From positions 124,001 through 188,000 of the forward strand of contig JAMPIW010000007.1 in assembly GCA_040183005.1 (NCBI GenBank): DNA of 64,000 nt, in the 5' to 3' direction. This DNA comes from Gammaproteobacteria bacterium. Lineage in GTDB: Bacteria > Pseudomonadota > Gammaproteobacteria > Ga0077554 > Ga007554. This document shows, piece after piece, positions 1 through 64,000 of this stretch. The first letter of the stretch is position 1, and each line of letters opens with the position of its first letter. The notes under the pieces are model-generated. The model did not search any database. It was not told where the DNA came from and saw nothing but the letters and a program-made list of their open reading frames with translations. The position numbers were made by a program, and so were the translations under genes.

Positions 1-1167
1 CTCTTTTTGGCCCTTCTGAAGATTATTCAGATGTTCTTCGATATTCGCAGGTGTGATTTTTACCCCGAAGTCTTGGGGGGCAACACGACCCGTTGCATGA
101 TAATCCAACACCCGATCCAGGACTAAATCACCCAAAGGTTTCTTGTAGTGTACTGACTCCCAGAACCATCGCATGCGCCCCTTTTCGTCGTTGGGTGCGG
201 GCACTTCTTCCACAGACAGATCATTGTAACCACTGAAATCCCAGAGAGCGAAAGCGGGCTTGCCAGCCTTTTCCGCTTCCTCGGCATTGATACGCACAAG
301 CATGCGTTTGATGTGCTCGAACCTGGACCATGCCCCTTTTATCCGTAAAGCTTCCCAGTGCCAGGCATGAGACGGAGAAATCAGTAATCTCAAGTCGATA
401 TTGTCCCGGTATGCCATCCTCAATAACGTGCGGTAATGATTAAAAGAGGGATGTATGGCTGCTGCGCCAGACGGAGCATGCTCATTATTCTTGGTTGCAT
501 ATTCATCTAGCCTTGCAAGCGTGCTTTTGGTGTATGCGACAAACGCCTTATGGTGTAAAAATTGCTCGGTTGTTCGATCCCAGCGCCCATCGTCGAACAG
601 TGCGTCTTTAGTCCAGCCTTGCCGCCGAATGGTGCCAACGCTCGAACCCAGGACATCCCAGGAAAGTAATGTGGAAAGTTGCTGTGTCAGCCGCGCGCCT
701 AAGTATGCAGTATTTGCGTCGCCGCTCGCCGTGACTGCTAGACGCGATTCAGAGAAAGCGCCGCCTGGTTTTTCAATGTTGAAAGACCGGAAATCCAGTG
801 CTACTACCGCTAATTTCAGTGGTCGAGTGGCGTTGGCATGCTGAAAGTGGCGCAGTAATTCGTACATTCCCAAATCAGGCAGTGCTAAATTGTAGCACTG
901 CTCTTTGCCCCACCCCGGGTGTTCGGGGGACAACCCTCGCCCTGATCGAGAAGTGCCGAGGATGACAGCGGTCGGTTTTATCCTTGAAATTTGATAGGCT
1001 TTGGTAAGCCTCAAATGACTAAGAAATTCAACTTTATCAACATTAAGCCCCGAAATTCTCGGACTTTGATAGAGGCTGTATGGGTCGATTAGCCAATTGA
1101 AGCCACTGATAAACGCAATTCCAGTTAGGAGCAGTGTGGCGTATGTCTTTAGGTAAGCTTTCCCCAT
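1..1167 (-). CDS. SGNH-like (AlgJ/AlgX-type) polysaccharide acetylation partner protein, partial
   Basis: The gene runs off the left edge, so 389 codons are visible and the C-terminus is missing. I translated it by hand from an ATG at 1167. The N-terminus has a short positive stretch and one hydrophobic segment (about residues 8-22), which suggests an inner-membrane anchor or uncleaved signal. A GTSRS motif at residues 71-75 fits the nucleophile block of SGNH hydrolases, and a later WESVHY stretch fits the block carrying the catalytic histidine. It starts 8 bp after the stop of the MBOAT acyltransferase on the same strand. MBOAT and SGNH-like proteins commonly pair to O-acetylate exported polysaccharides. 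Which polysaccharide is modified cannot be seen. The family assignment rests on motifs and context. Confidence 0.7.
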   Translation of the reverse strand, partial: MGKAYLKTYATLLLTGIAFISGFNWLIDPYSLYQSPRISGLNVDKVEFLSHLRLTKAYQISRIKPTAVILGTSRSGRGLSPEHPGWGKEQCYNLALPDLGMYELLRHFQHANATRPLKLAVVALDFRSFNIEKPGGAFSESRLAVTASGDANTAYLGARLTQQLSTLLSWDVLGSSVGTIRRQGWTKDALFDDGRWDRTTEQFLHHKAFVAYTKSTLARLDEYATKNNEHAPSGAAAIHPSFNHYRTLLRMAYRDNIDLRLLISPSHAWHWEALRIKGAWSRFEHIKRMLVRINAEEAEKAGKPAFALWDFSGYNDLSVEEVPAPNDEKGRMRWFWESVHYKKPLGDLVLDRVLDYHATGRVAPQDFGVKITPANIEEHLNNLQKGQKE

Positions 1168-1174
1168 ATTGCTG

Positions 1175-2752
1175 TTAGAACTGGAAATAGAGGAATTCTG
1201 TAACCCGACCCAAGGACAAGATGCCGCAAAGGGTTATGACCGCCATCAACAGTGCCCAACGGTTGCTGGGTTGCCATGTTGATTTGCGCGTCATCGGGGA
1301 GTTCTCAATACCCGTTGGCTCCTCGTGATATCCCAGCGCGGGGGCATGCTCTGTCATCAGTTGCTGCGTATTGGGAGCTAAAAACGCGATTGCTGCCAAT
1401 GCCACCACCCAGGAATAAGTTGGCAGGAGCTGAATGTCTGCCTCGGTGGTGAATCGCAATGCCGATTGTTCGATCAGCCAGCTGAACGGCCCCATGTAAC
1501 CGGTGATCCCTGCTGGCAGTGTCATGCCATTAGCCCCTACCATTCCTTGCAGAATTTCAAATGCCGCATCCAAGCTCTGCGCACGGAAAAAAACCCAAGC
1601 CACGACAACTGCAATAAAGGTAAGTGAACCAGCCGCACATCGACCGAAGAAGGAGCTTTTGGATAAATCGTGTCCCAATGTTTGGCGTATTGTACGCCAC
1701 GCGTGATTGACGGCGAGATAGCAACCATGCAATCCGCCCCAGATTACAAAGGTCCAGCCTGCGCCATGCCACAGACCTCCTAGCAGCATTGTCGCCATTA
1801 AATTAATATAACGGTGAGCCGGGCCTTTGCGGTTGCCGCCCAGGGGAATGTAGAGATAATCGCGCAAGAACCTCGACAGCGTCATGTGCCAGCGGCGCCA
1901 GAATTCGATGATGTTAATTGCCTTGTAAGGGGAGTTAAAGTTCAGCGGCAGGGACACCCCAAACAGGCGTGATAGCCCAATTGCCATGTCTGAGTAGCCA
2001 GAGAAATCGAAATACAACTGGAAAGTGTATGCCAGCGCTCCGCCCCAAGCTTGAAGAAGTGTCAAAGTGTGCCCCTGTTCCGCAGCATCGAACACGGGCG
2101 TGGCATAAGGGGAAATGCCGTCGGCAAGGATCACCTTTTTGAAAAGACCGATTGAAAAAATCGTCAGGCCGATGGCTATGTTGTCATAGTTTAGCCGGTA
2201 CGTTTTCGACTCGGCAAACTGCGGCATCATTTCCTTGTGATGCAGCACAGGGCCGGCGATCAAGTGCGGAAAGTAGGTAACAAACAAGCAGTAGTGGATG
2301 AAGTCATATTCCTTCACTTTCCCCTGATAGGCATCCACCAGAAACGCAATTTGGGTAAAGGTAAAAAACGAAATTCCAAGCGGAAGAATAATCTCGCCTA
2401 TCCGATAGCCCGTGTCTAGCGCTCCATTCAGGTTCTCTAGGAAAAAATTGACATATTTGAAATAGCAGAGCAAAAGCAGATTGAGGCTGATGCTTAGTAT
2501 CAATGTCCATTTTTTTCTTTGTTCGCGTTGGCGGGCGTGGTCTTGGGAGATGCTGGTTCCGGCAATATAGTTGACAACGATGGATCCGAGCAGCAATCCC
2601 AGATAAGCCGGATTCCACCAGCCATAGAAAAATAGTGACGCTGCGGTCAACCATGCGGCTGCCAATCGGTTACTGCTGTTTCCCAACCAAAAGAACAGCA
2701 ATAATGTTATTGGGAGAAACAGCAAGATAAAGCTGTAGGAGTTAAACAACAT
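1175..2752 (-). CDS. MBOAT family membrane-bound O-acyltransferase (AlgI/DltB-like)
   Basis: This 525-residue multi-spanning inner-membrane protein moves acyl groups, usually acetyl, across the membrane to a periplasmic acceptor. The MBOAT signature is clear: FWRRWHMTLSRFLRDYLYIP in the middle, then LWHGAGWTFVIWGGLHG, which holds the histidine expected to be catalytic. The N-terminus is hydrophobic from residue 7 onwards. The length is close to AlgI-type enzymes. It is followed after 8 bp by the SGNH-like gene, so the two probably form one acetylation unit for an exopolysaccharide or cell-wall polymer. Substrate specificity cannot be told from sequence; alginate genes are not visible here. 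Confidence 0.9.
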   Translation of the reverse strand: MLFNSYSFILLFLPITLLLFFWLGNSSNRLAAAWLTAASLFFYGWWNPAYLGLLLGSIVVNYIAGTSISQDHARQREQRKKWTLILSISLNLLLLCYFKYVNFFLENLNGALDTGYRIGEIILPLGISFFTFTQIAFLVDAYQGKVKEYDFIHYCLFVTYFPHLIAGPVLHHKEMMPQFAESKTYRLNYDNIAIGLTIFSIGLFKKVILADGISPYATPVFDAAEQGHTLTLLQAWGGALAYTFQLYFDFSGYSDMAIGLSRLFGVSLPLNFNSPYKAINIIEFWRRWHMTLSRFLRDYLYIPLGGNRKGPAHRYINLMATMLLGGLWHGAGWTFVIWGGLHGCYLAVNHAWRTIRQTLGHDLSKSSFFGRCAAGSLTFIAVVVAWVFFRAQSLDAAFEILQGMVGANGMTLPAGITGYMGPFSWLIEQSALRFTTEADIQLLPTYSWVVALAAIAFLAPNTQQLMTEHAPALGYHEEPTGIENSPMTRKSTWQPSNRWALLMAVITLCGILSLGRVTEFLYFQF

Positions 2753-2813
2753 AACGTGGCGTCAAGGCTGTTATTTTGTTGGAATGCAGGCGCCCATGGC
2801 TAACATTGGGATT

Positions 2814-3335
2814 TTATCGATACTTCACGACCTCGTTCAGGTGCCGGCGCGGAGTCGGTTCTGGCGCCTCTGCCGGGTAGCCCACGCTGAGCATGGCTAG
2901 CGGTTTCTTGCCCGGTTCGATATTCAATATCCTTTTCACTTCATCTTCATCAAAGGCGCCCACCCAGGTTGAGCCCATGCCCGCCGCCACGACGGCGAGT
3001 TGGGTGTAGGCTGCGGCAATGGTGGCATCTTGGAGGGTGTAGAGTGTTGTACCGCGTTCACCGTAACGCTGCGCGGAGCGCTCAGGGTCGGCGCAGAAAA
3101 CCAGGCAGATGGGTGCTTCGGAGAGAAACTCCTGGTTCCCGGCGGCATGGCTTAATGCGTCGCGCTCCTCCTGGCTGCTTACAACAATAATTTGGTAAGC
3201 CTGAAGATCGCCGGCGGAGGGTGCGGCGCAGGCCATTTCCAGTACCGCGTGGAGTTTTTCGTGTTCCACCGGCATATCCTTCCGGTATTTGCGCACCGAA
3301 TGGCGGTGGCGCACTGTCGCAAAGAAATCCCACAT
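2814..3335 (-). CDS. nitroreductase family protein (FMN-dependent)
   Basis: The 173-residue protein has the nitroreductase fold pattern. The N-terminal RHSVRKYRKDMP segment supplies the usual FMN-phosphate arginines, AAPSAGDLQAYQ follows, and GMGSTWVGAFDE with LSVGYPAEAP lies near the C-terminus. Such enzymes use NAD(P)H to reduce nitro groups, quinones or enones; the natural substrate is unknown. At 173 residues it belongs to the short class. A strong ribosome-binding site (AGGGAGGA) lies a few bases before the ATG. It starts only 16 bp after the bamD stop and is probably co-transcribed with it. Confidence 0.85.
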   Translation of the reverse strand: MWDFFATVRHRHSVRKYRKDMPVEHEKLHAVLEMACAAPSAGDLQAYQIIVVSSQEERDALSHAAGNQEFLSEAPICLVFCADPERSAQRYGERGTTLYTLQDATIAAAYTQLAVVAAGMGSTWVGAFDEDEVKRILNIEPGKKPLAMLSVGYPAEAPEPTPRRHLNEVVKYR

Positions 3336-3351
3336 TGGCAGATCCTCCCTA

Positions 3352-4134
3352 TTAGTTTTTGACGACTAGATTTCTGACCTCGGCCAGATACGGATTTTGC
3401 GGATAATTGAGTGCCAGCACACGCAGTGCATCGTTTGATAAATCGTTCATGCCGAGCAGCTTATACGCCTTGGCCATCACGCCCAGCGCGGTGGGTGTGG
3501 CTGGGGTGGTGGGATAATTTTCGATCACGTATCTGGCGCGGTTGGCAGCGGCGAGATATGCACCACGTCGCATGTAATAGCCCGCAACGTGCATTTCGTA
3601 CTGGGCAAGGTTGTTGTATAGATAGAGCATGCGCTGGGAGGCATCCTGCGCATACTTACTGTTGGGGTAAAGTTTTATCAGTTGCGAGAAGTACTGGAGC
3701 GATTCACGTGCGGCGCGCGGGTCGCGTTCGGAAGGATCCTGGCCGAACGTGCGTTCTATCGTCCCTATGCCGCGATTGAAGCCGGACAAGCCCTTGACGT
3801 AATAGGCGTAGTCCACGTTTGGATGGCGCGGATAGAGTTTGATGAAGTGATCGGCAGCGGCGACGGCGGAATCGGGCTCATCGTATTTATAATACGCGTA
3901 GGCGATTTCCAGTTGCGCCTGCTGGGCGTAGGGGCCGAAGGGATAGCGGGAGATCAGCGTCTCGAAATCCTTGACGGATTTTTCATAGTCACCGGCCTTG
4001 AGTTTTTCCTTGGCTTTGTCATATAAGCGACTGGCAGGCCAGTCCTTGGTCTCTTCGTCTTTTTTTGACAGAGAGCTACAGGCGCCGATGGAAAAGGCGA
4101 TGAGCAGAATCAGTATAAGGTTATGGGAGCGCAT
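3352..4134 (-). CDS. bamD: outer membrane protein assembly factor BamD
   Basis: BamD is the essential lipoprotein of the BAM complex that inserts beta-barrel proteins into the outer membrane. The 260-residue product has a lipoprotein signal with lipobox IGAC (Cys about residue 19). TPR-type helical repeats follow: GDYEKSVKDFETLISRYP, then the highly conserved HPNVDYAYYVKGL, then YFSQLIKLYPNSKYAQDA. Length and motifs match the family. The upstream gene on the same strand encodes a related protein with a SPOR domain, and rluD is divergent beyond it. The bamD/rluD divergent arrangement is also seen in E. coli. Confidence 0.95.
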   Translation of the reverse strand: MRSHNLILILLIAFSIGACSSLSKKDEETKDWPASRLYDKAKEKLKAGDYEKSVKDFETLISRYPFGPYAQQAQLEIAYAYYKYDEPDSAVAAADHFIKLYPRHPNVDYAYYVKGLSGFNRGIGTIERTFGQDPSERDPRAARESLQYFSQLIKLYPNSKYAQDASQRMLYLYNNLAQYEMHVAGYYMRRGAYLAAANRARYVIENYPTTPATPTALGVMAKAYKLLGMNDLSNDALRVLALNYPQNPYLAEVRNLVVKN

Positions 4135-4194
4135 AATGTCAAATGTGTCTGTGTTTGAATGGGAAGTGGCTTGAGGTGGCGTTGTTGTCCCATG

Positions 4195-5340
4195 CTACCG
4201 CGCACTACCGGCTTTTTTGATGGACTCATGGATGCCCCTGATGCCGCGTACCCATGGTTTTGCAATATACATGTTTTTTGGCAGATCCCTTGTGGCCTCT
4301 TTGGCGGCATCCTCCGTGGGGTAGATCCCATACAGTAGGGAATACATGCCGTGACTGCCTCTGAAATATGACGCCTTGCGCTGGAGGCCATCGGTTTTTT
4401 TGATAAAATTTATCAGCGCGGCCTCATCTGTCATGCTCGATAGCTGAATGGTGTAGTGTGCCGGATTTTGCGCCAGCAGCCAGGATTCGCGTTGTATTGT
4501 ATCGCCACGATCAGGTGGGGTGGTATTTCGCGCCACGATTTCCTGCGTGGCTGCTGCCGTAGCAGGTTGAGAGGGGAGGGCAGCAGGCGCCGGTGCAGTG
4601 GGTTGCGCCAATATTGGAGGCTGCGGCGTCTTGTCGATCTGGGGCGCATTGGCGCGAGTCATGATTGACAGTGCATCCGCAATAACCGGCGATTGCTGGT
4701 AGTTGTCGAGTATATATTTGGCGCGAGCCGCAGCATTGCTGCGGTCCCCTTGTTCCAGAAAGTATTTGGCCATATTTAACTCGTGCTGGGCCATCGTGTT
4801 GCGCAACAGCAGCATACGTTGAGCCGCATCTTTGGCAAATCGGCTGGTCGGGAAGCCTTGCAAGAGTTCAGCGAAGTATTGAAACGCGCGCCGTGCCTGC
4901 GCGGAGTCCTGTGGCGTGGCGTTCGCGGGTTTTACGGCCTCAAGCGTGGCGATCCCGTCCTGAAAGGCGATCAGCCCCCGTTCGTAGTAGGCATAGTCCA
5001 CGTTGGGATGATTGGGGTTTTTGGCGATAAATTGCTCTGCCATGTCCACTGCGGCATTGCTCTGGCCGTGCTGGCGGATTCCAGTGGCGGCGTCCAGCAG
5101 TGCTTGCTGGGTATGGCCGGCCAATGGATAGCGTAACGTGAGGGTTTCGAGGCGGCCTGATGCGCGCTCATAATCGCCCTCCAGGAGCGCTGCCTTGCCA
5201 TCGTTGTAAAGTTGCACGTCGCTCCAGTCTTTGGCGCTGTCGCGCTGTGGGGCTTGGCTTGTGACTGTCGCAGGGGCGGCGGCGCAGCCGGCGAGGATAA
5301 ATAACAGTAATGCGAAGTAGTGCAGGTTCATCAGACGCAT
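4195..5340 (-). CDS. BamD-like TPR lipoprotein with C-terminal SPOR domain
   Basis: The 381-residue protein starts with a lipoprotein signal (lipobox LAGC, Cys about residue 19). Its TPR region (about 40-240) is plainly paralogous to the adjacent BamD: both contain HPNVDYAYY, a GLxxFxxGIxTxE stretch, AKDAAQRMLLLRN and a GDxxxAAxRAxYxxxNY block. The last BamD repeat is missing. In its place is a proline/alanine-rich linker (about 245-285) and then a SPOR-like domain (about 300-370), beginning HYTIQLSSMTDEAA and ending in a KPWVRG strand. SPOR domains bind denuded septal peptidoglycan. I infer an outer-membrane lipoprotein that links BAM-type interactions to the division site. It is probably transcribed with bamD, 60 bp downstream. 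Confidence 0.85.
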   Translation of the reverse strand: MRLMNLHYFALLLFILAGCAAAPATVTSQAPQRDSAKDWSDVQLYNDGKAALLEGDYERASGRLETLTLRYPLAGHTQQALLDAATGIRQHGQSNAAVDMAEQFIAKNPNHPNVDYAYYERGLIAFQDGIATLEAVKPANATPQDSAQARRAFQYFAELLQGFPTSRFAKDAAQRMLLLRNTMAQHELNMAKYFLEQGDRSNAAARAKYILDNYQQSPVIADALSIMTRANAPQIDKTPQPPILAQPTAPAPAALPSQPATAAATQEIVARNTTPPDRGDTIQRESWLLAQNPAHYTIQLSSMTDEAALINFIKKTDGLQRKASYFRGSHGMYSLLYGIYPTEDAAKEATRDLPKNMYIAKPWVRGIRGIHESIKKAGSAR

Positions 5341-5375
5341 TATACTGCTTATCCACTAGCGAGTCTTTCGAAATC

Positions 5376-6338
5376 ATGTCAAGCACCGAGCATTTATCTT
5401 CCAAAATTCCCCATGAAATGGCCGGTATGCGTCTGGATCAGGCGTTGGCCGAGCTGTTTTCCAGCTATTCGCGTGCGCGCCTGCAACAATGGATACGCAA
5501 CGGGCTGGTGACGGTCGACGACCGGCAGTTACGCGCCAAGGATAAGGTGCTGGGTGGGGAGCGCGTTGATGTGATGGCGACGCTGGAGGACGAGGTGTCG
5601 TCGCAGCCACAACGGATTCCTCTGGAAATACTCTATGAGGACGAGACACTGTTGGTGATCAACAAACCTGCCGGACTGGTGGTCCACCCAGCGGCGGGTA
5701 ATCCGGATGGCACGATGCTCAATGCGCTGCTGCATCATGCCCCGGAGCTGGTCAGTGTGCCGCGCGCGGGGATTGTGCATCGCCTGGATAAGGAAACCAG
5801 TGGCCTGCTGGTGGTGGCGCGAACGCTCAAGGCGCAAACCCATCTCGTGCAACAGCTTCAGGAACGTGCTTTTGAGCGTGAATACGAGGCGGTAGCAGTG
5901 GGGGTGATGCTCTCCGGCGGCAGCGTGGATGCTCCAATCGGGCGCCATCCCGTGGACCGCAAGCGTATGGCGGTATCCCAACGTGGCAGACCAGCGGTGA
6001 CTCACTACCGTGTCGCGGAGCGTTTCCGCGCCCACACCCATGTCCGGGTGCATCTGGAGACCGGGCGCACTCACCAGATCCGTGTTCATATGGCGCATAT
6101 CCGTTATCCGCTGTTTGGCGATCCCGTGTATGGCGGGCGCTTGCGCATCCCGCCGCAGAGCAGCGAACAATTCACCGAGGCTCTGCGCAATTTCAGGCGT
6201 CAGGCCCTGCACGCCGTGCGCCTCGGGCTGACCCATCCCGAGAGTGGCGAAGTGATGCAGTGGCAGGCGCCGCTACCCGCCGACATGGATTATCTGCTGC
6301 GAGTATTACGAGAAGACAATGCTGCCCATGAGCAATGA
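5376..6338 (+). CDS. rluD: 23S rRNA pseudouridine synthase RluD
   Basis: RluD isomerises uridines in helix 69 of 23S rRNA (positions 1911, 1915 and 1917 in E. coli). The 320-residue product has an N-terminal S4 RNA-binding domain (MRLDQALAELFSSYSRARLQQW) and the RluA-family catalytic motif HRLDKETSGLLVVA with the catalytic Asp. The late TGRTHQIRVHMAHI motif is also present. I chose the ATG at 5376 because the longer frame would begin inside the divergent BamD-like gene. Divergence from the bamD cluster and a downstream pgeF homologue both match the E. coli order. Confidence 0.93.
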   Translation: MSSTEHLSSKIPHEMAGMRLDQALAELFSSYSRARLQQWIRNGLVTVDDRQLRAKDKVLGGERVDVMATLEDEVSSQPQRIPLEILYEDETLLVINKPAGLVVHPAAGNPDGTMLNALLHHAPELVSVPRAGIVHRLDKETSGLLVVARTLKAQTHLVQQLQERAFEREYEAVAVGVMLSGGSVDAPIGRHPVDRKRMAVSQRGRPAVTHYRVAERFRAHTHVRVHLETGRTHQIRVHMAHIRYPLFGDPVYGGRLRIPPQSSEQFTEALRNFRRQALHAVRLGLTHPESGEVMQWQAPLPADMDYLLRVLREDNAAHEQ

Positions 6339-7062
6339 TGGTCTAGTGCCGGATTGGCCTGCCCCGCCCCGCGTGCGCGCATTCACTACCACGCGCCAGG
6401 GTGGCGTGAGTCCCGCGCCTTATGCAAGTCTCAATCTGGGGGGGCATGTGGGCGACGCTCCCCAGGCTGTCGCCGCCAATCGCACGCAAGTCGTGCGCCA
6501 GCTCGGTTTGCCGGGGATGCCGCTGTGGCTTAATCAAGTGCATGGCATAACAGTAGTGGACGCAGCTCATGCCGCTCCAGGCTGCGCGGCGGACGCCAGC
6601 TTCACTCGTGAGCCCGGCGTGGTATGCGCGGTGTTGACGGCTGACTGCTTGCCGCTGTTGCTGTGCGACAAGGCGGGGAGTACGGTGGCCGCCGTTCATG
6701 CCGGTTGGCGCGGCTTGGCGGCGGGGGTTATTGAGGTCACGCTGGCCGCCATGCAGGTTCCACCCGAGGATCTTATGGTGTGGCTGGGTCCGGCGATTGG
6801 CCCGCACGCCTTCGAGGTGGGTTCGGAAGTGCGCGAGGCATTTACGAGCCATGATTCTGCCGCTGCTGAGGCATTTCACCCTTCATCCGCAGGCTGTTGG
6901 CTGGCGGATATCTATCAACTTGCGCGGCAGCGCTTGGCACGGCAGGGCGTCACAGCCGTTTATGGCGGCGAACGATGCACATACACTGAGGCTCAGCATT
7001 TTTATTCCTACCGCCGCGATGACGTTACCGGGCGCATGGCGAGCCTGATTTGGATTGAATAA
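6319..7062 (+). CDS. pgeF: PgeF/YfiH family purine nucleoside phosphorylase (LACC1-like)
   Basis: The 247-residue protein carries the conserved signature of the YfiH/LACC1 family: an NQVHG segment, TADCLPLLLCD and AAVHAGWRGLAAG. The Cys and His residues of these motifs form the zinc site. Characterised members act on adenosine, inosine and related purine nucleosides; older annotations call them polyphenol oxidase or laccase-domain proteins. E. coli YfiH also helps keep peptidoglycan precursors free of serine misincorporation. The gene overlaps the end of rluD by 20 bp, so the two are translationally coupled, as in E. coli. A second in-frame Met lies at residue 4. Confidence 0.9.
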   Translation: MLPMSNDGLVPDWPAPPRVRAFTTTRQGGVSPAPYASLNLGGHVGDAPQAVAANRTQVVRQLGLPGMPLWLNQVHGITVVDAAHAAPGCAADASFTREPGVVCAVLTADCLPLLLCDKAGSTVAAVHAGWRGLAAGVIEVTLAAMQVPPEDLMVWLGPAIGPHAFEVGSEVREAFTSHDSAAAEAFHPSSAGCWLADIYQLARQRLARQGVTAVYGGERCTYTEAQHFYSYRRDDVTGRMASLIWIE

Positions 7063-7204
7063 GAGCCTGTTCAATATCTCGATCAAGGGATGCAGCGCAA
7101 GGCAAAAGCGAACGAAAAAGCGGAGTTTACATCGAGTAAATGAGCATTTTGAGTTAGCTTTTAACGCCGCGATGCGCCCTTCAGCGAGATATTGAATAGG
7201 CTCT
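7062..7204. repeat. 143-bp palindromic intergenic element, copy A
   Basis: The element begins at the last base of the pgeF stop codon and is a long imperfect inverted repeat. The outer arms are AGAGCCTGTTCAATATCTCG and its near complement at 7185-7204. Inside are blocks shared with copy B at 8069-8211, including CAAGGGATGCAG, AAAAAGCGGAG, TGAGCATTTTGAGTT and GCGCCCTTCAGCG. The central hairpin is TTTAC/GTAAA. It may act as the pgeF terminator, a structured RNA, or a non-autonomous mobile element. No coding role is supported. Confidence 0.85.
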
Positions 7205-7279
7205 AAGCGCCGAGCCACGCCTTCTGAGGCCAAGATAAGGTATGATGAGCGGCTAAGTTTCCGGCCAAAAGACCCCATA

Positions 7280-8068
7280 ATGAATTTGCTTACCTGGATC
7301 ATCCTCTTCAGCCTGCTGGGCGGTGTGCTCAGCGTGCTGGCGGCATCGGCTTTTTTGCTGGTGCCCGAGGCGCTACGCAGCCGCGCCATGCCGCATCTTG
7401 TCAGTTTCGCCGTGGGGGCGCTGCTCGGCGCGGCATTTCTGGGATTGCTGCCCCATGCCCTGGCGGGTCCCGGAGTGACCGACTTTCACAACATTACCCT
7501 GGCAGTGCTGCTGGGGCTGCTGGGCTTTTTTGTGCTGGAGAAGCTGGTGTTGTGGCGGCATTGCCATTCAGACCACTGCGAGGCCCATGTCCCGGAGCCT
7601 AAACACGATCATGGTCATGCGGCAGGCACGTTGATTCTGATCGGTGACGGCATCCACAATTTCGTGGACGGTGTGTTGATTGCCGCGGCGTTTATGACGG
7701 ATATTCACCTGGGCGTCGTCACCAGCTTGGCAGTAGCGGCGCACGAGATCCCGCAGGAAGTGGGTGATTTTGCCGTGTTGCTGCATAGCGGTTTCAGCCG
7801 CCGCAAGGCCTTTTTGTATAATATGTTGGCGAGCCTGACAACCGTGCTAGGCGCGCTGCTCGGTTATTTCAGTCTGGCGGGGGTAGAACCCATCTTGCCT
7901 TATGTGCTGGCGGTGGCAGCGTCGAGTTTTATCTATATCGCAGTGGCGGATTTGATACCCGGCCTGCACAAACGCTTGCAGCCGATAGCCACGTTTCAGC
8001 AGGCAGTGCTGATAGCTGCAGGGGTGATGGTGATCTATGTTGTGCATTCAACGCTACATTCACAATAG
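7280..8068 (+). CDS. ZIP family divalent metal transporter
   Basis: The 262-residue inner-membrane protein has about eight hydrophobic segments. The ZIP signature histidines lie in HNFVDG in the fourth helix and HEIPQEVGD in the fifth, which together form the binuclear metal site. A histidine-rich cytoplasmic loop (HCHSDHCEAHVPEPKHDHGH) lies between helices 3 and 4. It probably imports zinc, iron or manganese. Direction and specificity cannot be read from sequence, and it is closer to the eukaryotic-like ZIP group than to E. coli ZupT. It stands alone between the two copies of the 143-bp repeat. No metal-responsive operator is apparent upstream. Confidence 0.88.
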   Translation: MNLLTWIILFSLLGGVLSVLAASAFLLVPEALRSRAMPHLVSFAVGALLGAAFLGLLPHALAGPGVTDFHNITLAVLLGLLGFFVLEKLVLWRHCHSDHCEAHVPEPKHDHGHAAGTLILIGDGIHNFVDGVLIAAAFMTDIHLGVVTSLAVAAHEIPQEVGDFAVLLHSGFSRRKAFLYNMLASLTTVLGALLGYFSLAGVEPILPYVLAVAASSFIYIAVADLIPGLHKRLQPIATFQQAVLIAAGVMVIYVVHSTLHSQ

Positions 8069-8211
8069 TCCTGCTGCGTCACAAAGCGATCAAGGGATGC
8101 AGTGCAAGGCAAAATCGGGCGAAAAAGCGGAGCATACATGAAGTATGTGAGCATTTTGAGTTCGATTTTAACGCCGCAATGCGCCCTTCAGCGCTTTGTG
8201 ACACAGTAGGA
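8069..8211. repeat. 143-bp palindromic intergenic element, copy B
   Basis: The element begins directly after the ZIP transporter stop codon and has exactly the same length as copy A. Its outer arms (TCCTGCTGCGTCACAAAGCG and near complement at 8192-8211) differ in sequence from those of copy A but still pair. The central hairpin is CATAC/GTATG where copy A has TTTAC/GTAAA. The shared internal blocks are nearly identical. It ends 15 bp before the GcvR-like gene. Confidence 0.85.
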
Positions 8212-8226
8212 TAGGAGTTCGCTTCG

Positions 8227-8760
8227 ATGAACAGATTAACTAACCATTGGTTCATGCTGACGGTGGTGGGCAAGGATCGCCCCGGCATTGTGGCGCGCGT
8301 GACGGCTGCGCTCTACGAAGGCGGCTGCAACCTCGGCGAGGCCTCCATGACGCGCCTGGGCGGCAATTTTACGGTCATGCTCATGGTGCAGCATGACGGC
8401 GATACCGCATCGCTGACACGGCTCGTGGCCACGGTGACCGAGTCGCTGGGCCTGAAACTTCATGTCGATAAAATCGCGGGGGACTTGTACCATCACCAGG
8501 AACCCGATGTGCGCATCGCAGTCTTCGGTGCTGATCGCGCCGGTATTGTGGCGCAAGTGACCGGGGTGCTGGCCGAGGCGGGCCTGGATATCCTTGATCT
8601 GCAATCCAATGTGGCGGGCAGCGTGGACAAGCCTATCTATATCATGCAGATCGAAGGCCGCGCCCTGGAGGGTATCCCGGCGCTGGAGTCAGCGGTGGCG
8701 GTGCTGGATGGCAAAGGCATACAGGTGCACCTCGAACCTATCGATATCATGATCGGCTAG
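8227..8760 (+). CDS. GcvR-like protein with two ACT domains
   Basis: The 177-residue protein is two ACT domains in tandem. The first (about 8-80) starts MLTVVGKDRPGIVARVTAAL and the second (about 92-170) starts RIAVFGADRAGIVAQVTGVL; both carry the DRxGIV amino-acid-binding turn. This layout matches the GcvR family, which in E. coli antagonises GcvA to control the glycine cleavage system. No gcvA or gcv genes are visible here, so the regulatory target is unknown. The def gene follows after 4 bp and is probably co-transcribed. Confidence 0.8.
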   Translation: MNRLTNHWFMLTVVGKDRPGIVARVTAALYEGGCNLGEASMTRLGGNFTVMLMVQHDGDTASLTRLVATVTESLGLKLHVDKIAGDLYHHQEPDVRIAVFGADRAGIVAQVTGVLAEAGLDILDLQSNVAGSVDKPIYIMQIEGRALEGIPALESAVAVLDGKGIQVHLEPIDIMIG

Positions 8761-8764
8761 TGCT

Positions 8765-9271
8765 ATGGCGGTACTGGAAATTCTCACCTATCCCGACGTG
8801 CGTCTGGAACGGATCGCACAGCCGGTTGAACGCTTCGATGACGCGCTGCGGGCGTTTATCGTCGATCTGGAGGAGACCATGCGCGCCGGTCCTGGCGGCG
8901 TGGGTATCGCTGCCCCGCAGGTCGGGCGTGCCGAGCGCATCGTCATCGTTGATGTCTCCAGCAAACCCAAGATCAAACATCACGGGCGGCTGGTATTGGT
9001 CAACCCCGAAATCACTCACTGGGAGGGCTTCGTGGTGGGGCGCGAGGGCTGCATGTCCGTGCCGGATTACACCGGCAACGTGATTCGCGCCGAACGCATC
9101 ACTCTGGAGGCTTTTGATGAGCTCGGCTCAGCGCTGCATTATGAATTTGAAGGGTACGAGGCGCGCGCGGTGCAGCACGAGATAGATCACCTCGACGGCT
9201 TGTTGTTTCTGGATCGTCTGGTCAGCCGCAGAAATGATTTGTTTCGCAGAAAGGTATATCAGAAAGCGTAG
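8765..9271 (+). CDS. def: peptide deformylase
   Basis: Def removes the formyl group from the initiator Met of new proteins. The 168-residue product has all three family motifs: GVGIAAPQVG (motif I), EGCMSVP (motif II, with the metal-binding Cys) and QHEIDHLDG (motif III, the HExxH metal site). The length is normal. Motif II reads EGCMSVP where EGCLSVP is commonest, a conservative change. It starts 4 bp after the GcvR-like stop, and radA follows after 18 bp. The usual fmt neighbour is absent, so this is probably not the classic def-fmt locus and a second def may exist elsewhere. Confidence 0.95.
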   Translation: MAVLEILTYPDVRLERIAQPVERFDDALRAFIVDLEETMRAGPGGVGIAAPQVGRAERIVIVDVSSKPKIKHHGRLVLVNPEITHWEGFVVGREGCMSVPDYTGNVIRAERITLEAFDELGSALHYEFEGYEARAVQHEIDHLDGLLFLDRLVSRRNDLFRRKVYQKA

Positions 9272-9289
9272 GGTACGTTTCACCAAGCG

Positions 9290-10663
9290 ATGGCCAAAGA
9301 TAAAACCCTCTACACCTGCTCCGAATGCGGCGCCCAAGCCCCCAAGTGGGCGGGGCGCTGTGCGGATTGTGGCGGTTGGAATACCCTGGTGGAGACTATC
9401 GCCCCTGCCGCGGATGGTGCGCGTCGCAACCCGCGTTTCAATGGCTATGCGGGCGAATCCGCAGCGCAGTCCATTGCGATGGTCGAGAGCAGTGTGGAAC
9501 AGCGTTTCCCCAGCGGTTTTACCGAGCTTGACAGGGTGCTGGGCGGTGGGGTGGTGCAGGGCTCGGTGATATTGATCGGCGGCGATCCCGGCATCGGCAA
9601 ATCCACCCTGCTGTTGCAGGCCATGGTATCGCTGGCGGGTTCGCTCACCACCTTGTATGTGACCGGCGAAGAATCGTTGCAGCAGGTGAGTCTGCGCGCG
9701 CGGCGGTTAGGTCTGGTGAGCGATAAACTGGCCGACCGGTTGCGCCTGCTGACCGAGACACAGGTGGAGCGCATCATCGCTGTGGCGCAGCAGGAGCGCC
9801 CGCAGGTGATCGTGGTCGACTCCATCCAGACCATCTATACCGAGATGCTGCAATCGGCCCCCGGCGGGGTGGCGCAGGTGCGCGAGAGTGCGGCGCAACT
9901 GGTGCGCTTCGCCAAGCAGACCGGCACCGCGTTGTTTTTGGTGGGGCATGTGACCAAGGAGGGCAGCCTGGCCGGCCCGCGCGTGCTGGAACATATGGTC
10001 GACACCGTACTGTATTTCGAGGGCGACACCGGCAGCCAGTTCCGTGTGATCCGTGCCATCAAAAACCGTTTCGGCGCGGTCAATGAGCTGGGCGTATTTG
10101 CCATGACGGAAAAGGGGTTGCGTGAGGTGACCAATCCTTCCGCGATCTTCCTGTCACGCCATGAGGAAGAGGTGCCGGGCAGTGTCATTATGGTAACGCG
10201 CGAAGGCACGCGGCCACTGCTGGTGGAGGTGCAGGCGCTGGTGGCGGAGAGCCATTCGCCCAATCCACGGCGCGTCACCGTCGGGCTGGATCAAAACCGT
10301 CTGGCCATGTTGCTCGCCGTGCTGCACCGCCACGGCGGCATCGCCATGTACGATCAGGATGTGTTCGTCAACGTGGTGGGCGGTGTGCGCGTCACCGAAA
10401 CCGCCGCCGATTTGCCGCTACTGCTCGCGGCACTCTCCAGCCTGCGCAACCGCCCGCTGCCGTCCGATCTGGTAGTGTTCGGCGAGGTCGGGCTGGCGGG
10501 CGAGATCCGCCCGGTGCAAAGCGGCCCGGACCGTCTGCGCGAGGCCGCCAAGCACGGCTTCAAGCGCGCTATCGTGCCCAAGGCCAACGTCCCCAAACAG
10601 GCTATCAAGGATTTCGATGTGATTGGGGTGCAGCGGCTGGCCGAGGCGATTGATAACCTGTAG
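9290..10663 (+). CDS. radA: DNA repair protein RadA (Sms)
   Basis: RadA is a RecA-related, DnaB-type hexameric motor that aids branch migration and processing of recombination intermediates. The 457-residue product has an N-terminal C4 zinc finger (CSECGAQAPKWAGRCADCGGW), a Walker A motif GGDPGIGKSTLL, the RadA-specific KNRFG motif, and a C-terminal Lon-protease-like domain. The length is typical. It follows def on the same strand and ends just before an insertion sequence on the opposite strand. Confidence 0.96.
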   Translation: MAKDKTLYTCSECGAQAPKWAGRCADCGGWNTLVETIAPAADGARRNPRFNGYAGESAAQSIAMVESSVEQRFPSGFTELDRVLGGGVVQGSVILIGGDPGIGKSTLLLQAMVSLAGSLTTLYVTGEESLQQVSLRARRLGLVSDKLADRLRLLTETQVERIIAVAQQERPQVIVVDSIQTIYTEMLQSAPGGVAQVRESAAQLVRFAKQTGTALFLVGHVTKEGSLAGPRVLEHMVDTVLYFEGDTGSQFRVIRAIKNRFGAVNELGVFAMTEKGLREVTNPSAIFLSRHEEEVPGSVIMVTREGTRPLLVEVQALVAESHSPNPRRVTVGLDQNRLAMLLAVLHRHGGIAMYDQDVFVNVVGGVRVTETAADLPLLLAALSSLRNRPLPSDLVVFGEVGLAGEIRPVQSGPDRLREAAKHGFKRAIVPKANVPKQAIKDFDVIGVQRLAEAIDNL

Positions 10664-10695
10664 GGATTGCACCAGATAGTATTTTCCAATCCAGA

Positions 10696-12061
10696 CATGA
10701 GCCTGAGCGAGGGCATGGGTGAGATATTGCTCAGGCGGCGCGATGTTGGGTTTTGTTAATCAATTGAAAGAGCGTTGTCCGTGCCTCGTTGAGGCGTTGG
10801 GCGGCCTCATTATCGCTGCATTCCGTGGCCATTGCATCCGGTTTTTCCAGAGTGATTCCCGGGACGAGATGCTCTTCCACCTTCGGTAGGGAGCGCAGTT
10901 TCTCATAGGGTGTCATCATATCCTGATAACGGTAGCGCTTGCGTATCCGTCCCTTCTTGTCCGTGTACTCTGTTGGAAAGTGACAGGGACGGTGGAAGTT
11001 CAGGTAAGGCGACAGCACCTCGATGGTGAACTCATTCACCCGGCTGGCGAAGTGCTGCGGGATATGGCTGTAACCCAGGTGCTTGCGTACCGTCGACGCA
11101 TTCTTGCTTTCTGCCAGCGCATTGTCGTTGGTCTGGCGCGAGCGTGATTTGGTCTGCTCGATGCGCAGCTTCTCCAGCAGTTCTGCTACCTTGTGATTGA
11201 TGTACTCCGATCCGTTATCGCTGTGAAACCCGCGAATTATAAAGGGAAACGCTGCCATCATGGCTGCCAGCACCGGCAGCAGGAATGCCTCGCTAATTTT
11301 CTCCACGGCACAGATCGCCTGACACTGGGTGACCTCATCCACCGCATTGATCAGATACACCCCTTTGATCCCGTCCAGGTCGCCCTGATGCACACTGTCG
11401 ACGCGTAGGTATCCGGGGGCACCGCCAGGCGCGGGCTTGCGCCGCTCGCCAATGTTGATCCTGGTCGGGCGGGTCTTGTCGAACGACCCGCGCACCGATT
11501 GATAGGTTTTATGCTGGCGCAGATTGTACAGGTGGCCGTTGGAAATGCCCGCCAGGCGCGTGTAACGGGCATCCCCATGCACCTTGCACGCCCGCTCACA
11601 CAGCTTGCGGGTGGTAGTGCCGGCGAGGGTGCCATGCAGGGCATCCATCTGCGCCAACAGGCGGATGTCTTCTGCCGTATAGCGCCGCACAAACGGCACG
11701 GTCGGCGCACGGCGCCGGTCCTGGATGTTCCCGCCGTCGGTGAACTGCGTAATGCAGCGCGCCACCTGGGCACGGGAAAACCCCGTCACCTTGCGCAGGT
11801 ACTGCCGCAGCAGGCCTTTGTCGGCACGCTTGCAGCGCGTGTAACCAAACAGCCGGAGCGTGTCGGCCATCCAGCTGTAGGCTTTATTGCGATCCGTCAA
11901 TGTAAACGAAATGGACTCGTTGCCCGACACAAAGGCGCGTACCTGTGTCAGCGTTTGTAATCCTTGGGTATGCAATGTCACGATCATGCCTCCATGATCC
12001 CAACTTTTGCCCCGCCAGGCTCATCTCACGGTGGAAATACACCCCTTCGTTCAGGCTCATG
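10696..12061 (-). mobile_element. insertion sequence with DDE transposase
   Basis: A 1.37-kb element lies between radA and gshA and contains one transposase gene on the minus strand. The ends carry imperfect 18-bp terminal inverted repeats: CATGAGCCTGAGCGAGGG at 10696-10713 and the complement of CATGAGCCTGAACGAAGG at 12044-12061 (16 of 18 match). Similarity continues inward (GTGAGAT and GTTGGG blocks), so the true ends could extend a few bases either way, perhaps to a CCAAT on each side. No clear target-site duplication is visible. The IS family was not assigned. Confidence 0.75.
10731..11987 (-). CDS. IS transposase with rve/integrase-core DDE domain
   Basis: The 418-residue protein has an N-terminal helix-turn-helix region (about 45-80, GLLRQYLRKVTGFSRAQV) and an integrase-core catalytic domain. 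The DDE residues are visible as D197 (RVDSVHQGD), D257 (FHSDNGSEY) and E293 (NALAESKNAS), giving the DD(35)E spacing. The reading frame is intact, so it may be active. This resembles IS481- or IS3-type catalytic cores, but the family is not certain. The stop codon lies inside the left inverted-repeat region, which is common in compact IS elements. Confidence 0.88.
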   Translation of the reverse strand: MIVTLHTQGLQTLTQVRAFVSGNESISFTLTDRNKAYSWMADTLRLFGYTRCKRADKGLLRQYLRKVTGFSRAQVARCITQFTDGGNIQDRRRAPTVPFVRRYTAEDIRLLAQMDALHGTLAGTTTRKLCERACKVHGDARYTRLAGISNGHLYNLRQHKTYQSVRGSFDKTRPTRINIGERRKPAPGGAPGYLRVDSVHQGDLDGIKGVYLINAVDEVTQCQAICAVEKISEAFLLPVLAAMMAAFPFIIRGFHSDNGSEYINHKVAELLEKLRIEQTKSRSRQTNDNALAESKNASTVRKHLGYSHIPQHFASRVNEFTIEVLSPYLNFHRPCHFPTEYTDKKGRIRKRYRYQDMMTPYEKLRSLPKVEEHLVPGITLEKPDAMATECSDNEAAQRLNEARTTLFQLINKTQHRAA

Positions 12062-12149
12062 TGTCATTGGACAAGGCTCAGATTCGACCTGAGTCCGGCA
12101 GACTGGTAGAGTATTAGGCACTTACAAAGCTTAAGGATAACCTGTCAAT

Positions 12150-13448
12150 ATGGGCATTGATCATTCCTCCGGCGTACCTCACCTGACAACGGTGCTGACC
12201 GGCCCTCTCCTCAAGCTTGAGCGCCACCTGCTGGAACGCCAGGCCAGTATCGAGTCGTGGTTGCGTGCCCAGTGGCTGGAAACGCCCGCGCCGTTTTATG
12301 CCTCGGTGGATTTGCGCAACGCCGGGTTCAAGCTGGCACCAGTGGATACCAATCTGTTTTCGGCCGGTTTCAATAACTTGAATCCGGCGTTTATGCCGCT
12401 GTGCATTCAGGCGGTGCAATCCGCCGTGGAGCGCATCTGTCCGCGCGCTAGCAAGCTGCTGTTGATCCCCGAAAGCCATACCCGTAACTTGTTTTATCTT
12501 GAAAGCCTGGCTACTCTGCACGAGATTCTCAGCAAAGCGGGTTTTGAGGTGCGCCTCGGTTCCCTGATCGAGGATCTGACCTCGCCGCTCGATGTGGCAT
12601 TGCCTTCGGGCCGCACGGTGCATCTGGAACCCTTGCTGCGCAAAGGCGATAGAGTGGGTGTTGCAAACTTTTTCCCTTGCATGGTGTTGCTCAACAACGA
12701 TCTGTCGAGTGGCCGTCCCGCCATTCTGGAAGGTCTGGAGCAACCGGTGGTTCCGCCGCTCGATCTTGGCTGGTCCAACCGACTCAAATCCGATCACTTC
12801 AGGCACTACCGGCAGGTGGCTCAGGAATGCGCCGAGTTGATCGACATCGACCCGTGGCTGATTGACCCCTTGTTTCGCCAGTGCGGGGAGATCAACTTCA
12901 TGAAGCGCGAAGGCGAGGAGTGCCTGGCGACTAATGTCGACGCGTTGCTGAAATCCATCCAACGCAAATATAACGAATACGATCTGGATAAAAAACCGTT
13001 TGTGATCGTAAAGGCCGATGCCGGCACTTATGGCATGGGCATCATGACGATACATTCCACCGATGAAATCTATGAGTTGAACCGCAAACAGCGTACCCAT
13101 ATGGCGGCCACCAAGGGTGGGCAGTCCGTAACCCAGGTCATCATTCAGGAAGGTGTCTACACCTTTGAAACGTGGGGCGATGCGCAGGCGGTTGCCGAGC
13201 CCGTGGTCTACATGATCGACCGCTTTGTGGTCGGCGGTTTTTACCGCGTACATACCGCGCGCGGCGTCGATGAAAATCTTAATGCGCCGGGCATGCAGTT
13301 TGAACCACTGGCCTTCGCCGAACCCTGCAACAACCCCGACCCGAACAAATCGCCGGATGCCAATCCCAACCGTTTCTATGCCTATGGCGTGATTGCCCGC
13401 CTCGCATTGCTCGCCGCCGCGCGGGAAATCGCCGGGACGCGCGCATGA
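12150..13448 (+). CDS. gshA: glutamate-cysteine ligase, Acidithiobacillus-type (GshA)
   Basis: This enzyme makes gamma-glutamylcysteine from glutamate and cysteine with ATP, the first step of glutathione synthesis. The 432-residue protein resembles the GshA family first described in Acidithiobacillus (Thiobacillus) ferrooxidans, which is unrelated in sequence to the E. coli enzyme. Recognisable stretches are SVDLRNAGFKLAPVDTNLFSAGFNNL near the start and KADAGTYGMGIMT in the C-terminal half, the latter typical of an ATP-binding fold. The assignment is supported by an ATGA overlap with the glutathione synthetase gene, so both steps form one translationally coupled unit. Confidence 0.9.
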   Translation: MGIDHSSGVPHLTTVLTGPLLKLERHLLERQASIESWLRAQWLETPAPFYASVDLRNAGFKLAPVDTNLFSAGFNNLNPAFMPLCIQAVQSAVERICPRASKLLLIPESHTRNLFYLESLATLHEILSKAGFEVRLGSLIEDLTSPLDVALPSGRTVHLEPLLRKGDRVGVANFFPCMVLLNNDLSSGRPAILEGLEQPVVPPLDLGWSNRLKSDHFRHYRQVAQECAELIDIDPWLIDPLFRQCGEINFMKREGEECLATNVDALLKSIQRKYNEYDLDKKPFVIVKADAGTYGMGIMTIHSTDEIYELNRKQRTHMAATKGGQSVTQVIIQEGVYTFETWGDAQAVAEPVVYMIDRFVVGGFYRVHTARGVDENLNAPGMQFEPLAFAEPCNNPDPNKSPDANPNRFYAYGVIARLALLAAAREIAGTRA

Positions 13449-14407
13449 TTAAGCTGGGTGTGGTGATGGATCCCATGGCCTCCATCAATGCCAAAAAAGA
13501 CAGCACGCTGGCGATGTTGCTCGAAGCCCAGTCGCGTGAATGGCAACTTTTCTACATGGAACAGGGCGACCTGTTCCTGCGCGACGGCACGGCCTACGCC
13601 AGGATGCGCGAATTGTCGGTACAGGATGACCTGTACCACTGGTTCGATTGCGCGGATGAGTCCCAGACCAAGCCGCTTGCCGAGCTCGACGTCATCCTGA
13701 TGCGTAAAGATCCACCCTTCGACATGGAGTACATCTATACCACCTACCTGCTGGAAAACGCCGAAGCGGAGGGGGTGCTGGTAGTCAACAAGCCGCAAAG
13801 CCTGCGCGATGTGAATGAAAAAGTCTACACCACCTGGTTTCCCCAGTGCTGCACGCCTACCCTGGTGAGCCGCAATGCCGATCAGCTCCGGGACTTTTTG
13901 TTTGAGCACGGTGACATCATCCTCAAGCCACTGGACGCCATGGGCGGCGCATCGGTGTTCCGTGTGCACGAGGATGATCCAAATATCAACGTCATAATCG
14001 AGACCCTGACGCGTCGTGAAACACGCTTCATCATGGCGCAACGCTACATTCCGCAGATCAGTGCGGGCGACAAACGCATCCTGCTCATAGACGGCAGGCC
14101 CGTGCCCTTCGCCCTGGCGCGCATCGCCGCTCCCGGCGAGACGCGCGCCAATCTCGCTGCCGGAGGGCGCGGCGAAGGCGTCCCGCTGAGTGAGCGTGAT
14201 CTGTGGATATGTGAGCAGGTAGGGCCGATCTTGCGCGAAAAAGGCCTGATGTTCGTCGGTCTGGACGTGATCGGTGACTATCTCACGGAAATCAATGTTA
14301 CCAGTCCCACCTGCATCCGGGAACTCGATGCCATTTACGACCTCAATATCAGCGGCTGGCTGATGGATTGTATTGAGACCCGGCTGGCGGAGCGTAAGCA
14401 TTTATAA
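13445..14407 (+). CDS. gshB: glutathione synthetase
   Basis: GshB adds glycine to gamma-glutamylcysteine to form glutathione. The 320-residue protein is an ATP-grasp enzyme: an N-terminal substrate domain (KLGVVMDPMASINAKKDST), a central ILMRKDPPFDMEYIYTTYLL segment, the ATP-binding KPLDAMGGASVFR loop and a C-terminal NVTSPTCIRELD metal/ATP segment. Length is normal for proteobacterial GshB. The start codon overlaps the gshA stop (ATGA), and apbE follows closely. Confidence 0.96.
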   Translation: MIKLGVVMDPMASINAKKDSTLAMLLEAQSREWQLFYMEQGDLFLRDGTAYARMRELSVQDDLYHWFDCADESQTKPLAELDVILMRKDPPFDMEYIYTTYLLENAEAEGVLVVNKPQSLRDVNEKVYTTWFPQCCTPTLVSRNADQLRDFLFEHGDIILKPLDAMGGASVFRVHEDDPNINVIIETLTRRETRFIMAQRYIPQISAGDKRILLIDGRPVPFALARIAAPGETRANLAAGGRGEGVPLSERDLWICEQVGPILREKGLMFVGLDVIGDYLTEINVTSPTCIRELDAIYDLNISGWLMDCIETRLAERKHL

Positions 14408-14436
14408 CAGCGGTGCGGGTACAGCCTCCAGTTGCC

Positions 14437-15477
14437 ATGTATAAGTTTGGCGGACACATCACAATCATGCTGGTGCTCCTGCTCAGCGCCTGCGCCAAAC
14501 GGGAAGAGCCGCTCTACCAGCAGCAGCTTCTCACTTTCGGCACCCTTGTGGAGATCAGTATCTGGGGCGTGGACAAGAGTCTGGCGCAACAGGCCAGCAG
14601 CCAGGTCGGCGAAGATCTCCAGCAGATGCACAACGACTGGCACGCCTGGCATGACAGCCCTCTTACGCGTATGAATCAGGCTCTTTCGACGGGCGCATCT
14701 GTCACTGTCCCTGTCTCGATATTGCCGCTGGTACAAAAATCCATCACCTTGTCTCGCGCCAGCGAGGGCATGTTCAATCCGGCCATAGGCCGACTGATCA
14801 AGCTGTGGGGCTTTGAGCAGGATGACCTACCCATTGGTCCGCCGCCCGACCCTGCGGCCATTGCGGCCCTGACAAAACAGCACCCCGGCATGGATGACCT
14901 GCTCCTTGACGGGAGCCAGTTGCGCAGTACCAACCCCGCTGTGCAGCTCGATTTCGGCGCCATCGCCAAGGGACACGGCGTGGATCTGGCTATCGCCCGT
15001 TTGCGTGAACTCGGCATCCAAAATGCCATCATCAATGCTGGAGGTAATCTGCGCGCCATCGGCAAACATGGTGACCGTCCCTGGCGCATCGGTATCCGTA
15101 ATCCGCGTGGGGAAGGTGTGCTGGCATCGATTGAGACGCGCGGTGATGAAAGCATTCTCACCTCCGGAGACTACGAGCGCTTTTATGAATACCAGGGCAA
15201 GCGCTATCATCACATCATCGATCCCCGCAGTGGTTACCCCGCAACGGGTGTCATATCCGTAACGGTCATTGCTGATGACGCGGCCACCGCCGATGCCGCA
15301 TCCACGGCATTGTTCGTCGCCGGCCCGCAAAGATGGCGCGAAATAGCGAAAAAACTGGGGATCACGCAGGTGATGTTGATCGACGACAAAGGCCGGATAG
15401 TCGTGACGCCCGCCATGGCGAAGCGCGTACGCTTCGAAGTTGATCCGTCGCCCAAGGTGACAGTGGCTCCGCCATGA
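14437..15477 (+). CDS. apbE: FAD:protein FMN transferase ApbE
   Basis: ApbE covalently attaches FMN from FAD to Thr residues of flavoproteins such as NqrB/NqrC or RnfD/RnfG. The 346-residue lipoprotein has lipobox LSAC about residue 19. The conserved features are LTFGTLVEISIWG, LDFGAIAKGHGVD (the substrate and Mg site region), INAGGNLRAIG and HHIIDPRSGYPA. I chose the ATG at 14437 because it gives a compact lipoprotein signal; a GTG 24 bp upstream is possible. The next gene encodes a NusG domain II protein, a pairing seen around flavin-linked membrane redox systems. No rnf or nqr genes are in the window, so the acceptor is unknown. Confidence 0.93.
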   Translation: MYKFGGHITIMLVLLLSACAKREEPLYQQQLLTFGTLVEISIWGVDKSLAQQASSQVGEDLQQMHNDWHAWHDSPLTRMNQALSTGASVTVPVSILPLVQKSITLSRASEGMFNPAIGRLIKLWGFEQDDLPIGPPPDPAAIAALTKQHPGMDDLLLDGSQLRSTNPAVQLDFGAIAKGHGVDLAIARLRELGIQNAIINAGGNLRAIGKHGDRPWRIGIRNPRGEGVLASIETRGDESILTSGDYERFYEYQGKRYHHIIDPRSGYPATGVISVTVIADDAATADAASTALFVAGPQRWREIAKKLGITQVMLIDDKGRIVVTPAMAKRVRFEVDPSPKVTVAPP

Positions 15478-15836
15478 TGACGCGCGCAGACGGGGTCGTC
15501 GTGGCGCTGGCGTTGGCGCTGCTGCCCTATCTGTATCTCACCTATTGGGGCTCATCCACGCAAGGCGAGGAGGTGCGCATCATGGTGGGCGGCAAAGAAC
15601 AAAGGGTGGTTTCACTGCGCCAGGACCGTCGCTTGGCCATAGAGGGCGAGCTGGGACCCAGCATCATCGACATCCATGACGGCAAGGCACGTTTTACTGC
15701 CTCTCCCTGTCGTGGAAAACAGTGCGTCCATACCGGCTGGCTCGGTCGCGGCGGCGAATCCGCCGCCTGTCTGCCCAATCGCGTCAGCATGGTGGTAGTG
15801 GGGCGCGAGCAGCGCTTTGATAGTGTCGTTTTTTAG
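15474..15836 (+). CDS. NusG domain II-containing membrane-anchored protein
   Basis: This 120-residue protein has one N-terminal hydrophobic segment (about residues 7-24) and a periplasmic NusG_II-like domain. The characteristic end of that domain is visible as SPCRGKQCVHTGWLGRGGES with ACLPNRVSMVV, whose cysteines are conserved in the family. The start overlaps the apbE stop (ATGATGA), so the two are translationally coupled. Proteins of this family often sit beside ApbE and may help in flavin-dependent redox complexes, but the biochemical role is not established. Confidence 0.8.
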   Translation: MMTRADGVVVALALALLPYLYLTYWGSSTQGEEVRIMVGGKEQRVVSLRQDRRLAIEGELGPSIIDIHDGKARFTASPCRGKQCVHTGWLGRGGESAACLPNRVSMVVVGREQRFDSVVF

Positions 15837-15896
15837 GTCTGAAGGTCAGAGGAGGGCGTTGCTGCGATAAATTTGCATAATTCAAACAAAAATACT

Positions 15897-15924
15897 TTGA
15901 ATTTATTTCGATTCCTGGTAGTCT
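15897..15924 (+). promoter_or_regulatory. possible sigma-70 promoter of the cold-shock gene
   Basis: A TTGAAT -35 hexamer (15897-15902) and a TGG-TAGTCT extended -10 (15916-15924) are separated by 16 bp. They would give a 5' leader of about 105 nt before the csp start codon. Long leaders are usual for cold-shock genes, where they act as temperature-sensitive RNA. The call is from consensus matching only. Confidence 0.4.
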
Positions 15925-16038
15925 AACGGCTGTCTGTGGAATTCAAGCACCAAATTGCGGTACTTTAAGTTGGCCCTTTTTTCTTGATTCGATAGATCGG
16001 GCATCCGCCCATAATTACTTTTATTAGGAAAATATTCA

Positions 16039-16245
16039 ATGGCAACAGGTACTGTAAAGTGGTTTAACGACTCTAAAGGTTTTGGCTTTATCACCCCCGA
16101 TGATGGCGGTGAAGACCTTTTCGCGCATTTTTCGGCGATTCAAGGCTCCGGCGGCTTCAAAACGCTGCAGGAAAATCAGCGGGTAACCTTTGATGTAGTA
16201 GCCGGCCCCAAGGGCAAGCAAGCTGCGAACATCCAGCCCGGCTAA
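16039..16245 (+). CDS. cold-shock domain protein (CspA family)
   Basis: The 68-residue single-domain protein binds single-stranded RNA and DNA and acts as an RNA chaperone. Both nucleic-acid-binding motifs are present: KGFGFITPD (RNP-1) and DLFAHFSAI (RNP-2). The length matches CspA-type proteins. AGGA about ten bases upstream serves as ribosome-binding site. A long A/T-rich leader precedes the gene and a strong hairpin terminator follows at 16283-16319, so it is probably a one-gene transcript. Which paralogue it is (CspA, CspC, CspD and so on) cannot be told. Confidence 0.95.
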
Positions 16246-16282
16246 CACGCGGTTAACCGCTAGAAGCTCTGATGTATCAGTA

Positions 16283-16319
16283 ATGCCGTTCACTTGATTC
16301 AGGTGAACGGCATTTTTAT
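16283..16319 (+). terminator. rho-independent terminator of the cold-shock gene
   Basis: The stem ATGCCGTTCAC pairs with GTGAACGGCAT around a TTGATTCAG loop and is followed by a run of T residues. It lies about 40 bp after the csp stop. Confidence 0.88.
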
Positions 16320-16511
16320 TGCGCGAAATTTACTGTGGGCGATGTTTCTCTCTCCCGCATAGAAAATGTGTTTTTTCAGCGTAAAACCTTGCCTGCTCGC
16401 CAAGCCAAATTTCCCGGCGTTCGTAAATTTAGTCTTTTTCTCATTGCTCGGGCCTTGTAACTGGCCGGTTTCAGGGTGACCCTCTATACCTGCGGCAGCT
16501 TTTTTGGTCAT
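16299..16511 (-). CDS. possible small hypothetical protein
   Basis: A 70-codon frame (start MTKKAAAGIEGHPETG, many Lys and Gly residues) lies on the minus strand between the csp terminator and tRNA-Leu. It has no recognisable domain, signal or membrane segment. No good ribosome-binding site was seen close to the start, and the stop falls inside the csp terminator hairpin. The otherwise empty 16246-16591 gap shows nothing else beyond the terminator. It may be a chance frame. Confidence 0.2.
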   Translation of the reverse strand: MTKKAAAGIEGHPETGQLQGPSNEKKTKFTNAGKFGLASRQGFTLKKHIFYAGERNIAHSKFRAIKMPFT

Positions 16512-16591
16512 AAACAGTCTGGAGTAGTTCGATTTCCTGCTTTAATATGTATAATCAGAATTCATGGCCGGTTTTCCGGTGAAGCATCATT

Positions 16592-16676
16592 GCGAAAGTG
16601 GCGAAATTGGTAGACGCACTGGTTTTAGGTACCAGCGGGGCAACCCTTGAGAGTTCGAGTCTCTCCTTTCGCACCA
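16592..16676 (+). tRNA. tRNA-Leu (UAG anticodon)
   Basis: An 85-nt tRNA with acceptor stem GCGAAAG/CTTTCGC, anticodon stem CTGGT/ACCAG with loop TTTAGGT (anticodon TAG), the long variable arm of a leucine tRNA, T-arm GAGTTCGAGTCTC, and an encoded CCA end. Confidence 0.96.
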
Positions 16677-16697
16677 GTTTCTTGGGATGTTGCCGCC

Positions 16698-16725
16698 CTT
16701 TATAAGTAGCGGCGCGCCCCCATTT
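16698..16725 (+). promoter_or_regulatory. possible sigma-32-like promoter before tig
   Basis: CTTTATA (16698-16704) and CCCCATTT (16718-16725) are separated by 13 bp. The -10 matches the heat-shock consensus CCCCATnT fully and the -35 matches 5 of 7 positions of CTTGAAA. It would start transcription about 37 bp before tig. This is a consensus match only. Confidence 0.4.
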
Positions 16726-16768
16726 CTTTAACACAAACTAACCGGCATACATTATTCCCGAGGTGCAG

Positions 16769-18079
16769 ATGCAAGTTTCAGTTCAATCAAGTGAAGGTCT
16801 TGAGCGTCGTTTAACCGTTGTTGTGCCCGCAGAGCGCGTTGAGACGGCGGTGCAGGAGCGGCTGAAGTCACTGGCTCGCCGGGTTAAAGTGGATGGCTTT
16901 CGCCCCGGTAAAGTGCCCTTTAGCCTGGTGCAGCGCATGTACGGCCAGCAGGTGCGGTTCGAGGTGCAGGATGAGGTGGTCCAGTCGAGCTTCCGTGACG
17001 CCATAACGCAGCAGCAGCTGCGTCTGGCAGGTACTCCCAGGATCGAATCCAGCAGTCTGGAGCCCGATAAGGGTCTGGAATATACCGCCGTGTTCGAGAT
17101 CTATCCCGAAGTTACCCAGGTCAATCTCGATAACATCAAGATCGAGAAGCCGGCTGCCGAAGTTACAGAAGCGGATGTGACTGTCGTGCTGGGGCGCCTG
17201 CGCAAACAGGCCGCCGAGTGGGAGACCGTGGAGCGCCCCGCGCAGGATGGCGATAGGCTGGTGCTTGATTTTACGGGTACGATTGAGGGTGAACCCTTTG
17301 CCGGCAACGAAGGGAAACAGGTTCCTGTTGTGTTGGGATCGAAGACCTTTATCGCAGGTTTCGAGGACAAGCTGATCGGTGCAAAGGCCGGTGAAGAGCG
17401 GACGCTTGACCTGCAATTCCCCGAGGAATATCACGCACCTGAACTCGCCGGCAAGCCAGTGCAATTTGCCATTAAGGTGATATCCGTCTCGGAGTCCAAA
17501 CTGCCGGAGGTCGATGACGAGTTTGCCCAGGCCTACGGCATAGCCGAAGGTGGTGCGGATGCGTTACGCGCAGAGATCCGAGGCAATATGCAGCGCGAGA
17601 TGGAACAGGCCGTTAAACGCAAGGTCAAACAGCAGGTGCTCGATGGATTGCTGCAAGCCAATCCGCTGACATTGCCGCGCGCGCTGATTGACGACGAGAT
17701 CGGCCAGTTGATGCAGCAGGCAAAGGATGACTTGGCCGCGCGCGGCGCTCAGATGGCGAATATCAGCCTGCAGCCGGGGATGTTCGAGGAGCATGCGCGT
17801 CGTCGGGTCGCTCTGGGGCTGATTCTTGCGGAAATCATTCGCAAAAATGCTTTCAAAGCGCAGCCGGAAAATCTGCGTGCCGCTGTTGAGGCTGCGGCAT
17901 CCAGTTATGAGTCACCCGCAGAGATCATCAACTGGTATTACGCAGATCGCAGGCGGCTGGCAGGTGTTGAGGCGCTAGTGCTTGAGGATCAGGCGGTGGC
18001 TTGGGTGCTTCAGAATGTGGCTGTCAGTGATGTGCCAATCTCTTTTGAAGCGTTGATGCAGCCTGCTCAGCAGGGTTGA
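16769..18079 (+). CDS. tig: trigger factor
   Basis: Trigger factor is the ribosome-bound chaperone and peptidyl-prolyl isomerase that meets nascent chains at the exit tunnel. The 436-residue product has the N-terminal ribosome-binding domain with the signature GFRPGKVP, a central FKBP-type PPIase domain (GDRLVLDFTGTIEGEPFAGN), and a helical C-terminal chaperone domain. I chose the ATG at 16769 rather than a GTG 6 bp upstream; the residues then read MQVSVQSSEG as in other Tigs. It is the first gene of the tig-clpP-clpX-lon-hupB-ppiD order. Confidence 0.97.
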   Translation: MQVSVQSSEGLERRLTVVVPAERVETAVQERLKSLARRVKVDGFRPGKVPFSLVQRMYGQQVRFEVQDEVVQSSFRDAITQQQLRLAGTPRIESSSLEPDKGLEYTAVFEIYPEVTQVNLDNIKIEKPAAEVTEADVTVVLGRLRKQAAEWETVERPAQDGDRLVLDFTGTIEGEPFAGNEGKQVPVVLGSKTFIAGFEDKLIGAKAGEERTLDLQFPEEYHAPELAGKPVQFAIKVISVSESKLPEVDDEFAQAYGIAEGGADALRAEIRGNMQREMEQAVKRKVKQQVLDGLLQANPLTLPRALIDDEIGQLMQQAKDDLAARGAQMANISLQPGMFEEHARRRVALGLILAEIIRKNAFKAQPENLRAAVEAAASSYESPAEIINWYYADRRRLAGVEALVLEDQAVAWVLQNVAVSDVPISFEALMQPAQQG

Positions 18080-18128
18080 ATAGTCCCGATTGATTTTTAT
18101 CCGCGCAGATATTGTTAAAGGAAGCAGG

Positions 18129-18764
18129 ATGATGACCGATAGCATGATCAAGAATGGCGCGCTAGGCGCAACCGCACTGAACCTGGTGCCGATGGTGGTT
18201 GAACAGTCGGCGCGCGGTGAGCGTGCCTACGATATTTATTCCCGTTTGCTCAAGGAGCGGGTGATTTTCCTGGTGGGTCCGGTTGAAGACTACATGGCCA
18301 ACCTGGTTGTGGCCCAGTTGCTGTTTTTGGAGTCGGAGAATCCCGATAAGGACATTCACCTCTACATCAATTCGCCGGGCGGCTCGGTGAGTGCCGGTTT
18401 GGCGATTTATGATACGATGCAGTTCATTAAACCGGATGTCAGCACCATGTGCGTGGGTCAGGCTGCGAGCATGGGTGCTTTGTTGCTGGCGGGAGGGGCG
18501 TCGGGCAAGCGTTTTTGCCTGCCCCATACCCGGATGATGATCCATCAGCCACTGGGTGGTTTCCAGGGGCAGGCGTCGGATTTTGACATCCATGCCCGTG
18601 AAATTTTGATGGTGCGCGAGCGCCTCAATACTATCCTCGCCAAGCATACCGGGCAGCCTATGGATAAGATCCAGGTTGATACGGACCGCGATAATTTCAT
18701 GAGTGGTCAGATGGCGGTGGAGTATGGCCTCATCGATGCGGTGTTAGATAAGCGTCAGGGATAA
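18129..18764 (+). CDS. clpP: ATP-dependent Clp protease proteolytic subunit
   Basis: ClpP is the barrel-shaped serine protease that degrades proteins fed by ClpX or ClpA. The 211-residue protein contains the catalytic Ser in [11 protein letters not shown], the catalytic His in MMIHQPLGG and a conserved Asp in the following region. [16 protein letters not shown] is also typical. The start is placed at 18129 after AGCAGG; an ATG at 18132 is equally possible. It follows tig by about 50 bp and precedes clpX. Confidence 0.97.
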
Positions 18765-18852
18765 TGGCAGCACGCCGCGCTATAGTGGCGCGCAAATTTT
18801 TCCGCTTGCAGCGGGAAGGAATGGGACGGGTTGTATAATCTGAGGTGGCGCT

Positions 18853-20139
18853 ATGAGCGATGACAAACACGGTTTTGGCGAAGACGGAAAGAAGCTGCTT
18901 TATTGCTCTTTCTGCGGCAAAAGTCAGCACGAAGTGCGCAAACTCATTGCTGGGCCATCGGTCTTTGTGTGTGATGAATGCGTGGAATTGTGCAATGACA
19001 TCATACGCGAAGAGATGCAAGAGAAATCCGCTTCGGTAAAGGGCAGAAAGCTTCCGACGCCGCATGAAATCAAGCAGATTCTGGACGATTACGTCGTCGG
19101 TCAGACGCAAGCCAAAAAAGTGTTGGCGGTGGCCGTCTATAATCATTACAAACGTCTTAACTCCGGCCCCAAAAAGAGCGGCGACGTTGAGCTCTCCAAG
19201 AGCAATATTCTACTGATCGGGCCTACCGGTTCAGGCAAAACTCTGCTCGCCGAGACATTGGCACGGCTTCTCAACGTACCCTTTACCATCGCGGATGCCA
19301 CCACGCTCACCGAGGCGGGCTATGTCGGTGAGGATGTTGAGAACATCATCCAGAAGCTGTTGCAGAAATGCGACTACGACGTTGAAAAGGCGCAGACCGG
19401 CATTGTCTATATCGACGAGATAGACAAAATCTCGCGCAAGTCGGATAACCCTTCCATTACCCGCGACGTGTCCGGAGAGGGTGTGCAGCAGGCGTTGCTC
19501 AAGCTGATCGAAGGTACCATCGCCTCCGTGCCGCCCCAGGGTGGACGCAAGCATCCGCAGCAGGAATTTTTGCAGGTGAATACCGCCAATATCCTGTTTA
19601 TTTGCGGCGGTGCATTCTCTGGTCTGGAAAAAGTTGTGCGTGCCCGTTCAGAACAGGGTGGCATCGGTTTCTCCGCCGAGGTGAAGAGCAAGGACGACAA
19701 GAAAAGCGTTGGTGAATTACTACGCAACGTCGAGCCCGAAGACCTCATCAGGTATGGCCTGATCCCCGAGTTCGTCGGTCGGTTGCCGGTAGTCGCCACG
19801 CTTGAAGAGCTGGATGAGGAGCAATTGGTACGCATTCTCACCGAGCCAAAAAATGCGATCACCAAACAATACACCAAATTGTTTGAGATGGAAGGTTGTG
19901 AGATCGAGATTCGCGAAGACGCCCTGAGCGCGATTGCCCGCAAGGCGATGGAGCGCAAGACCGGCGCCCGTGGCCTGCGGTCGATTCTGGAGCATGCGCT
20001 GCTTGATACCATGTACGAACTGCCATCCATGGAGAATGTTGCCAAGGTGGTTGTTGATGAGGGTGTTATCAGTGGTGCGTCCGCACCGTTAATGATTTAT
20101 GAGGGTGCTGAATTTCCGCGCACCGCAACCGGGGATTAG
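18853..20139 (+). CDS. clpX: ATP-dependent Clp protease ATP-binding subunit ClpX
   Basis: ClpX unfolds substrates and threads them into ClpP. The 428-residue product has an N-terminal C4 zinc-binding domain ([18 protein letters not shown], then CDECVELC), a Walker A motif [11 protein letters not shown], a Walker B region [10 protein letters not shown], and the sensor-2 [10 protein letters not shown] stretch. The length is normal. The 88-bp gap after clpP contains a TATAAT-like box at 18834, but no well-spaced -35 accompanies it, so separate transcription is uncertain. Confidence 0.97.
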
Positions 20140-20581
20140 TAGGCTGTCGAAATAACAGCTCGCTCTGAACGATGTCATTTTTTAGGCGCGGAAATGTTTG
20201 AAAGGTCATAAAAACAGCAAAAAGACACGTTTTCTGTTCAAATCAAAATGGCCCACGGATGGGCGTGAAGTAATCAGTAATGTTCAAATCATTAGATCTT
20301 CCGGAAATTTCTGCTTTTTCTTGAAATTTTCCGCGTCAGGCCGCATGTATTGTGAAGTGCTGAGTCATCAAGCGGGTGCGCGGTTCATATTGCATACCTT
20401 TTGCATGTCCAGCTGAGGAAGCCTCTAAACAGTCAACTCACGGTTTGGTTACGCTTCACAATCAACTGTGTGTATGTTTGGCTTCTTGCGAGGTCTCTGA
20501 GTTTGCTTGGAGCTTCCACTTGTTCCATAAGCGTCGTTTATGTGCTTGTTTGGTCAGAATCCACAGTGAGGTATCCAATAG
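20140..20581. other. 442-bp intergenic region before lon
   Basis: The gap between clpX and lon is A/T-richer than its surroundings. Short frames inside it have no recognisable content. It contains the sigma-32-like promoter at 20320-20348, which leaves a leader of more than 200 nt before lon. No clear clpX terminator was found. Confidence 0.6.
20320..20348 (+). promoter_or_regulatory. sigma-32-like heat-shock promoter of lon
   Basis: CTTGAAA (20320-20326) is a perfect heat-shock -35. CCGCATGT (20341-20348) matches 7 of 8 positions of CCCCATnT. The 14-bp spacer is ideal. Transcription would start near 20356, about 225 nt before the lon start codon. lon is heat-induced in many Proteobacteria, which supports the reading. 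Confidence 0.7.
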
Positions 20582-23017
20582 ATGGAACAAAATGACAAGA
20601 CATCAGAAGTAATCACCAATCAATTGATGGTGACCCCCATTCTGCCGCTCAGGGATGTGGTGGTTTACCCTCATATGGTGATCCCTCTCTTTGTGGGGCG
20701 CGAGAAGTCTATCAAGGCGCTTGATGCGGCGATGGAGGGTAGTAAGCAGATCCTGCTTGTTGCCCAGAAGAGCGCTGCGCTTGACGATCCACAGGAAGAG
20801 GATATTTACCGTATTGGTACGCTTGCCAGCATTCTGCAGCTGCTCAAGCTGCCGGACGGCACCGTCAAGGTTCTTGTTGAAGGCACGGCGCGTGCCAACG
20901 TGCTCCATTTCATCGGTGCGCAGGATTATTTCGCCGCGCAGGTTGCCGTGTTAAACGCGACACCGCTGGAAGAGCGTGAAGTGGAAGTTCTGTCGCGCTC
21001 CTTGCTTGGCCAGTTCGATCAGTATGTGAAGCTGAATAACAAGGTGCCGCCCGAGATTCTTTCTTCGCTGGCAAGCATCGATGATCCTGGTCGTCTTGCG
21101 GATACCATCGCTGCGCATATGGCGCTCAAGATCACTGAAAAGCAGAACCTTCTTGAGCAGGTCGAGCTGCGCCCCCGCATGGAGAGCCTGATGGCTGTCC
21201 TGGAGTCGGAGATTGATTTGCTCCAGGTGGAGAAGCGCGTGCGTGGCCGCGTCAAGCGTCAGATGGAAAAGAATCAGCGCGAATATTATCTGAATGAGCA
21301 GATGAAAGCCATTCAGAAAGAGCTCGGGGAGCTGGAAGGTGAGCCCAATGAGGTCGAGGAGCTTGCACAGAAGATAGAAAAGGCCGGCATGTCTAAGGAG
21401 GCCAAAACCAAGGCCAAGGCAGAGCTCAATAAGTTGAAAATGATGTCGCCGATGTCTGCTGAGGCGACCGTGGTGCGCAACTACATTGACTGGATGGTCA
21501 ATGTGCCCTGGAAGAAACGCAGCAAACTCAAGTATGACCTGGCCTTGGCTGAACAGGTGCTTGAGGAGGATCACTATGGGCTGGATAAGGTCAAGGAGCG
21601 CATTCTTGAATACCTGGCCGTGCAGCAGCGGGTAACCAAGTCAAAAGGACCGGTGTTGTGCCTGGTGGGTCCGCCTGGTGTGGGCAAGACGTCACTAGGC
21701 CGCTCCATCGCGCGCGCCACCAATCGCAAGTTCGTGCGTATGTCGCTGGGCGGCGTGCGTGATGAAGCGGAGATCCGTGGTCATCGCCGCACCTATATTG
21801 GCTCGCTGCCAGGCAGGATCATCCAGAACCTCGCCAAGATTGAAACACGCAATCCGCTGTTCCTACTGGACGAGATCGACAAGATGTCGATGGACTTCCG
21901 TGGCGACCCCGCATCGGCGCTGCTCGAGGTGCTCGACCCGGAGCAGAATCACACCTTCAATGATCACTATCTGGAAGTGGATTATGATTTGTCCGAGGTG
22001 ATGTTCATTGCGACGGCCAACAGCCTGAATATCCCCGGACCGCTGCTGGATCGTATGGAGGTTATTCGTATCCCTGGCTATACCGAGGATGAGAAGTTGA
22101 ATATCGCCATGCGTTATCTGGTAAGCAAACAGATCAAGGCGAATGGTCTCGGCCCCGACGAAATTGTGCTGGGCGAGGCGGTGATGCGTGAGGTTGTCCG
22201 CTATTACACGCGTGAGGCGGGTGTGCGCAGCCTGGAACGTGAGATTGCCAAGATTTGCCGCAAGGTGGTTAAGGAAATACTGCTCAAGCCGACGGACAAA
22301 AAAGTGACTATCACCCCCCGCAATCTGGAGAAGTATTTGGGAGTGCGGCGCTTCCGCTTCGGGCGTGCTGAGGAAAATGATCAGGTCGGCCAGGTGACGG
22401 GACTGGCGTGGACTGAGGTGGGTGGTGAGCTGTTGACCATCGAATCCGCTATAGTGCCGGGCAAAGGCAAACTCACCATTACGGGCCAATTGGGCGAGGT
22501 TATGCAGGAGTCGGTGCAGGCCGCCATGACCGTCGTGCGCAGTCGTGCCGCGGCGCTGGGTATCGACCAGGAGTTTTATCAGAAGCATGATATCCATATC
22601 CATGTGCCGGAGGGTGCGATTCCCAAGGATGGTCCCAGCGCCGGTGTTGGCATGTGTACTGCTTTGGTGTCGGTGCTGACGGGTATTCCGGTGCGTGCCG
22701 ATGTGGCGATGACGGGTGAGATCACTTTGCGTGGGGAAGTGCTGCCCATCGGTGGACTGAAGGAGAAGTTACTTGCCGCGCACCGTGGCGGCATTCATAC
22801 TGTGCTCATCCCTGAGGAAAACCAGCGTGATCTTGCTGATATTCCGAAAAACATCAAGCAGCACCTCGATATTCGTCCAGTGAAGTGGATTGATGAGGTT
22901 TTGCAAGTGGCGTTACAGCACATGCCGGAACCGCTGGCCGCCAAGGTGGAGGCGGGGGTCGTCGCCGCAGAAGGTGCGGCGGAATCCGCGAAGGATAATC
23001 TCCAGCTTCCTCATTAG
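20582..23017 (+). CDS. lon: ATP-dependent protease Lon
   Basis: Lon is a soluble AAA+ protease that degrades damaged proteins and specific regulators. The 811-residue product has the N-terminal LON substrate-binding domain ([20 protein letters not shown]), coiled-coil middle, Walker [12 protein letters not shown], Walker [11 protein letters not shown], and a C-terminal serine protease domain. The catalytic Ser is in [11 protein letters not shown] and the dyad Lys in [14 protein letters not shown]. Length is normal (E. coli 784). A hairpin terminator follows. Confidence 0.98.
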
Positions 23018-23033
23018 CTTTGGGTAGATAACG

Positions 23034-23078
23034 ACAGGCTGGAAAACGTTGATAATGCGTTTTTCAGCCTGTTTTTTT
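23034..23078 (+). terminator. rho-independent terminator of lon
   Basis: The stem ACAGGCTGgAAAACG pairs with CGTTTTtCAGCCTGT and is followed by seven T residues, 17 bp after the lon stop. Confidence 0.88.
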
Positions 23079-23169
23079 GCGTATGAGCGGCATTGTCCCC
23101 GTGAAGTGGATAATATGCCCTTCACGGGTACGCAGTTTGGGTTTTATTTTGTGAAAGATGCTACATTGC

Positions 23170-23199
23170 TTGACATGCCTTCATGGCTGTTGGTATAAA
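23170..23199 (+). promoter_or_regulatory. sigma-70 promoter of the HU gene
   Basis: A perfect TTGACA -35 (23170-23175) and a TATAAA -10 (23194-23199) are separated by 18 bp. The start would lie about 90 bp before hupB. A strong promoter suits an abundant nucleoid protein and isolates hupB from lon, whose terminator lies upstream. Confidence 0.75.
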
Positions 23200-23297
23200 A
23201 AGCCGCTGTGTGATGTCGTGCGTTCACCATGGGTTCAGCGGTGTTGTTTGTTTCTTGTCATCATCCTATATTTCAATGAAAAAGGGAGTAAGAAAAA

Positions 23298-23570
23298 GTG
23301 AATAAATCAGAATTGATCGAGGCTATTGCCGAATCTGCCGAATTGTCCAAAGCTGCTGCCGGTCGCGCCCTCGATGGCATGATCAAAACCATTGGCAAGA
23401 GCTTGAAGAAAGGTGAAGATGTCAGCGTGCTTGGCTTTGGTTCCTTTACCGTTCGTAAGCGTGCTGCCCGTGCTGGCCGTAATCCGCAGACCGGCGCCGC
23501 GATTAAAATCAAGGCATCAAAAGTTCCTGCATTTAAAGCTGGTAAAGCGCTCAAGGATGCAGTAAAATAG
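23298..23570 (+). CDS. hupB: HU family DNA-binding protein (HU-beta)
   Basis: HU is a small nucleoid-associated protein that bends and compacts DNA as a dimer. The 90-residue protein starts [22 protein letters not shown], typical of HU-beta, and contains the DNA-binding arm region [21 protein letters not shown] with the conserved proline at the arm tip. It lies between lon and ppiD, the standard position of hupB. An AAAGGGAG ribosome-binding site is present upstream. Confidence 0.96.
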
Positions 23571-23582
23571 TCGACTTTCTCG

Positions 23583-23658
23583 GGGTGCTTAGCTCAGCTG
23601 GTAGAGCGTCGCCCTTACAAGGCGAATGTCGGGGGTTCGATCCCCTCAGCACCCACCA
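23583..23658 (+). tRNA. tRNA-Val (UAC anticodon)
   Basis: A 76-nt tRNA with acceptor stem GGGTGCT/AGCACCC, D-arm TAGCTCAGCTGGTAGAGC, anticodon loop CTTACAA (anticodon TAC), T-arm GGGTTCGATCCC and an encoded CCA end. It starts 12 bp after the hupB stop. Confidence 0.97.
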
Positions 23659-23666
23659 GAAGCTGC

Positions 23667-23743
23667 GGAGTGGTAGTTCAGTTGGTTAGAATACCTGCCT
23701 GTCACGCAGGGGGTCGCGGGTTCGAGTCCCGTCCACTCCGCCA
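23667..23743 (+). tRNA. tRNA-Asp (GUC anticodon)
   Basis: A 77-nt tRNA with acceptor stem GGAGTGG/CCACTCC, anticodon loop CTGTCAC (anticodon GTC), T-arm GGGTTCGAGTCCC and an encoded CCA end. It follows tRNA-Val by 8 bp and is surely part of the same transcript. Confidence 0.97.
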
Positions 23744-23754
23744 TAAATAAATAG

Positions 23755-23791
23755 AAAGGGCGCCTCCTGTGTATAGCAGGGCGCCCTTTTT
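23755..23791 (+). terminator. rho-independent terminator after the tRNA pair
   Basis: AAAGGGCGCC pairs with GGCGCCCTTT around a TCCTGTGTATAGCA loop, followed by a short T run, 12 bp after tRNA-Asp. It closes the hupB/tRNA transcription unit. Confidence 0.85.
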
Positions 23792-23897
23792 ACTTTCCGG
23801 CTATTGGTGATTGTTTGACGATATTATTGTTGCGCTAGCCAAGAATCGCTAGGTTTCATATCATCCTTAATTAACCCTATTCCTAAAGACCGCCACT

Positions 23898-25805
23898 ATG
23901 CTTCAATTGATTAGAGAACGTGCTCAAGGCTGGTTTGCATGGGCTATTGTACTGCTGTTGATCATTCCATTTGCCCTGTGGGGTATCAGTGAGTATTTTG
24001 ATGGGGAGGCCGAGGCCTATGTCGCCAAGGTCAATGGCAAAAACATTTCCGTGAATGAGTTTCAGCGATCATATGATCAACAACGCGCGCGTTTGCAGTC
24101 TATGCTGGGCGCAAGCTTTGACCCGTCATTACTCGACGACAAACGCATAAAGCGCGACGTGCTTGATATGCTCGTCGATGAAGAAGTGTTGGTACAGGCC
24201 GCGTCGAAGGCGGGATACCGCATCAGCAACGAACAGCTCAGTGCCGAGATTCAGCAAGTGGATAGCTTCCAGCGGGATGGGCGGTTTGATAAGGAGCTTT
24301 ACAATCAATTCATACGCGGCCAGGGCATGAGTGCCGGTGACTTTGAGGCGCGTCTGCGCCGCGTCGTGCTGATCGACCAATTCCGCAACGGTATTATGAA
24401 TACCGCTGTGATAACAACACGTGAAGTGGGAAATATCGCCCGTCTGCGCGAGCAGCAGCGTGATATCGGATATTTCACGTTGCCGGTGGCGACGTTTATG
24501 GCGGAAGCGGTGGTGGGTGATGCGGAGGTGCGTCAATACTACGAAAAAAATCGTGAGCGTTTTAGTGTGCCCGAGCAGGTGAGTGTCGAATACCTTGAGC
24601 TTTCCGCAGATGATCTCGCGCAGCGGGTGCCAGTGGATGAGCAGGCCCTGCGCAAGTTTTATGATGAAAAAAGCGCCGAGCTGGCCATGGAAGAGCAGCG
24701 TAAGGCGGGTCATATCTTAATTCAGGTTGATAAATCGGCGGATGACAAGACCGTCGCGGCGGCGCGCGCCAAGGCCGAAAAAATTCTGACTCAGGTGCGC
24801 GCCGGTGAGTCCTTTGAAAAGCTTGCAAAGCAGTCTTCCGAAGATCCGGGGTCGGCCAGTAATGGTGGGGATTTGGGATATTTTGGCCGGGGCGTAATGG
24901 ACAAAGCGTTCGAGCAAGCGGCGTTTGCGCTGAAAATGGGGCAGGTCAGCGATCTGGTGAGGAGCGATTTCGGCTTTCATATCATCAAACTTACCGATAT
25001 CAAGTCAGCACATACCCAGACTTTTGAAGAGGCGCGCGCAAAAATCGAACAGGATTACCGGCGGCACAAGGCGGAAGAGCAGTTTTTTGAACAGTCCGAA
25101 CTGCTGACCAATGCAGCTTATGAAAATCCCGATTCGCTGGCTCCAGTGGCAAAGGCGGTTGGCCTTGCCATAAAGACCAGCGGTTTATTTACGCGTGACG
25201 GTGGAGACGGTGTCGCCAGTGATCCCAAGATCAGGGCTGCGGCGTTCAGCGAGGATGTGCTGCGCGGCAACAACGGCGAGCCGGTTGAGATCGGCAACAA
25301 TAAGTTGGTGGTGTTGCGGATCAAGGAACATAAGCCTGCTGTAGTGCGTCCTCTTGAAGAAGTGCGTGATCAGGTCGTTGCAAAGCTGCGTACCCAGGCG
25401 GCACGGGATAAGACCAAGTCAACGGGCGAGGCCGCACTTGCCCGGCTGAAGAAGGGTGAAGACCCTGCGGCCTTGGCTAGGGAATATCATGCGGAGTGGA
25501 GGCAGGCTGGGTATCTGAAGCGTGAAGACCGCTCAATTGATCCGGCGATTATCAATGCCTCATTCAGGCTTGCAAAGCCTGCTGCTAACACCTCGTCTTA
25601 TGGCGGTGTGGTGCTTCCCTCGGGCGATTATGCCGTGGTGGGGGTGTCCGTAGTGCGCGATGGCGATCCGGCGGCGATAAACAATGCAGCGCGTGATGCC
25701 ATGAAACAGGCGGGGGTGCGCTCCTTTGGCGAGGGTGAGTTCAAAGCATTTATAGATGGGCTGAAAAAAGACTCAAAGATTGAGTTGAAGGCTGAAAATA
25801 TTTGA
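23898..25805 (+). CDS. ppiD: periplasmic folding chaperone PpiD (SurA-N/PpiC-type)
   Basis: PpiD is an inner-membrane-anchored periplasmic chaperone near the Sec translocon. The 635-residue product has one transmembrane segment at residues 14-33 (WFAWAIVLLLIIPFALWGI), a SurA_N-like chaperone region, one parvulin domain around 270-370 (AGHILIQVD, SSEDPGSASNGGDLGYFGRG) and a long C-terminal helical region. Length is normal (E. coli 623). Known PpiD proteins have weak or no isomerase activity. It lies after hupB and the tRNA pair, the usual order, and is closed by a hairpin terminator. Confidence 0.96.
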   Translation: MLQLIRERAQGWFAWAIVLLLIIPFALWGISEYFDGEAEAYVAKVNGKNISVNEFQRSYDQQRARLQSMLGASFDPSLLDDKRIKRDVLDMLVDEEVLVQAASKAGYRISNEQLSAEIQQVDSFQRDGRFDKELYNQFIRGQGMSAGDFEARLRRVVLIDQFRNGIMNTAVITTREVGNIARLREQQRDIGYFTLPVATFMAEAVVGDAEVRQYYEKNRERFSVPEQVSVEYLELSADDLAQRVPVDEQALRKFYDEKSAELAMEEQRKAGHILIQVDKSADDKTVAAARAKAEKILTQVRAGESFEKLAKQSSEDPGSASNGGDLGYFGRGVMDKAFEQAAFALKMGQVSDLVRSDFGFHIIKLTDIKSAHTQTFEEARAKIEQDYRRHKAEEQFFEQSELLTNAAYENPDSLAPVAKAVGLAIKTSGLFTRDGGDGVASDPKIRAAAFSEDVLRGNNGEPVEIGNNKLVVLRIKEHKPAVVRPLEEVRDQVVAKLRTQAARDKTKSTGEAALARLKKGEDPAALAREYHAEWRQAGYLKREDRSIDPAIINASFRLAKPAANTSSYGGVVLPSGDYAVVGVSVVRDGDPAAINNAARDAMKQAGVRSFGEGEFKAFIDGLKKDSKIELKAENI

Positions 25806-25818
25806 TGGGTGCTTGTTG

Positions 25819-25856
25819 ATGCGGGCGTGGGGGTAAGCCTCATGCCCGCATTTTCT
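25819..25856 (+). terminator. probable terminator of ppiD
   Basis: ATGCGGGCGTG pairs with CATGCCCGCAT (with one mismatch) around GGGGTAAGCCT and is followed by TTTTCTATTT, 13 bp after the ppiD stop. Confidence 0.7.
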
Positions 25857-25857
25857 A

Positions 25858-25934
25858 TTTCAAAGCGCCAGAAATTATGCAGGGTGCGTAAGACGCACCC
25901 TACGATTCCACTATTGATTTAGAATGGAATAAGC
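25858..25934. repeat. GGTGCGT/ACGCACC hairpin repeat, copy 1
   Basis: A 77-bp element between the convergent ppiD and fabI genes contains the hairpin GGGTGCGTAAGACGCACCC. Its flanks (TTTCAAAGCGCCA on one side, CTACGATTCCACTATTG and AGAATGGAATAAGC on the other) match the inverted copy at 49185-49260 with about 10 differences. Confidence 0.85.
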
Positions 25935-26008
25935 ATCCAGGTCAGGGAGCCTTTCTTTCTGTCAAATTCATCGGGCGGTTTAGTGCCAAATACCCGCACG
26001 GCTTCGCC

Positions 26009-26794
26009 CTAAGACAACCCGCCCATCGCGATGGTGTTGAATCCTCCATCGACATAGGTGATCTCTCCAGTGATGCCAGAGGCTAGATCGGAGCAGAGGA
26101 AGGCGGCGGTATTGCCGACCTCATCAATGGTGACGTTACGCCGCATGGGTGCGTTCTTTTCCACGTGATCCAGTAGTTTTCTGAAGTCCGCGATTCCGGC
26201 GGCGGCCAGCGTTTTGATGGGTCCGGCGGATATGGCGTTCACCCGGATGCCGTCAGGACCCAGGGTCTGGGCCATGTAACGCACGTTGGCCTCCAGGCTG
26301 GCTTTGGCCAGGCCCATGACGTTGTAGTTGGGCATGGTGCGTTCCGCGCCAAGATAGCTGAGGGTGAGTAGTGCGCCGTTGCGTCCTTCCATCATGTTGC
26401 GGCCAGCCTTGGCCAGCGCAGCAAAGCTGTAAGAACTGATTTCGTGGGCGATGCGGAAGCCCTCACGGGTTACGCTATCCAGATAGGAGCCTTCCAACTG
26501 TTCGCGCGGGGCGTAGGCGACAGAGTGGACAATGATGTCCAGGTGGTCCCAGAAATTATCCAGGTGTTGAAATGCCGCTTCGATCTGTTCATCGCTGCCC
26601 ACATCGCAGGGCATAGTGATCTCTGACCCGCATTGGGCAGCCATATCCTCGACACGTTCACGGAGCTTCTCGTTCTGGTACGTGAATGCCAGCTCTGCTC
26701 CTTCGCGCTGCATGGCCTTGGCGATACCCCAGGCGATAGAGCGTGTGCTTGCCAATCCAACAATGAGCGCGCGTTTACCTGTTAAAAATCCCAT
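26009..26794 (-). CDS. fabI: enoyl-[acyl-carrier-protein] reductase (NADH) FabI
   Basis: FabI reduces trans-2-enoyl-ACP in each round of fatty-acid elongation. The 261-residue SDR protein has the FabI-type cofactor motif [13 protein letters not shown], the catalytic region [28 protein letters not shown] (the Tyr-x6-Lys signature of FabI in YNVMGLAK), and the C-terminal [14 protein letters not shown]. Length is normal. It is convergent with ppiD and divergent from the ABC importer genes. FabI is the triclosan target. Confidence 0.97.
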
Positions 26795-26915
26795 GTTTCT
26801 GCCCTTTTCATAGAGTGCCGAGTGATAATCAGGCTATAGTTTACCGTAATGTAAAAAAAGCTACACTATTCCGTGATGACTCTGGAGTGAGGCGCTGTCT
26901 ATCAAGAGGCGCAAG

Positions 26916-26946
26916 TTGTCAAAGCGTTGTGGATAGTGGTTATAAT
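26916..26946 (+). promoter_or_regulatory. possible sigma-70 promoter of the ABC importer operon
   Basis: TTGTCA (26916-26921) and a perfect TATAAT (26941-26946) are separated by 19 bp, slightly long. It lies about 90 bp before the chosen start of the substrate-binding lipoprotein. Confidence 0.5.
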
Positions 26947-27036
26947 CCGGGCATGTATTGCAGCGCAGATAGATATGGATATGAACGACAGCAGTGCAAT
27001 CGGATATCTGTCAACCGTGGAATTTCAGGTGCAGGC

Positions 27037-29214
27037 ATGAGGGTGATGCTGCGTTATCTGGCTACGGGTATTATTTTGTTTCTGTCAGGCTGCGGGGGGC
27101 AGACCTGGAATGATCCTTATCCGGCCGATGAGGCCAACAAGAATATTCTTTATTCCGCTTTTTCGGATAGGCCCAAGCACCTTGACCCCGCGCGCTCCTA
27201 CAGTTCCAACGAGGTTCAGTTTACGGCCCAGATCTATGAGCCTCCACTCCAATATCATTACCTCAAGCGCCCCTACACGCTGATTCCACTCGGTGCTACT
27301 GAAGTCCCACGCCCGGTTTTTTTGGATCGTGATGGGCGAGTATTGTCCAGTGCGTCGCAGGAGGTGGCGTATAGCGTTTACGAGATACATATCCGCCCGG
27401 GCGTGTATTATCAACCCCATCCTGCCTTTGCTCGTGACGCGAGCAAGCGATTTTTATATCACGACCTGGATGCGAAGAGTTTGGCGGGTATTAATACCTT
27501 GGCCGATTTTGCCAAAACAGGCAGCCGAGAACTGGTGGCTGAGGATTATGTGAATCAGATCAAACGCCTTGCCCATCCACGCCTGCATTCGCCGATTTTG
27601 GGGGCCATGAGCGAATACATCGTTGGCCTCAAGAGCTATGCGCAGCGGCTAGATAAAACCTACGAAAGCCTGGTGGCCGCTAAAGGTGATAAAGAGGCGT
27701 ATCTCGACCTTGGGCAGTTTGATTTTGAGGGTGTTCAGGTTGTTGACCGTTATACCTACCGCATCAAGGTGCAGGGGCAGTACCCGCAACTTTTATACTG
27801 GTTGGCCATGCCGTTTTTTGCGCCTGTCCCTGCGGAGGCCGATCGTTTCTATGCACAAGCGGGGTTGGTAGAAAAGAACATTACTCTTGATTGGTATCCG
27901 GTGGGAACCGGGCCTTACATGCTGACCGTGAATAACCCGAACCGGCAGATGGTGCTGGAACGCAATCCGAATTTTCATGGCGAGCGTTATCCGTCGGAGG
28001 GTGAGGCAGAGGACCAGGGATTCCTGAAGGACGCAGGCAAGCCGCTGCCTTTTATCGACAAGGTTGTATATAGCCTCGAAAAGGAAAGCATCCCTTATTG
28101 GAATAAATTCCTGCAAGGTTACTACGATGCCTCGGGGATCAGCTCGGACAGTTTCGATCAGGCGGTTCGTGTCGGTGGTCAGGGCGAGGTGGGCTTGACC
28201 GAGGATATGCAAGAGAAGGGTATCAAGCTAAGCACCTCGGTGGAGACATCGACGTTCTATATGGGGTTCAATATGCTCGATCCGGTGATAGGAGGGTATA
28301 GCGAGCGGGCACGCAAGCTGCGCCAGGCGGTTTCGATCGCCATCGATCATGAAGAATATATTTCCATCTTTACCAATGGTCGTGGTATCGCCGCTCAAGG
28401 TCCGGTCCCGCCCGGCATCTTCGGCTATCAGGAAGGTGCTGAAGGTATCAATCCCTATGTATATCGCTGGGCGAATGGCAAGCCTCAGCGCAAGTCTCTT
28501 AATGAGGCTCGCCGGTTGCTGACGGAGGCGGGGTATCCGGGCGGGAGGGATGAAAAAACAGGCAGACCCTTGTTGTTGTATCTGGATATCACAGCTTCAG
28601 GGCCAGATGACAAGGCGTTGCTGGACTGGTATCGCAAGCAGCTCAAGAAAATTGATATGCAGTTGATTATTCGAAACACCGATTACAACCGCTTTCAGGA
28701 AAAGATGCTGAAGGGCGATGCACAGTTGTTTACCTGGGGCTGGAATGCCGATTACCCTGACCCTGAAAATTTCCTGTTTCTGCTCTACGGGCCAAACAGC
28801 AAGGTGGGAAAAAACGGCGAGAACGCGGCTAATTACGATAGCCCGGAGTTCAACCGCCTCTTCGAACGCATGAAAAATATGGAAAACAGTCCGGAACGGC
28901 TCGCTATTATTAAAGAAATGGTGGAGATTGCGCGACGCGATGCGCCATGGCTATGGGGCTTTCATCCGAAGCGATTTACGCTCTATCATGGCTGGTATCA
29001 CAACGCCAAGCCTAACCTTATGGCTAATAACACACTCAAATATCTGAGAATAGATCCGCAATTGCGTGAGCAAAAACGTGCAGAATGGAATCATCCGGTA
29101 GTCTGGCCGTTTGTGGTTTTAATTCTGGTTTTAATTTTAGGTACTCTGCCGGCCATTGTGATATATGTGCGCCGCGAATATTCGGCACCTAAGCTGCCGC
29201 AACTCGATTTATGA
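27037..29214 (+). CDS. peptide ABC transporter substrate-binding lipoprotein (SBP family 5)
   Basis: The 725-residue protein captures the substrate for the downstream importer. It begins with a lipoprotein signal (lipobox LSGC) and has the family 5 architecture: SAFSDRPKHLDPARSYSSNE near the start, a VGTGPYML-type segment (about 290), and a final FTWGWNADYPDPENF block. After the binding domain comes a clear transmembrane segment (about 690-715, VVWPFVVLILVLILGTLPAIVIYV) with a positively charged tail. The protein therefore seems tethered at both ends. I chose the ATG at 27037 because longer starts would place the signal sequence internally. Substrate is unknown; oligopeptides or peptide-like compounds are likely. 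Confidence 0.88.
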   Translation: MRVMLRYLATGIILFLSGCGGQTWNDPYPADEANKNILYSAFSDRPKHLDPARSYSSNEVQFTAQIYEPPLQYHYLKRPYTLIPLGATEVPRPVFLDRDGRVLSSASQEVAYSVYEIHIRPGVYYQPHPAFARDASKRFLYHDLDAKSLAGINTLADFAKTGSRELVAEDYVNQIKRLAHPRLHSPILGAMSEYIVGLKSYAQRLDKTYESLVAAKGDKEAYLDLGQFDFEGVQVVDRYTYRIKVQGQYPQLLYWLAMPFFAPVPAEADRFYAQAGLVEKNITLDWYPVGTGPYMLTVNNPNRQMVLERNPNFHGERYPSEGEAEDQGFLKDAGKPLPFIDKVVYSLEKESIPYWNKFLQGYYDASGISSDSFDQAVRVGGQGEVGLTEDMQEKGIKLSTSVETSTFYMGFNMLDPVIGGYSERARKLRQAVSIAIDHEEYISIFTNGRGIAAQGPVPPGIFGYQEGAEGINPYVYRWANGKPQRKSLNEARRLLTEAGYPGGRDEKTGRPLLLYLDITASGPDDKALLDWYRKQLKKIDMQLIIRNTDYNRFQEKMLKGDAQLFTWGWNADYPDPENFLFLLYGPNSKVGKNGENAANYDSPEFNRLFERMKNMENSPERLAIIKEMVEIARRDAPWLWGFHPKRFTLYHGWYHNAKPNLMANNTLKYLRIDPQLREQKRAEWNHPVVWPFVVLILVLILGTLPAIVIYVRREYSAPKLPQLDL

Positions 29215-29238
29215 ATCCGATATGGTATTGCATCAGCC

Positions 29239-30216
29239 ATGATTAACTATATTATTCGCCGGTTTTTCTATGCGATACCGATTTTGATCGGGGTTAATCT
29301 GCTGACCTTTGCGCTATTTTTTGTGGTAAATACTCCTGATGATATGGCGCGCATGAACCTTGGCATGAAACGCGTCACGCCGGAAGCGATTGAGAAGTGG
29401 AAGCATGAGCGAGGGTATGATAAACCTCTTGTTTTCAATGGCAGCGCTGCAGGGTCTGAAAAATTCACTGATACCATTTTCTATGATAAATCCGTCAAAT
29501 TGTTTGTTTTTGAATTTGGCCAGTCGGACAGCGGACGTGATATTACCTACGACATCAAGCAACGCATGTGGCCAAGTCTTGTCGTGGCGCTACCGATCCT
29601 GTTGATTGGGCTTTTGACGAATATCACGTTTGCGCTGTTGGTGGCCTTTTTTCGTGCCACGTATATCGATTTCTGGGGGGTGGTGTTGTGCGTGACGCTG
29701 ATGTCTATCTCCAGTCTTTTCTATATCATCGGTGGTCAATATCTGGTGGGAAAATTGTGGCACCTTGTGCCAATCTCCGGATATGAAGAAGGTTTTGATG
29801 CGTTCAAGTTTGTGGTTTTGCCAGTTATGGTTGGCGTGGCCAGCGGCATTGGGTCGGGGATACGCTGGTATCGCACCATTTTTCTCGAAGAGATGGGCAA
29901 GGATTATGTGCGCACCGCGCGCGCCAAAGGGTTGTCCGAGTCGTTGGTGTTGTTCAGGCATGTACTGAAGAACGCCATGATTCCCATTCTTACCGGCGTA
30001 GTGGTGATTCTGCCACTTTTGTTTATGGGGAATCTGGTGCTGGAGTCGTTCTTTGGTGTCCCCGGGCTAGGCAGTTATACCATCGATGCCATCAATATGC
30101 AGGATTTTGCTATCGTGCGCAGCATGGTGTTTCTGGGCTCTATTTTATACATCCTCGGATTATTACTGACCGATATCTCATACACTCTCGTCGATCCGCG
30201 CGTAAAGCTGGCATAA
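29239..30216 (+). CDS. peptide ABC transporter permease (DppB/OppB family)
   Basis: The 325-residue inner-membrane protein starts with the family's first helix (IRRFFYAIPILIGVNLLTFALFFVV) and ends TDISYTLVDPRVKLA, the standard ending of DppB-like permeases. The EAA loop that contacts the ATPase is seen as YVRTARAKGLSESLVLFRHVLKNA. The loop after helix 1 carries a periplasmic segment (about 35-100) typical of the family. It lies 24 bp after the binding-protein gene in a four-gene operon. Confidence 0.93.
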   Translation: MINYIIRRFFYAIPILIGVNLLTFALFFVVNTPDDMARMNLGMKRVTPEAIEKWKHERGYDKPLVFNGSAAGSEKFTDTIFYDKSVKLFVFEFGQSDSGRDITYDIKQRMWPSLVVALPILLIGLLTNITFALLVAFFRATYIDFWGVVLCVTLMSISSLFYIIGGQYLVGKLWHLVPISGYEEGFDAFKFVVLPVMVGVASGIGSGIRWYRTIFLEEMGKDYVRTARAKGLSESLVLFRHVLKNAMIPILTGVVVILPLLFMGNLVLESFFGVPGLGSYTIDAINMQDFAIVRSMVFLGSILYILGLLLTDISYTLVDPRVKLA

Positions 30217-30225
30217 AAAGTGTTG

Positions 30226-31746
30226 ATGACAACAAAAAAGATCATAGGCAGCGTGGCACTGGTGCTTGTCGCGGCATCCTTGCTGCTTGTTTTTTCAGTA
30301 TCGTTTTTGCCCGTCAAGTTTGTCGTGTTATGGACGGATGCGTTGATCTTTATTTTATGTGCGATGTGTATGGGATTCGCCGCCTATGCCAGTCAACATG
30401 AACACTTGCGCGCGCCGTGGCGTGAAGTTGCACGTGATAGCGTAGGTGTGATCGCGATCGTCTTCCTCAGCGCTTATCTTGTCATCGGGCTGCTGGATTC
30501 CGTTCATTTTAGAATGCCGCTGCCGGATGTTAAGCAATCTACTGAACAGCAGTATTCGAATGATGTATTGAGCGCTCTGGACTGGATGGCTACGCCTGTA
30601 CGTGAAGGTGTTGAAAAGAGCTATTCAGCGCCGTTCGCCGCCCACCTTTATGTCAAGGAGACGGTGGATCTTCCCGATGGCAGCAAGGTGCGTCTCTATC
30701 CACGTCTTCAGCATGGTGGCTCACATCTGAAGAATCCTGAACAAGAGCGTTCTGGCGACATTCTGGGCATATCATTGCTAGCAGTTTTTGAGGGCATGGT
30801 GGTATGGGCTGTTTTTGCCGCGCTATTGTTATTGTGGCTCGCACGGCGGCACCAGAGCTCAGTATCGGAAATGTTTGGGCTGGTTATGCGCGGACGCACC
30901 GAGATTCCGTGGCATGTGATTTTATTAACCACTGCCATTTTGATTCTGCTGGCGATGTTGGTGGTGAATCTGTCAGGGAAATATCATATCTTCGGCACTG
31001 ACAAGGTTGGGCAGGATACTTTCTATCAAACGCTAAAGAGTATCCGCACCGGACTGGTGATCGGCACACTCACTACCTTGGTCATGCTGCCGTTTGCCAT
31101 TCTTGCTGGAATCGCCGCAGGCTATTTTCGCGGGTTGGCGGACGATGTCATTCAATATGTCTATACCACACTGAGTTCGATACCCGGCGTATTGTTGATC
31201 GCGGCGGCCATTCTGATGTTGCAGGTCTATATGGCAACACATCCGGAATTATTTGAAACAGCTGCGGCACGCGCTGACCTGCGCCTGCTGTTTCTTTGCA
31301 TCATTCTGGGCGTCACGAGCTGGACTGGGTTATGCCGATTGCTGCGCGGTGAGGCCATGAAGCTGCGCGAGATGGATTATATCCAGGCGGCTGTGGCGTT
31401 TGGAGTGGGTCATTTCAAGATCATAGGCCGCCATATACTGCCGAATGTCATGCACATCGTGCTGATCTCGATAGTACTGGATTTCAGCGCCCTGGTGCTG
31501 GCGGAGGCGGTGTTGTCCTATGTCGGTGTTGGTGTCGATCCGACCATGAACAGTTGGGGGAATATGATTAACAGTGCGCGCATGGAGATGGCGCGCGAAC
31601 CGATAGTCTGGTGGCCATTGCTCGCCGCGTTTATATTCATGTTTGTCCTGGTGCTATCGGCCAATCTCTTCGCTGATGTAGTACGGGACGCCTTTGATCC
31701 ACGCTTGCGCAGAAGTGGGCTGCTAAGAATGACTCTTTCAAAATGA
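30226..31746 (+). CDS. peptide ABC transporter permease (DppC family) with extended N-terminus
   Basis: The protein has about 506 residues, much longer than the usual 300 of DppC-type permeases. The conserved permease core occupies the C-terminal half: FGTDKVGQDTFYQTLKSIRTGLVIG, an EAA loop MDYIQAAVAFGVGHFKIIGRHILPN, and an ending FADVVRDAFDPRLR. The extra N-terminal part has three hydrophobic segments, a periplasmic stretch (about 90-170) and one further transmembrane helix. The start is uncertain: a GTG at 30220 is equally possible. It overlaps the ATPase gene by 4 bp. Confidence 0.9.
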   Translation: MTTKKIIGSVALVLVAASLLLVFSVSFLPVKFVVLWTDALIFILCAMCMGFAAYASQHEHLRAPWREVARDSVGVIAIVFLSAYLVIGLLDSVHFRMPLPDVKQSTEQQYSNDVLSALDWMATPVREGVEKSYSAPFAAHLYVKETVDLPDGSKVRLYPRLQHGGSHLKNPEQERSGDILGISLLAVFEGMVVWAVFAALLLLWLARRHQSSVSEMFGLVMRGRTEIPWHVILLTTAILILLAMLVVNLSGKYHIFGTDKVGQDTFYQTLKSIRTGLVIGTLTTLVMLPFAILAGIAAGYFRGLADDVIQYVYTTLSSIPGVLLIAAAILMLQVYMATHPELFETAAARADLRLLFLCIILGVTSWTGLCRLLRGEAMKLREMDYIQAAVAFGVGHFKIIGRHILPNVMHIVLISIVLDFSALVLAEAVLSYVGVGVDPTMNSWGNMINSARMEMAREPIVWWPLLAAFIFMFVLVLSANLFADVVRDAFDPRLRRSGLLRMTLSK

Positions 31747-33773
31747 CCGATACTTTATTGCAGGTAGATAATCTAAAAACCTGGTTTGGCAGCGGCGCGG
31801 GAGCAGTACGTGCCGTGGATGGTGTCAGCTTTGAGATCAAGCGCGGTGAAACTTTTGCATTGCTGGGAGAATCCGGTTGCGGCAAATCGGTGACTTCGTT
31901 GTCGATCATGCGTTTGCTATCCCAGCCTGCGGGGCAGGTTGTCGGGGGGCGAGCCTTATTGGAAGGCCAGGACTTGCTGCGGCTGCCCGAGATCAAAATG
32001 CGTGATGTGCGCGGTGGACGTATCGCCATGATCTTTCAGGAACCGATGACATCGTTGAACCCGGTGCTCACGGTTGGGGAACAGATCTGCGAAAGCCTGC
32101 GCCGTCATCGTGGCCTGAAGGGTGAAAAGGCGCAGGCGGCATTGCTCGAATTACTCGATGCCGTCGGTATTCCCGATCCCCGCCAGCGCGCACAGGAATA
32201 TCCTCATCAGCTCTCCGGCGGTATGAAACAACGCATCATGATTTCCATTGCCCTGGCCGGTGAGCCGGAGCTGTTGATCGCCGATGAACCGACCACTGCG
32301 CTGGATGTGACGATACAGGCACAGATCCTGGAACTGCTGCGCACCCTGCAGAAGGAGCGAGGCATGTCGATCATGCTGATTACCCACGATCTGGGTGTGG
32401 TGGCGGAGATTGCCGATCGTGTTGCGGTGATGTATGCCGGGCAGATCGTGGAGCAGGCCAGTGTGCGAGAGTTCTTTAATGCGCCACAGCATCCTTATAG
32501 CCGCAAATTGTTCGACTCCTTGCCGGATATAAACAAGCGCAACAGCAGGCTCGCTATTATTGCGGGTTCAGTACCCAATTTGGGGCAGGAGTTCAAAGGT
32601 TGCCGCTTTGCTGATCGTTGCGAGTTTGCCTGGCAGACCTGCCGGGATATTGAACCTGTGTGGCAGATGTCCGATGAAGGGCGCGGCATTCGTTGCCATC
32701 TGTATGATGCTCAGTTGCTATCCGGGCGCCCGGTGAGCCAGGCGGCGCCGGTAGCGGTTGAGGAAGAAGTTGTTCCAGAGAAAATAAATCAGCAAAAATC
32801 GCTTTTAGAGATCAATGATCTGAAAGTTCACTACCCCATACACAAGGGCTTGTTCAAGCGACGCGTGGGGCAAGTGCATGCCGTGGATGGCATATCGTTT
32901 AATATTGAAACAGGACGCACGCTGGCCCTGGTAGGTGAGTCGGGCTGCGGCAAGACCACGGCGGGTAAGGCTATATTGCAGCTTATACGCCCGACCGCCG
33001 GCACCGTATATTTTCAGGGAACCAAGCTGAACGACCTGCGTGGTGAAAGTCTGCGTAAACGGCGTGCGGATTTCCAAATTATTTTCCAAGATCCTTATTC
33101 CTCGATGAATCCGCGCATGCGCGTGGCGGACATCATAGAGGAGGGGATGACGGCCCTTGGTGTTGAGGCATCGCGGCAGTCTCGTCAGGCGCGGGTCGAC
33201 GAATTGTTGACACAGGTTGGGCTATCACCGTCCATAAAATACCGTTATCCCCATGAGTTCTCAGGTGGGCAGCGGCAGCGTATCTGCATTGCCAGGGCGT
33301 TGGCGGTGAATCCCAAGCTGATAGTGTGCGACGAACCTACCAGTGCGCTGGATGTTTCAGTGCAGGCGCAGATCCTGAATCTGCTCAAACGCCTGCAAGA
33401 TGAGCTCGGCCTGTCTTATCTTTTTATCACCCACAATCTGTCGGTGGTGGCGTATCTCGCGCACGAAGTGGCGGTGATGTATCTTGGTCGTATCGTGGAG
33501 CGTGGCACGGTTGAGGAGGTATTGCAGAACCCACGCCATCCTTATACGCAGGCCTTGCTGGCAGCGGTTCCCGTGCCTGATCCTGACAGTCGCCGTGAAA
33601 TCTCGCCGCTGAAGGGCGATATGCCATCGCCCATCCATCCCCCTGCCGGTTGTCATTTCCACCCGCGCTGTCCCCATGCCATGCCGATATGCAACGATAT
33701 CTATCCTGGGGAAACAGTATTGAGTGACAAGCATCGCGTGCATTGCCATCTTTATCAGGATTCTGCGCGCTGA
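31743..33773 (+). CDS. fused double ABC ATPase of peptide importer (DppD-DppF type)
   Basis: The 676-residue protein contains two complete ABC ATPase domains, so one chain supplies both nucleotide sites. The first has Walker A GESGCGKS, signature LSGGMKQR and Walker [13 protein letters not shown]. The second has Walker [14 protein letters not shown], signature FSGGQRQR and Walker [13 protein letters not shown]. Each half ends with an oligopeptide-type C-terminal region holding a cysteine cluster ([14 protein letters not shown] and [14 protein letters not shown]). Similar fusions are YejF and GsiA in E. coli. Its ATGA overlap with the permease shows translational coupling. Confidence 0.95.
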
Positions 33774-33936
33774 GTGCATAGAGATGGAAGCTAGAATGAG
33801 GCTATTTCACAACCGGCTTCACGTAACTATGTTTTACCGGATCCCAATGCCGTCATGGATCAAAGGTGGTGTGTTCATGCGCATAGCGCACGCTACCTTG
33901 CTCTTCCAACTGCTGTTTCCAGGATGATATTTCATC

Positions 33937-36153
<2,217 letters not shown>

Positions 36154-36169
36154 GTTTAAGGAGTGAAAA

Positions 36170-36379
36170 ATGGAAACCGTAATACTAAATGTGCAGGGTA
36201 TGTCGTGCGGCGGCTGCGTAAATAGCATTAAAAACATGCTGCAACCGATTAATGGCGTAATCAGTGTGGATGTCTCTCTGGAAAATGCACAGGCCACTAT
36301 CCAGTATGATGCCGGTAAGGCCAGCGTGGAAATGTTCAAGAATGCTATCGAAGATGCTGGCTATGACGTTGCATCTTAA
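36170..36379 (+). CDS. copZ: CopZ-like copper chaperone (HMA domain)
   Basis: This 69-residue single-domain protein has the metal-binding motif GMSCGGC near its start and ends with the family pattern AIEDAGYDV. It most likely delivers Cu(I) to the adjacent ATPase. A good ribosome-binding site (AAGGAG) precedes the start. The gene ends 3 bp before the convergent ackA stop. Confidence 0.9.
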   Translation: METVILNVQGMSCGGCVNSIKNMLQPINGVISVDVSLENAQATIQYDAGKASVEMFKNAIEDAGYDVAS

Positions 36380-36382
36380 TAG

Positions 36383-37576
36383 TTACAAATGTTGTGCCAG
36401 ACATTCCTTGGTGTCGCGCGCTATCAATAACTCTTCATCTGCTGGAATGACATAAACCGCCACTTGCGATGTGTTGGCTGAAATGCAGGCTTCCGAGGTG
36501 CCCGTTACCGCCGCATTGGTGGCCTTGTCCATCACCAGTCCGCACCATTCCATGCCGGTACAGATGCGTTCCCGGATGAGCGGTGCGTGTTCGCCGATGC
36601 CGCCACTAAAGACGATGGCGTCGGCGCCGCCCAGTACCGCCAGATAGGCGCCGAGGTATTTACGCGCGCGGTGGCAGAAGGCGTCAATCGCAAGTTTTGC
36701 GCCGCTGTGGCCTTGTGCCTCCAGCCTTAACAATTCGCGCATGTCGGCGCTGGTGTCGGACATGCCCAGCAGTCCCGCGCGTTGATTCAGCCCTACACGT
36801 AGTTGTTCGATACTTAGCCGTTCAGCGAGATACAACAGAGCGCCAGGATCAATATCGCCACAGCGTGTAGCCATGATCAGCCCCTCCAGCGGCGTGAAAC
36901 CCATGCTGGTTTCCACTGCCGTTCCGCCACGGATTGCCGCAACGGAACAGCCTTGGCCGAGTTGCACGGTAATCACACGGCTGGTTTTGGCGTCTGTTGT
37001 GCTTATCTCGTGATACCGTTGGTAAAGATAGCGATGCGCGATGCCATGAAAGCCATAGCGCTTGATGCCATAGTCATGTGTCCATTTATACGGAAGGGCA
37101 TAACAGCTCACATGGTCCGGTAGGGCATGAAAAAATGCAGTATCAAACACCGCGACCATCGGGATATCCGGTGACAAAGATGTCTGGCAGGCGCGGATGA
37201 CTTGCACGGCAAGGGGATTGTGTAGGGGTGCCAGAGAATTTAATGATTCGATCTCCGTTACGACGCTTTCGCTAACGCACACCGGAGCACTAAAGATATC
37301 TCCGCCATGCACTACGCGATGACCTATGGCTGTCAGAGTATGCAGAAGTGTTTTATCTTTCAGCCAGTTCAATATCCAGCGGGTGCCATCGTGGTGATTG
37401 CGGATGGCTGCGCAAGCGTCGCCGGGCCTGCCATCGATAACCCATGTGCAGCGCGCCTGCTCACCAAATGCGCTGATCATCCCGCGTGCCAGTGCCTTTA
37501 ACTCGCCCGATGCTGCTGTTTCAAAAAATTGAAATTTGAGTGACGAGCTACCGCTGTTGAAAACCAGGATGGACAT
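36383..37576 (-). CDS. ackA: acetate kinase
   Basis: AckA interconverts acetyl phosphate and acetate with ATP. The 397-residue protein has the N-terminal VFNSGSSSLKFQ motif, GHRVVHGG, the catalytic region VFDTAFFHALPD, and the FSGGIGEHAP motif. I chose the ATG at 37576 because MSILVFNSGSSS matches the family start; a longer frame adds 26 non-conserved residues and would cross a hairpin repeat. No pta gene is adjacent, which is less usual. It could work with Pta encoded elsewhere or with xylulose-5-phosphate phosphoketolase. It is convergent with the copper genes. Confidence 0.94.
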   Translation of the reverse strand: MSILVFNSGSSSLKFQFFETAASGELKALARGMISAFGEQARCTWVIDGRPGDACAAIRNHHDGTRWILNWLKDKTLLHTLTAIGHRVVHGGDIFSAPVCVSESVVTEIESLNSLAPLHNPLAVQVIRACQTSLSPDIPMVAVFDTAFFHALPDHVSCYALPYKWTHDYGIKRYGFHGIAHRYLYQRYHEISTTDAKTSRVITVQLGQGCSVAAIRGGTAVETSMGFTPLEGLIMATRCGDIDPGALLYLAERLSIEQLRVGLNQRAGLLGMSDTSADMRELLRLEAQGHSGAKLAIDAFCHRARKYLGAYLAVLGGADAIVFSGGIGEHAPLIRERICTGMEWCGLVMDKATNAAVTGTSEACISANTSQVAVYVIPADEELLIARDTKECLAQHL

Positions 37577-37637
37577 GGATGATCCTAAAAATGGCAGTTG
37601 ACTGCTTTTTTTGGGGCGGCTAGCAAGATGTTTTAAA

Positions 37638-37656
37638 GGGTGCGTGGGACGCACCC
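37638..37656. repeat. GGTGCGT/ACGCACC hairpin repeat, copy 2 (short)
   Basis: The hairpin GGGTGCGTGGGACGCACCC lies between ackA and the GGDEF gene. TTTTAAA precedes it and CTACAAAA follows. A GGAATAA stretch 34 bp further on recalls the flank of the longer copies, so this seems a diverged or truncated member. Confidence 0.7.
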
Positions 37657-37696
37657 TACAAAACCGTTGTCGTTTTTAACGAAAATTTGGAATAAC

Positions 37697-38503
37697 TTAT
37701 AGCGATTGGTAGGCGCGGTGCAACAGTTTGTTCGTGTCGTCACCTTTGATCCAGCCCGCCACCCCGCAGCGTGCTTCCAGGCTGATGGATCGCCCATCGG
37801 CCCCGGTTATTTGTAGTTCCGCGAGGCGTAGCTGGAGTTTTTTGGTCAGCTCGACGGCAGCGGCCTCCGCTGTTTCCGGCAAAATGAGCAGAAACTCGTC
37901 GGTGTCCATGCGCCCGATCATATCAACCCAGCGCATCTGATCCTTGAGAAATTGACTGACAGCCATCATGGCACGGTCGGCGCTGGAATCCCCGTGGATA
38001 GCGTCAAGCTGTGCGAGGTTGGCGATTTTCAACACGATCACTGCGAGGGGATTTTCGTAGCGCCGGCTGCGTGAAATTTGCGGTTCAAGGCTCTGCAGAA
38101 GGGCACGGCGATTCGGCAGGGACGTGAGAGGGTCATTGAGGGTGTAGAGCGCCAATTCTTCCGTCAACCGTTCTTGTGCCTGTTGTTGCGAGGTGATGTC
38201 CGCGTAAAAAAGAACGTCGCCCAATCCGTCGCCCAGCGATTGCCGCCAGCATTTCAGCCAGCATTCTGGCTGCGAGCCTGTCGCCGGAAGGTGCATGACC
38301 TCCTGGGGGTCGAACAGGCATTTTTTGGCATTTTGTGACAGGCTTGATGAGGTACGGGATAGCTGATCTTCCTGGATGCCCAGAAGGCTCTGGAGCGTTT
38401 TATTGATGGATAACACTTGCCCTTTATTATCCAGAACCAAAACGCCAAGAGGGGCATTCTCAAGGATAGCCAGCGCAGTGGCTGATTCAAGGCGCTTTAT
38501 CAT
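37697..38503 (-). CDS. PAS-GGDEF protein with degenerate active site
   Basis: The 268-residue soluble protein has an N-terminal PAS-like sensor (about 8-110) and a GGDEF domain (about 120-268, with the conserved DPLTSLPNRR at 124-133). The active-site GGDEF is DTDEF at 200-204. The usual first metal-binding Asp region reads VLKIANLAQLD, so that Asp is also lost. Diguanylate cyclase activity is therefore unlikely. The inhibitory-site motif RxxD is intact as RWVD at 191-194, with the proper five-residue spacing, so it may bind c-di-GMP as a receptor. The start at 38503 is preferred for its GGAG site. It is divergent from adenylate cyclase. Confidence 0.85.
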   Translation of the reverse strand: MIKRLESATALAILENAPLGVLVLDNKGQVLSINKTLQSLLGIQEDQLSRTSSSLSQNAKKCLFDPQEVMHLPATGSQPECWLKCWRQSLGDGLGDVLFYADITSQQQAQERLTEELALYTLNDPLTSLPNRRALLQSLEPQISRSRRYENPLAVIVLKIANLAQLDAIHGDSSADRAMMAVSQFLKDQMRWVDMIGRMDTDEFLLILPETAEAAAVELTKKLQLRLAELQITGADGRSISLEARCGVAGWIKGDDTNKLLHRAYQSL

Positions 38504-38625
38504 AGTTAAATTCTCCATGGTTGTTCATTCCCATACAGCCAGGCCAACGAGACGTGTCTGTAAAGTGTGTATATCGGACGTTTATGGTAAAGCTTTAGTA
38601 ACCCGATGGGTATCGGCGGAATATT

Positions 38626-41574
38626 ATGTTTCCATGTCTTCTGCCGCTATTATCTCGGGGTGTGACCAATGATGCAAAAAATATGATTCTCGGGGCCAGG
38701 CTGGCTGACATAAACGCTATCAAGCGGCGCTTTCTGGCGCTCAATCGCGAGCGTTTGCAGCGTGCGCAGTCGTCTCTGCGTGAACGGCAGCGCGATTTTC
38801 TCGATCTGTTGCCCCTGTTGTTTCATGTTAATCATATGCTGCTGCCTGGATTTGTTTCCAATAATACCCCGATGGGGGTCTCCGATTATTCTCCGGACAA
38901 GCGCACCCTTGAGGCCGCGAAGAAGATTTCCAGGAATTTCTCATACAAGCGCAAGGCGTTGCCACGCTTTGAGATTCTATCGCTTTTTCTGATGGGCAGC
39001 AGTGGCACTATTGCCTACTCGAAGAAAAGCGATTTCGATATCTGGATTTGCCACCCCGCCAACATTAAAGAAGAGCTGCTTGATGAGCTTCGCAGGAAGG
39101 CGGAGGCCATCGAGAAATGGGCGGCCAGCCTTGATCTTGAAGTCCATTTCTTTCTTATGGATCCTTCGTCCTTCAGGTCCGGCAAGCAGAGTGAGTTATC
39201 CAAGGAAGGCAGCGGCAGTGCACAGCATCATTTGCTGCTGGAAGAATTTTATCGCACAGGATTGTTGTTGGCGGGGCGTTATCCTGCATGGTGGCTGGTG
39301 CCTCCTGATAAAGAGCAAGAGTATGACAGTTATCTTGAGGAATTGACGAATAGTTTCGCGGTACGGGAAGCGGAATATGTTGATTTTGGCGGGATTCCTC
39401 TAATACCGGCAGAGGAGTTTTTTGGTGCCGCCTTATGGCAGCTTTTCAAGGGCATCGATTCGCCCTATAAATCTGTGCTCAAGCTCCTGCTGATGGAGGT
39501 TTATGCCCATGAATATCCTGCGAGCGATTTGCTTTGCCAGCGCTTCAAAAAGGCAATTTATGCAGGGGAAATTTCTCTTGACGCGCTTGATCCCTATATC
39601 ATGCTGTATTACAAAATTGAGGAACACCTGAAAAAGACGTCCGAGAAGGAACGTCTTGAGTTGTTCAGACGGTGTTTTTATTTCAAAGTCAACGAGCGGC
39701 TCAGTACGCCAGATTCACCTCATCAGAGCAGCTGGCGGCGCGATCTCATCAAGAGTCTGGCGCATGCCTGGGATTGGGATCCTGCTTACCTCGAAACGCT
39801 TGATGCACGTCTCTCATGGAAAATAAACCGCGTGCTCAGGGAACGCAGAGTACTGACCAGCGAATTGACGCAAAGTTACCGGTTTTTGTCTGATTTCGCT
39901 CATGAGCATGCCCAGTTGGCGCTGATAAATCAAAAGGATTTGAATATCCTTGGCCGTAAATTGTATGCGGCTTTTGAACGCAAGGCAGGCAAGGTCGAGA
40001 TAGTCAATCGTGGCATTTCCCAGGGATTGTGGGAGAGCCATCTCACCTTTGTTCATAAAAAGGAAGGCGATGAACAGGATGGTTGGGCGCTGTTCATCGC
40101 GCCGCACAATGAAGTCGAGCACGGTGGTTTTCAGCCCATCAAACGGGCGCACAGTGTTGTTGATCTTGTGGCCTGGTGTTATTTCAACGATATGGTGAAT
40201 GATGCGACAGTGATTGGCCTGCATGCCCAGGATGCTGGCCTTACGCTTCGGGAGATCAAGTTGCTGATTAGCGCCCTCCAAAATTTATTCCCGAACACCC
40301 AGTCTTCGGAAACGAGCATGGAAGATCTTTCCAAGGCGTCACGGATGGAGAAGGCTGCCCTCTTTATTAATTTGGGTGTTGATCCAATGGCAATACACAC
40401 TCGCCAAGGTATGCACTACACCAGCAACAAGACCGATGCGCTGAGTTACGGCGGCGTGGGGGAAAATCTTGCGCTGACATTTGATATGGTGACTTTGACA
40501 AGCTGGAGGGAAGCGTTGACATTCAGGTATGTGGGGCTCAATGGGTTGATGAACTGTTTGTGTGAATATGTGCGCTGGATGCCGCCTTCCATGGGCATAT
40601 TACCTCCTCCTGTTTCGATTCAGTGTTTTTCCGCGAATCATGGCGTCACTATTGGGAAAAGAATAGAAGAATTGTTTCGTAACATTGTCGATGGTTTTTA
40701 TCGAAGTGCCCATGCTGCCTCTCTGCGCTATATTCTGTCGGTTGAAAATATTTATTACCTGTTGTGGAAAGAAAATGACGCACTACGTTACAAACGCATT
40801 GAGTCATATGACGATTTGCTGGTTAATCTGGCCGCGGAGCAGCCGTCGTTCAGTCATCTTGAAATAGATCAGCACGCCCTCCACGGCACACCTCTCCCGC
40901 AGATTTTCGCTACTAATAAGCCAAATATGATCCAGGTTTTTTACCGGATGGATGGGGGCTGCGCCGATGTTTATGTGATTGATGAACGTGGTTCGCTTTA
41001 CTATCAACGCATGCTCCATTGCGAGAGTATGGCGCTAATCAATCAGTACACCTTGTTCTTTGATTCGGTATTGAGACGGCAACATCTCCTGGGGACGAGT
41101 GAGAGACAGGGGATGGATGGTTTGATTGGTGTTGAGTTTTATCATATCAGCAAGGATGGGATGGGTAAGTCCGTGCTGGTGAGAAATGATCCTATCCGTA
41201 AAAAGGGGTTGAAAAACTATTACAACATGCAGATCATTGTTGATAAAGTAAAGGATGGTAAGCTGGCCTTTACCATTTATTGCGGTGACGAGGAATTTAC
41301 TTCTCTCGAATACGGCAACGGCTTGTTCCGTGAAGTTGCCAGATATGTGATGGCGAATCGGCAAAGCGGCTTGCGCTACCCCATCTACATTACGGATATC
41401 AATCTTCCCTCAGCGATGCTTGGCGAGGAAGCGGGGCGGCGGCAAACCATCCATTTTCTGAATTATAAACGGCAGATCGAAGACAAACTCAATGAGGCGC
41501 TTCATGAGCTAGACCGGCAGGACGGGCAGGCTCAAGTCGCCAGTATGCGCCGTAACCACTCGCCCATGTCGTGA
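38626..41574 (+). CDS. cyaA: class I adenylate cyclase
   Basis: The enzyme makes cAMP from ATP. The frame encodes 982 residues, longer than E. coli CyaA (848). The N-terminal catalytic region aligns well by eye with enterobacterial CyaA: LLPGFVSNNTPMGV, the nucleotidyltransferase motif MGSSGTIAYSKKSDFDIWICH, WAASLDLEVHFFL, and EEFFGAALWQLFKGIDSPYKSVLK. The C-terminal regulatory half is more divergent. The ATG at 38626 has a GGCGGA site; an ATG at 38683 would align better with the E. coli start, so the true start is uncertain. No crp gene is in the window. The 3' end overlaps the convergent esterase gene by 43 bp. Confidence 0.92.
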   Translation: MFPCLLPLLSRGVTNDAKNMILGARLADINAIKRRFLALNRERLQRAQSSLRERQRDFLDLLPLLFHVNHMLLPGFVSNNTPMGVSDYSPDKRTLEAAKKISRNFSYKRKALPRFEILSLFLMGSSGTIAYSKKSDFDIWICHPANIKEELLDELRRKAEAIEKWAASLDLEVHFFLMDPSSFRSGKQSELSKEGSGSAQHHLLLEEFYRTGLLLAGRYPAWWLVPPDKEQEYDSYLEELTNSFAVREAEYVDFGGIPLIPAEEFFGAALWQLFKGIDSPYKSVLKLLLMEVYAHEYPASDLLCQRFKKAIYAGEISLDALDPYIMLYYKIEEHLKKTSEKERLELFRRCFYFKVNERLSTPDSPHQSSWRRDLIKSLAHAWDWDPAYLETLDARLSWKINRVLRERRVLTSELTQSYRFLSDFAHEHAQLALINQKDLNILGRKLYAAFERKAGKVEIVNRGISQGLWESHLTFVHKKEGDEQDGWALFIAPHNEVEHGGFQPIKRAHSVVDLVAWCYFNDMVNDATVIGLHAQDAGLTLREIKLLISALQNLFPNTQSSETSMEDLSKASRMEKAALFINLGVDPMAIHTRQGMHYTSNKTDALSYGGVGENLALTFDMVTLTSWREALTFRYVGLNGLMNCLCEYVRWMPPSMGILPPPVSIQCFSANHGVTIGKRIEELFRNIVDGFYRSAHAASLRYILSVENIYYLLWKENDALRYKRIESYDDLLVNLAAEQPSFSHLEIDQHALHGTPLPQIFATNKPNMIQVFYRMDGGCADVYVIDERGSLYYQRMLHCESMALINQYTLFFDSVLRRQHLLGTSERQGMDGLIGVEFYHISKDGMGKSVLVRNDPIRKKGLKNYYNMQIIVDKVKDGKLAFTIYCGDEEFTSLEYGNGLFREVARYVMANRQSGLRYPIYITDINLPSAMLGEEAGRRQTIHFLNYKRQIEDKLNEALHELDRQDGQAQVASMRRNHSPMS

Positions 41575-42206
41575 ATCTCCTGTGCGCACAGGGTGTGCGG
41601 CATGGTGTAGCTGCGCCATTCGACCCGGTAACCCGCGTCTTCTAGCGCCTTGCATGACATCTGACCATATATGAGCGGGATGACGGTATCTTCCGTGCCA
41701 TGCGTCATCATGATGGGTATATTTGCGTTGGCGGGATGTACTTCATTGCGCAGCTCCGCGGCCAGCGGCAGATAGGTGGACAACGCGAGGATTCCCGCCA
41801 ACTGCTGTGGATAACGTAGCCCTGTATGCAAGGCAATCGCCCCACCTTGAGAAAATCCCGCCAGCACGATCCTGTGAGCAGGGATACCCCGTGTAATTTC
41901 ACGCTGAATCAGCGCGTGGATCGCCTGTTCCGAGACGCGTATGCCCAGGCTGTCTTCGGAAGCGGGTATGTCGGCGGATGCGATGTCATACCACGCGCGC
42001 ATCGGATAGCCGCCGTTTATCGTTATTGGCCGCTGCGGTGCGTGAGGAAACACAAAGCGCACGCCGAGTTTCTCGGGCAACTGCAGTTGCGGTACGATAT
42101 CCATGAAGTCGTAGCCGTCAGCGCCCAGGCCATGCAGCCAGATGATGCTGGCAGTGGGGTGTGTTTTGGGGGTGATTTCGGCGGCTGGGAGGGTGTCTTG
42201 AGTCAT
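41532..42206 (-). CDS. alpha/beta-hydrolase carboxylesterase (phospholipase/carboxylesterase family)
   Basis: The 224-residue cytoplasmic enzyme resembles the short carboxylesterases and acyl-protein thioesterase-like proteins of Proteobacteria. The nucleophile elbow is GFSQGGAIAL, the catalytic Asp lies in MTHGTEDTVIPL and the catalytic His in MPHTLC. The N-terminal IIWLHGLGADGYDF holds the oxyanion region. Natural substrates are short acyl esters; the physiological role is unknown. The gene overlaps cyaA tail to tail, which is uncommon but both frames carry conserved residues. Confidence 0.9.
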   Translation of the reverse strand: MTQDTLPAAEITPKTHPTASIIWLHGLGADGYDFMDIVPQLQLPEKLGVRFVFPHAPQRPITINGGYPMRAWYDIASADIPASEDSLGIRVSEQAIHALIQREITRGIPAHRIVLAGFSQGGAIALHTGLRYPQQLAGILALSTYLPLAAELRNEVHPANANIPIMMTHGTEDTVIPLIYGQMSCKALEDAGYRVEWRSYTMPHTLCAQEIHDMGEWLRRILAT

Positions 42207-42310
42207 AAAGGTGTCCTGATCTGATGATTGGGAAGATATACTACGCCTATGCTGATCCGCAACCGATATACTGATATGAGAACCTGTTCACGAGATCGCT
42301 GGAGGTTGTT

Positions 42311-42667
42311 ATGAGTCCCAACACCAAAGTTCCCCGTATCAAGAATGATGACGTTATGTATCTGATGTTGCGTGATGGCCGGGTTGCGGAGTTCAATGAT
42401 AGCAAGGCTAAAGGCACGGCCATCGATCTGGTGGATTGCGATTTTCGCGGGCTGGATTTGCGTGGTCTGGACGCAGAAGGGCTGGATTTGAGCGGCGCCT
42501 ATTTTCGCCAGGCCGATCTTCGCGGCGTTGATTTTTCAAAATGCCGGCTGGAAGGCGCCAGCATTCATGCGACCAAGATCTCGGGAACCTACTTCCCCGC
42601 CGAATTGAGCGCGGATGAGATTACGCTGTCATTATTGCATGGGACGCGGATGCGGTATTCGAGGTGA
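42311..42667 (+). CDS. pentapeptide-repeat protein
   Basis: The 118-residue protein contains about eight pentapeptide repeats of the A(D/N)LxG type (about residues 45-95: DFRGLDLRGLDAEGLDLSG then AYFRQADLRGVDF). These fold as a right-handed beta-helix. The N-terminus (PRIKNDDVMYLMLRDGRVAEFN) is not repetitive. A GGAGG site lies about 6 bp before the start. The function is unknown; some members bind DNA gyrase but this one is short and has no other marks of that group. Confidence 0.85.
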   Translation: MSPNTKVPRIKNDDVMYLMLRDGRVAEFNDSKAKGTAIDLVDCDFRGLDLRGLDAEGLDLSGAYFRQADLRGVDFSKCRLEGASIHATKISGTYFPAELSADEITLSLLHGTRMRYSR

Positions 42668-42679
42668 TCAATTTTAGGT

Positions 42680-43675
42680 TTAAGTGCTTCCCATGCGCGG
42701 CAGTATCCGGTCATGGATCAGCGCATGCAGTCCGGCAAGTTCGGGATGGCGTCCACTCACTTCCTCTACATATTCTAATGTTCGCGGGATATCCTTGAGA
42801 TAGCCTGGCTTGGCGTCGCGGATGTTGAGGCGAGCGAAGATGCCGATGGCCTTGAGGTGGCGCTGTACACCCATCAGATCGAACCAGCGCAGGAATTGTG
42901 GGGCGCCGACCCCGTTGATAACACCTGTTTTTAACGCCTGTGTGTGATAGTTCCCAGCCCATTCTTCAACTTGCTCGCGCGGCCATGCGATGTAGCAATC
43001 GCGCAGCAGCGAGGCCAGATCGTAGGTCACAGGGCCGGTTACTGCGTCCTGAAAATCCAGAATGCCGGGATTGCCCTGTTCAGTCACCATCAGGTTGCGT
43101 GAATGATAATCCCGGTGTACCCACACCTGTGGTTGTTCCAGCGCTGAGTGGACGAGAGCATCAAATACTTTGTCGAGCGTCTCCGTTATTGTCTTGTCTA
43201 GCGCCAGTCCCAGATGTTGTTCCATGAACCAATCACGGAACAGCGCCATCTCACGCATCAGTAGTGGACGATCATAGGCGGGCAGCAAGACGGAGCTGCC
43301 TGCCTTGGGGCGTTGCAATGCCAGCAGTGCCTGCATGGCATCGCCATAGAGCCGGGATACGCTGGTCTCATTCAGTTCGCTCAGGTATTGACTGTGACCC
43401 AAGTCGGTCAGCAGTAAAAAGCCGCGTTCCAGATTGGTCTCCAGCACTTCGGGCACGTTCAGTCCCAGCGCATGAAACGCGCGGGCGATGGTGATGAACG
43501 GGCCGCAGTCCTCCTTGTCGGGTGGGGCATCCATAACGATGCGGCTCTGGTCTGCGTAGCGCACGCGGAAATAGCGCCGGAAGCTCGCGTCCGACGAGGC
43601 GGGTGCGATATCAAAGGGAGGCAGGCCAATATCTTGACGCAGCCAATGGGTCAATTCATTCAGACGTTCGGGCAT
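42680..43675 (-). CDS. amgK: AmgK-like sugar kinase (aminoglycoside phosphotransferase family)
   Basis: The 331-residue protein has the APH kinase fold: the catalytic loop WVHRDYHSRNLMV and the metal-binding ILDFQDAVTGPVTYDLASLLRD. These match the N-acetylmuramate/N-acetylglucosamine anomeric kinase AmgK of Pseudomonas, which feeds the cell-wall recycling route bypassing de novo UDP-MurNAc synthesis. The position upstream of and divergent from lptD is also as in Pseudomonas. The usual partner murU is not next to it here; a pentapeptide-repeat gene lies downstream instead. Specificity is inferred from family and context. Confidence 0.82.
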   Translation of the reverse strand: MPERLNELTHWLRQDIGLPPFDIAPASSDASFRRYFRVRYADQSRIVMDAPPDKEDCGPFITIARAFHALGLNVPEVLETNLERGFLLLTDLGHSQYLSELNETSVSRLYGDAMQALLALQRPKAGSSVLLPAYDRPLLMREMALFRDWFMEQHLGLALDKTITETLDKVFDALVHSALEQPQVWVHRDYHSRNLMVTEQGNPGILDFQDAVTGPVTYDLASLLRDCYIAWPREQVEEWAGNYHTQALKTGVINGVGAPQFLRWFDLMGVQRHLKAIGIFARLNIRDAKPGYLKDIPRTLEYVEEVSGRHPELAGLHALIHDRILPRMGST

Positions 43676-43799
43676 GGGTGTTTTGTTTTGGGGCGTGGCT
43701 GGTTAATATCAAGGTATACTAATAAAATGCTTGGTCCTTACTATTCTAAGCAATTTTGACGCCGGATTGCCAATCAATAACACACATGATGCTGTTTCC

Positions 43800-46046
43800 G
43801 TGAAAAAATCTCCGCCGGTTGTCTTGCGCTATGTTTATGCGATGCTGTTGTCGTTTCCTGTGGTGGAGATGGCGTCTGCCGCCTCGCTCCTGGAGCCTCT
43901 CCCGGAAGGTCCGTGGGGGGCGTGCGGCATGCACGCTGCACCCAAACCTCGCGTGCCCATTAGTGCTGCCCAGCGCAAGGAGGCGCCCACTTATTTGAGT
44001 GCGGATTATGGGTTTGCCGTAAAGGACAAGCTGGCTGTCTTCAGTGGCGATGCGCTGGTGCGCCGTGCCGATGAGCGGTTGGCGGCCGACACGGTCATCT
44101 ATGACGAGGCCAAGGGCACCGCGCAGGCGCAAGGTAATGTTCATTATCGGAGCGACAATCTGGAAGCCGACGGTGATGCCGGGTATATGGAGCTGGAAAC
44201 GGACAAGGGGCAGTTCGATAACGCGCAATACCGTTTCGAAGATCAGCATGCGCGTGGCAGCGCCGCCACGATCATCAAAGAAAATGCCGAGGTTACGCGC
44301 CTCAGGCAGTCCACTTATACCACCTGCGACCCCGGCAGAGAGAGTTGGCTGCTGCGTTCGTCCACCCTCAGGCTGGATGAGGGCAAGGGTATCGGCGAGG
44401 TCTATAACGCTACGGTCCGGTTCATGGGCGTGCCGTTTTTTTATATGCCGTATATGTCTTTTCCGATTAATAATCAGCGCAAGAGCGGTTTTTTGATCCC
44501 GCGCCTTCTGCCATCCTCTTCCTCTGGCACGAGCATCAGAATACCGTATTATTTGAATCTCGCGCCGGATTACGATGCGACCATTACGGCGCGTTATATG
44601 AGTCTGCGCGGCCTGATGATGGAAGGCGAATTCCGTCATCTCAACCGCACAAGCCGGGGCGAGCTGGATGTGGGGTATATGTCAAAAGACGCGCTTTACG
44701 GCAAGGACCGCGCTGCAGCCGCCTACAAGCACACCAGCAACCCCGCCGAGGGCTGGAGCACTGATCTCAATCTTAATTATGTCTCTGACAGGGACTATTT
44801 CAGGAATTTTGGCAACAGCCTGAGTTTTGCGGCGGCTGTCTATGCGGAACGCCGTTTCGATGTGGCGTATCAGAGTGAAAACCTGACTTTCCTGGGGAGA
44901 GTGCAGGGTATGCAGCCTTTGGATAGGACGCTGCCATCCGCCGTGCGCCCCTACCGGGTATTGCCGCGCTTGCAGTTGACCGCCGGTTGGCCTGGACAGG
45001 AGGGGGCGCCGAGTTACCGTTTTCAGGGGGAGGTGGTGCGCTTTGAGCAGGAGGACCGGCTTAACGGGGCGCGCCTCGATTTGCAGCCCGAGATCAGTTT
45101 TCCGTGGCAGCGCGAGGCAGGATTTGTAACGCCCAAGCTGATGCTGCGGCATACACGCTATCTGCTGGAGAACGCCTTGCCGGGGACGCCGGAGTCGCCA
45201 AGCCGGACGTTGCCCATCTTCAATATCGACAGTGGTCTTTTTCTGGAGCGTGATTTCGCGTGGGGTGCGCGGCCCTTGCTGCAAACACTGGAGCCGCGTC
45301 TTTTTTATCTTTACACGCCTTACCGTGACCAGTCCAACCTGCCGGTGTTCGACAGCGCCGCGATGGATTTTAATTTTGCACAACTCTTCCGCGATAACCG
45401 ATTCAGCAATGCGGATCGCGTCGGCGATGCCAATCAGGTCAGCATGGCGCTGACCACTCGCCTTCTCGACAACGGCGCGGAGCGTATCCGTGCCGGTATT
45501 GGCCAGATATACTATCTTGATGACCGCAGAGTGACGGTTCCCGGCGGGGTGGTGGGCGCGCGGCATACCTCGGATATTGTCGGCGAGGTGGCGGCCAGCG
45601 TGGCGCAAAGTTGGACTGCCAGCGGCGATCTGTTCTGGAACCCGAACGTTGAGCGCATCGAGCGCGGCTCTGCGCGCATTCAGTACCAGCCGCTCAGGAA
45701 CCATATCCTCAATTTGGCCTACCGTTACCGGCGAGGCCAAACGGACCAGATGGATCTGTCGCTGTTCTGGCCGTTGCATAGCAACTGGAGCATCATCGGG
45801 CGCTGGTATTATTCGATCCCGGACAAACGCATTCTGGAGTCGCTGGCGGGCCTGGAATACAACAGTTGTTGCTGGGCATTTACCATACTCACCCGCGATT
45901 ACACGACCGGCGTCAACACGGCCGGCATCAACACATCCAACCGCTCCGTGATGTTTCAGTTGGAACTCAAGGGCCTGATGAGTGTCGGACAATCCATCAG
46001 CACAATGCTGGAGCGTGGTATCCTAGGCTATCAGGGTGCGCGATAG
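43800..46046 (+). CDS. lptD: LPS-assembly protein LptD
   Basis: LptD forms the outer-membrane barrel through which lipopolysaccharide reaches the cell surface, plugged by LptE. The 748-residue product has a signal peptide, an N-terminal OstA/beta-jellyroll domain (LAADTVIYDEAKGTAQAQGNV) and a long barrel. The four cysteines of the disulfide switch are all present: one near the mature N-terminus (GACGMH), one in TTCDPG, and the adjacent pair in NSCCWAF. The GTG at 43800 was chosen because VKKSPPVVLRY... gives a proper signal peptide; upstream codons read poorly. It is followed by surA and pdxA as in E. coli. Confidence 0.95.
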   Translation: MKKSPPVVLRYVYAMLLSFPVVEMASAASLLEPLPEGPWGACGMHAAPKPRVPISAAQRKEAPTYLSADYGFAVKDKLAVFSGDALVRRADERLAADTVIYDEAKGTAQAQGNVHYRSDNLEADGDAGYMELETDKGQFDNAQYRFEDQHARGSAATIIKENAEVTRLRQSTYTTCDPGRESWLLRSSTLRLDEGKGIGEVYNATVRFMGVPFFYMPYMSFPINNQRKSGFLIPRLLPSSSSGTSIRIPYYLNLAPDYDATITARYMSLRGLMMEGEFRHLNRTSRGELDVGYMSKDALYGKDRAAAAYKHTSNPAEGWSTDLNLNYVSDRDYFRNFGNSLSFAAAVYAERRFDVAYQSENLTFLGRVQGMQPLDRTLPSAVRPYRVLPRLQLTAGWPGQEGAPSYRFQGEVVRFEQEDRLNGARLDLQPEISFPWQREAGFVTPKLMLRHTRYLLENALPGTPESPSRTLPIFNIDSGLFLERDFAWGARPLLQTLEPRLFYLYTPYRDQSNLPVFDSAAMDFNFAQLFRDNRFSNADRVGDANQVSMALTTRLLDNGAERIRAGIGQIYYLDDRRVTVPGGVVGARHTSDIVGEVAASVAQSWTASGDLFWNPNVERIERGSARIQYQPLRNHILNLAYRYRRGQTDQMDLSLFWPLHSNWSIIGRWYYSIPDKRILESLAGLEYNSCCWAFTILTRDYTTGVNTAGINTSNRSVMFQLELKGLMSVGQSISTMLERGILGYQGAR

Positions 46047-46073
46047 GCCAGCTTGTCCCTTTCTCGATGTAAG

Positions 46074-47450
46074 ATGAATCCGCTTATGACAAAATTATTT
46101 GCAACCCTAATCCTGCTGTTTGCCGCAAGTGCCGCTTTTGCCGATGCCGCACCGTCAATTCCCCCCGCGACCGCCAGGGATGGCGGAAGTACTGAAAAGG
46201 CAGGAGCAGTTTCCAGTGCAAATACGGTCGAAATCGACCGTATCGTCGCCATTGTCAATGACGCCGTGATCACTCGCAGTGAGTTGGATGAACAGATCCA
46301 CACCATCAAGCAGCAGTTGCGCCAGCAGAAAACGCAGCTTCCGCCGGATGCCGTGCTGCAAAAGCAGGTGCTGGAGCGCTTGATTTCCAATCAGTTGCAA
46401 TTGCAGCTTGCCGCCAGCACGGGTATTCGCGTTGATGATGATGTGCTGAGCAAGGCGATAGGCCGGATCGCGGAGCAAAACAAGCTGTCCATCACTGAAT
46501 TTCGCGACGTGCTGGAAAAAGATGGCATCAACTTCGCCAGCTTCCGCGAGGATATCCGTAACGAAATCATCATGACCCGATTGCGTCAACGGCAGGTTGA
46601 CAGCCGCATCAACGTGACCGATCAGGAGGTCGCCCGGTTTCTTGCCGCCCAGACGGACAAAGGTAAATCAGACGATGAATACCGAGTGTCACATATCCTG
46701 ATTGCTGTGCCTGAGGCGGCCTCGCCGGAGCAGATTCAGAGCGCTAAACAGAAGGTCCAGCGGGTGTTGGATGAGCTGCGTGGCGGTGCCGATTTCAAGG
46801 AAACCGCCATCGCCGTCTCCAATGGCCAGCAGGCGTTGGAAGGAGGCGATCTGGGATGGCGCAGAGCGGGCCAGTTGCCGTCACTGTTTGCCCCATTGGT
46901 TGGACGCATGAAGCCCGGAGACCTGAGCGACATCATCCGTAGTCCGAGCGGCTTCCACATCATCAAGCTGCTCGACTACCGTAGTGGTGGGGTACATAAA
47001 GTGACTCAAACCCTGGCCCGCCATATCCTTATCCGCGCAAATGAGCTGGTTAGCGACGATGATGCCAGCATCAAGCTGGAGCAGCTCAGTCAGCGCATCA
47101 AGAATGGCGCTGATTTCGCCGAGCTGGCGCGGGCCAATTCCGGGGATAAGGGTAGTGCTGCCAACGGCGGTAGCCTGGGCTGGGTCAGCCCCGGCGAGAT
47201 GGTGTTGACCTTTGAGCAGGCCATGAACGAACTCCAGCCAGGGCAGATCAGTAAGCCCTTCAAAAGCGAGTTCGGTTGGCATATCGTCCAGGTACAGGAA
47301 CGGCGCGAACAGGACAACACCGAACAGTTCAACCGGAGCCAAGCCTTTGATGCCATTCGCCAGCGTAAGGTCGAAGAAGAATCCCAAATCTGGCTGCGCC
47401 GCCTGCGTGATGAAGCGTATGTGGAATACCGGCTGGACGATGCCTTGTAA
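46074..47450 (+). CDS. surA: periplasmic chaperone and peptidyl-prolyl isomerase SurA
   Basis: SurA escorts unfolded outer-membrane proteins, LptD among them, to the BAM complex. The 458-residue product has a signal peptide (MTKLFATLILLFAASAAFA), an N-terminal chaperone domain (IVAIVNDAVITRSELDEQI), and two parvulin domains: the first with VSHILIAVPE, the second with ARHILIRANE and KGSAANGGSLGWVSPGEM. An ATG 12 bp downstream is an alternative start. It lies between lptD and pdxA, the standard order, with only 27 bp from lptD. Confidence 0.96.
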   Translation: MNPLMTKLFATLILLFAASAAFADAAPSIPPATARDGGSTEKAGAVSSANTVEIDRIVAIVNDAVITRSELDEQIHTIKQQLRQQKTQLPPDAVLQKQVLERLISNQLQLQLAASTGIRVDDDVLSKAIGRIAEQNKLSITEFRDVLEKDGINFASFREDIRNEIIMTRLRQRQVDSRINVTDQEVARFLAAQTDKGKSDDEYRVSHILIAVPEAASPEQIQSAKQKVQRVLDELRGGADFKETAIAVSNGQQALEGGDLGWRRAGQLPSLFAPLVGRMKPGDLSDIIRSPSGFHIIKLLDYRSGGVHKVTQTLARHILIRANELVSDDDASIKLEQLSQRIKNGADFAELARANSGDKGSAANGGSLGWVSPGEMVLTFEQAMNELQPGQISKPFKSEFGWHIVQVQERREQDNTEQFNRSQAFDAIRQRKVEEESQIWLRRLRDEAYVEYRLDDAL

Positions 47451-47483
47451 CCCTTTTCGCTTGTGTGACTCACTACACTGATT

Positions 47484-48482
47484 ATGTTGCCACGCCTCGT
47501 ATTGACTCCCGGTGAGCCCGCCGGCATCGGCCCGGACCTGTGCGTGCAGATCGCCCAGCAAGCCCTTGATGCCGAGCTTGTGGTCGTGGCTGATCCTGGC
47601 CTGCTGGAGTCGCGCGCGCGCCTGCTGGGGCTGCCGTTGCGGCTGGAGGAGTTTGATCCCGCTCAGTCAGCCACATCCGCACGAACGGGCGCCCTCAAAA
47701 TCATCCCTGTGCCGCTGGTTAGTGCTGCCGTGTGCGGTCATCTTGATCCGGCCAATGCTCCCTATGTGCTGGAAACGCTACGTGTTGCAACTCGTGCCTG
47801 CCAGGCGGGGTATTGCAATGCGTTGGTTACCGGTCCAGTGCAGAAAAGCGTCATCAATCGAGCGGGGATTCCGTTCACCGGCCATACCGAGTTTCTCGCC
47901 GACCTGACCCAGGCGCCGCAGGTGGTGATGATGCTGGCAGTGCCGGGGCTGCGTGTGGCGCTTGTGACCACGCATCTACCGCTACGCGAGGTGAGCGATG
48001 CCATTACCTCCCCGCTCCTGGAAAGCGTGTTGCGTGTTTTGCATCATGACTTGCGGGCACGGTTTGGAATCGCCAGTCCTCATGTTTTGGTGTGCGGACT
48101 CAATCCCCATGCAGGGGAGGGCGGGCATCTGGGCAGCGAGGATGACGATGTTATTGCGCCCGTGCTGGAGCAACTTCGTACCGAAGGCATGCACTTGACC
48201 GGCCCCCTGCCTGCCGACACCCTGTTCATCCCCAAATACCTGAAAACCGCTGACGCGGTACTGGCCATGTACCACGATCAGGGGCTGCCGGTGCTTAAGT
48301 ATGCGGGTTTTGGCCGCGCGGTCAATATCACCCTTGGCCTGCCCATCATCCGCACTTCGGTTGATCACGGTACGGCGCTGGATCTGGCGGGCACAGGCAG
48401 AGCCGATACCGGCAGTCTGGAGGCGGCCATCCATGCTGCGTTGGAAATGATTAGTTTAAAAAGTGGGTTACCCCTGAATTAA
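47484..48482 (+). CDS. pdxA: 4-hydroxythreonine-4-phosphate dehydrogenase
   Basis: PdxA oxidises 4-phosphohydroxy-threonine in the DXP-dependent pyridoxal phosphate pathway. The 332-residue protein has the family start [17 protein letters not shown], the substrate/metal residues in GHTEFLAD and [13 protein letters not shown], and the C-terminal [21 protein letters not shown] with [13 protein letters not shown]. Length is normal. In E. coli rsmA follows pdxA; here a UPF0114 gene follows. Confidence 0.96.
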
Positions 48483-48549
48483 TTAATCGCCCCGACTTTC
48501 TTGTTGCTGTTATAATTAGCAAACTTTATCAATTGGTTGCGTGATTTTT

Positions 48550-49068
48550 ATGGATGCCCAGAAAAGCCGTTCGCTGAATTTGCTAGGTAGTCTGATTTTT
48601 TGGAGCCGCTGGCTGCAGGCGCCTCTGTATCTTGGGTTGATTGTTGCCCAAGGTGTCTATGTCTTTCATTTCATGGTTGAACTTGAGCATCTGGTCGTCA
48701 AGACCGCGACCATCGGCGAGGCCGAGATCATGCTGGTGGTACTCGGTCTGATCGACGTGGTGATGATCGCCAACCTATTGATCATGGTGATCATCGGCGG
48801 TTATGAGACTTTCGTTTCCAGGCTCTATAAAGATGATCACCCGGATCATCCCGAGTGGCTGAGCCACGTTAATGCCAGCACCATGAAGATCAAGCTGTCC
48901 ATGGCGCTGATCGGCATTTCTTCCATCCACCTGCTCAAAACCTTTATCAACGCCCCGCACCTGGATGAAAAGACCATGCTCTGGCAGGTCGTGATTCACC
49001 TCACCTTCGTCGCCTCCGCCGTGGCAATGGCGTATACCGACAAATTGATGCAGAAGCCGGCGCACTAG
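48550..49068 (+). CDS. UPF0114 family inner-membrane protein (YqhA-like)
   Basis: The 172-residue protein has three or four transmembrane helices: about 18-40, 58-80 ([29 protein letters not shown]) and 135-155. These and the [20 protein letters not shown] segment are characteristic of the TIGR00645/UPF0114 family. The function is unknown. The ATG at 48550 is preferred over a GTG 9 bp upstream. It stands alone on the plus strand between pdxA and pilG. Confidence 0.88.
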
Positions 49069-49459
49069 CAGCTGTCGTTACTCATAGCCAAGACGCCTGG
49101 GATGGCGCTACTTGGCGATAACCCTAAAAACGACTTTTTTCTCCCCCTGCTTTTAGTCCTGCCCCGATTTCAGGCGTATTTTGCGCTTATTCCATTCTGA
49201 AGCAATAGTGGAATCGTAGGGGGCGTCCCACGCCCCCACATAATTATTGGCGCTTTCAAATCTCTCCCAATTCTCTGAAAAAGCGCTTTTCCCCAATTGC
49301 CATTTCATTTCCCGGCCTTCCTTAAAGTCTATTTTTTTTCTGCCGATACAGTCACCAGAGAAACTGTGTACGTTTCCAGGTTCAAGGTCTTTGCGGGAAA
49401 GGTTAAACACTGGATGGCGTCCCAGAACTATAAGAGTGAGTAGATGAGGGTATAAAGAT
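49069..49459. other. 391-bp intergenic region before pilG
   Basis: It contains the inverted copy of the GGTGCGT-type hairpin repeat (49185-49260). A 143-codon minus-strand frame runs through the repeat but has no recognisable content. No promoter with good spacing was found for pilG; an AGGG site precedes its start. Confidence 0.55.
49185..49260. repeat. GGTGCGT/ACGCACC-type hairpin repeat, copy 3 (inverted)
   Basis: A 76-bp element matching the complement of the copy at 25858-25934. The hairpin here is GGGGGCGTCCCACGCCCCC, so a G-C pair replaces the T-A pair of copy 1 on both arms. Confidence 0.85.
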
Positions 49460-49942
49460 ATGGCGGGAAATGGCATCGTGGAACACGATTGTTCTGGCAT
49501 CAAGGTGATGGTGATTGATGACAGCAAAACAATACGCCGCACAGCGGAAATTATTTTGCAAAAAGCCGGGTGCGAGGTCTTCACCGCGACAGATGGTTTT
49601 GAGTCGCTAGCGCTGATTGCCGATCACAAGCCGGACATCATCTTTGTTGACATCATGATGCCGCGTCTGGATGGTTATCAGACCTGCGCGCTCATCAAGC
49701 ATAACCTCGTCTTTCAAAATACACCGGTCATCATGCTATCCAGTAAGGATGGCCTGTTTGACAAGGCGCGGGGACGCATCGTTGGCGCGGAAGAATATGT
49801 AACCAAGCCTTTTACCAGCGACGAATTGTTGGGTGCTATTAAGCGTCATGTGCGTCGGAAAAATACGGAGAGTAGTGCGTTCGATGGGGATATTCCTTTT
49901 GAAAACGAACAGGTCGTGCTCCCCGTGAAAGGGGTAATGTGA
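49460..49942 (+). CDS. pilG: twitching motility response regulator PilG
   Basis: PilG is a CheY-like receiver of the Pil-Chp system that controls type IV pilus extension. The 160-residue protein has the acidic pair in VIDDSKTIRR, the phospho-acceptor Asp in IIFVDIMMPRLDG and the conserved Lys in YVTKPFTSDELLG. The receiver is followed by a short C-terminal tail. It is the first gene of a six-gene cluster and is separated from pilH by 142 bp. In Pseudomonas PilG also promotes cAMP synthesis. Confidence 0.92.
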   Translation: MAGNGIVEHDCSGIKVMVIDDSKTIRRTAEIILQKAGCEVFTATDGFESLALIADHKPDIIFVDIMMPRLDGYQTCALIKHNLVFQNTPVIMLSSKDGLFDKARGRIVGAEEYVTKPFTSDELLGAIKRHVRRKNTESSAFDGDIPFENEQVVLPVKGVM

Positions 49943-50084
49943 CATTGTGCCACCCGTAAAAGGGTGCAATTCCTGATCGTCATCTCATTGTGCTCTTCAC
50001 GGGCATTACGGTGATTACGGGTGCTTTGAAAATTCAAGGATTATTTTTTAGAACTATCCAACAGCGTGTGACAGGAGATTTGAT

Positions 50085-50450
50085 ATGGCTCGTATATTGA
50101 TTGTGGATGATTCACCGACGGAAATGCATGTGCTGAAAACCATGCTGGAAAAGAATGGCCACCAGACGCTGGGTGCCAGTAATGCGGAAGAGGGTATCGC
50201 CAAGTCAAAATCGGAAAAACCGGATCTTATTTTGATGGACGTCGTCATGCCTGGCACCAATGGTTTTCAGGCCACGCGCCAGATTACCAAGGATCCTGAA
50301 ACCGCCTCTATTCCAGTCATTATCGTCACAACTAAAGATCAGGAAACCGATAAGGTGTGGGGGCTGCGCCAGGGTGCGAAGGATTATCTTACCAAACCGG
50401 TGGATGAGTCTGCGCTGATCGTAAAAATCAAGGCGGCGATGGGGGGGTGA
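50085..50450 (+). CDS. pilH: twitching motility response regulator PilH
   Basis: The 121-residue single receiver domain has the acidic pair in ILIVDDSPTEMHVLK, the phospho-acceptor Asp in LILMDVVMPGTNGFQATR and the Lys in DYLTKPVDE. PilH acts on pilus retraction or as a phosphate sink in the Pil-Chp pathway. AGGAG precedes the start. The CheW-like gene starts 4 bp later, so pilH and pilI are coupled. Confidence 0.94.
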   Translation: MARILIVDDSPTEMHVLKTMLEKNGHQTLGASNAEEGIAKSKSEKPDLILMDVVMPGTNGFQATRQITKDPETASIPVIIVTTKDQETDKVWGLRQGAKDYLTKPVDESALIVKIKAAMGG

Positions 50451-50454
50451 TCTC

Positions 50455-51006
50455 ATGTTGCCGCTAGTCGCCAGTTACACCCCCTATGAAATGCTGCGCG
50501 AGATTGAGCGGCGCAGTCTTGCGTTGGATGCTGAGTTGCCCAAGGAAGAGAAACGTAAAGCGACATGGAACGGGGTGGCTTTTGTCTTGGATCGTAACCT
50601 GCTTCTGGCACCGCTGCATGATGTTCAGGAAGTGCTGGATTGTCCACCGCTCACGATGGTGCCGCGAACCAAAAGTTGGTTGCGGGGTGTTGCCAATGTG
50701 CGTGGGCGTTTGCTGCCGGTCATTGACCTGAATGTCTACCTGGGCGGCGGTGCAACGCCGTTGCGTGGCAGCAACCGGATTTTGATTGTGCAATACGGGG
50801 TATTGTCGGCGGGGCTGTTGGTTGATGAAGTGCTGGGGCAACGGCATTTTCTGGACGAAGACCGCTGCCCGCTACCGACGCTGGAAGCGGGGGGTGTAAT
50901 GGACTATGTGCGGCCCTCTGCTTATCACAAGGACGGTGACGTTTGGTTGGTGTTTGATATGCATAAATTAGTGGCATCACAGCAGTTTCTGCAGGCGGCA
51001 GAGTAA
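50455..51006 (+). CDS. pilI: CheW-like adaptor PilI
   Basis: The 183-residue CheW-domain protein couples the receptor PilJ to the kinase ChpA. Conserved pieces are TWNGVAFVLDRNLLLAPLHDVQEVL, VPRTKSWLRGVANVRGRLLPVIDLNVYLGG and LLVDEVLGQRHF. The RGVANVRGRLLPVIDL motif is the core of the CheW domain. It lies between pilH and pilJ as in Pseudomonas. Confidence 0.93.
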   Translation: MLPLVASYTPYEMLREIERRSLALDAELPKEEKRKATWNGVAFVLDRNLLLAPLHDVQEVLDCPPLTMVPRTKSWLRGVANVRGRLLPVIDLNVYLGGGATPLRGSNRILIVQYGVLSAGLLVDEVLGQRHFLDEDRCPLPTLEAGGVMDYVRPSAYHKDGDVWLVFDMHKLVASQQFLQAAE

Positions 51007-51048
51007 TCGGGCGTTCCCGGGGATTTTTTAATCGTAGAGGATTTTGGT

Positions 51049-52815
51049 ATGAAGATAAGCGGGTTCAAGAACGCAAGCGGGCTTATGAATATAAGCATGC
51101 TCAAGAACATGGGTGTAAACGCCTTGTTGTGGTTGCTGGTGGGGTTGATGTCGTTGGCGGTGGTGAGCATTGGGGCGTTCGGGTTTTACAGCACTTACAA
51201 AGAGCAGGTGTTTGCCGTGGAAACGGTGGATGAAGGCGAATTCGATATCAAGATGCTCGATCTGGTGCAGGAAGCAGCCATCTCGCTGAATAAAGAGCTG
51301 GAGGCATGGAAGAATATCCTGCTCAGAGGTGAGAAGTCCGAGGATTATAAAAGATATTTGGGGATTTTTGAGAAGGAAGGAGCCCAGGCAGACTCAAAAC
51401 TGAAAGCGGCAAAGCAACTGATGGCGAATCGTGCCGGGCTGGATGTTGCGCTGGTTGACGCAGTGCTAAAGAAGCATGAGGAACAAATTGCGGCATATCG
51501 TGAGGCACTGAAGAGCTATGACCCCTCTCGTCCTTTTGAAACCGCTCACACGGTGGATGATTCTATTCATGGTTTGTTCGATGCCACGTGGGAGAAGATG
51601 GATGTCCTCAACAATAAAATAGACGCATACATTCCTCAGCGTCTTGAGGGTAATAGAAAAGACGCACAAGAATCATTCAATAGCAGCCGTGTAACTTTTA
51701 TCGCGGTGGTGATTCTGGCATTGGTGTTGACGTTCGCTCTCGCCTTCCCTATCAGAAAGGGCGTCAACCAGGCCATCAATAAAGTGAATACCCTGCTTGC
51801 CGACGCAGAACAGCAGAATCGCCGCAATCAGGACGCTATTTTGCGCTTGCTGGATGAGGTGGCTGATCTTGCCGACGGCGATCTGACCAAAAAGCCATTA
51901 GTGACGGAGGATTTCACCGGCGCTATCGCTGACTCATTGGGCTACGCTATTGACACGCTGCGCGGGCTGGTGGGATCTATCAACACCACGGCGGTGAAGG
52001 TGGCTTCCGCCGCAACGGAAACACAATCGACTGCGCTGCGTCTCACAGAGGCCAGCGACCAGCAGGCGCAGGAAATTGAGACTGCAGGCGTGGCCATTTA
52101 CGAAATGACGAAATCCAGTGAGCGCGTCTCGGCGAATGCCGCGCAGTCAACCGCGGTGGCGCAACAGTCTGTGGATATTGCAAAGAAGGGTGCGGAGACA
52201 GTGCAGGGCACCATTCAGGGTATGGAATCCATTCGCGAACAGATTCAGGAAACTTCGAAACGTATCAAGCGTCTAGGTGAAAGCTCCCAGGAGATCGGTG
52301 AGATCGTGGGCCTGATCAATGACATTGCCGATCAGACCAATATTCTTGCCTTGAATGCCTCCATTCAGGCGGCTATGGCAGGCGAGGCGGGGCGCGGCTT
52401 TTCGGTGGTGGCGGATGAGGTGCAACGCCTGTCCGAGCGCGTGGCCAACTCCACCAAGCAGATTGCAACCTTGGTGAAAACCATTCAAACCGATACCAAT
52501 GAGGCGGTGATTTCCATGGAAAAGAGCACCTCCGGCGTGGTGGCCGGTACACAGCTGGCACAGGGTGCAGGTAAGGCGCTCGAAGAGATTGAGGGCGTGT
52601 CCGGGAACCTTTCCCGCTTGATTGGAGACATTGCTGAAGCAGCCAATCAGCAGACCATGATGGCGAGCACGGTATCCAGCACCATGAAGATGATTCAGGA
52701 AGTGACCACGCAGACATCGCAAGGTACCAAGCAGGCCGCAGCATCCATCGGTGAGTTGACAGGGATGGCGGGCGAATTGCGGAAATCGGTGGCCGGTTTC
52801 AAACTGCCCACGTGA
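51049..52815 (+). CDS. pilJ: methyl-accepting chemotaxis protein PilJ
   Basis: PilJ is the receptor of the Pil-Chp array and is thought to sense pilus or surface contact. The 588-residue protein has two transmembrane segments (about 24-47 and 220-240) bounding a helical periplasmic domain of about 170 residues. A HAMP-like region follows, then a long cytoplasmic signalling coiled coil with the hairpin tip [29 protein letters not shown]. It ends [10 protein letters not shown], the typical PilJ ending. The periplasmic part is shorter than the two-PilJ-domain version of Pseudomonas, so the ligand range may differ. Confidence 0.92.
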
Positions 52816-52872
52816 TCTCGGCCGGGTGCAGTGTCCTGCCTCTGGAGTTAGGGCATACTTGATTACAAAAAG

Positions 52873-55800
52873 GTGAGCGGCATGATATCGGCGGAGCATA
52901 TGGATTATGGCGCCCTGAAGTGGGTAAAGGGTGAGATTGAGGTAAACCTGCAACAGGCGCAACAGGCGTTGGAGGTATTCCAGGAACATCCTGCCGAGGC
53001 CGCACAGATCGACTTGTGTATCACCTTGTTGCATCAGGTATGTGGCGCGCTGCAAATGCTGGATCTTACAGAGGCATTTGCTCTCGCCAGGGAAATGGAG
53101 CAGGCAGTTCGAGTTCTTGCCAAGGATGCAGACCGGCGCAAGGGCTGGGTCTATAGCACCCTGATGCGCGCCATGTCAGAATTGCCACTCTATCTGACGG
53201 GGCTGCAAGAAGCTCAGGCAGATCGCCCTCAGGTCTTTTTGCCGTTGATCAACGATTTGCGGGTCGCCACCGGTGCCTCGGTGCTCTCCGAGAGCATGGT
53301 GTTTGGTCCGGCGGTTATCCCTACTGTTTCTCCACACAGCCCCGACATGCAAGACACGCTGGCGCGGGATGTCAAGGCGTTGGCCCATCAGCTACGTCCG
53401 GTGTATCAGGCGGGCTTGCTGGTGTGGTACCGTGATACCGGCAATAAAGCGGCATTGCGGCGGCTATTGCAGGTGGCTGTGCAGTTGCAGCAAGTGTGTC
53501 CTGAAGAAGGCCTGTGGAGAGTAGCCGAGGCGTTGATTGAACGGTTGCTGGCTGAAACACTTGAACCCAACAATGCCATCAAGTTGCTGCTGGGACAAGT
53601 GGAGCGCCAGATCGGACGGGTCATGGCAGCGGGAGCGGAGGAGTTGCGCGATCACCCACCCGCTGACCTTATAAAAAACCTGCTCTTTTATATTGCCTAT
53701 GCCGACACGCAAAGCGAGCAGACCAGAGGTATGGCTGTTTCTGCCGGTACCGATATGTTACAGAATACTCGCGATGGAGCGAACGTTGCCAACCCCGGCT
53801 TGCTGGAAATTGCCGCAGGTGCAGTCAAGGATGAACTGGCATGGGCCAAGACCAAGTTGGACAGCTTCGCGCGTGCCGGTGGACGTCATACCCCGCAAGA
53901 ATTGCGTGTTATAGCCGGCGTCTTGGCCAGGGTGTCAAATACCCTGGATATGCTGGGCCGCTGGGAGCTGCGTCAGCGCGTGCGGCAGCAGACTGGCGTG
54001 CTCGATGCGATGCTGGAAGGGGGCGCTATCCTCAACGACCCCCGCCTTATGGAAGTGGCCAACGCCTTGCTATATGTGGAATCGCTGTTGCGCGATGTCC
54101 AGATGCCGGATGCGGCGGTTTCTGAAAGCGCCTCCGGCAAGCCCGCGGGCAACCCGGGAGCTGTAAAAGCCGTGACCGCGGAGTACCACGATTTGTGCCG
54201 CGCTGTTATCCGCGAGGTAATGGTTGATATGGGTAAGGTGAAGGACGACATCATTGCCCTTGCCAAAGCGTCCGATCAGCATGAGTTGATCAGTTCCGCG
54301 CCCGCCGTGCTGCATCGTATTGTTGGTAGTTTGACGATGCTGTCCCTGAAGCGCCCGGCGGACTTGTTGAAAGCAGGTTATCACTATATCCGGCGCGAGT
54401 TGATCGAGCGCAAGATCTCGCCATCCCTTGAGGCGCTAGATACCTTGGCCGACATGTTGACCGGCATCGAATTTTACCTGGATACCCTGGCCGAAAGTCA
54501 GATGAATCTTGATTCCCTGCTGGATCTGGCTGAAAACAATGCGGTTACTTTAGGTTATCCGGTTGATGAAGTGGATGACTACCCGCTGGAGGCTGCGATC
54601 AAAGTTGCGGCGCCAGCTGAACCTACTATTGTTGAAATCATTTCTTTGGCAGAAAGCGCTGATGAGGTTATCTCGCAGCAACCGGATCCAGACAGTATCG
54701 TCCTGGACATGGACAGGGCCGATCTAGCTGAAAATCCCGTTATGGCTGGTGCTATCGAGACAGTTCAACTATTACCTGTCGCGCGCACACAGGAGGAAGA
54801 AGACGCAGACGAGGTGATGGAGGTTTTTATCGAGGAAGTAGGCGAGGAGCTGACTTCTATCGCACAACATTATCCTCGGTGGAAGCAGGATACGAACAAT
54901 AATGAGCCGCTCAAGAATATTCGCCGCTCATTCCATACTCTGAAAGGCAGCGGTAGGCTGGTGGGTGCGAATGTGATTGGCGAGGTTGCCTGGGCCATTG
55001 AGCATTTGTTGAATAAAGTGATTGATGGCGAAGTCCCCGTCACGCCGCCACTGTTCGATGTGGTGGAGCAAGCCCAAGCGGTTATGCCTGGGCTGCTGCA
55101 ACAATTTCAGCGTATTAAAACAAAGATGGATATCGACACGGATATCCAGGCATTGATAGACCAGGCACAGGCGCTAACTTCCCCCGCTGCGAGTCTTAAA
55201 GAGCATGTTAATAGCGCTCCCGATGCGGCGATGGCAATACAGCAGGAGGCCGCTGCAGCTGCCCCTTCCGTGGAGCAGGAGGCAGTGATTGACCCTGTGC
55301 TGCTGGAGATCTTCAGGGCTGAATCCAAGGGGCGCTTGGAGGAGGTGCGGCGGTTTATTGATGTCTGCGGCCAGTCCAAAAAAGGTCAGGTGACGGAACC
55401 GCTGATGCGCAATTTGCATACCCTGCAAGGCAGCGCGCATATGGCGGGCTTTAAGGATATCGGCGATCTCGGTAGCTTGTTCGAAAAGCTGGTCAATGCG
55501 ATTCACCGTAATCACGGTGAGGTGGCGGAGGCGGAGTTACTCGCTTTAGGTGATTTTAGCGAAGTGTTCCATGACATGCTGCACTTGGAGAATCCGCTCG
55601 CGGAGTCCCCGGAAAAGACAGCGGCACTGGAGAAAATTTCTTTCCTGACGCGCCGCGTACAGCACTTCCTTGATGCTGCTGTTATCGAAACCGGCACTTC
55701 TATGGACACCGATGCGCATAATGCCTTGAATGATGGTATATCGGGCAATGACAACGATGAAGTGCGCGAGATTTTTCTCGAAGAGGCGGCGGAAATTCTG

Positions 55801-58260
55801 GGTAATACGGAATCCCTGCTGCAAAGCTGGATTCACGCGCCCGACGTGCTCGGGCCGGTTGCGAGGCTGGAGCGCGAACTGCATACCTTTAAAGGCGGCG
55901 CACGCATGGCGGGAATCAGCGCCATGGGTGATCTTAGCCATAGCTTCGAATCTTTACTGAGCGCCATCGTGGCCGGTGATGTTGCCGCTACTGATGAGAT
56001 TTTCCAGACATTCGAGCAAGCCCATGACCGGCTGCAAACGATGCTGGAACCGGCGCTGTTGCACTTGCCGGTGGCTGCGGCTCCCGATCTGATTGCCAGG
56101 ATGGAAGCATTGGCCAGGCATGAAAGCATTGAGCCGGCTCAATCGCATGATTTATCGCTGGCGGGGGATGAAGACGAGAGCATTATTCTTTCCTCTGCAA
56201 TGCCGGAAGCAGTTACCGGCGGTGCGCAGGCAGAGGCAGTTTTCGATCCTGCTCCAGAGGACGATGCCCCGTTGCCTGTTGCAGATTCGATAGATATCCC
56301 CGCCTCAATGGTGACAGAAGAACCCTTGGCAGATGCTACTACTGCGCCGGATGGCACCCCGGCAGAGCCGGCATGGCTGATCCCCAAGCCATCCACCGAA
56401 CAAATCCGTGTGCGTGCCGATCTGCTGGACAATCTGGTGAACCAGGCAGGAGAGTTGAGCATTTCCCGTTCTCGCCTGGAGCAACAGATTAATGGCTTCC
56501 ACACGGGCTTGACGGAAATGAAGCAGACGGTTGTCCGCTTGCGTGATCAACTGCGCAAGCTCGATATGGAAACCGAGGCGCAAATTCTGTTCCGTCACCA
56601 GGAAGCAGGATTTCAGGGCCAGGATTTCGATCCGCTGGAATTTGATCGTTTCTCGATGTTGCAACAGTTGTCGCGCAGCATGATGGAATCAACCGCCGAC
56701 CTTGCCAGTATTCAGGATCAACTGGAAAAGCAGGCTGGCGATTCGGAAACCGTGCTGCTGCAACAGGCGCGTCTCAATACCGAGTTGCAGGAAGGCATGA
56801 TGCGCACCCGCATGTTACCCTTCGCGGGCATGGCATCACGCCTGCGTCGGGTAGTGCGGCAAACGGCGCGAGAGGTGGGAAAGCCGATTGAATTGCAGGT
56901 CGTCGGTGAAGACCTTGAAATGGACCGCACCGTGCTCGATAGAATGGCGGGTCCCCTGGAGCACATGGTACGCAACGCTGTCGACCACGGTGTTGAAGAT
57001 GCAGCCACCCGGCGCGCTCAGGGCAAGCCCGAGATGGGCGTGATTACCCTGCAACTTGCCAAGGAAGGCACAGAAATGGTGCTACTGCTGGCTGACGACG
57101 GGCGCGGCCTGGATCTGGCGGCAATCCGCCGCAAGGCCATTGAACGTGGTCTGCTGGGCGAAAACACGGTGATTGATGACTACAATCTGATGCAGTTCGT
57201 GCTCGAATCAGGCTTCAGCACTGCCGCGCAAGTTACGCAGATTTCCGGGCGCGGTGTGGGTATGGATGTGGTGAATAACGAGATCAAACAGCTTGGCGGC
57301 AGCCTGCAGATTGAATCCGTCGCGGGCAGTGGCAGCCGGTTCACAGTACGCCTGCCTGTGGCGTTGTCCATCACCCAGGCGCTGATCGTCGGAGCAGGCG
57401 AGCACATGTACGCCATCCCTCACTCCAGTATCGATGGTGTAATGCGCGTCAGCTACGAAATGCTCATGCAGGCACATGAGCGTGGTGCTTCCACATTTGA
57501 ATACGGCGGTGCCCATTACGCACTGCAATCGTTAAGCGGGCTGTTGAGCGGTGGCGTGTCTCCCCTTCCTGAAAAAGAGGCCCGGCATCTGTTGTTGATG
57601 GTGCATGGCAGCGGCCAGCGCGCTGCGTTGTGGGTGAATTCGGTCATGGAAAATCGCGAAATCGTGGTCAAATCCTTGGGGCCGCAGTTGAGTACGGTGC
57701 GCGGTATCATGGGCGCTACCATCATGGGTGATGGTGGTGTGGTATTGATTCTGGATATCCCCGTATTGCTGCGTCTGGGTTTGATTGCCGAGCAGTCACA
57801 GGGGTTGACGCCAGAGACGAAAGTTGCGATACAAGGCGCCGCGCCGCCATCGGGAAGCGGGATTATCAACGTCATGGTGGTGGACGATTCAATTACCGTG
57901 CGCAAAGTTACCTCGCGCCTGCTGGAACGCAATCAGATGCGGGTGTTCACCGCCAAAGACGGGGTGGATGCGCTGGAATCGCTACAGCATCAGATACCCG
58001 ATGTCATGCTGTTGGATATCGAAATGCCGCGCATGGATGGTTATGAGCTGGCCTCGGTGATTCGCAATGATGAACGCCTCAAACACATCCCCATTATCAT
58101 GATCACCTCGCGTACCGGCGAAAAACATCGCGAGCACGCCAGGCGCATCGGCGTGAACGAGTATCTGGGCAAGCCCTACCAGGAAAATGAATTGCTCGAT
58201 CATATTCGCGCACTGGCCGGCGGCCAGGCAGCGAATAACGACTTGAGCATGGCAGTCTAA
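52873..58260 (+). CDS. chpA: hybrid sensor kinase ChpA (PilL) with multiple Hpt domains
   Basis: This 1795-residue protein is the central histidine kinase of the Pil-Chp system. I see six Hpt-like modules. Five have a histidine: H54 (TLLHQVCGALQML), H481 (AVLHRIVGSLTML), H688 (SFHTLKGSGRLVG), H849 (NLHTLQGSAHMAG) and H1004 (ELHTFKGGARMAG). The second module has Ala352 in place of His. Then come a CheA dimerisation region, an ATPase domain (HMVRNAVDHGVED, DDGRGLDL, GRGVGMDVV), a CheW domain and a C-terminal receiver with phospho-acceptor D1715 (MLLDIEMPRMDGYEL). It is shorter than Pseudomonas ChpA (about 2470), mostly through fewer Hpt modules. Confidence 0.94.
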   Translation: MSGMISAEHMDYGALKWVKGEIEVNLQQAQQALEVFQEHPAEAAQIDLCITLLHQVCGALQMLDLTEAFALAREMEQAVRVLAKDADRRKGWVYSTLMRAMSELPLYLTGLQEAQADRPQVFLPLINDLRVATGASVLSESMVFGPAVIPTVSPHSPDMQDTLARDVKALAHQLRPVYQAGLLVWYRDTGNKAALRRLLQVAVQLQQVCPEEGLWRVAEALIERLLAETLEPNNAIKLLLGQVERQIGRVMAAGAEELRDHPPADLIKNLLFYIAYADTQSEQTRGMAVSAGTDMLQNTRDGANVANPGLLEIAAGAVKDELAWAKTKLDSFARAGGRHTPQELRVIAGVLARVSNTLDMLGRWELRQRVRQQTGVLDAMLEGGAILNDPRLMEVANALLYVESLLRDVQMPDAAVSESASGKPAGNPGAVKAVTAEYHDLCRAVIREVMVDMGKVKDDIIALAKASDQHELISSAPAVLHRIVGSLTMLSLKRPADLLKAGYHYIRRELIERKISPSLEALDTLADMLTGIEFYLDTLAESQMNLDSLLDLAENNAVTLGYPVDEVDDYPLEAAIKVAAPAEPTIVEIISLAESADEVISQQPDPDSIVLDMDRADLAENPVMAGAIETVQLLPVARTQEEEDADEVMEVFIEEVGEELTSIAQHYPRWKQDTNNNEPLKNIRRSFHTLKGSGRLVGANVIGEVAWAIEHLLNKVIDGEVPVTPPLFDVVEQAQAVMPGLLQQFQRIKTKMDIDTDIQALIDQAQALTSPAASLKEHVNSAPDAAMAIQQEAAAAAPSVEQEAVIDPVLLEIFRAESKGRLEEVRRFIDVCGQSKKGQVTEPLMRNLHTLQGSAHMAGFKDIGDLGSLFEKLVNAIHRNHGEVAEAELLALGDFSEVFHDMLHLENPLAESPEKTAALEKISFLTRRVQHFLDAAVIETGTSMDTDAHNALNDGISGNDNDEVREIFLEEAAEILGNTESLLQSWIHAPDVLGPVARLERELHTFKGGARMAGISAMGDLSHSFESLLSAIVAGDVAATDEIFQTFEQAHDRLQTMLEPALLHLPVAAAPDLIARMEALARHESIEPAQSHDLSLAGDEDESIILSSAMPEAVTGGAQAEAVFDPAPEDDAPLPVADSIDIPASMVTEEPLADATTAPDGTPAEPAWLIPKPSTEQIRVRADLLDNLVNQAGELSISRSRLEQQINGFHTGLTEMKQTVVRLRDQLRKLDMETEAQILFRHQEAGFQGQDFDPLEFDRFSMLQQLSRSMMESTADLASIQDQLEKQAGDSETVLLQQARLNTELQEGMMRTRMLPFAGMASRLRRVVRQTAREVGKPIELQVVGEDLEMDRTVLDRMAGPLEHMVRNAVDHGVEDAATRRAQGKPEMGVITLQLAKEGTEMVLLLADDGRGLDLAAIRRKAIERGLLGENTVIDDYNLMQFVLESGFSTAAQVTQISGRGVGMDVVNNEIKQLGGSLQIESVAGSGSRFTVRLPVALSITQALIVGAGEHMYAIPHSSIDGVMRVSYEMLMQAHERGASTFEYGGAHYALQSLSGLLSGGVSPLPEKEARHLLLMVHGSGQRAALWVNSVMENREIVVKSLGPQLSTVRGIMGATIMGDGGVVLILDIPVLLRLGLIAEQSQGLTPETKVAIQGAAPPSGSGIINVMVVDDSITVRKVTSRLLERNQMRVFTAKDGVDALESLQHQIPDVMLLDIEMPRMDGYELASVIRNDERLKHIPIIMITSRTGEKHREHARRIGVNEYLGKPYQENELLDHIRALAGGQAANNDLSMAV

Positions 58261-58273
58261 AAGGAGAGGACGG

Positions 58274-58744
58274 ATGGCTACAACATTAAATATGATTCAC
58301 AGCCTGTTGCTGCCGGTACATGGAAAAATGCTGCTGCCGCACGCCACAGTTGCGGAAGTCGTTCCCTATAGTGCCGCTGAACCGGTGCCGCATGCTCCAG
58401 TCTGGCTGGCAGGCATGCTGTCCTGGCGGGGCGCGCGCATCCCTCTGGTGTTTTTTGAGGGGGCTTGCGGAGATTCCTTGCCCGTCGCCGCGCCCGCTGA
58501 GCAAAAGATCGTTGTGTTGAAAACCTTGGGTGAAGACCCTGATCTGCCATTCATCGCCCTGGTGATGCAAGGTCTGCCGCGTGCCATCAAGGTGGACGCG
58601 GATGCCTTGAGCGCCGAGGCCGATGAGTCATCCGTTCCGCTGATCCTGAAACATATTCATATCAACGGGCAAGCTGCATACCTCCCCAATCTTGATGCCC
58701 TGGAAAACGCGATTAAAGCAGCGCTGCATACGGTTAATAATTAG
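58274..58744 (+). CDS. chpC: CheW-like protein ChpC
   Basis: The 156-residue CheW-type protein (MLLPHATVAEVVPYS, WLAGMLSWRGARIPLVFFE) corresponds to ChpC, the second adaptor of the Pil-Chp system. It follows chpA by 13 bp after an AAGGAGAGG ribosome-binding site. The gene order skips chpB, the methylesterase gene that lies between chpA and chpC in Pseudomonas. Confidence 0.88.
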   Translation: MATTLNMIHSLLLPVHGKMLLPHATVAEVVPYSAAEPVPHAPVWLAGMLSWRGARIPLVFFEGACGDSLPVAAPAEQKIVVLKTLGEDPDLPFIALVMQGLPRAIKVDADALSAEADESSVPLILKHIHINGQAAYLPNLDALENAIKAALHTVNN

Positions 58745-58801
58745 CGATACTGTACGAGTATGTAGTAAAATTCCGCTTTTAGCACACAAAGCAGAATATC
58801 C

Positions 58802-59900
58802 ATGCTCGAAATCAATCCAGTCGTAAAACACATCAAAGATATGCAGGGGCGTTCCGATGCTCTGAGGGGGTATCTTTGACTATGATGTCAAAAAAGAACG
58901 CCTGACCGAGGTTGAGCGCGAGCTCGAAAATCCCGCCATCTGGAACAACCCCGAACGCGCCCAGGAGCTGGGGCGTGAGCGTGTCCAGTTGCTCCAGATC
59001 GTCGACACACTGAGTGGTCTGGGCGAGAGCCTGACGGACGCGCAGGCGCTGGTCGAGATGGCGGGCGAAGAGGACGATCAGGCCACAGTCGATGCGGTGG
59101 TCGCCGATCTAGACAAGTTGGAAAAAAAACTCGCCGAACTGGAATTTCGTCGCATGTTCTCCGGTGAGATGGATCACAACAACGCCTTCCTTGAAATCCA
59201 GTCCGGCTCCGGCGGCACAGAGGCGCAGGATTGGGCCAACATGCTGCTGCGCATGTATTTGCGCTGGGGCGAACGGCGTGGATTTGTCACCGAGCTGATT
59301 GAAGTGTCGCCTGCCGAAGTCGCGGGCATCAAGAGCGCCACGATCCGTTTTGAGGGCGAATACGCTTACGGCTGGCTGCGCACCGAGACCGGCGTGCACC
59401 GCCTGGTGCGCAAATCGCCGTTTGACTCCGGCAACCGTCGCCATACCTCGTTCTCTTCGGTGTTTGTCTCGCCCGAGGTTGATGACAGTATCGAGATCGA
59501 CATCAATCCAGCCGATCTTAGGGTTGACACCTACCGTGCCAGTGGCGCGGGTGGGCAGCACGTCAACCGCACAGAATCCGCGATCCGCATCACACATATG
59601 CCTAGCGGCATTGTTGTGGCGTGTCAGAGCGACCGTTCCCAGCACAAGAACCGTTCCACCGCCATGAAGCAGTTGCAAGCCAAGCTGTATGAGATGGAGA
59701 TGCAAAAGCGCCGCGCAACCCAGCAGATACTGGAGGATAGCAAGTCCGATATCGGCTGGGGCAGCCAGATTCGCTCCTATGTGCTCGACCAGTCGCGCAT
59801 CAAGGATCTGCGCACCGGCGTCGAAACCGGCAATACCCAGGCAGTGCTGGATGGCGATCTGGATGATTTCATCGAGGCCAGCTTAAAAAGCGGCCTGTGA
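58802..59900 (+). CDS. prfB: peptide chain release factor 2 (programmed +1 frameshift)
   Basis: RF2 recognises UAA and UGA stop codons. The gene is split by the classical autoregulatory frameshift. The ATG at 58802 opens a 25-codon frame ending in AGG GGG TAT CTT TGA C, with an internal Shine-Dalgarno-like AGGGGG and UGA at 58877-58879. A +1 shift at CTT continues in the frame from 58878 to 59900. The full product is 365 residues, as in E. coli. The peptidyl-tRNA hydrolysis motif GGQ is in [14 protein letters not shown]. When RF2 is scarce the UGA is read poorly and frameshifting raises synthesis. lysS follows, the usual order. Confidence 0.97.
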
Positions 59901-59911
59901 AAAAAGGTCAG

Positions 59912-59999
59912 TGTAGGGTGCGTTACACGCACCACATTAATTATGAGAATTGAGCGCTAAAGAAACGTCCTGAACGTGGTGCGTGAGACGCACCCTACA
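59912..59999. repeat. paired GGTGCGT/ACGCACC hairpin repeats, copy 4
   Basis: Two hairpins in inverted order lie between prfB and lysS: TGTAGGGTGCGTTACACGCACCAC at 59912-59935 and, on the right, the inverted version ending at 59999. The two outer arms are near-perfect complements. The CATTAATTAT and GAGCGCTAAA stretch between them recalls the flank of the longer copies. Confidence 0.8.
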
Positions 60000-60021
60000 A
60001 CTCGAACCCGGAATTACAAGA

Positions 60022-61521
60022 ATGACTGATCAAGACCCAATACAAGACGAACACCAGCTCATCGCAAACCGCCGCGCCAAACTGGCCGTATTGCGTGAAA
60101 AAGGCATTGCCTTCCCCACCGATTTTCGGCGCAACGTCGTGGCGGGTGAACTGCACGCCAAGTATGGCGATAAGGACAATGACTTTTTTGAAGCGCAGCC
60201 GGTACGTGTGAAAGTTGCCGGGCGCATGATGGCCAAGCGGCTCATGGGCAAGGCGAGCTTTACCCAATTGCAGGACATGTCTGGCCGCATCCAATTGTTT
60301 CTGCAGCGCGACACTCTGCCCGAAGGTGTTTACGAAGAGTTCAAGGCATGGGATGTCGGCGATATCCTCGGCACCGAGGGTGTGTTGTTCCGCACCAAGA
60401 CGGGCGAGCTTTCCGTAAAAGTCGAAGAGATCCGCCTACTGACCAAGGCGTTGCGCCCATTGCCGGAGAAATTCCACGGCCTGGCCGATCAGGAAACCCG
60501 TTACCGTCAGCGTTACCTCGACCTGATCGTCAACGAGGTAACACGCAACACTTTTCGCATGCGCACGGCGATTGTCGATTATATTCGCGCCTTCCTGAAT
60601 CAGCGTGATTTTCTCGAAGTGGAAACGCCGATGATGCAGGTGATTCCCGGTGGAGCAACGGCGCGCCCCTTCACTACTCATCACCATGCGCTGGACATGC
60701 AGTTATTTTTGCGTATTGCGCCGGAGTTATACCTGAAACGCCTAGTGGTCGGCGGTTTCGAGAAGGTCTACGAGATCAATCGCAATTTCCGCAACGAAGG
60801 TCTGTCCACGCGCCACAATCCCGAATTCACCATGCTGGAGTTTTATGAGGCTTACGCGGATTACCGCGATCTGATGGACCTCACCGAAGAACTGCTGCGT
60901 GGTATGGCGCAAACACTGCTGGGTACAACAATAATCACTTATCAGGGCGAACAATACGAGTTCGGTAAGCCGTTTGTGCGCATGACCCTGAAGGATTCCA
61001 TCCTGCATTTCAACCCGGAGATCACGCCATCGGCGCTGGAAGATCTGGGTACGGCCCGCGCCGTTGCGCAAGACCTCAAAATCCCGCTCAAGGACAGCTA
61101 TGGCCTGGGCAAGGTGCAAGTGGAGATCTTTGAAAAGACCGTCGAACACCGCCTGAAAAACCCGACTTTCATCACCGCCTATCCCACCGAGGTTTCGCCG
61201 CTGGCGCGCCGTAACGATGATGACCCGTCCATCACCGATCGCTTCGAATTCTTTGTTGGCGGGCGCGAGATCGCCAATGGCTTTTCGGAGTTGAACGACG
61301 CCGAGGATCAGGCTGAACGTTTTCGCAAACAGGTGCAGGAAAAAGATGCGGGCGATGACGAAGCCATGCATTTCGACGCCGACTACATCTGCGCCCTGGA
61401 ACATGGCATGCCGCCCACCGCAGGCGAGGGCATCGGTATTGATAGATTGACTATGCTGTTTGCCGACGCGCCGTCAATCCGCGACGTGCTGCTGTTTCCG
61501 CATATGCGGCCGGAGGGATAG
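60022..61521 (+). CDS. lysS: lysyl-tRNA synthetase, class II
   Basis: LysS charges tRNA-Lys. The 499-residue product has an N-terminal OB-fold anticodon-binding domain ([24 protein letters not shown]), class II motif 1 ([16 protein letters not shown]), motif 2 ([25 protein letters not shown]) and motif 3 ([12 protein letters not shown]). I chose the ATG at 60022 since the upstream part of the frame lies in the hairpin repeat. It follows prfB as in E. coli. Confidence 0.97.
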
Positions 61522-61524
61522 TTT

Positions 61525-62523
61525 TTAAAACCGAACCACCGCCTCTACCATCGCAGCCATCGACTCCCAATTTGCCTGATTGAACTGTGTGTGACCTATT
61601 TTGCCATCAGCAAAGTAGGTCACGTCCTTGCCTGGATCGGTAGTCCATTTGCGGTGCTCCAGTGTGACATTGAGTAGAAAACTCCTGGCGATGGAATACG
61701 ATCCCCCCAGTGATGCGGTATAGCCATTGCCTCGCGCATAATGGGTAAAGCTCAAGGGACGGGCGAATTCGTCCCGCAAATTCCAGTTGGCTTCGGCGGA
61801 GTAATCCACCCAGTGGTATTCGAGGCTGGCGATGACGGCCAGTTTCGGCCCCGCCTGTAGCCAGGCGTCCATACCCACCCAGGGGCCTTTCCACTCGGCG
61901 TTGTATGTGGTGTTCAGACCGGGAAAGGCGCCGGTGGGCGGCCAAGTCTGGTAACCGTCGGTCATGATCAAGTTTTGCTGGTTGAGAGAATAACCCGCCA
62001 GCGGGGTGAGATTGATAAATTTTCCGACCGTTTTATCAAAAAAACGGAAGGTATGTCCCACGCCCAAGCTTGCATCGCGCACATTACCACCCGCCTTGTT
62101 GTTGGAGCGGGAAAACTCCATGGTGCGGTTGTCGCCCAGATAATCTGAGTCCTGATTTCGGCCTGTGATGATTTCTCCGTAGCTTGCTGCCCCGCGCATG
62201 ACCCAATCGTTCTTGTAGGTTATTTTGCCGCCCGCCCGTAGCTGGGCAATGTTCAGGTTGTCCCAGCTAAGTTCAGACAGGATGTTGGGGTTTGTTCCCA
62301 CTGATGTGCCGGCAATACTCCAATTGAGCCTGTCTTGACGGTAGCCCGCGCTTAGCGAGCCTTCCATTTGTACGTTAGGGGATGCGTGTACGGCGGGCGG
62401 CGCGGCGGCGAGCCCTAAAAGCAGTGCATATTGCAGGTCTTGTTTCATTGGTTCCGCTTGTGCTTGGGGCAGGCTAGCTGCGAATGCGGCAATGCATGCC
62501 GCCCTACGGTAGTAAATTTTCAT
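61525..62523 (-). CDS. predicted outer-membrane beta-barrel protein (omptin-like/Protochlamydia-type)
   Basis: This protein of up to 332 residues has alternating amphipathic strands with many aromatic residues and ends with a C-terminal Phe (EAVVRF), the BAM recognition signature. The repeated pattern of paired strands and long loops (SLSAGYRQDRLNWSIAGT, WVMRGAASYGEIITGR, AVIASLEYHWVDYSAEANW, FLLNVTLEHRKW) suggests about ten strands, like omptins. Two signal-like segments occur in series: residues 1-23 and, after a second Met at residue 26, another hydrophobic stretch ending AVHA. The real start may be the second Met (62448). The function is unknown; omptin catalytic residues were not confirmed. 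Confidence 0.75.
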   Translation of the reverse strand: MKIYYRRAACIAAFAASLPQAQAEPMKQDLQYALLLGLAAAPPAVHASPNVQMEGSLSAGYRQDRLNWSIAGTSVGTNPNILSELSWDNLNIAQLRAGGKITYKNDWVMRGAASYGEIITGRNQDSDYLGDNRTMEFSRSNNKAGGNVRDASLGVGHTFRFFDKTVGKFINLTPLAGYSLNQQNLIMTDGYQTWPPTGAFPGLNTTYNAEWKGPWVGMDAWLQAGPKLAVIASLEYHWVDYSAEANWNLRDEFARPLSFTHYARGNGYTASLGGSYSIARSFLLNVTLEHRKWTTDPGKDVTYFADGKIGHTQFNQANWESMAAMVEAVVRF

Positions 62524-62621
62524 GGTGCGCTTCCTGACAGACCGTTTTCCTTAATCTTCCTGCTAAAAACATCGGACATTCTGCCGATAGCTTTAGTAAT
62601 AGATGAAAAAAGGATGCGTTT

Positions 62622-63209
62622 ATGGAACCCCTGGTGATACATCCAACAGCTACAGCGCAGTGGCAAGCATTGGTTCTTGAGGCTGAGTCCGCCGCAGATC
62701 GTCGACTCAATGAGGAGACGGAAAGCTATCTGGTCTTTCTGCTGATGCGTTTTATGGGTGAGGCAGGGGCGGCAAAAAAAGTTCTTGCGCTGGACTATTT
62801 GCACGCCATGAATGAGATGGGCCGCGTCCGGCAGGGAAAATTGCGAGATATTGGCGATCTGTGTCTGATCCATGCCGGTCTGTTTCCAGTGCAGGCGGAG
62901 CGCCGCCGCGTTGCAGTGAGCTATTTTGTTGATCTTGGGCGTAGTGCTTACTTGCAGCTTGCCGGGTATCTGCATAATAGCGCGGCGGACACCTATGTTC
63001 ATCTTGCGCAGGATTTTATAGCATTGATGGATGTGCTGCAGAATATGCGCACTCTCGGCGGTAATAGTACCTCGTTGCTCGGCCCTTTGGCCGCCTATGA
63101 CCTGTGGAATGACACCGGTGCTCGCCATATTTACAGGTCCATGTGTGATGGCGCTAGTGCATTGCCAGTGAAGACGAGCGGGGGCGGCGGAAAACAAAAG
63201 TCTCACTAA
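62622..63209 (+). CDS. hypothetical protein, unrecognised
   Basis: The 195-residue protein (start MEPLVIHPTATAQWQALVLE) is predicted mostly helical and soluble. There is no signal peptide, membrane helix or known motif that I recognise. Conserved-looking stretches are ETESYLVFLLMRFMG, YFVDLGRSAYLQLAGYLH and VHLAQDFIALMDVLQNMR. The C-terminus is a low-complexity TSGGGGKQKS tail. It diverges from the outer-membrane barrel gene and lies upstream of glnA, with 337 bp between. Coding is likely, from frame length and helical composition, but the role is unknown. Confidence 0.75.
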   Translation: MEPLVIHPTATAQWQALVLEAESAADRRLNEETESYLVFLLMRFMGEAGAAKKVLALDYLHAMNEMGRVRQGKLRDIGDLCLIHAGLFPVQAERRRVAVSYFVDLGRSAYLQLAGYLHNSAADTYVHLAQDFIALMDVLQNMRTLGGNSTSLLGPLAAYDLWNDTGARHIYRSMCDGASALPVKTSGGGGKQKSH

Positions 63210-63359
63210 TCTCACAAAAATATCATCAAAACTCTTGCCAGCGGTACTCTTCCAGCGGTAATCTTCGCCGATCCGGGAGTTCTTATGGCGACACCCCGTA
63301 ATTTTTTGTTAGTCGGCAGCACACTTCAAGTCCTGATATAAATAAAGGCCGCGATAATT

Positions 63360-63376
63360 TGCTCTATTACGGTGCA
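63360..63376 (+). promoter_or_regulatory. putative NtrC-binding site 1 of glnA
   Basis: TGCTCTATTACGGTGCA resembles the NtrC dyad TGCACCA-N3-TGGTGCA, with a strong right half-site. Its centre lies 32 bp, about three helical turns, before that of site 2. Confidence 0.6.
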
Positions 63377-63391
63377 TTTTCTGTTTAAGTG

Positions 63392-63408
63392 TGCACATTA
63401 ATGGTGCG
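63392..63408 (+). promoter_or_regulatory. putative NtrC-binding site 2 of glnA
   Basis: TGCACATTAATGGTGCG matches the NtrC dyad well on both arms (TGCAC and GGTGC). Its centre is about 98 bp upstream of the predicted transcription start. Confidence 0.7.
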
Positions 63409-63471
63409 TTCGATAGCTTGCTTATGGCTGTTGCGGCTTTCAACCTGCTGAAGTAACTAATTAATTTTTTA

Positions 63472-63488
63472 TGGCATGCTTCGTGCTT
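63472..63488 (+). promoter_or_regulatory. sigma-54-type promoter of glnA
   Basis: TGGCATGCTTCGTGCTT has the required GG at -24 and GC at -12 separated by exactly 10 bp (consensus TGGCAC-N5-TTGC). Transcription would start near 63498, about 50 bp before glnA. Confidence 0.65.
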
Positions 63489-63546
63489 TTGCCGACCTAG
63501 ATTAGCTCATAACTAAACCCAGATTGCCCTTTGGAGGGGAGTTTAA

Positions 63547-64000
63547 ATGTCCGCAGAAACAGTTCTCAAAATGATTACAGACAACGAAGTGAAATTCGTT
63601 GATTTCCGTTTCACCGATACTCGTGGAAAAGAGCAGCATGTATCCGTGCCGGCTTCCACGCTTGATGCCGATGCTTTTAGTGAGGGCAAGATGTTCGACG
63701 GATCTTCCATTGCTGGCTGGAAGGGCATTGAAGAGTCCGACATGATTCTGATGCCTGATGCCGATACCGCAGTGATGGATCCGTTCTTCGACGAGAGCAC
63801 ACTGATTCTGCGTTGCGACATTCTGGAACCCCATACCATGAAGGGTTACGACCGTGACCCACGTTCGCTGGCGAAGCGTGCTGAGGCCTATCTGCAGTCC
63901 ACCGGCATTGCCGACACCGCGTTTTTTGGCCCGGAGCCTGAATTCTTTATCTTCGACGACGTGCGTTGGGGCGCGGACATGAGCGGCTCGTTCTGCAAGA
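63547..64000 (+). CDS. glnA: type I glutamine synthetase, partial (5' part)
   Basis: GlnA joins ammonia to glutamate with ATP. The first 151 codons are visible before the window ends. The translation starts [20 protein letters not shown], followed by [15 protein letters not shown], the signature [17 protein letters not shown] (type I beta) and [14 protein letters not shown] with the first metal-binding Glu residues. A strong GGAGGGG ribosome-binding site precedes the ATG. Upstream NtrC-like and sigma-54-like sites suggest nitrogen control. The C-terminal adenylylation site lies outside the window. Confidence 0.95.

Follow-up and report, generated by a model that had tools for sequence, protein, structure and literature searches.

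Outer-membrane lipoproteins that carry a SPOR domain, such as RlpA, and TPR lipoproteins that serve as scaffolds are established kinds of envelope protein. NlpI, LpoA and CpoB are TPR or TPR-like envelope helpers, which scaffold wall enzymes or coordinate constriction. The BAM subunit BamD contacts BamA through one site that includes R94, R97, L98 and N99, and through another that includes V181, E183, Y184 and E187 together with an R197-E373 salt bridge; alanine at R94, R97 or Y184 lowered affinity for BamA, whereas Y185A did not (PMC11592675). Client sites on BamD are Y62 and R197 (PMC10945584). SPOR domains prefer denuded glycan, and the septal localization of DamX needs Q351, S354 and W416, with K418 forming part of a basic patch (PMC6895207). 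In E. coli, BAM is enriched at midcell (PMC8620860) and the insertion of proteins into the outer membrane peaks at division sites and is suppressed by mature peptidoglycan (PMC9242858).

Here we analyzed a stretch of 64,000 nucleotides from a gammaproteobacterial genome (the window), in which a gene upstream of bamD encodes a BamD-like TPR domain fused to a SPOR domain. No description of a BamD-with-SPOR protein was found in the literature searched, nor are we aware of a dedicated protein that couples the midcell bias of BAM and of insertion to the septal wall. The fusion shares with BamD (YfiO; TIGR03302/PF13525) a lipobox, the TPR fold, the HPNVDYAYY and QRM motifs and a position beside rluD. 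Unlike BamD, it is an extra gene next to an intact bamD, lacks half of TPR5, has lost most of the BamA-contact residues, and has gained a linker and a SPOR domain. Its C-terminal SPOR domain resembles that of DamX (PRK10905) in having the WLLxQxPxxYTxQL entry and, at the DamX site, the same kinds of residue (Q, W and basic). However, the fusion has neither the ATPase-like cytoplasmic part nor the transmembrane anchor of DamX, bears a lipoprotein signal with a predicted outer-membrane anchor, and lies between rluD and bamD and not at the aroB locus. It resembles RlpA as a predicted outer-membrane lipoprotein with a C-terminal SPOR domain and, if our reading below is right, in its septal site, but a TPR domain stands in place of the DPBB lytic domain (Pfam searches gave no DPBB match in the fusions), and the window's genome has an RlpA-like protein of its own. 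NlpI, LpoA and CpoB are likewise helical-repeat envelope scaffolds, the role predicted for the fusion; its BamD-type array is nevertheless not homologous to theirs at family level, and it carries a SPOR domain.

Domain architecture and locus of the fusion

The fusion matched the Pfam YfiO family at 158.8 bits (cut-off 25) and the NCBIfam BamD model TIGR03302 at 177 bits (cut-off 81.4), and a PDB sequence search matched it to BamD chains at E 5e-36. The BamD hallmarks named in the initial annotation were all located, with HPNVDYAYY at residues 111-119, QRML at residues 174-177 and the lipobox at the N-terminus (Table 1). The SPOR fold that it had placed near residues 300-370 was also found by domain search, as PF05036 (29.2 bits, E 1.2e-6; cut-off 21). 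The DamX SPOR structure 2lfv matched residues 292-374 (E 7e-7), and the NCBIfam DamX model gave a partial match over residues 231-372 (E 3.8e-10, 39.5 bits against a cut-off of 256). YfiO and SPOR domains were both present in 15/15 diverse fusions, with PF05036 at E 0.01 or better in each, and the lipobox Cys was invariant in all 15. With Ala at the +2 position, the fusion lipoprotein is expected to be sorted to the outer membrane.

In a structure search, the predicted TPR part matched solved BamD chains (E 2.4e-9). A model of the SPOR domain alone, built from 4 sequences (pLDDT 57), predicted the beta-alpha-beta-beta-alpha-beta order with low confidence, and Foldseek with this model returned generic ferredoxin-like matches, with no SPOR protein among the matches listed. 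Support for the SPOR call thus comes from Pfam, from the sequence match to DamX and from the conserved residues described below. A linker and SPOR domain do follow the TPRs, as first proposed, but the proposal that they replaced the last BamD repeat was overstated, as only the second half (second helix) of TPR5 and the tail are missing. The BamD match stops at about residue 222 of the 245 in E. coli BamD, at profile position 188 of 203, and the fusion does not contain the five complete TPRs of BamD. In the fusions of family f22, the TPR5 region is still there ahead of the linker.

Intact bamD lies 60 bp downstream of the fusion, confirming the reported tandem arrangement; the two proteins are 38% identical over 230 aa. 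The short spacing, together with the lack of a terminator-like site on that strand, makes co-transcription of the fusion and bamD probable. As rluD and bamD are direct divergent neighbors in E. coli K-12, the fusion represents an additional gene that has been inserted between the two. In the window's genome, two genes are properly of BamD type; a third match to YfiO, a weak one, resembles CpoB/YbgF. The genome also has a BamC-family gene and five other SPOR proteins, which from their sequence features are FtsN-like, DedD-like, RlpA-like, DamX-like and L,D-transpeptidase-like.

Table 1. Features of the rluD-fusion-bamD locus, numbered by position in the window.
Feature	Position	Strand	Basis or remark
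Canonical bamD, 260 aa	3352..4134	minus	Full-length YfiO match, PF13525 E 1.1e-69
Gap between fusion and bamD, 60 bp	4135..4194	minus	No terminator-like site on minus strand
BamD-SPOR fusion CDS	4195..5340	minus	ORF call and domain searches; 381 aa, stop included
DamX-type SPOR region, residues 286-378 (Pfam core 293-362)	4207..4485	minus	Pfam, PDB sequence search, conserved residues
Pro/Ala-rich linker, residues 232-285, probably disordered	4486..4647	minus	AlphaFold pLDDT <50 at 236-306
BamD/YfiO-like TPR domain, residues 40-231	4648..5223	minus	PF13525 E 2e-46; TPR5 without second half
Lipoprotein signal peptide, residues 1-19	5284..5340	minus	Lipobox LAGC (residues 16-19), Cys19, Ala at +2
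rluD, divergent	5376..6338	plus	ORF list; start taken at 5376 (listed ORF from 5310); adjoins bamD as in E. coli

Distribution of the fusion

All seven members of the window's family (f1) that have the locus carry the fusion (G000, G001, G002, G003, G005, G006 and G007). In the only family member without it (G004, 97% complete), bamD, the fusion and the cognate rluD are all absent genome-wide, which probably reflects an assembly gap over the rluD-fusion-bamD region. Profile searches of 369 gammaproteobacterial genomes recovered this architecture in another six families (f22, f71, f75, f81, f128 and f144). The domain pair thus recurs beside bamD in a scattered set of 7 of about 182 sampled gammaproteobacterial families, and most gammaproteobacteria are without it. 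In all seven families the fusion lay immediately or almost immediately upstream of bamD, in the same orientation, and its other flank was rluD wherever the contig extended that far. Among 109 rluD-bamD loci, a set that was enriched for matches and gives no estimate of frequency, 85 had no BamD paralogue, 21 had the fusion and 3 had a paralogue without SPOR. Across the phylum, 398 genomes were sampled, and only that of the window yielded a match at E<=1e-80.

Additional BamD-like genes were seen at some of these loci. In G342 (L104:3195-4691, plus strand) and G134 (L117:2746-4059, plus strand), an extra BamD-like TPR gene lies between rluD and the lipoprotein fusion, giving three BamD-type genes in tandem; its product has a signal peptide, is apparently not a lipoprotein, and carries two SPOR domains. 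The SPOR-less paralogues found in the same arrays (L100:3524-4792, plus; L103:6572-7186, minus; L107:5031-6017, minus) are nested among the fusions in the tree, and are probable cases of SPOR loss or fragments. Family f35 has another BamD-like lipoprotein that lacks SPOR (L115:5647-6555, plus; L054:83-913, minus); it lies downstream and not upstream of bamD and looks like a separate duplication.

Conservation of BamA-contact and SPOR residues

Residue retention was compared between 109 bamDs and 15 non-redundant fusions at 86 bamD-conserved columns (E. coli numbering). Median retention in the fusions was 77%, and at BamA-contact positions it fell to 7% for R97, 7% for Y184, 20% for Y185 and 40% for V181 (p = 0.002 for these four against the other 82 columns, a test that draws on few published E. 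coli contacts, in surface residues of a kind that drift in any paralogue). Columns 188, 190, 192 and 193, near the BamA contacts, were also among the lowest retained. Low retention at columns 64, 65, 131, 135 and 136, outside the known contacts, showed that the loss extends beyond the BamA face. The client-site residues Y62 and R197 were each the same or similar in 73% of fusions, which is about average, and the TPRs have kept most of their buried and turn positions. As evidence about constraint, and no proof that binding is lost, this pattern points to a BamD fold that has been kept while its BamA face was largely lost. The window protein has A106, Y193 and R206 at the positions of R97, Y184 and R197; since its genus retains Tyr at 184 and Arg at 197, the fusions of this genus may still make some contact with BamA.

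Q299, S302, W363 and R365 of the window protein correspond to Q351, S354, W416 and K418 of DamX, and across 21 fusion SPOR domains Q351 was kept in 19/21, W416 in 18/21 and K418, as Arg, in 18/21. The exceptions were mainly two proteins of family f81 and one extra SPOR copy. In these f81 fusions (L119:4049-5377, plus; L120:5863-6924, minus) the key Gln and Trp are lost and the TPR part persists, so that glycan binding has possibly been changed or lost.

Selection on the fusion

Among genus members, dN/dS was 0.13-0.17 for the TPR part and 0.16-0.26 for SPOR, compared with 0.29-0.44 for the linker, where constraint is relaxed, and 0.05-0.11 for bamD. The more distant pair G006/G007 gave 0.12 (TPR) and 0.18 (SPOR). 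These low values imply that both modules are used: TPR and SPOR are under purifying selection and the linker is freer, as expected for two working modules on a tether. Given this selection on both modules and the conservation of the architecture in related genomes, the fusion is not a chance arrangement.

Origin of the fusion

The initial annotation had suggested that the fusion arose by duplication and domain capture, with the adjoining bamD as its parent. Duplication and capture are supported. A recent parent in the adjoining bamD finds no such support as stated: in a tree of BamD domains all bamDs formed one clade (84/93) and every fusion fell outside it. The fusions of f1 were the nearest of all to the bamDs and did not join the bamDs of f1. 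It is thus unlikely that the window's fusion was copied recently from its neighbor, though a constrained tree joining the f1 fusions with the f1 bamDs was not rejected (p-AU 0.28). Overall the tree, whose deep joins are uncertain because of long branches, favors an older split from bamD and leaves local duplication unrejected.

A topology with all fusions in one clade was rejected (p 5e-5). This test omitted the SPOR-less paralogues nested among the fusions, and so cannot distinguish a single origin from several. In a species-proxy tree (bamD + RluD), f1 was placed apart from the other fusion-bearing families, which is compatible with transfer, multiple loss or independent origin; these trees do not discriminate among a single old origin with losses, horizontal spread, and several origins at one and the same site. 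A tree of SPOR domains with those of DamX (97 columns) did not resolve the donor of the SPOR domain.

Possible functions of the fusion

We consider it an even call that the fusion is a lipoprotein of the outer membrane whose TPR scaffold, repurposed from BamD, is brought to denuded glycan at the septum. The BamD-derived TPR superhelix, freed from BamA docking and linked flexibly to a DamX-type SPOR domain, would be held by its lipid anchor in the inner leaflet of the outer membrane. Through binding of its SPOR domain to the denuded glycan that septal amidases produce, the protein would gather at late division sites, bridging the outer membrane and the septal wall. There the TPR groove could act as a scaffold for a partner, which may be a wall enzyme, a factor in constriction or an outer-membrane protein that is still unfolded, and the outcome would be outer-membrane invagination or assembly coupled to septal wall splitting. 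In favor of this reading stand the invariant lipobox Cys, the retained SPOR residues, the purifying selection on both modules, the low retention at BamA-contact columns, the constant position beside bamD and the usual set of septal SPOR proteins (FtsN-like, DedD-like, RlpA-like and DamX-like) elsewhere in the genome. The f81 fusions that lost key SPOR residues, the low confidence of the SPOR model, and the Tyr at 184 and Arg at 197 in the window's genus speak against it. A general tether between outer membrane and peptidoglycan, with the TPRs as a mere spacer and no division role, would need only a lipid anchor and a glycan-binding domain on a long linker. We think this improbable, as the TPR part (dN/dS 0.12-0.17, against 0.29-0.44 for the linker) is more constrained than a spacer needs and SPOR domains prefer denuded glycan (PMC6895207). 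It is harder still to see the fusion as a tandem duplicate in decay that no longer has a function. The gene does evolve faster than bamD, and partial or SPOR-less neighboring copies occur in G150 and G206, but its open frame, its lipobox, the purifying selection on both modules and its maintenance in seven families make decay scarcely credible.

The initial annotation had proposed that the protein brings BAM-type activity to the division site, or acts there as a decoy competing with BamD. Both proposals are weakened, since both need the BamA-binding face and the BamA-contact positions are among the least retained. Recruitment of BAM clients, also suggested there, may still apply, as the client sites Y62 and R197 persist in most fusions, if at about the average rate. 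For the same reason a substitute BamD or a BamA decoy seems less likely than a scaffold. A competitor titrating BamA at the septum would find a basis in the retained BamD fold and in the Tyr that still matches Y184 in the window's genus; with the face it should retain among the most changed parts of the protein, we rate it very unlikely. An accessory BAM factor, with altered binding of BAM or its clients, which focuses the assembly of outer-membrane proteins at the division site, where BAM and new porins are enriched in E. coli, is a real if minority possibility. In each family the gene adjoins bamD and shares its strand, and client-site Y62 and R197 are mostly kept, although at about the average for conserved columns and thus unspecifically. 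BAM is itself enriched at midcell (PMC8620860), mature tetrapeptide-rich peptidoglycan inhibits BAM and insertion is preferred at division sites (PMC9242858), and Pal is an ancillary factor of the Caulobacter BAM complex (PMC3359395). Against such a factor, R97, Y184, Y185 and neighboring columns are largely lost, and with half of TPR5 gone, the fusion lacks part of BamD's C-terminal region. A related reading, which we hold tentatively and find rather unlikely, is that of a dedicated BamD-derived lipoprotein in which recognition of denuded glycan would place outer-membrane protein assembly, through clients or a non-canonical BAM, at the septum.

Under the preferred scaffold reading, the fusion may couple growth or constriction of the outer membrane to the splitting of the septal wall, and its partner may belong either to wall splitting and constriction or to outer-membrane protein assembly. 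The adjacency to bamD and the midcell bias of BAM (PMC8620860, PMC9242858) keep the latter in play. A conserved lipoprotein that combines BamD with a reader of septal glycan, encoded beside bamD, is a natural candidate for a link between the septal wall and outer-membrane biogenesis; if confirmed, it would connect the processing of the septal wall directly, at the molecular level, with that biogenesis. Even if the fusion has left the BAM pathway, it would represent the reuse of an essential BAM subunit as a septal scaffold. For annotation, 'BamD' matches of about 350-500 aa adjoining bamD are not BamD.

Other features of the window and its genome

A few kb beyond rluD in the window, an ORF of 418 aa (10731-11987, minus strand) resembles an integrase-type transposase. 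Elsewhere in the same genome, a frame of 445 residues (L006; G000:C1, about 8255-8470) reads as an L,D-transpeptidase that carries a SPOR domain at its C-terminus, which is an unusual pairing.

Follow-up and report, generated by a model that had tools for sequence, protein, structure and literature searches.

The window, a stretch of 64,000 nucleotides from a Gammaproteobacteria bacterium, carries a gene for a PAS-GGDEF protein with a degenerate active site, placed in divergent orientation to cyaA. The locus raises the question of whether such a protein would still read c-di-GMP and, if so, which process it serves.

Predicted product of the putative receptor gene

The gene (37697..38503, minus strand) encodes 268 amino acids when read from the conserved Met6, while its longest open reading frame (37697-38518, minus strand) gives 273 amino acids from the first ATG. 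The reading frame is real, and the start at 38503 chosen in the preliminary description is probably better than 38518, since Met6 was invariant in a first alignment of 16 orthologs. A Pfam scan detected a GGDEF domain (E 4e-26) and a PAS domain (E 3e-6). The PAS region spans 38198..38470 on the minus strand (residues ~17-107, of which Pfam covers 17-60 and the structure model supplies the remainder), and the GGDEF-fold domain, supported by Pfam, the model and fold matches, spans 37703..38137 on the same strand (residues 128-272). The AlphaFold2 model had a mean pLDDT of 93. Fold comparison placed its C-terminal domain closest to GGDEF structures with bound c-di-GMP, among them PleD (2v0n; Z 22.1, rmsd 1.6 over 149) and 3ign (Z 21.8). 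The next gene on the same strand encodes acetate kinase (36383-37654, minus strand) and is separated by a gap of only ~40 bases, for which reason the two genes may be co-transcribed.

The translation bore out the residues listed in the preliminary description. The active site reads DTDEF (residues 205-209; 37892..37906, minus strand), with both active-site glycines absent, and Lys164 occupies the position of the first metal-binding Asp in the segment VLKIANL (38027..38029, minus strand). The canonical C-terminal tail of cyclases is AKxxGRN; it is absent from this protein, which ends in RAYQSL. On sequence grounds an active diguanylate cyclase was ruled out, as GG[DE]EF, the metal Asp and AKxxGRN are all missing. 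The primary I-site RWVD (residues 196-199; 37922..37933, minus strand) lies exactly five residues before the active-site motif (RWVD-MIGRM-DTDEF), which is the standard spacing. Further upstream, in SRSRRY (residues 149-154; 38057..38074, minus strand), R153 aligns with R198 of WspR, the secondary I-site arginine; in WspR, R242 and R198 are described as holding c-di-GMP at the I-site, with R198 coming from a neighbouring GGDEF domain (PMC2270323).

Assignment to known classes of degenerate GGDEF proteins was also considered. The FimX and LapD type (GGDEF-EAL) was ruled out, as the Pfam scan of the protein gave no EAL match and the LapD model scored 53 bits against a cut-off of 1020; SiaD identity was discarded on a score of 87 bits with the NCBIfam equivalog, below its cut-off of 290. 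The PelD type is a membrane-anchored GAF-GGDEF protein encoded among pel genes; it was rejected because the Pfam matches are to PAS and to neither GAF nor a PelD model, and the gene order here is cyaA/ackA. PelD and FimX, proposed earlier for comparison, are less near to this protein than soluble I-site receptors such as CdgA of Bdellovibrio, whose architecture it resembles.

A family with a lost active site and a conserved I-site

Of 56 genomes first searched with the single protein, 17 had relatives, and the combination of degenerate active site and I-site was common to all of them in the first alignment. With a profile built from 16 members (A1), a search of 369 genomes of the class then gave 85 matches (E 1e-40 or better) distributed over 83 genomes, the receptor itself scoring ~395 bits vs at most 106 bits for the other GGDEF proteins of its genome. 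A tree was computed in a quick LG+G4 search; several of its forks are open, and the tool warned of long branches that meet within the crp clade. In this tree 84 of the 85 matches grouped as a single clade (SH-aLRT 100) that excludes three canonical GGDEF proteins from the genome of the window. The remaining match (G228_L258), a GGEEF protein barely over the profile cut-off, fell outside this clade and was dropped, leaving a family of 84 members in 82 of the 369 sampled genomes. Two genomes hold two members each: in G126 (L221, L259) one adjoins crp and the other lies elsewhere, and in G165 (L219, L235) one adjoins cyaA and the other is on a short contig. The phylum-wide sample, in which the family was found in 2 of 378 genomes, was of little use for its range; the named loci recovered by motif pattern were mostly from Gammaproteobacteria MAGs (Chromatiales, Ectothiorhodospiraceae, Thiohalobacter, Thiogranum and others).

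RWxD, the residues R152, R153 and Y154, and also E215 and T216, were kept in all 84 members, GG[DE]EF and an AKxxGRN-like tail in none. Because the search pattern itself contains RW[VAT]D, the motif-pattern loci (L123-L202) were left out of these I-site counts, where their use would be circular, and their use was confined to the structure alignment and to comparing the cyclases. Purifying selection acts on the gene: omega is ~0.2, and each of the 10 pairs drawn from five close genomes had a dN/dS between 0.11 and 0.23. In view of this and of the lost active site and kept I-site in 84/84 members, the pattern is not one of chance or decay. RRY and LPET are also present in the alignment of 3ign, an ordinary active cyclase, which makes their retention partly ancestral; what counts is that this family holds them constant while its active site drifts. 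That the protein would be a c-di-GMP receptor rather than a cyclase, as first proposed, is strongly supported by this comparison and by the fold. The accompanying proposal of a redox or small-molecule input sensed by the PAS domain found no support, the aligned PAS part of the 84 members having no conserved His or Cys as a cofactor ligand and only P23, N39 and D107 exceeding 85% identity.

Linkage to cyaA

The divergent partner of the receptor gene, identified by Pfam, NCBIfam and the neighbour survey, is cyaA, encoding a class I adenylate cyclase (38626..41574, plus strand). Its true start is probably slightly downstream of 38626, the conserved part beginning at about residue 28, and only a short intergenic region (38504..38625) lies between the two genes. 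The preliminary description had overlooked the linkage of the receptor gene to cyaA and crp. Across the family, 53 of the 84 members lie directly upstream of cyaA (35 divergent and 18 tandem), in 27 families, with adjacency inside any one lineage being partly inherited. None of these 27 families shows both orientations, and the tree requires three changes between the divergent and the tandem arrangement.

The class I adenylate cyclase N domain (PF12633) was found in 106 of the 369 genomes. Among the 35 cyaA genomes lacking a profile match, three had a weaker member upstream of cyaA, with RWAD kept, and the other 32 had no GGDEF open reading frame upstream of cyaA; these 32 empty sites act as a control, indicating that ordinary GGDEF genes are not found in that position.

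Several more specific forms of this linkage were looked for. No fusion of receptor and cyclase genes was found at the examined loci; the frame length at G094 suggested one, but a TGA separates the receptor from the cyclase. A shared CRP operator was rejected for the 35 divergent pairs, where best-match counts for CRP sites were not clearly distinct from those of shuffled sequences. The cyclases were compared using 85 from cyaA-linked loci, 28 from receptor-less genomes and 9 from crp-linked genomes (28 of 31 R-minus loci passed the length filter, G014, of the 32 listed, was incomplete, and so were a few R-plus loci). This comparison gave no cyclase domain or clear motif tied to the presence of the receptor, and a CyaA docking motif was discarded, the column differences among the compared cyclases being only modest and confounded by kinship.

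Elsewhere in the window, about 8 kb beyond cyaA, there is a chemosensory cluster of the Pil-Chp kind (48541-58744, plus strand) with a receiver, CheW, an MCP, a large Hpt-CheA-type kinase and a CheW; the Pil-Chp system of Pseudomonas raises cAMP. An open reading frame at 10731-11987 (minus strand) resembles a transposase with an integrase core and, by eye, is IS481-like.

Co-occurrence with the cAMP machinery

The presence of the family was compared with that of cAMP genes by Fisher tests (n = 369) that ignore kinship and whose tables include the genome of the dropped G228 match. A class I cyclase was present in 71/83 genomes with a match vs 35/286 without, Crp in 82/83 vs 107/286, and any adenylate cyclase (class I or III) in 83/83 vs 167/286, indicating that the family accompanies the cAMP machinery. 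The 12 match genomes without a class I cyclase all have a class III enzyme, which implies that loss of class I does not always remove the receptor family. In the genome of the window the adenylate cyclase is of class I only, class III being absent.

Linkage to crp and the remaining members

Among the 85 profile matches, 32 were not beside cyaA, and at least 13 of these were beside crp. These members, at least 13/84, adjoin crp on the same strand in at least nine families, as read by eye and coded by hand (12 from coordinates and G034 from an open reading frame in L045), so that at least 66 of the 84 members lie beside cyaA or crp. The 13 crp-linked members and the second G126 copy form a sister clade of the cyaA-linked members (SH-aLRT 94, drawn open). 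An OsmC-like gene was seen by eye, in translated open reading frames, between the receptor gene and crp in L248, L249, L252, L254 and L045.

This second linkage lends some weight to the idea that the c-di-GMP-loaded receptor binds Crp instead of the cyclase and changes its activity, which would couple the two messengers at the reading step; the presence of Crp in all 12 match genomes devoid of a class I cyclase agrees with it, and in Shewanella cAMP-CRP is described as directly contacting the c-di-GMP effector BpfD (PMC8938473). We consider it unlikely, although it is the best of the alternatives, since most members, the one in the window included, adjoin cyaA, the crp-linked members are a separate clade, and the single Crp of this genome among the matches listed is encoded far from the receptor locus (C7:1853224).

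The other 18 members, among the matches listed, comprise 11 in genomes without a class I cyclase and seven in genomes with cyaA elsewhere, and some of them lie at contig ends. Seven loci that are not beside cyaA (L241, L245, L247, L250, L251, L253 and L225) have argH-like, carboxylesterase-like or lysA-like neighbours; their persistence suggests that cyaA was lost or relocated from an ancestral site. The survival of an argH or lysA neighbourhood in some members after cyaA has gone (gene names by eye), and the fact that known I-site receptors mostly act outside cAMP signalling, would also suit a generic c-di-GMP receptor with its target elsewhere, in surface attachment, pili or polysaccharide, its closeness to cyaA being inherited gene order. 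Two orientations, three switches and a second clade at crp are hard to obtain from passive order, and the co-occurrence with the cAMP machinery is strong, which makes this reading quite improbable. Least probable is that the I-site residues are kept for folding or a protein interface and c-di-GMP binding has been lost: conservation partly inherited from the parent subfamily, as with RRY and LPET, and the unusual Trp following the I-site Arg would fit, but every member has both c-di-GMP-contacting arginines and the Asp, whereas the active-site loop varies freely.

Comparison with known systems

Full-text searches of the open-access literature found no description of this receptor family or of its bond to cyaA and crp; degenerate GGDEF receptors as a kind are already known, and it is the subfamily and the bond that appear to be new. 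The closest likeness is to CdgA (Bd3125) of Bdellovibrio bacteriovorus, a dead GGDEF protein with RxxD reported to bind c-di-GMP (Kd ~2 uM) and to make none (PMC3271064). The receptor shares with it the GGDEF fold, a degenerate active site, an RxxD five residues upstream, the expected lack of cyclase activity and the putative receptor role. They differ in that binding was measured for CdgA and is predicted from sequence here, and in that CdgA acts at the cell pole during prey invasion, with no cAMP link in the excerpted text of that report (PMC3271064). WspR and PleD (3bre, 2v0n, 1w25) have the same fold, I-site arginines and Asp, but are described as active diguanylate cyclases in which the I-site serves product inhibition (PMC2270323). 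The receptor, by contrast, has lost the active site, the metal Asp and the phosphate-binding tail at the C-terminus, and it carries PAS where they have a receiver domain.

BpfD of Shewanella putrefaciens has a LapD-type GGDEF-EAL make-up, whereas the receptor has no EAL match. BpfD is a precedent for a direct coupling between effectors of c-di-GMP and of cAMP, although it is an inner-membrane protein and the excerpted account describes no I-site role for it (PMC8938473); contacts of Crp with LrbR and BpfD are also reported (PMC12415220). In Pseudomonas putida, FleQ represses cyaA and high c-di-GMP lowers cAMP, according to PMC8125075, so that c-di-GMP there controls cAMP via cyaA, as is proposed here; FleQ does so as a DNA-binding, transcriptional regulator, while the receptor has no DNA-binding domain.

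Proposed mechanism

On balance we favour a c-di-GMP receptor of the dead-GGDEF kind that would serve the cAMP pathway specifically, most likely by adjusting the output of CyaA when c-di-GMP fills its I-site. We infer that the protein would bind c-di-GMP at the I-site, dimerise upon binding and contact CyaA (or Crp). At high c-di-GMP, the intercalated ligand would occupy RWxD in one GGDEF domain and, in a second, the arginine of RRY, and this bridge would lock the dimer; the locked dimer would then alter its contact with the neighbouring class I cyclase and thereby the output of CyaA, most likely towards lower cAMP. An inhibitory direction is likely by analogy, given that in P. putida cAMP falls, via FleQ, when c-di-GMP is high. 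Eleven members of the cyaA-linked clade reside in genomes without a class I cyclase, with class III present, and CyaA cannot be the sole target there. More tentatively, the family may represent direct post-translational control of a class I adenylate cyclase by a dedicated c-di-GMP receptor, with one origin in the Gammaproteobacteria and a split into cyaA-linked and crp-linked forms.

A 2024 review calls knowledge of cross-regulation extremely limited (PMC11139211). The receptor probably lets one of the two signals, c-di-GMP or cAMP, control the other. Dead GGDEF proteins tied by gene order to cyaA or crp in at least 36 families are a candidate for the missing direct link between c-di-GMP and cAMP, and a possible input for class I cyclases that operate outside the PTS context of E. 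coli.
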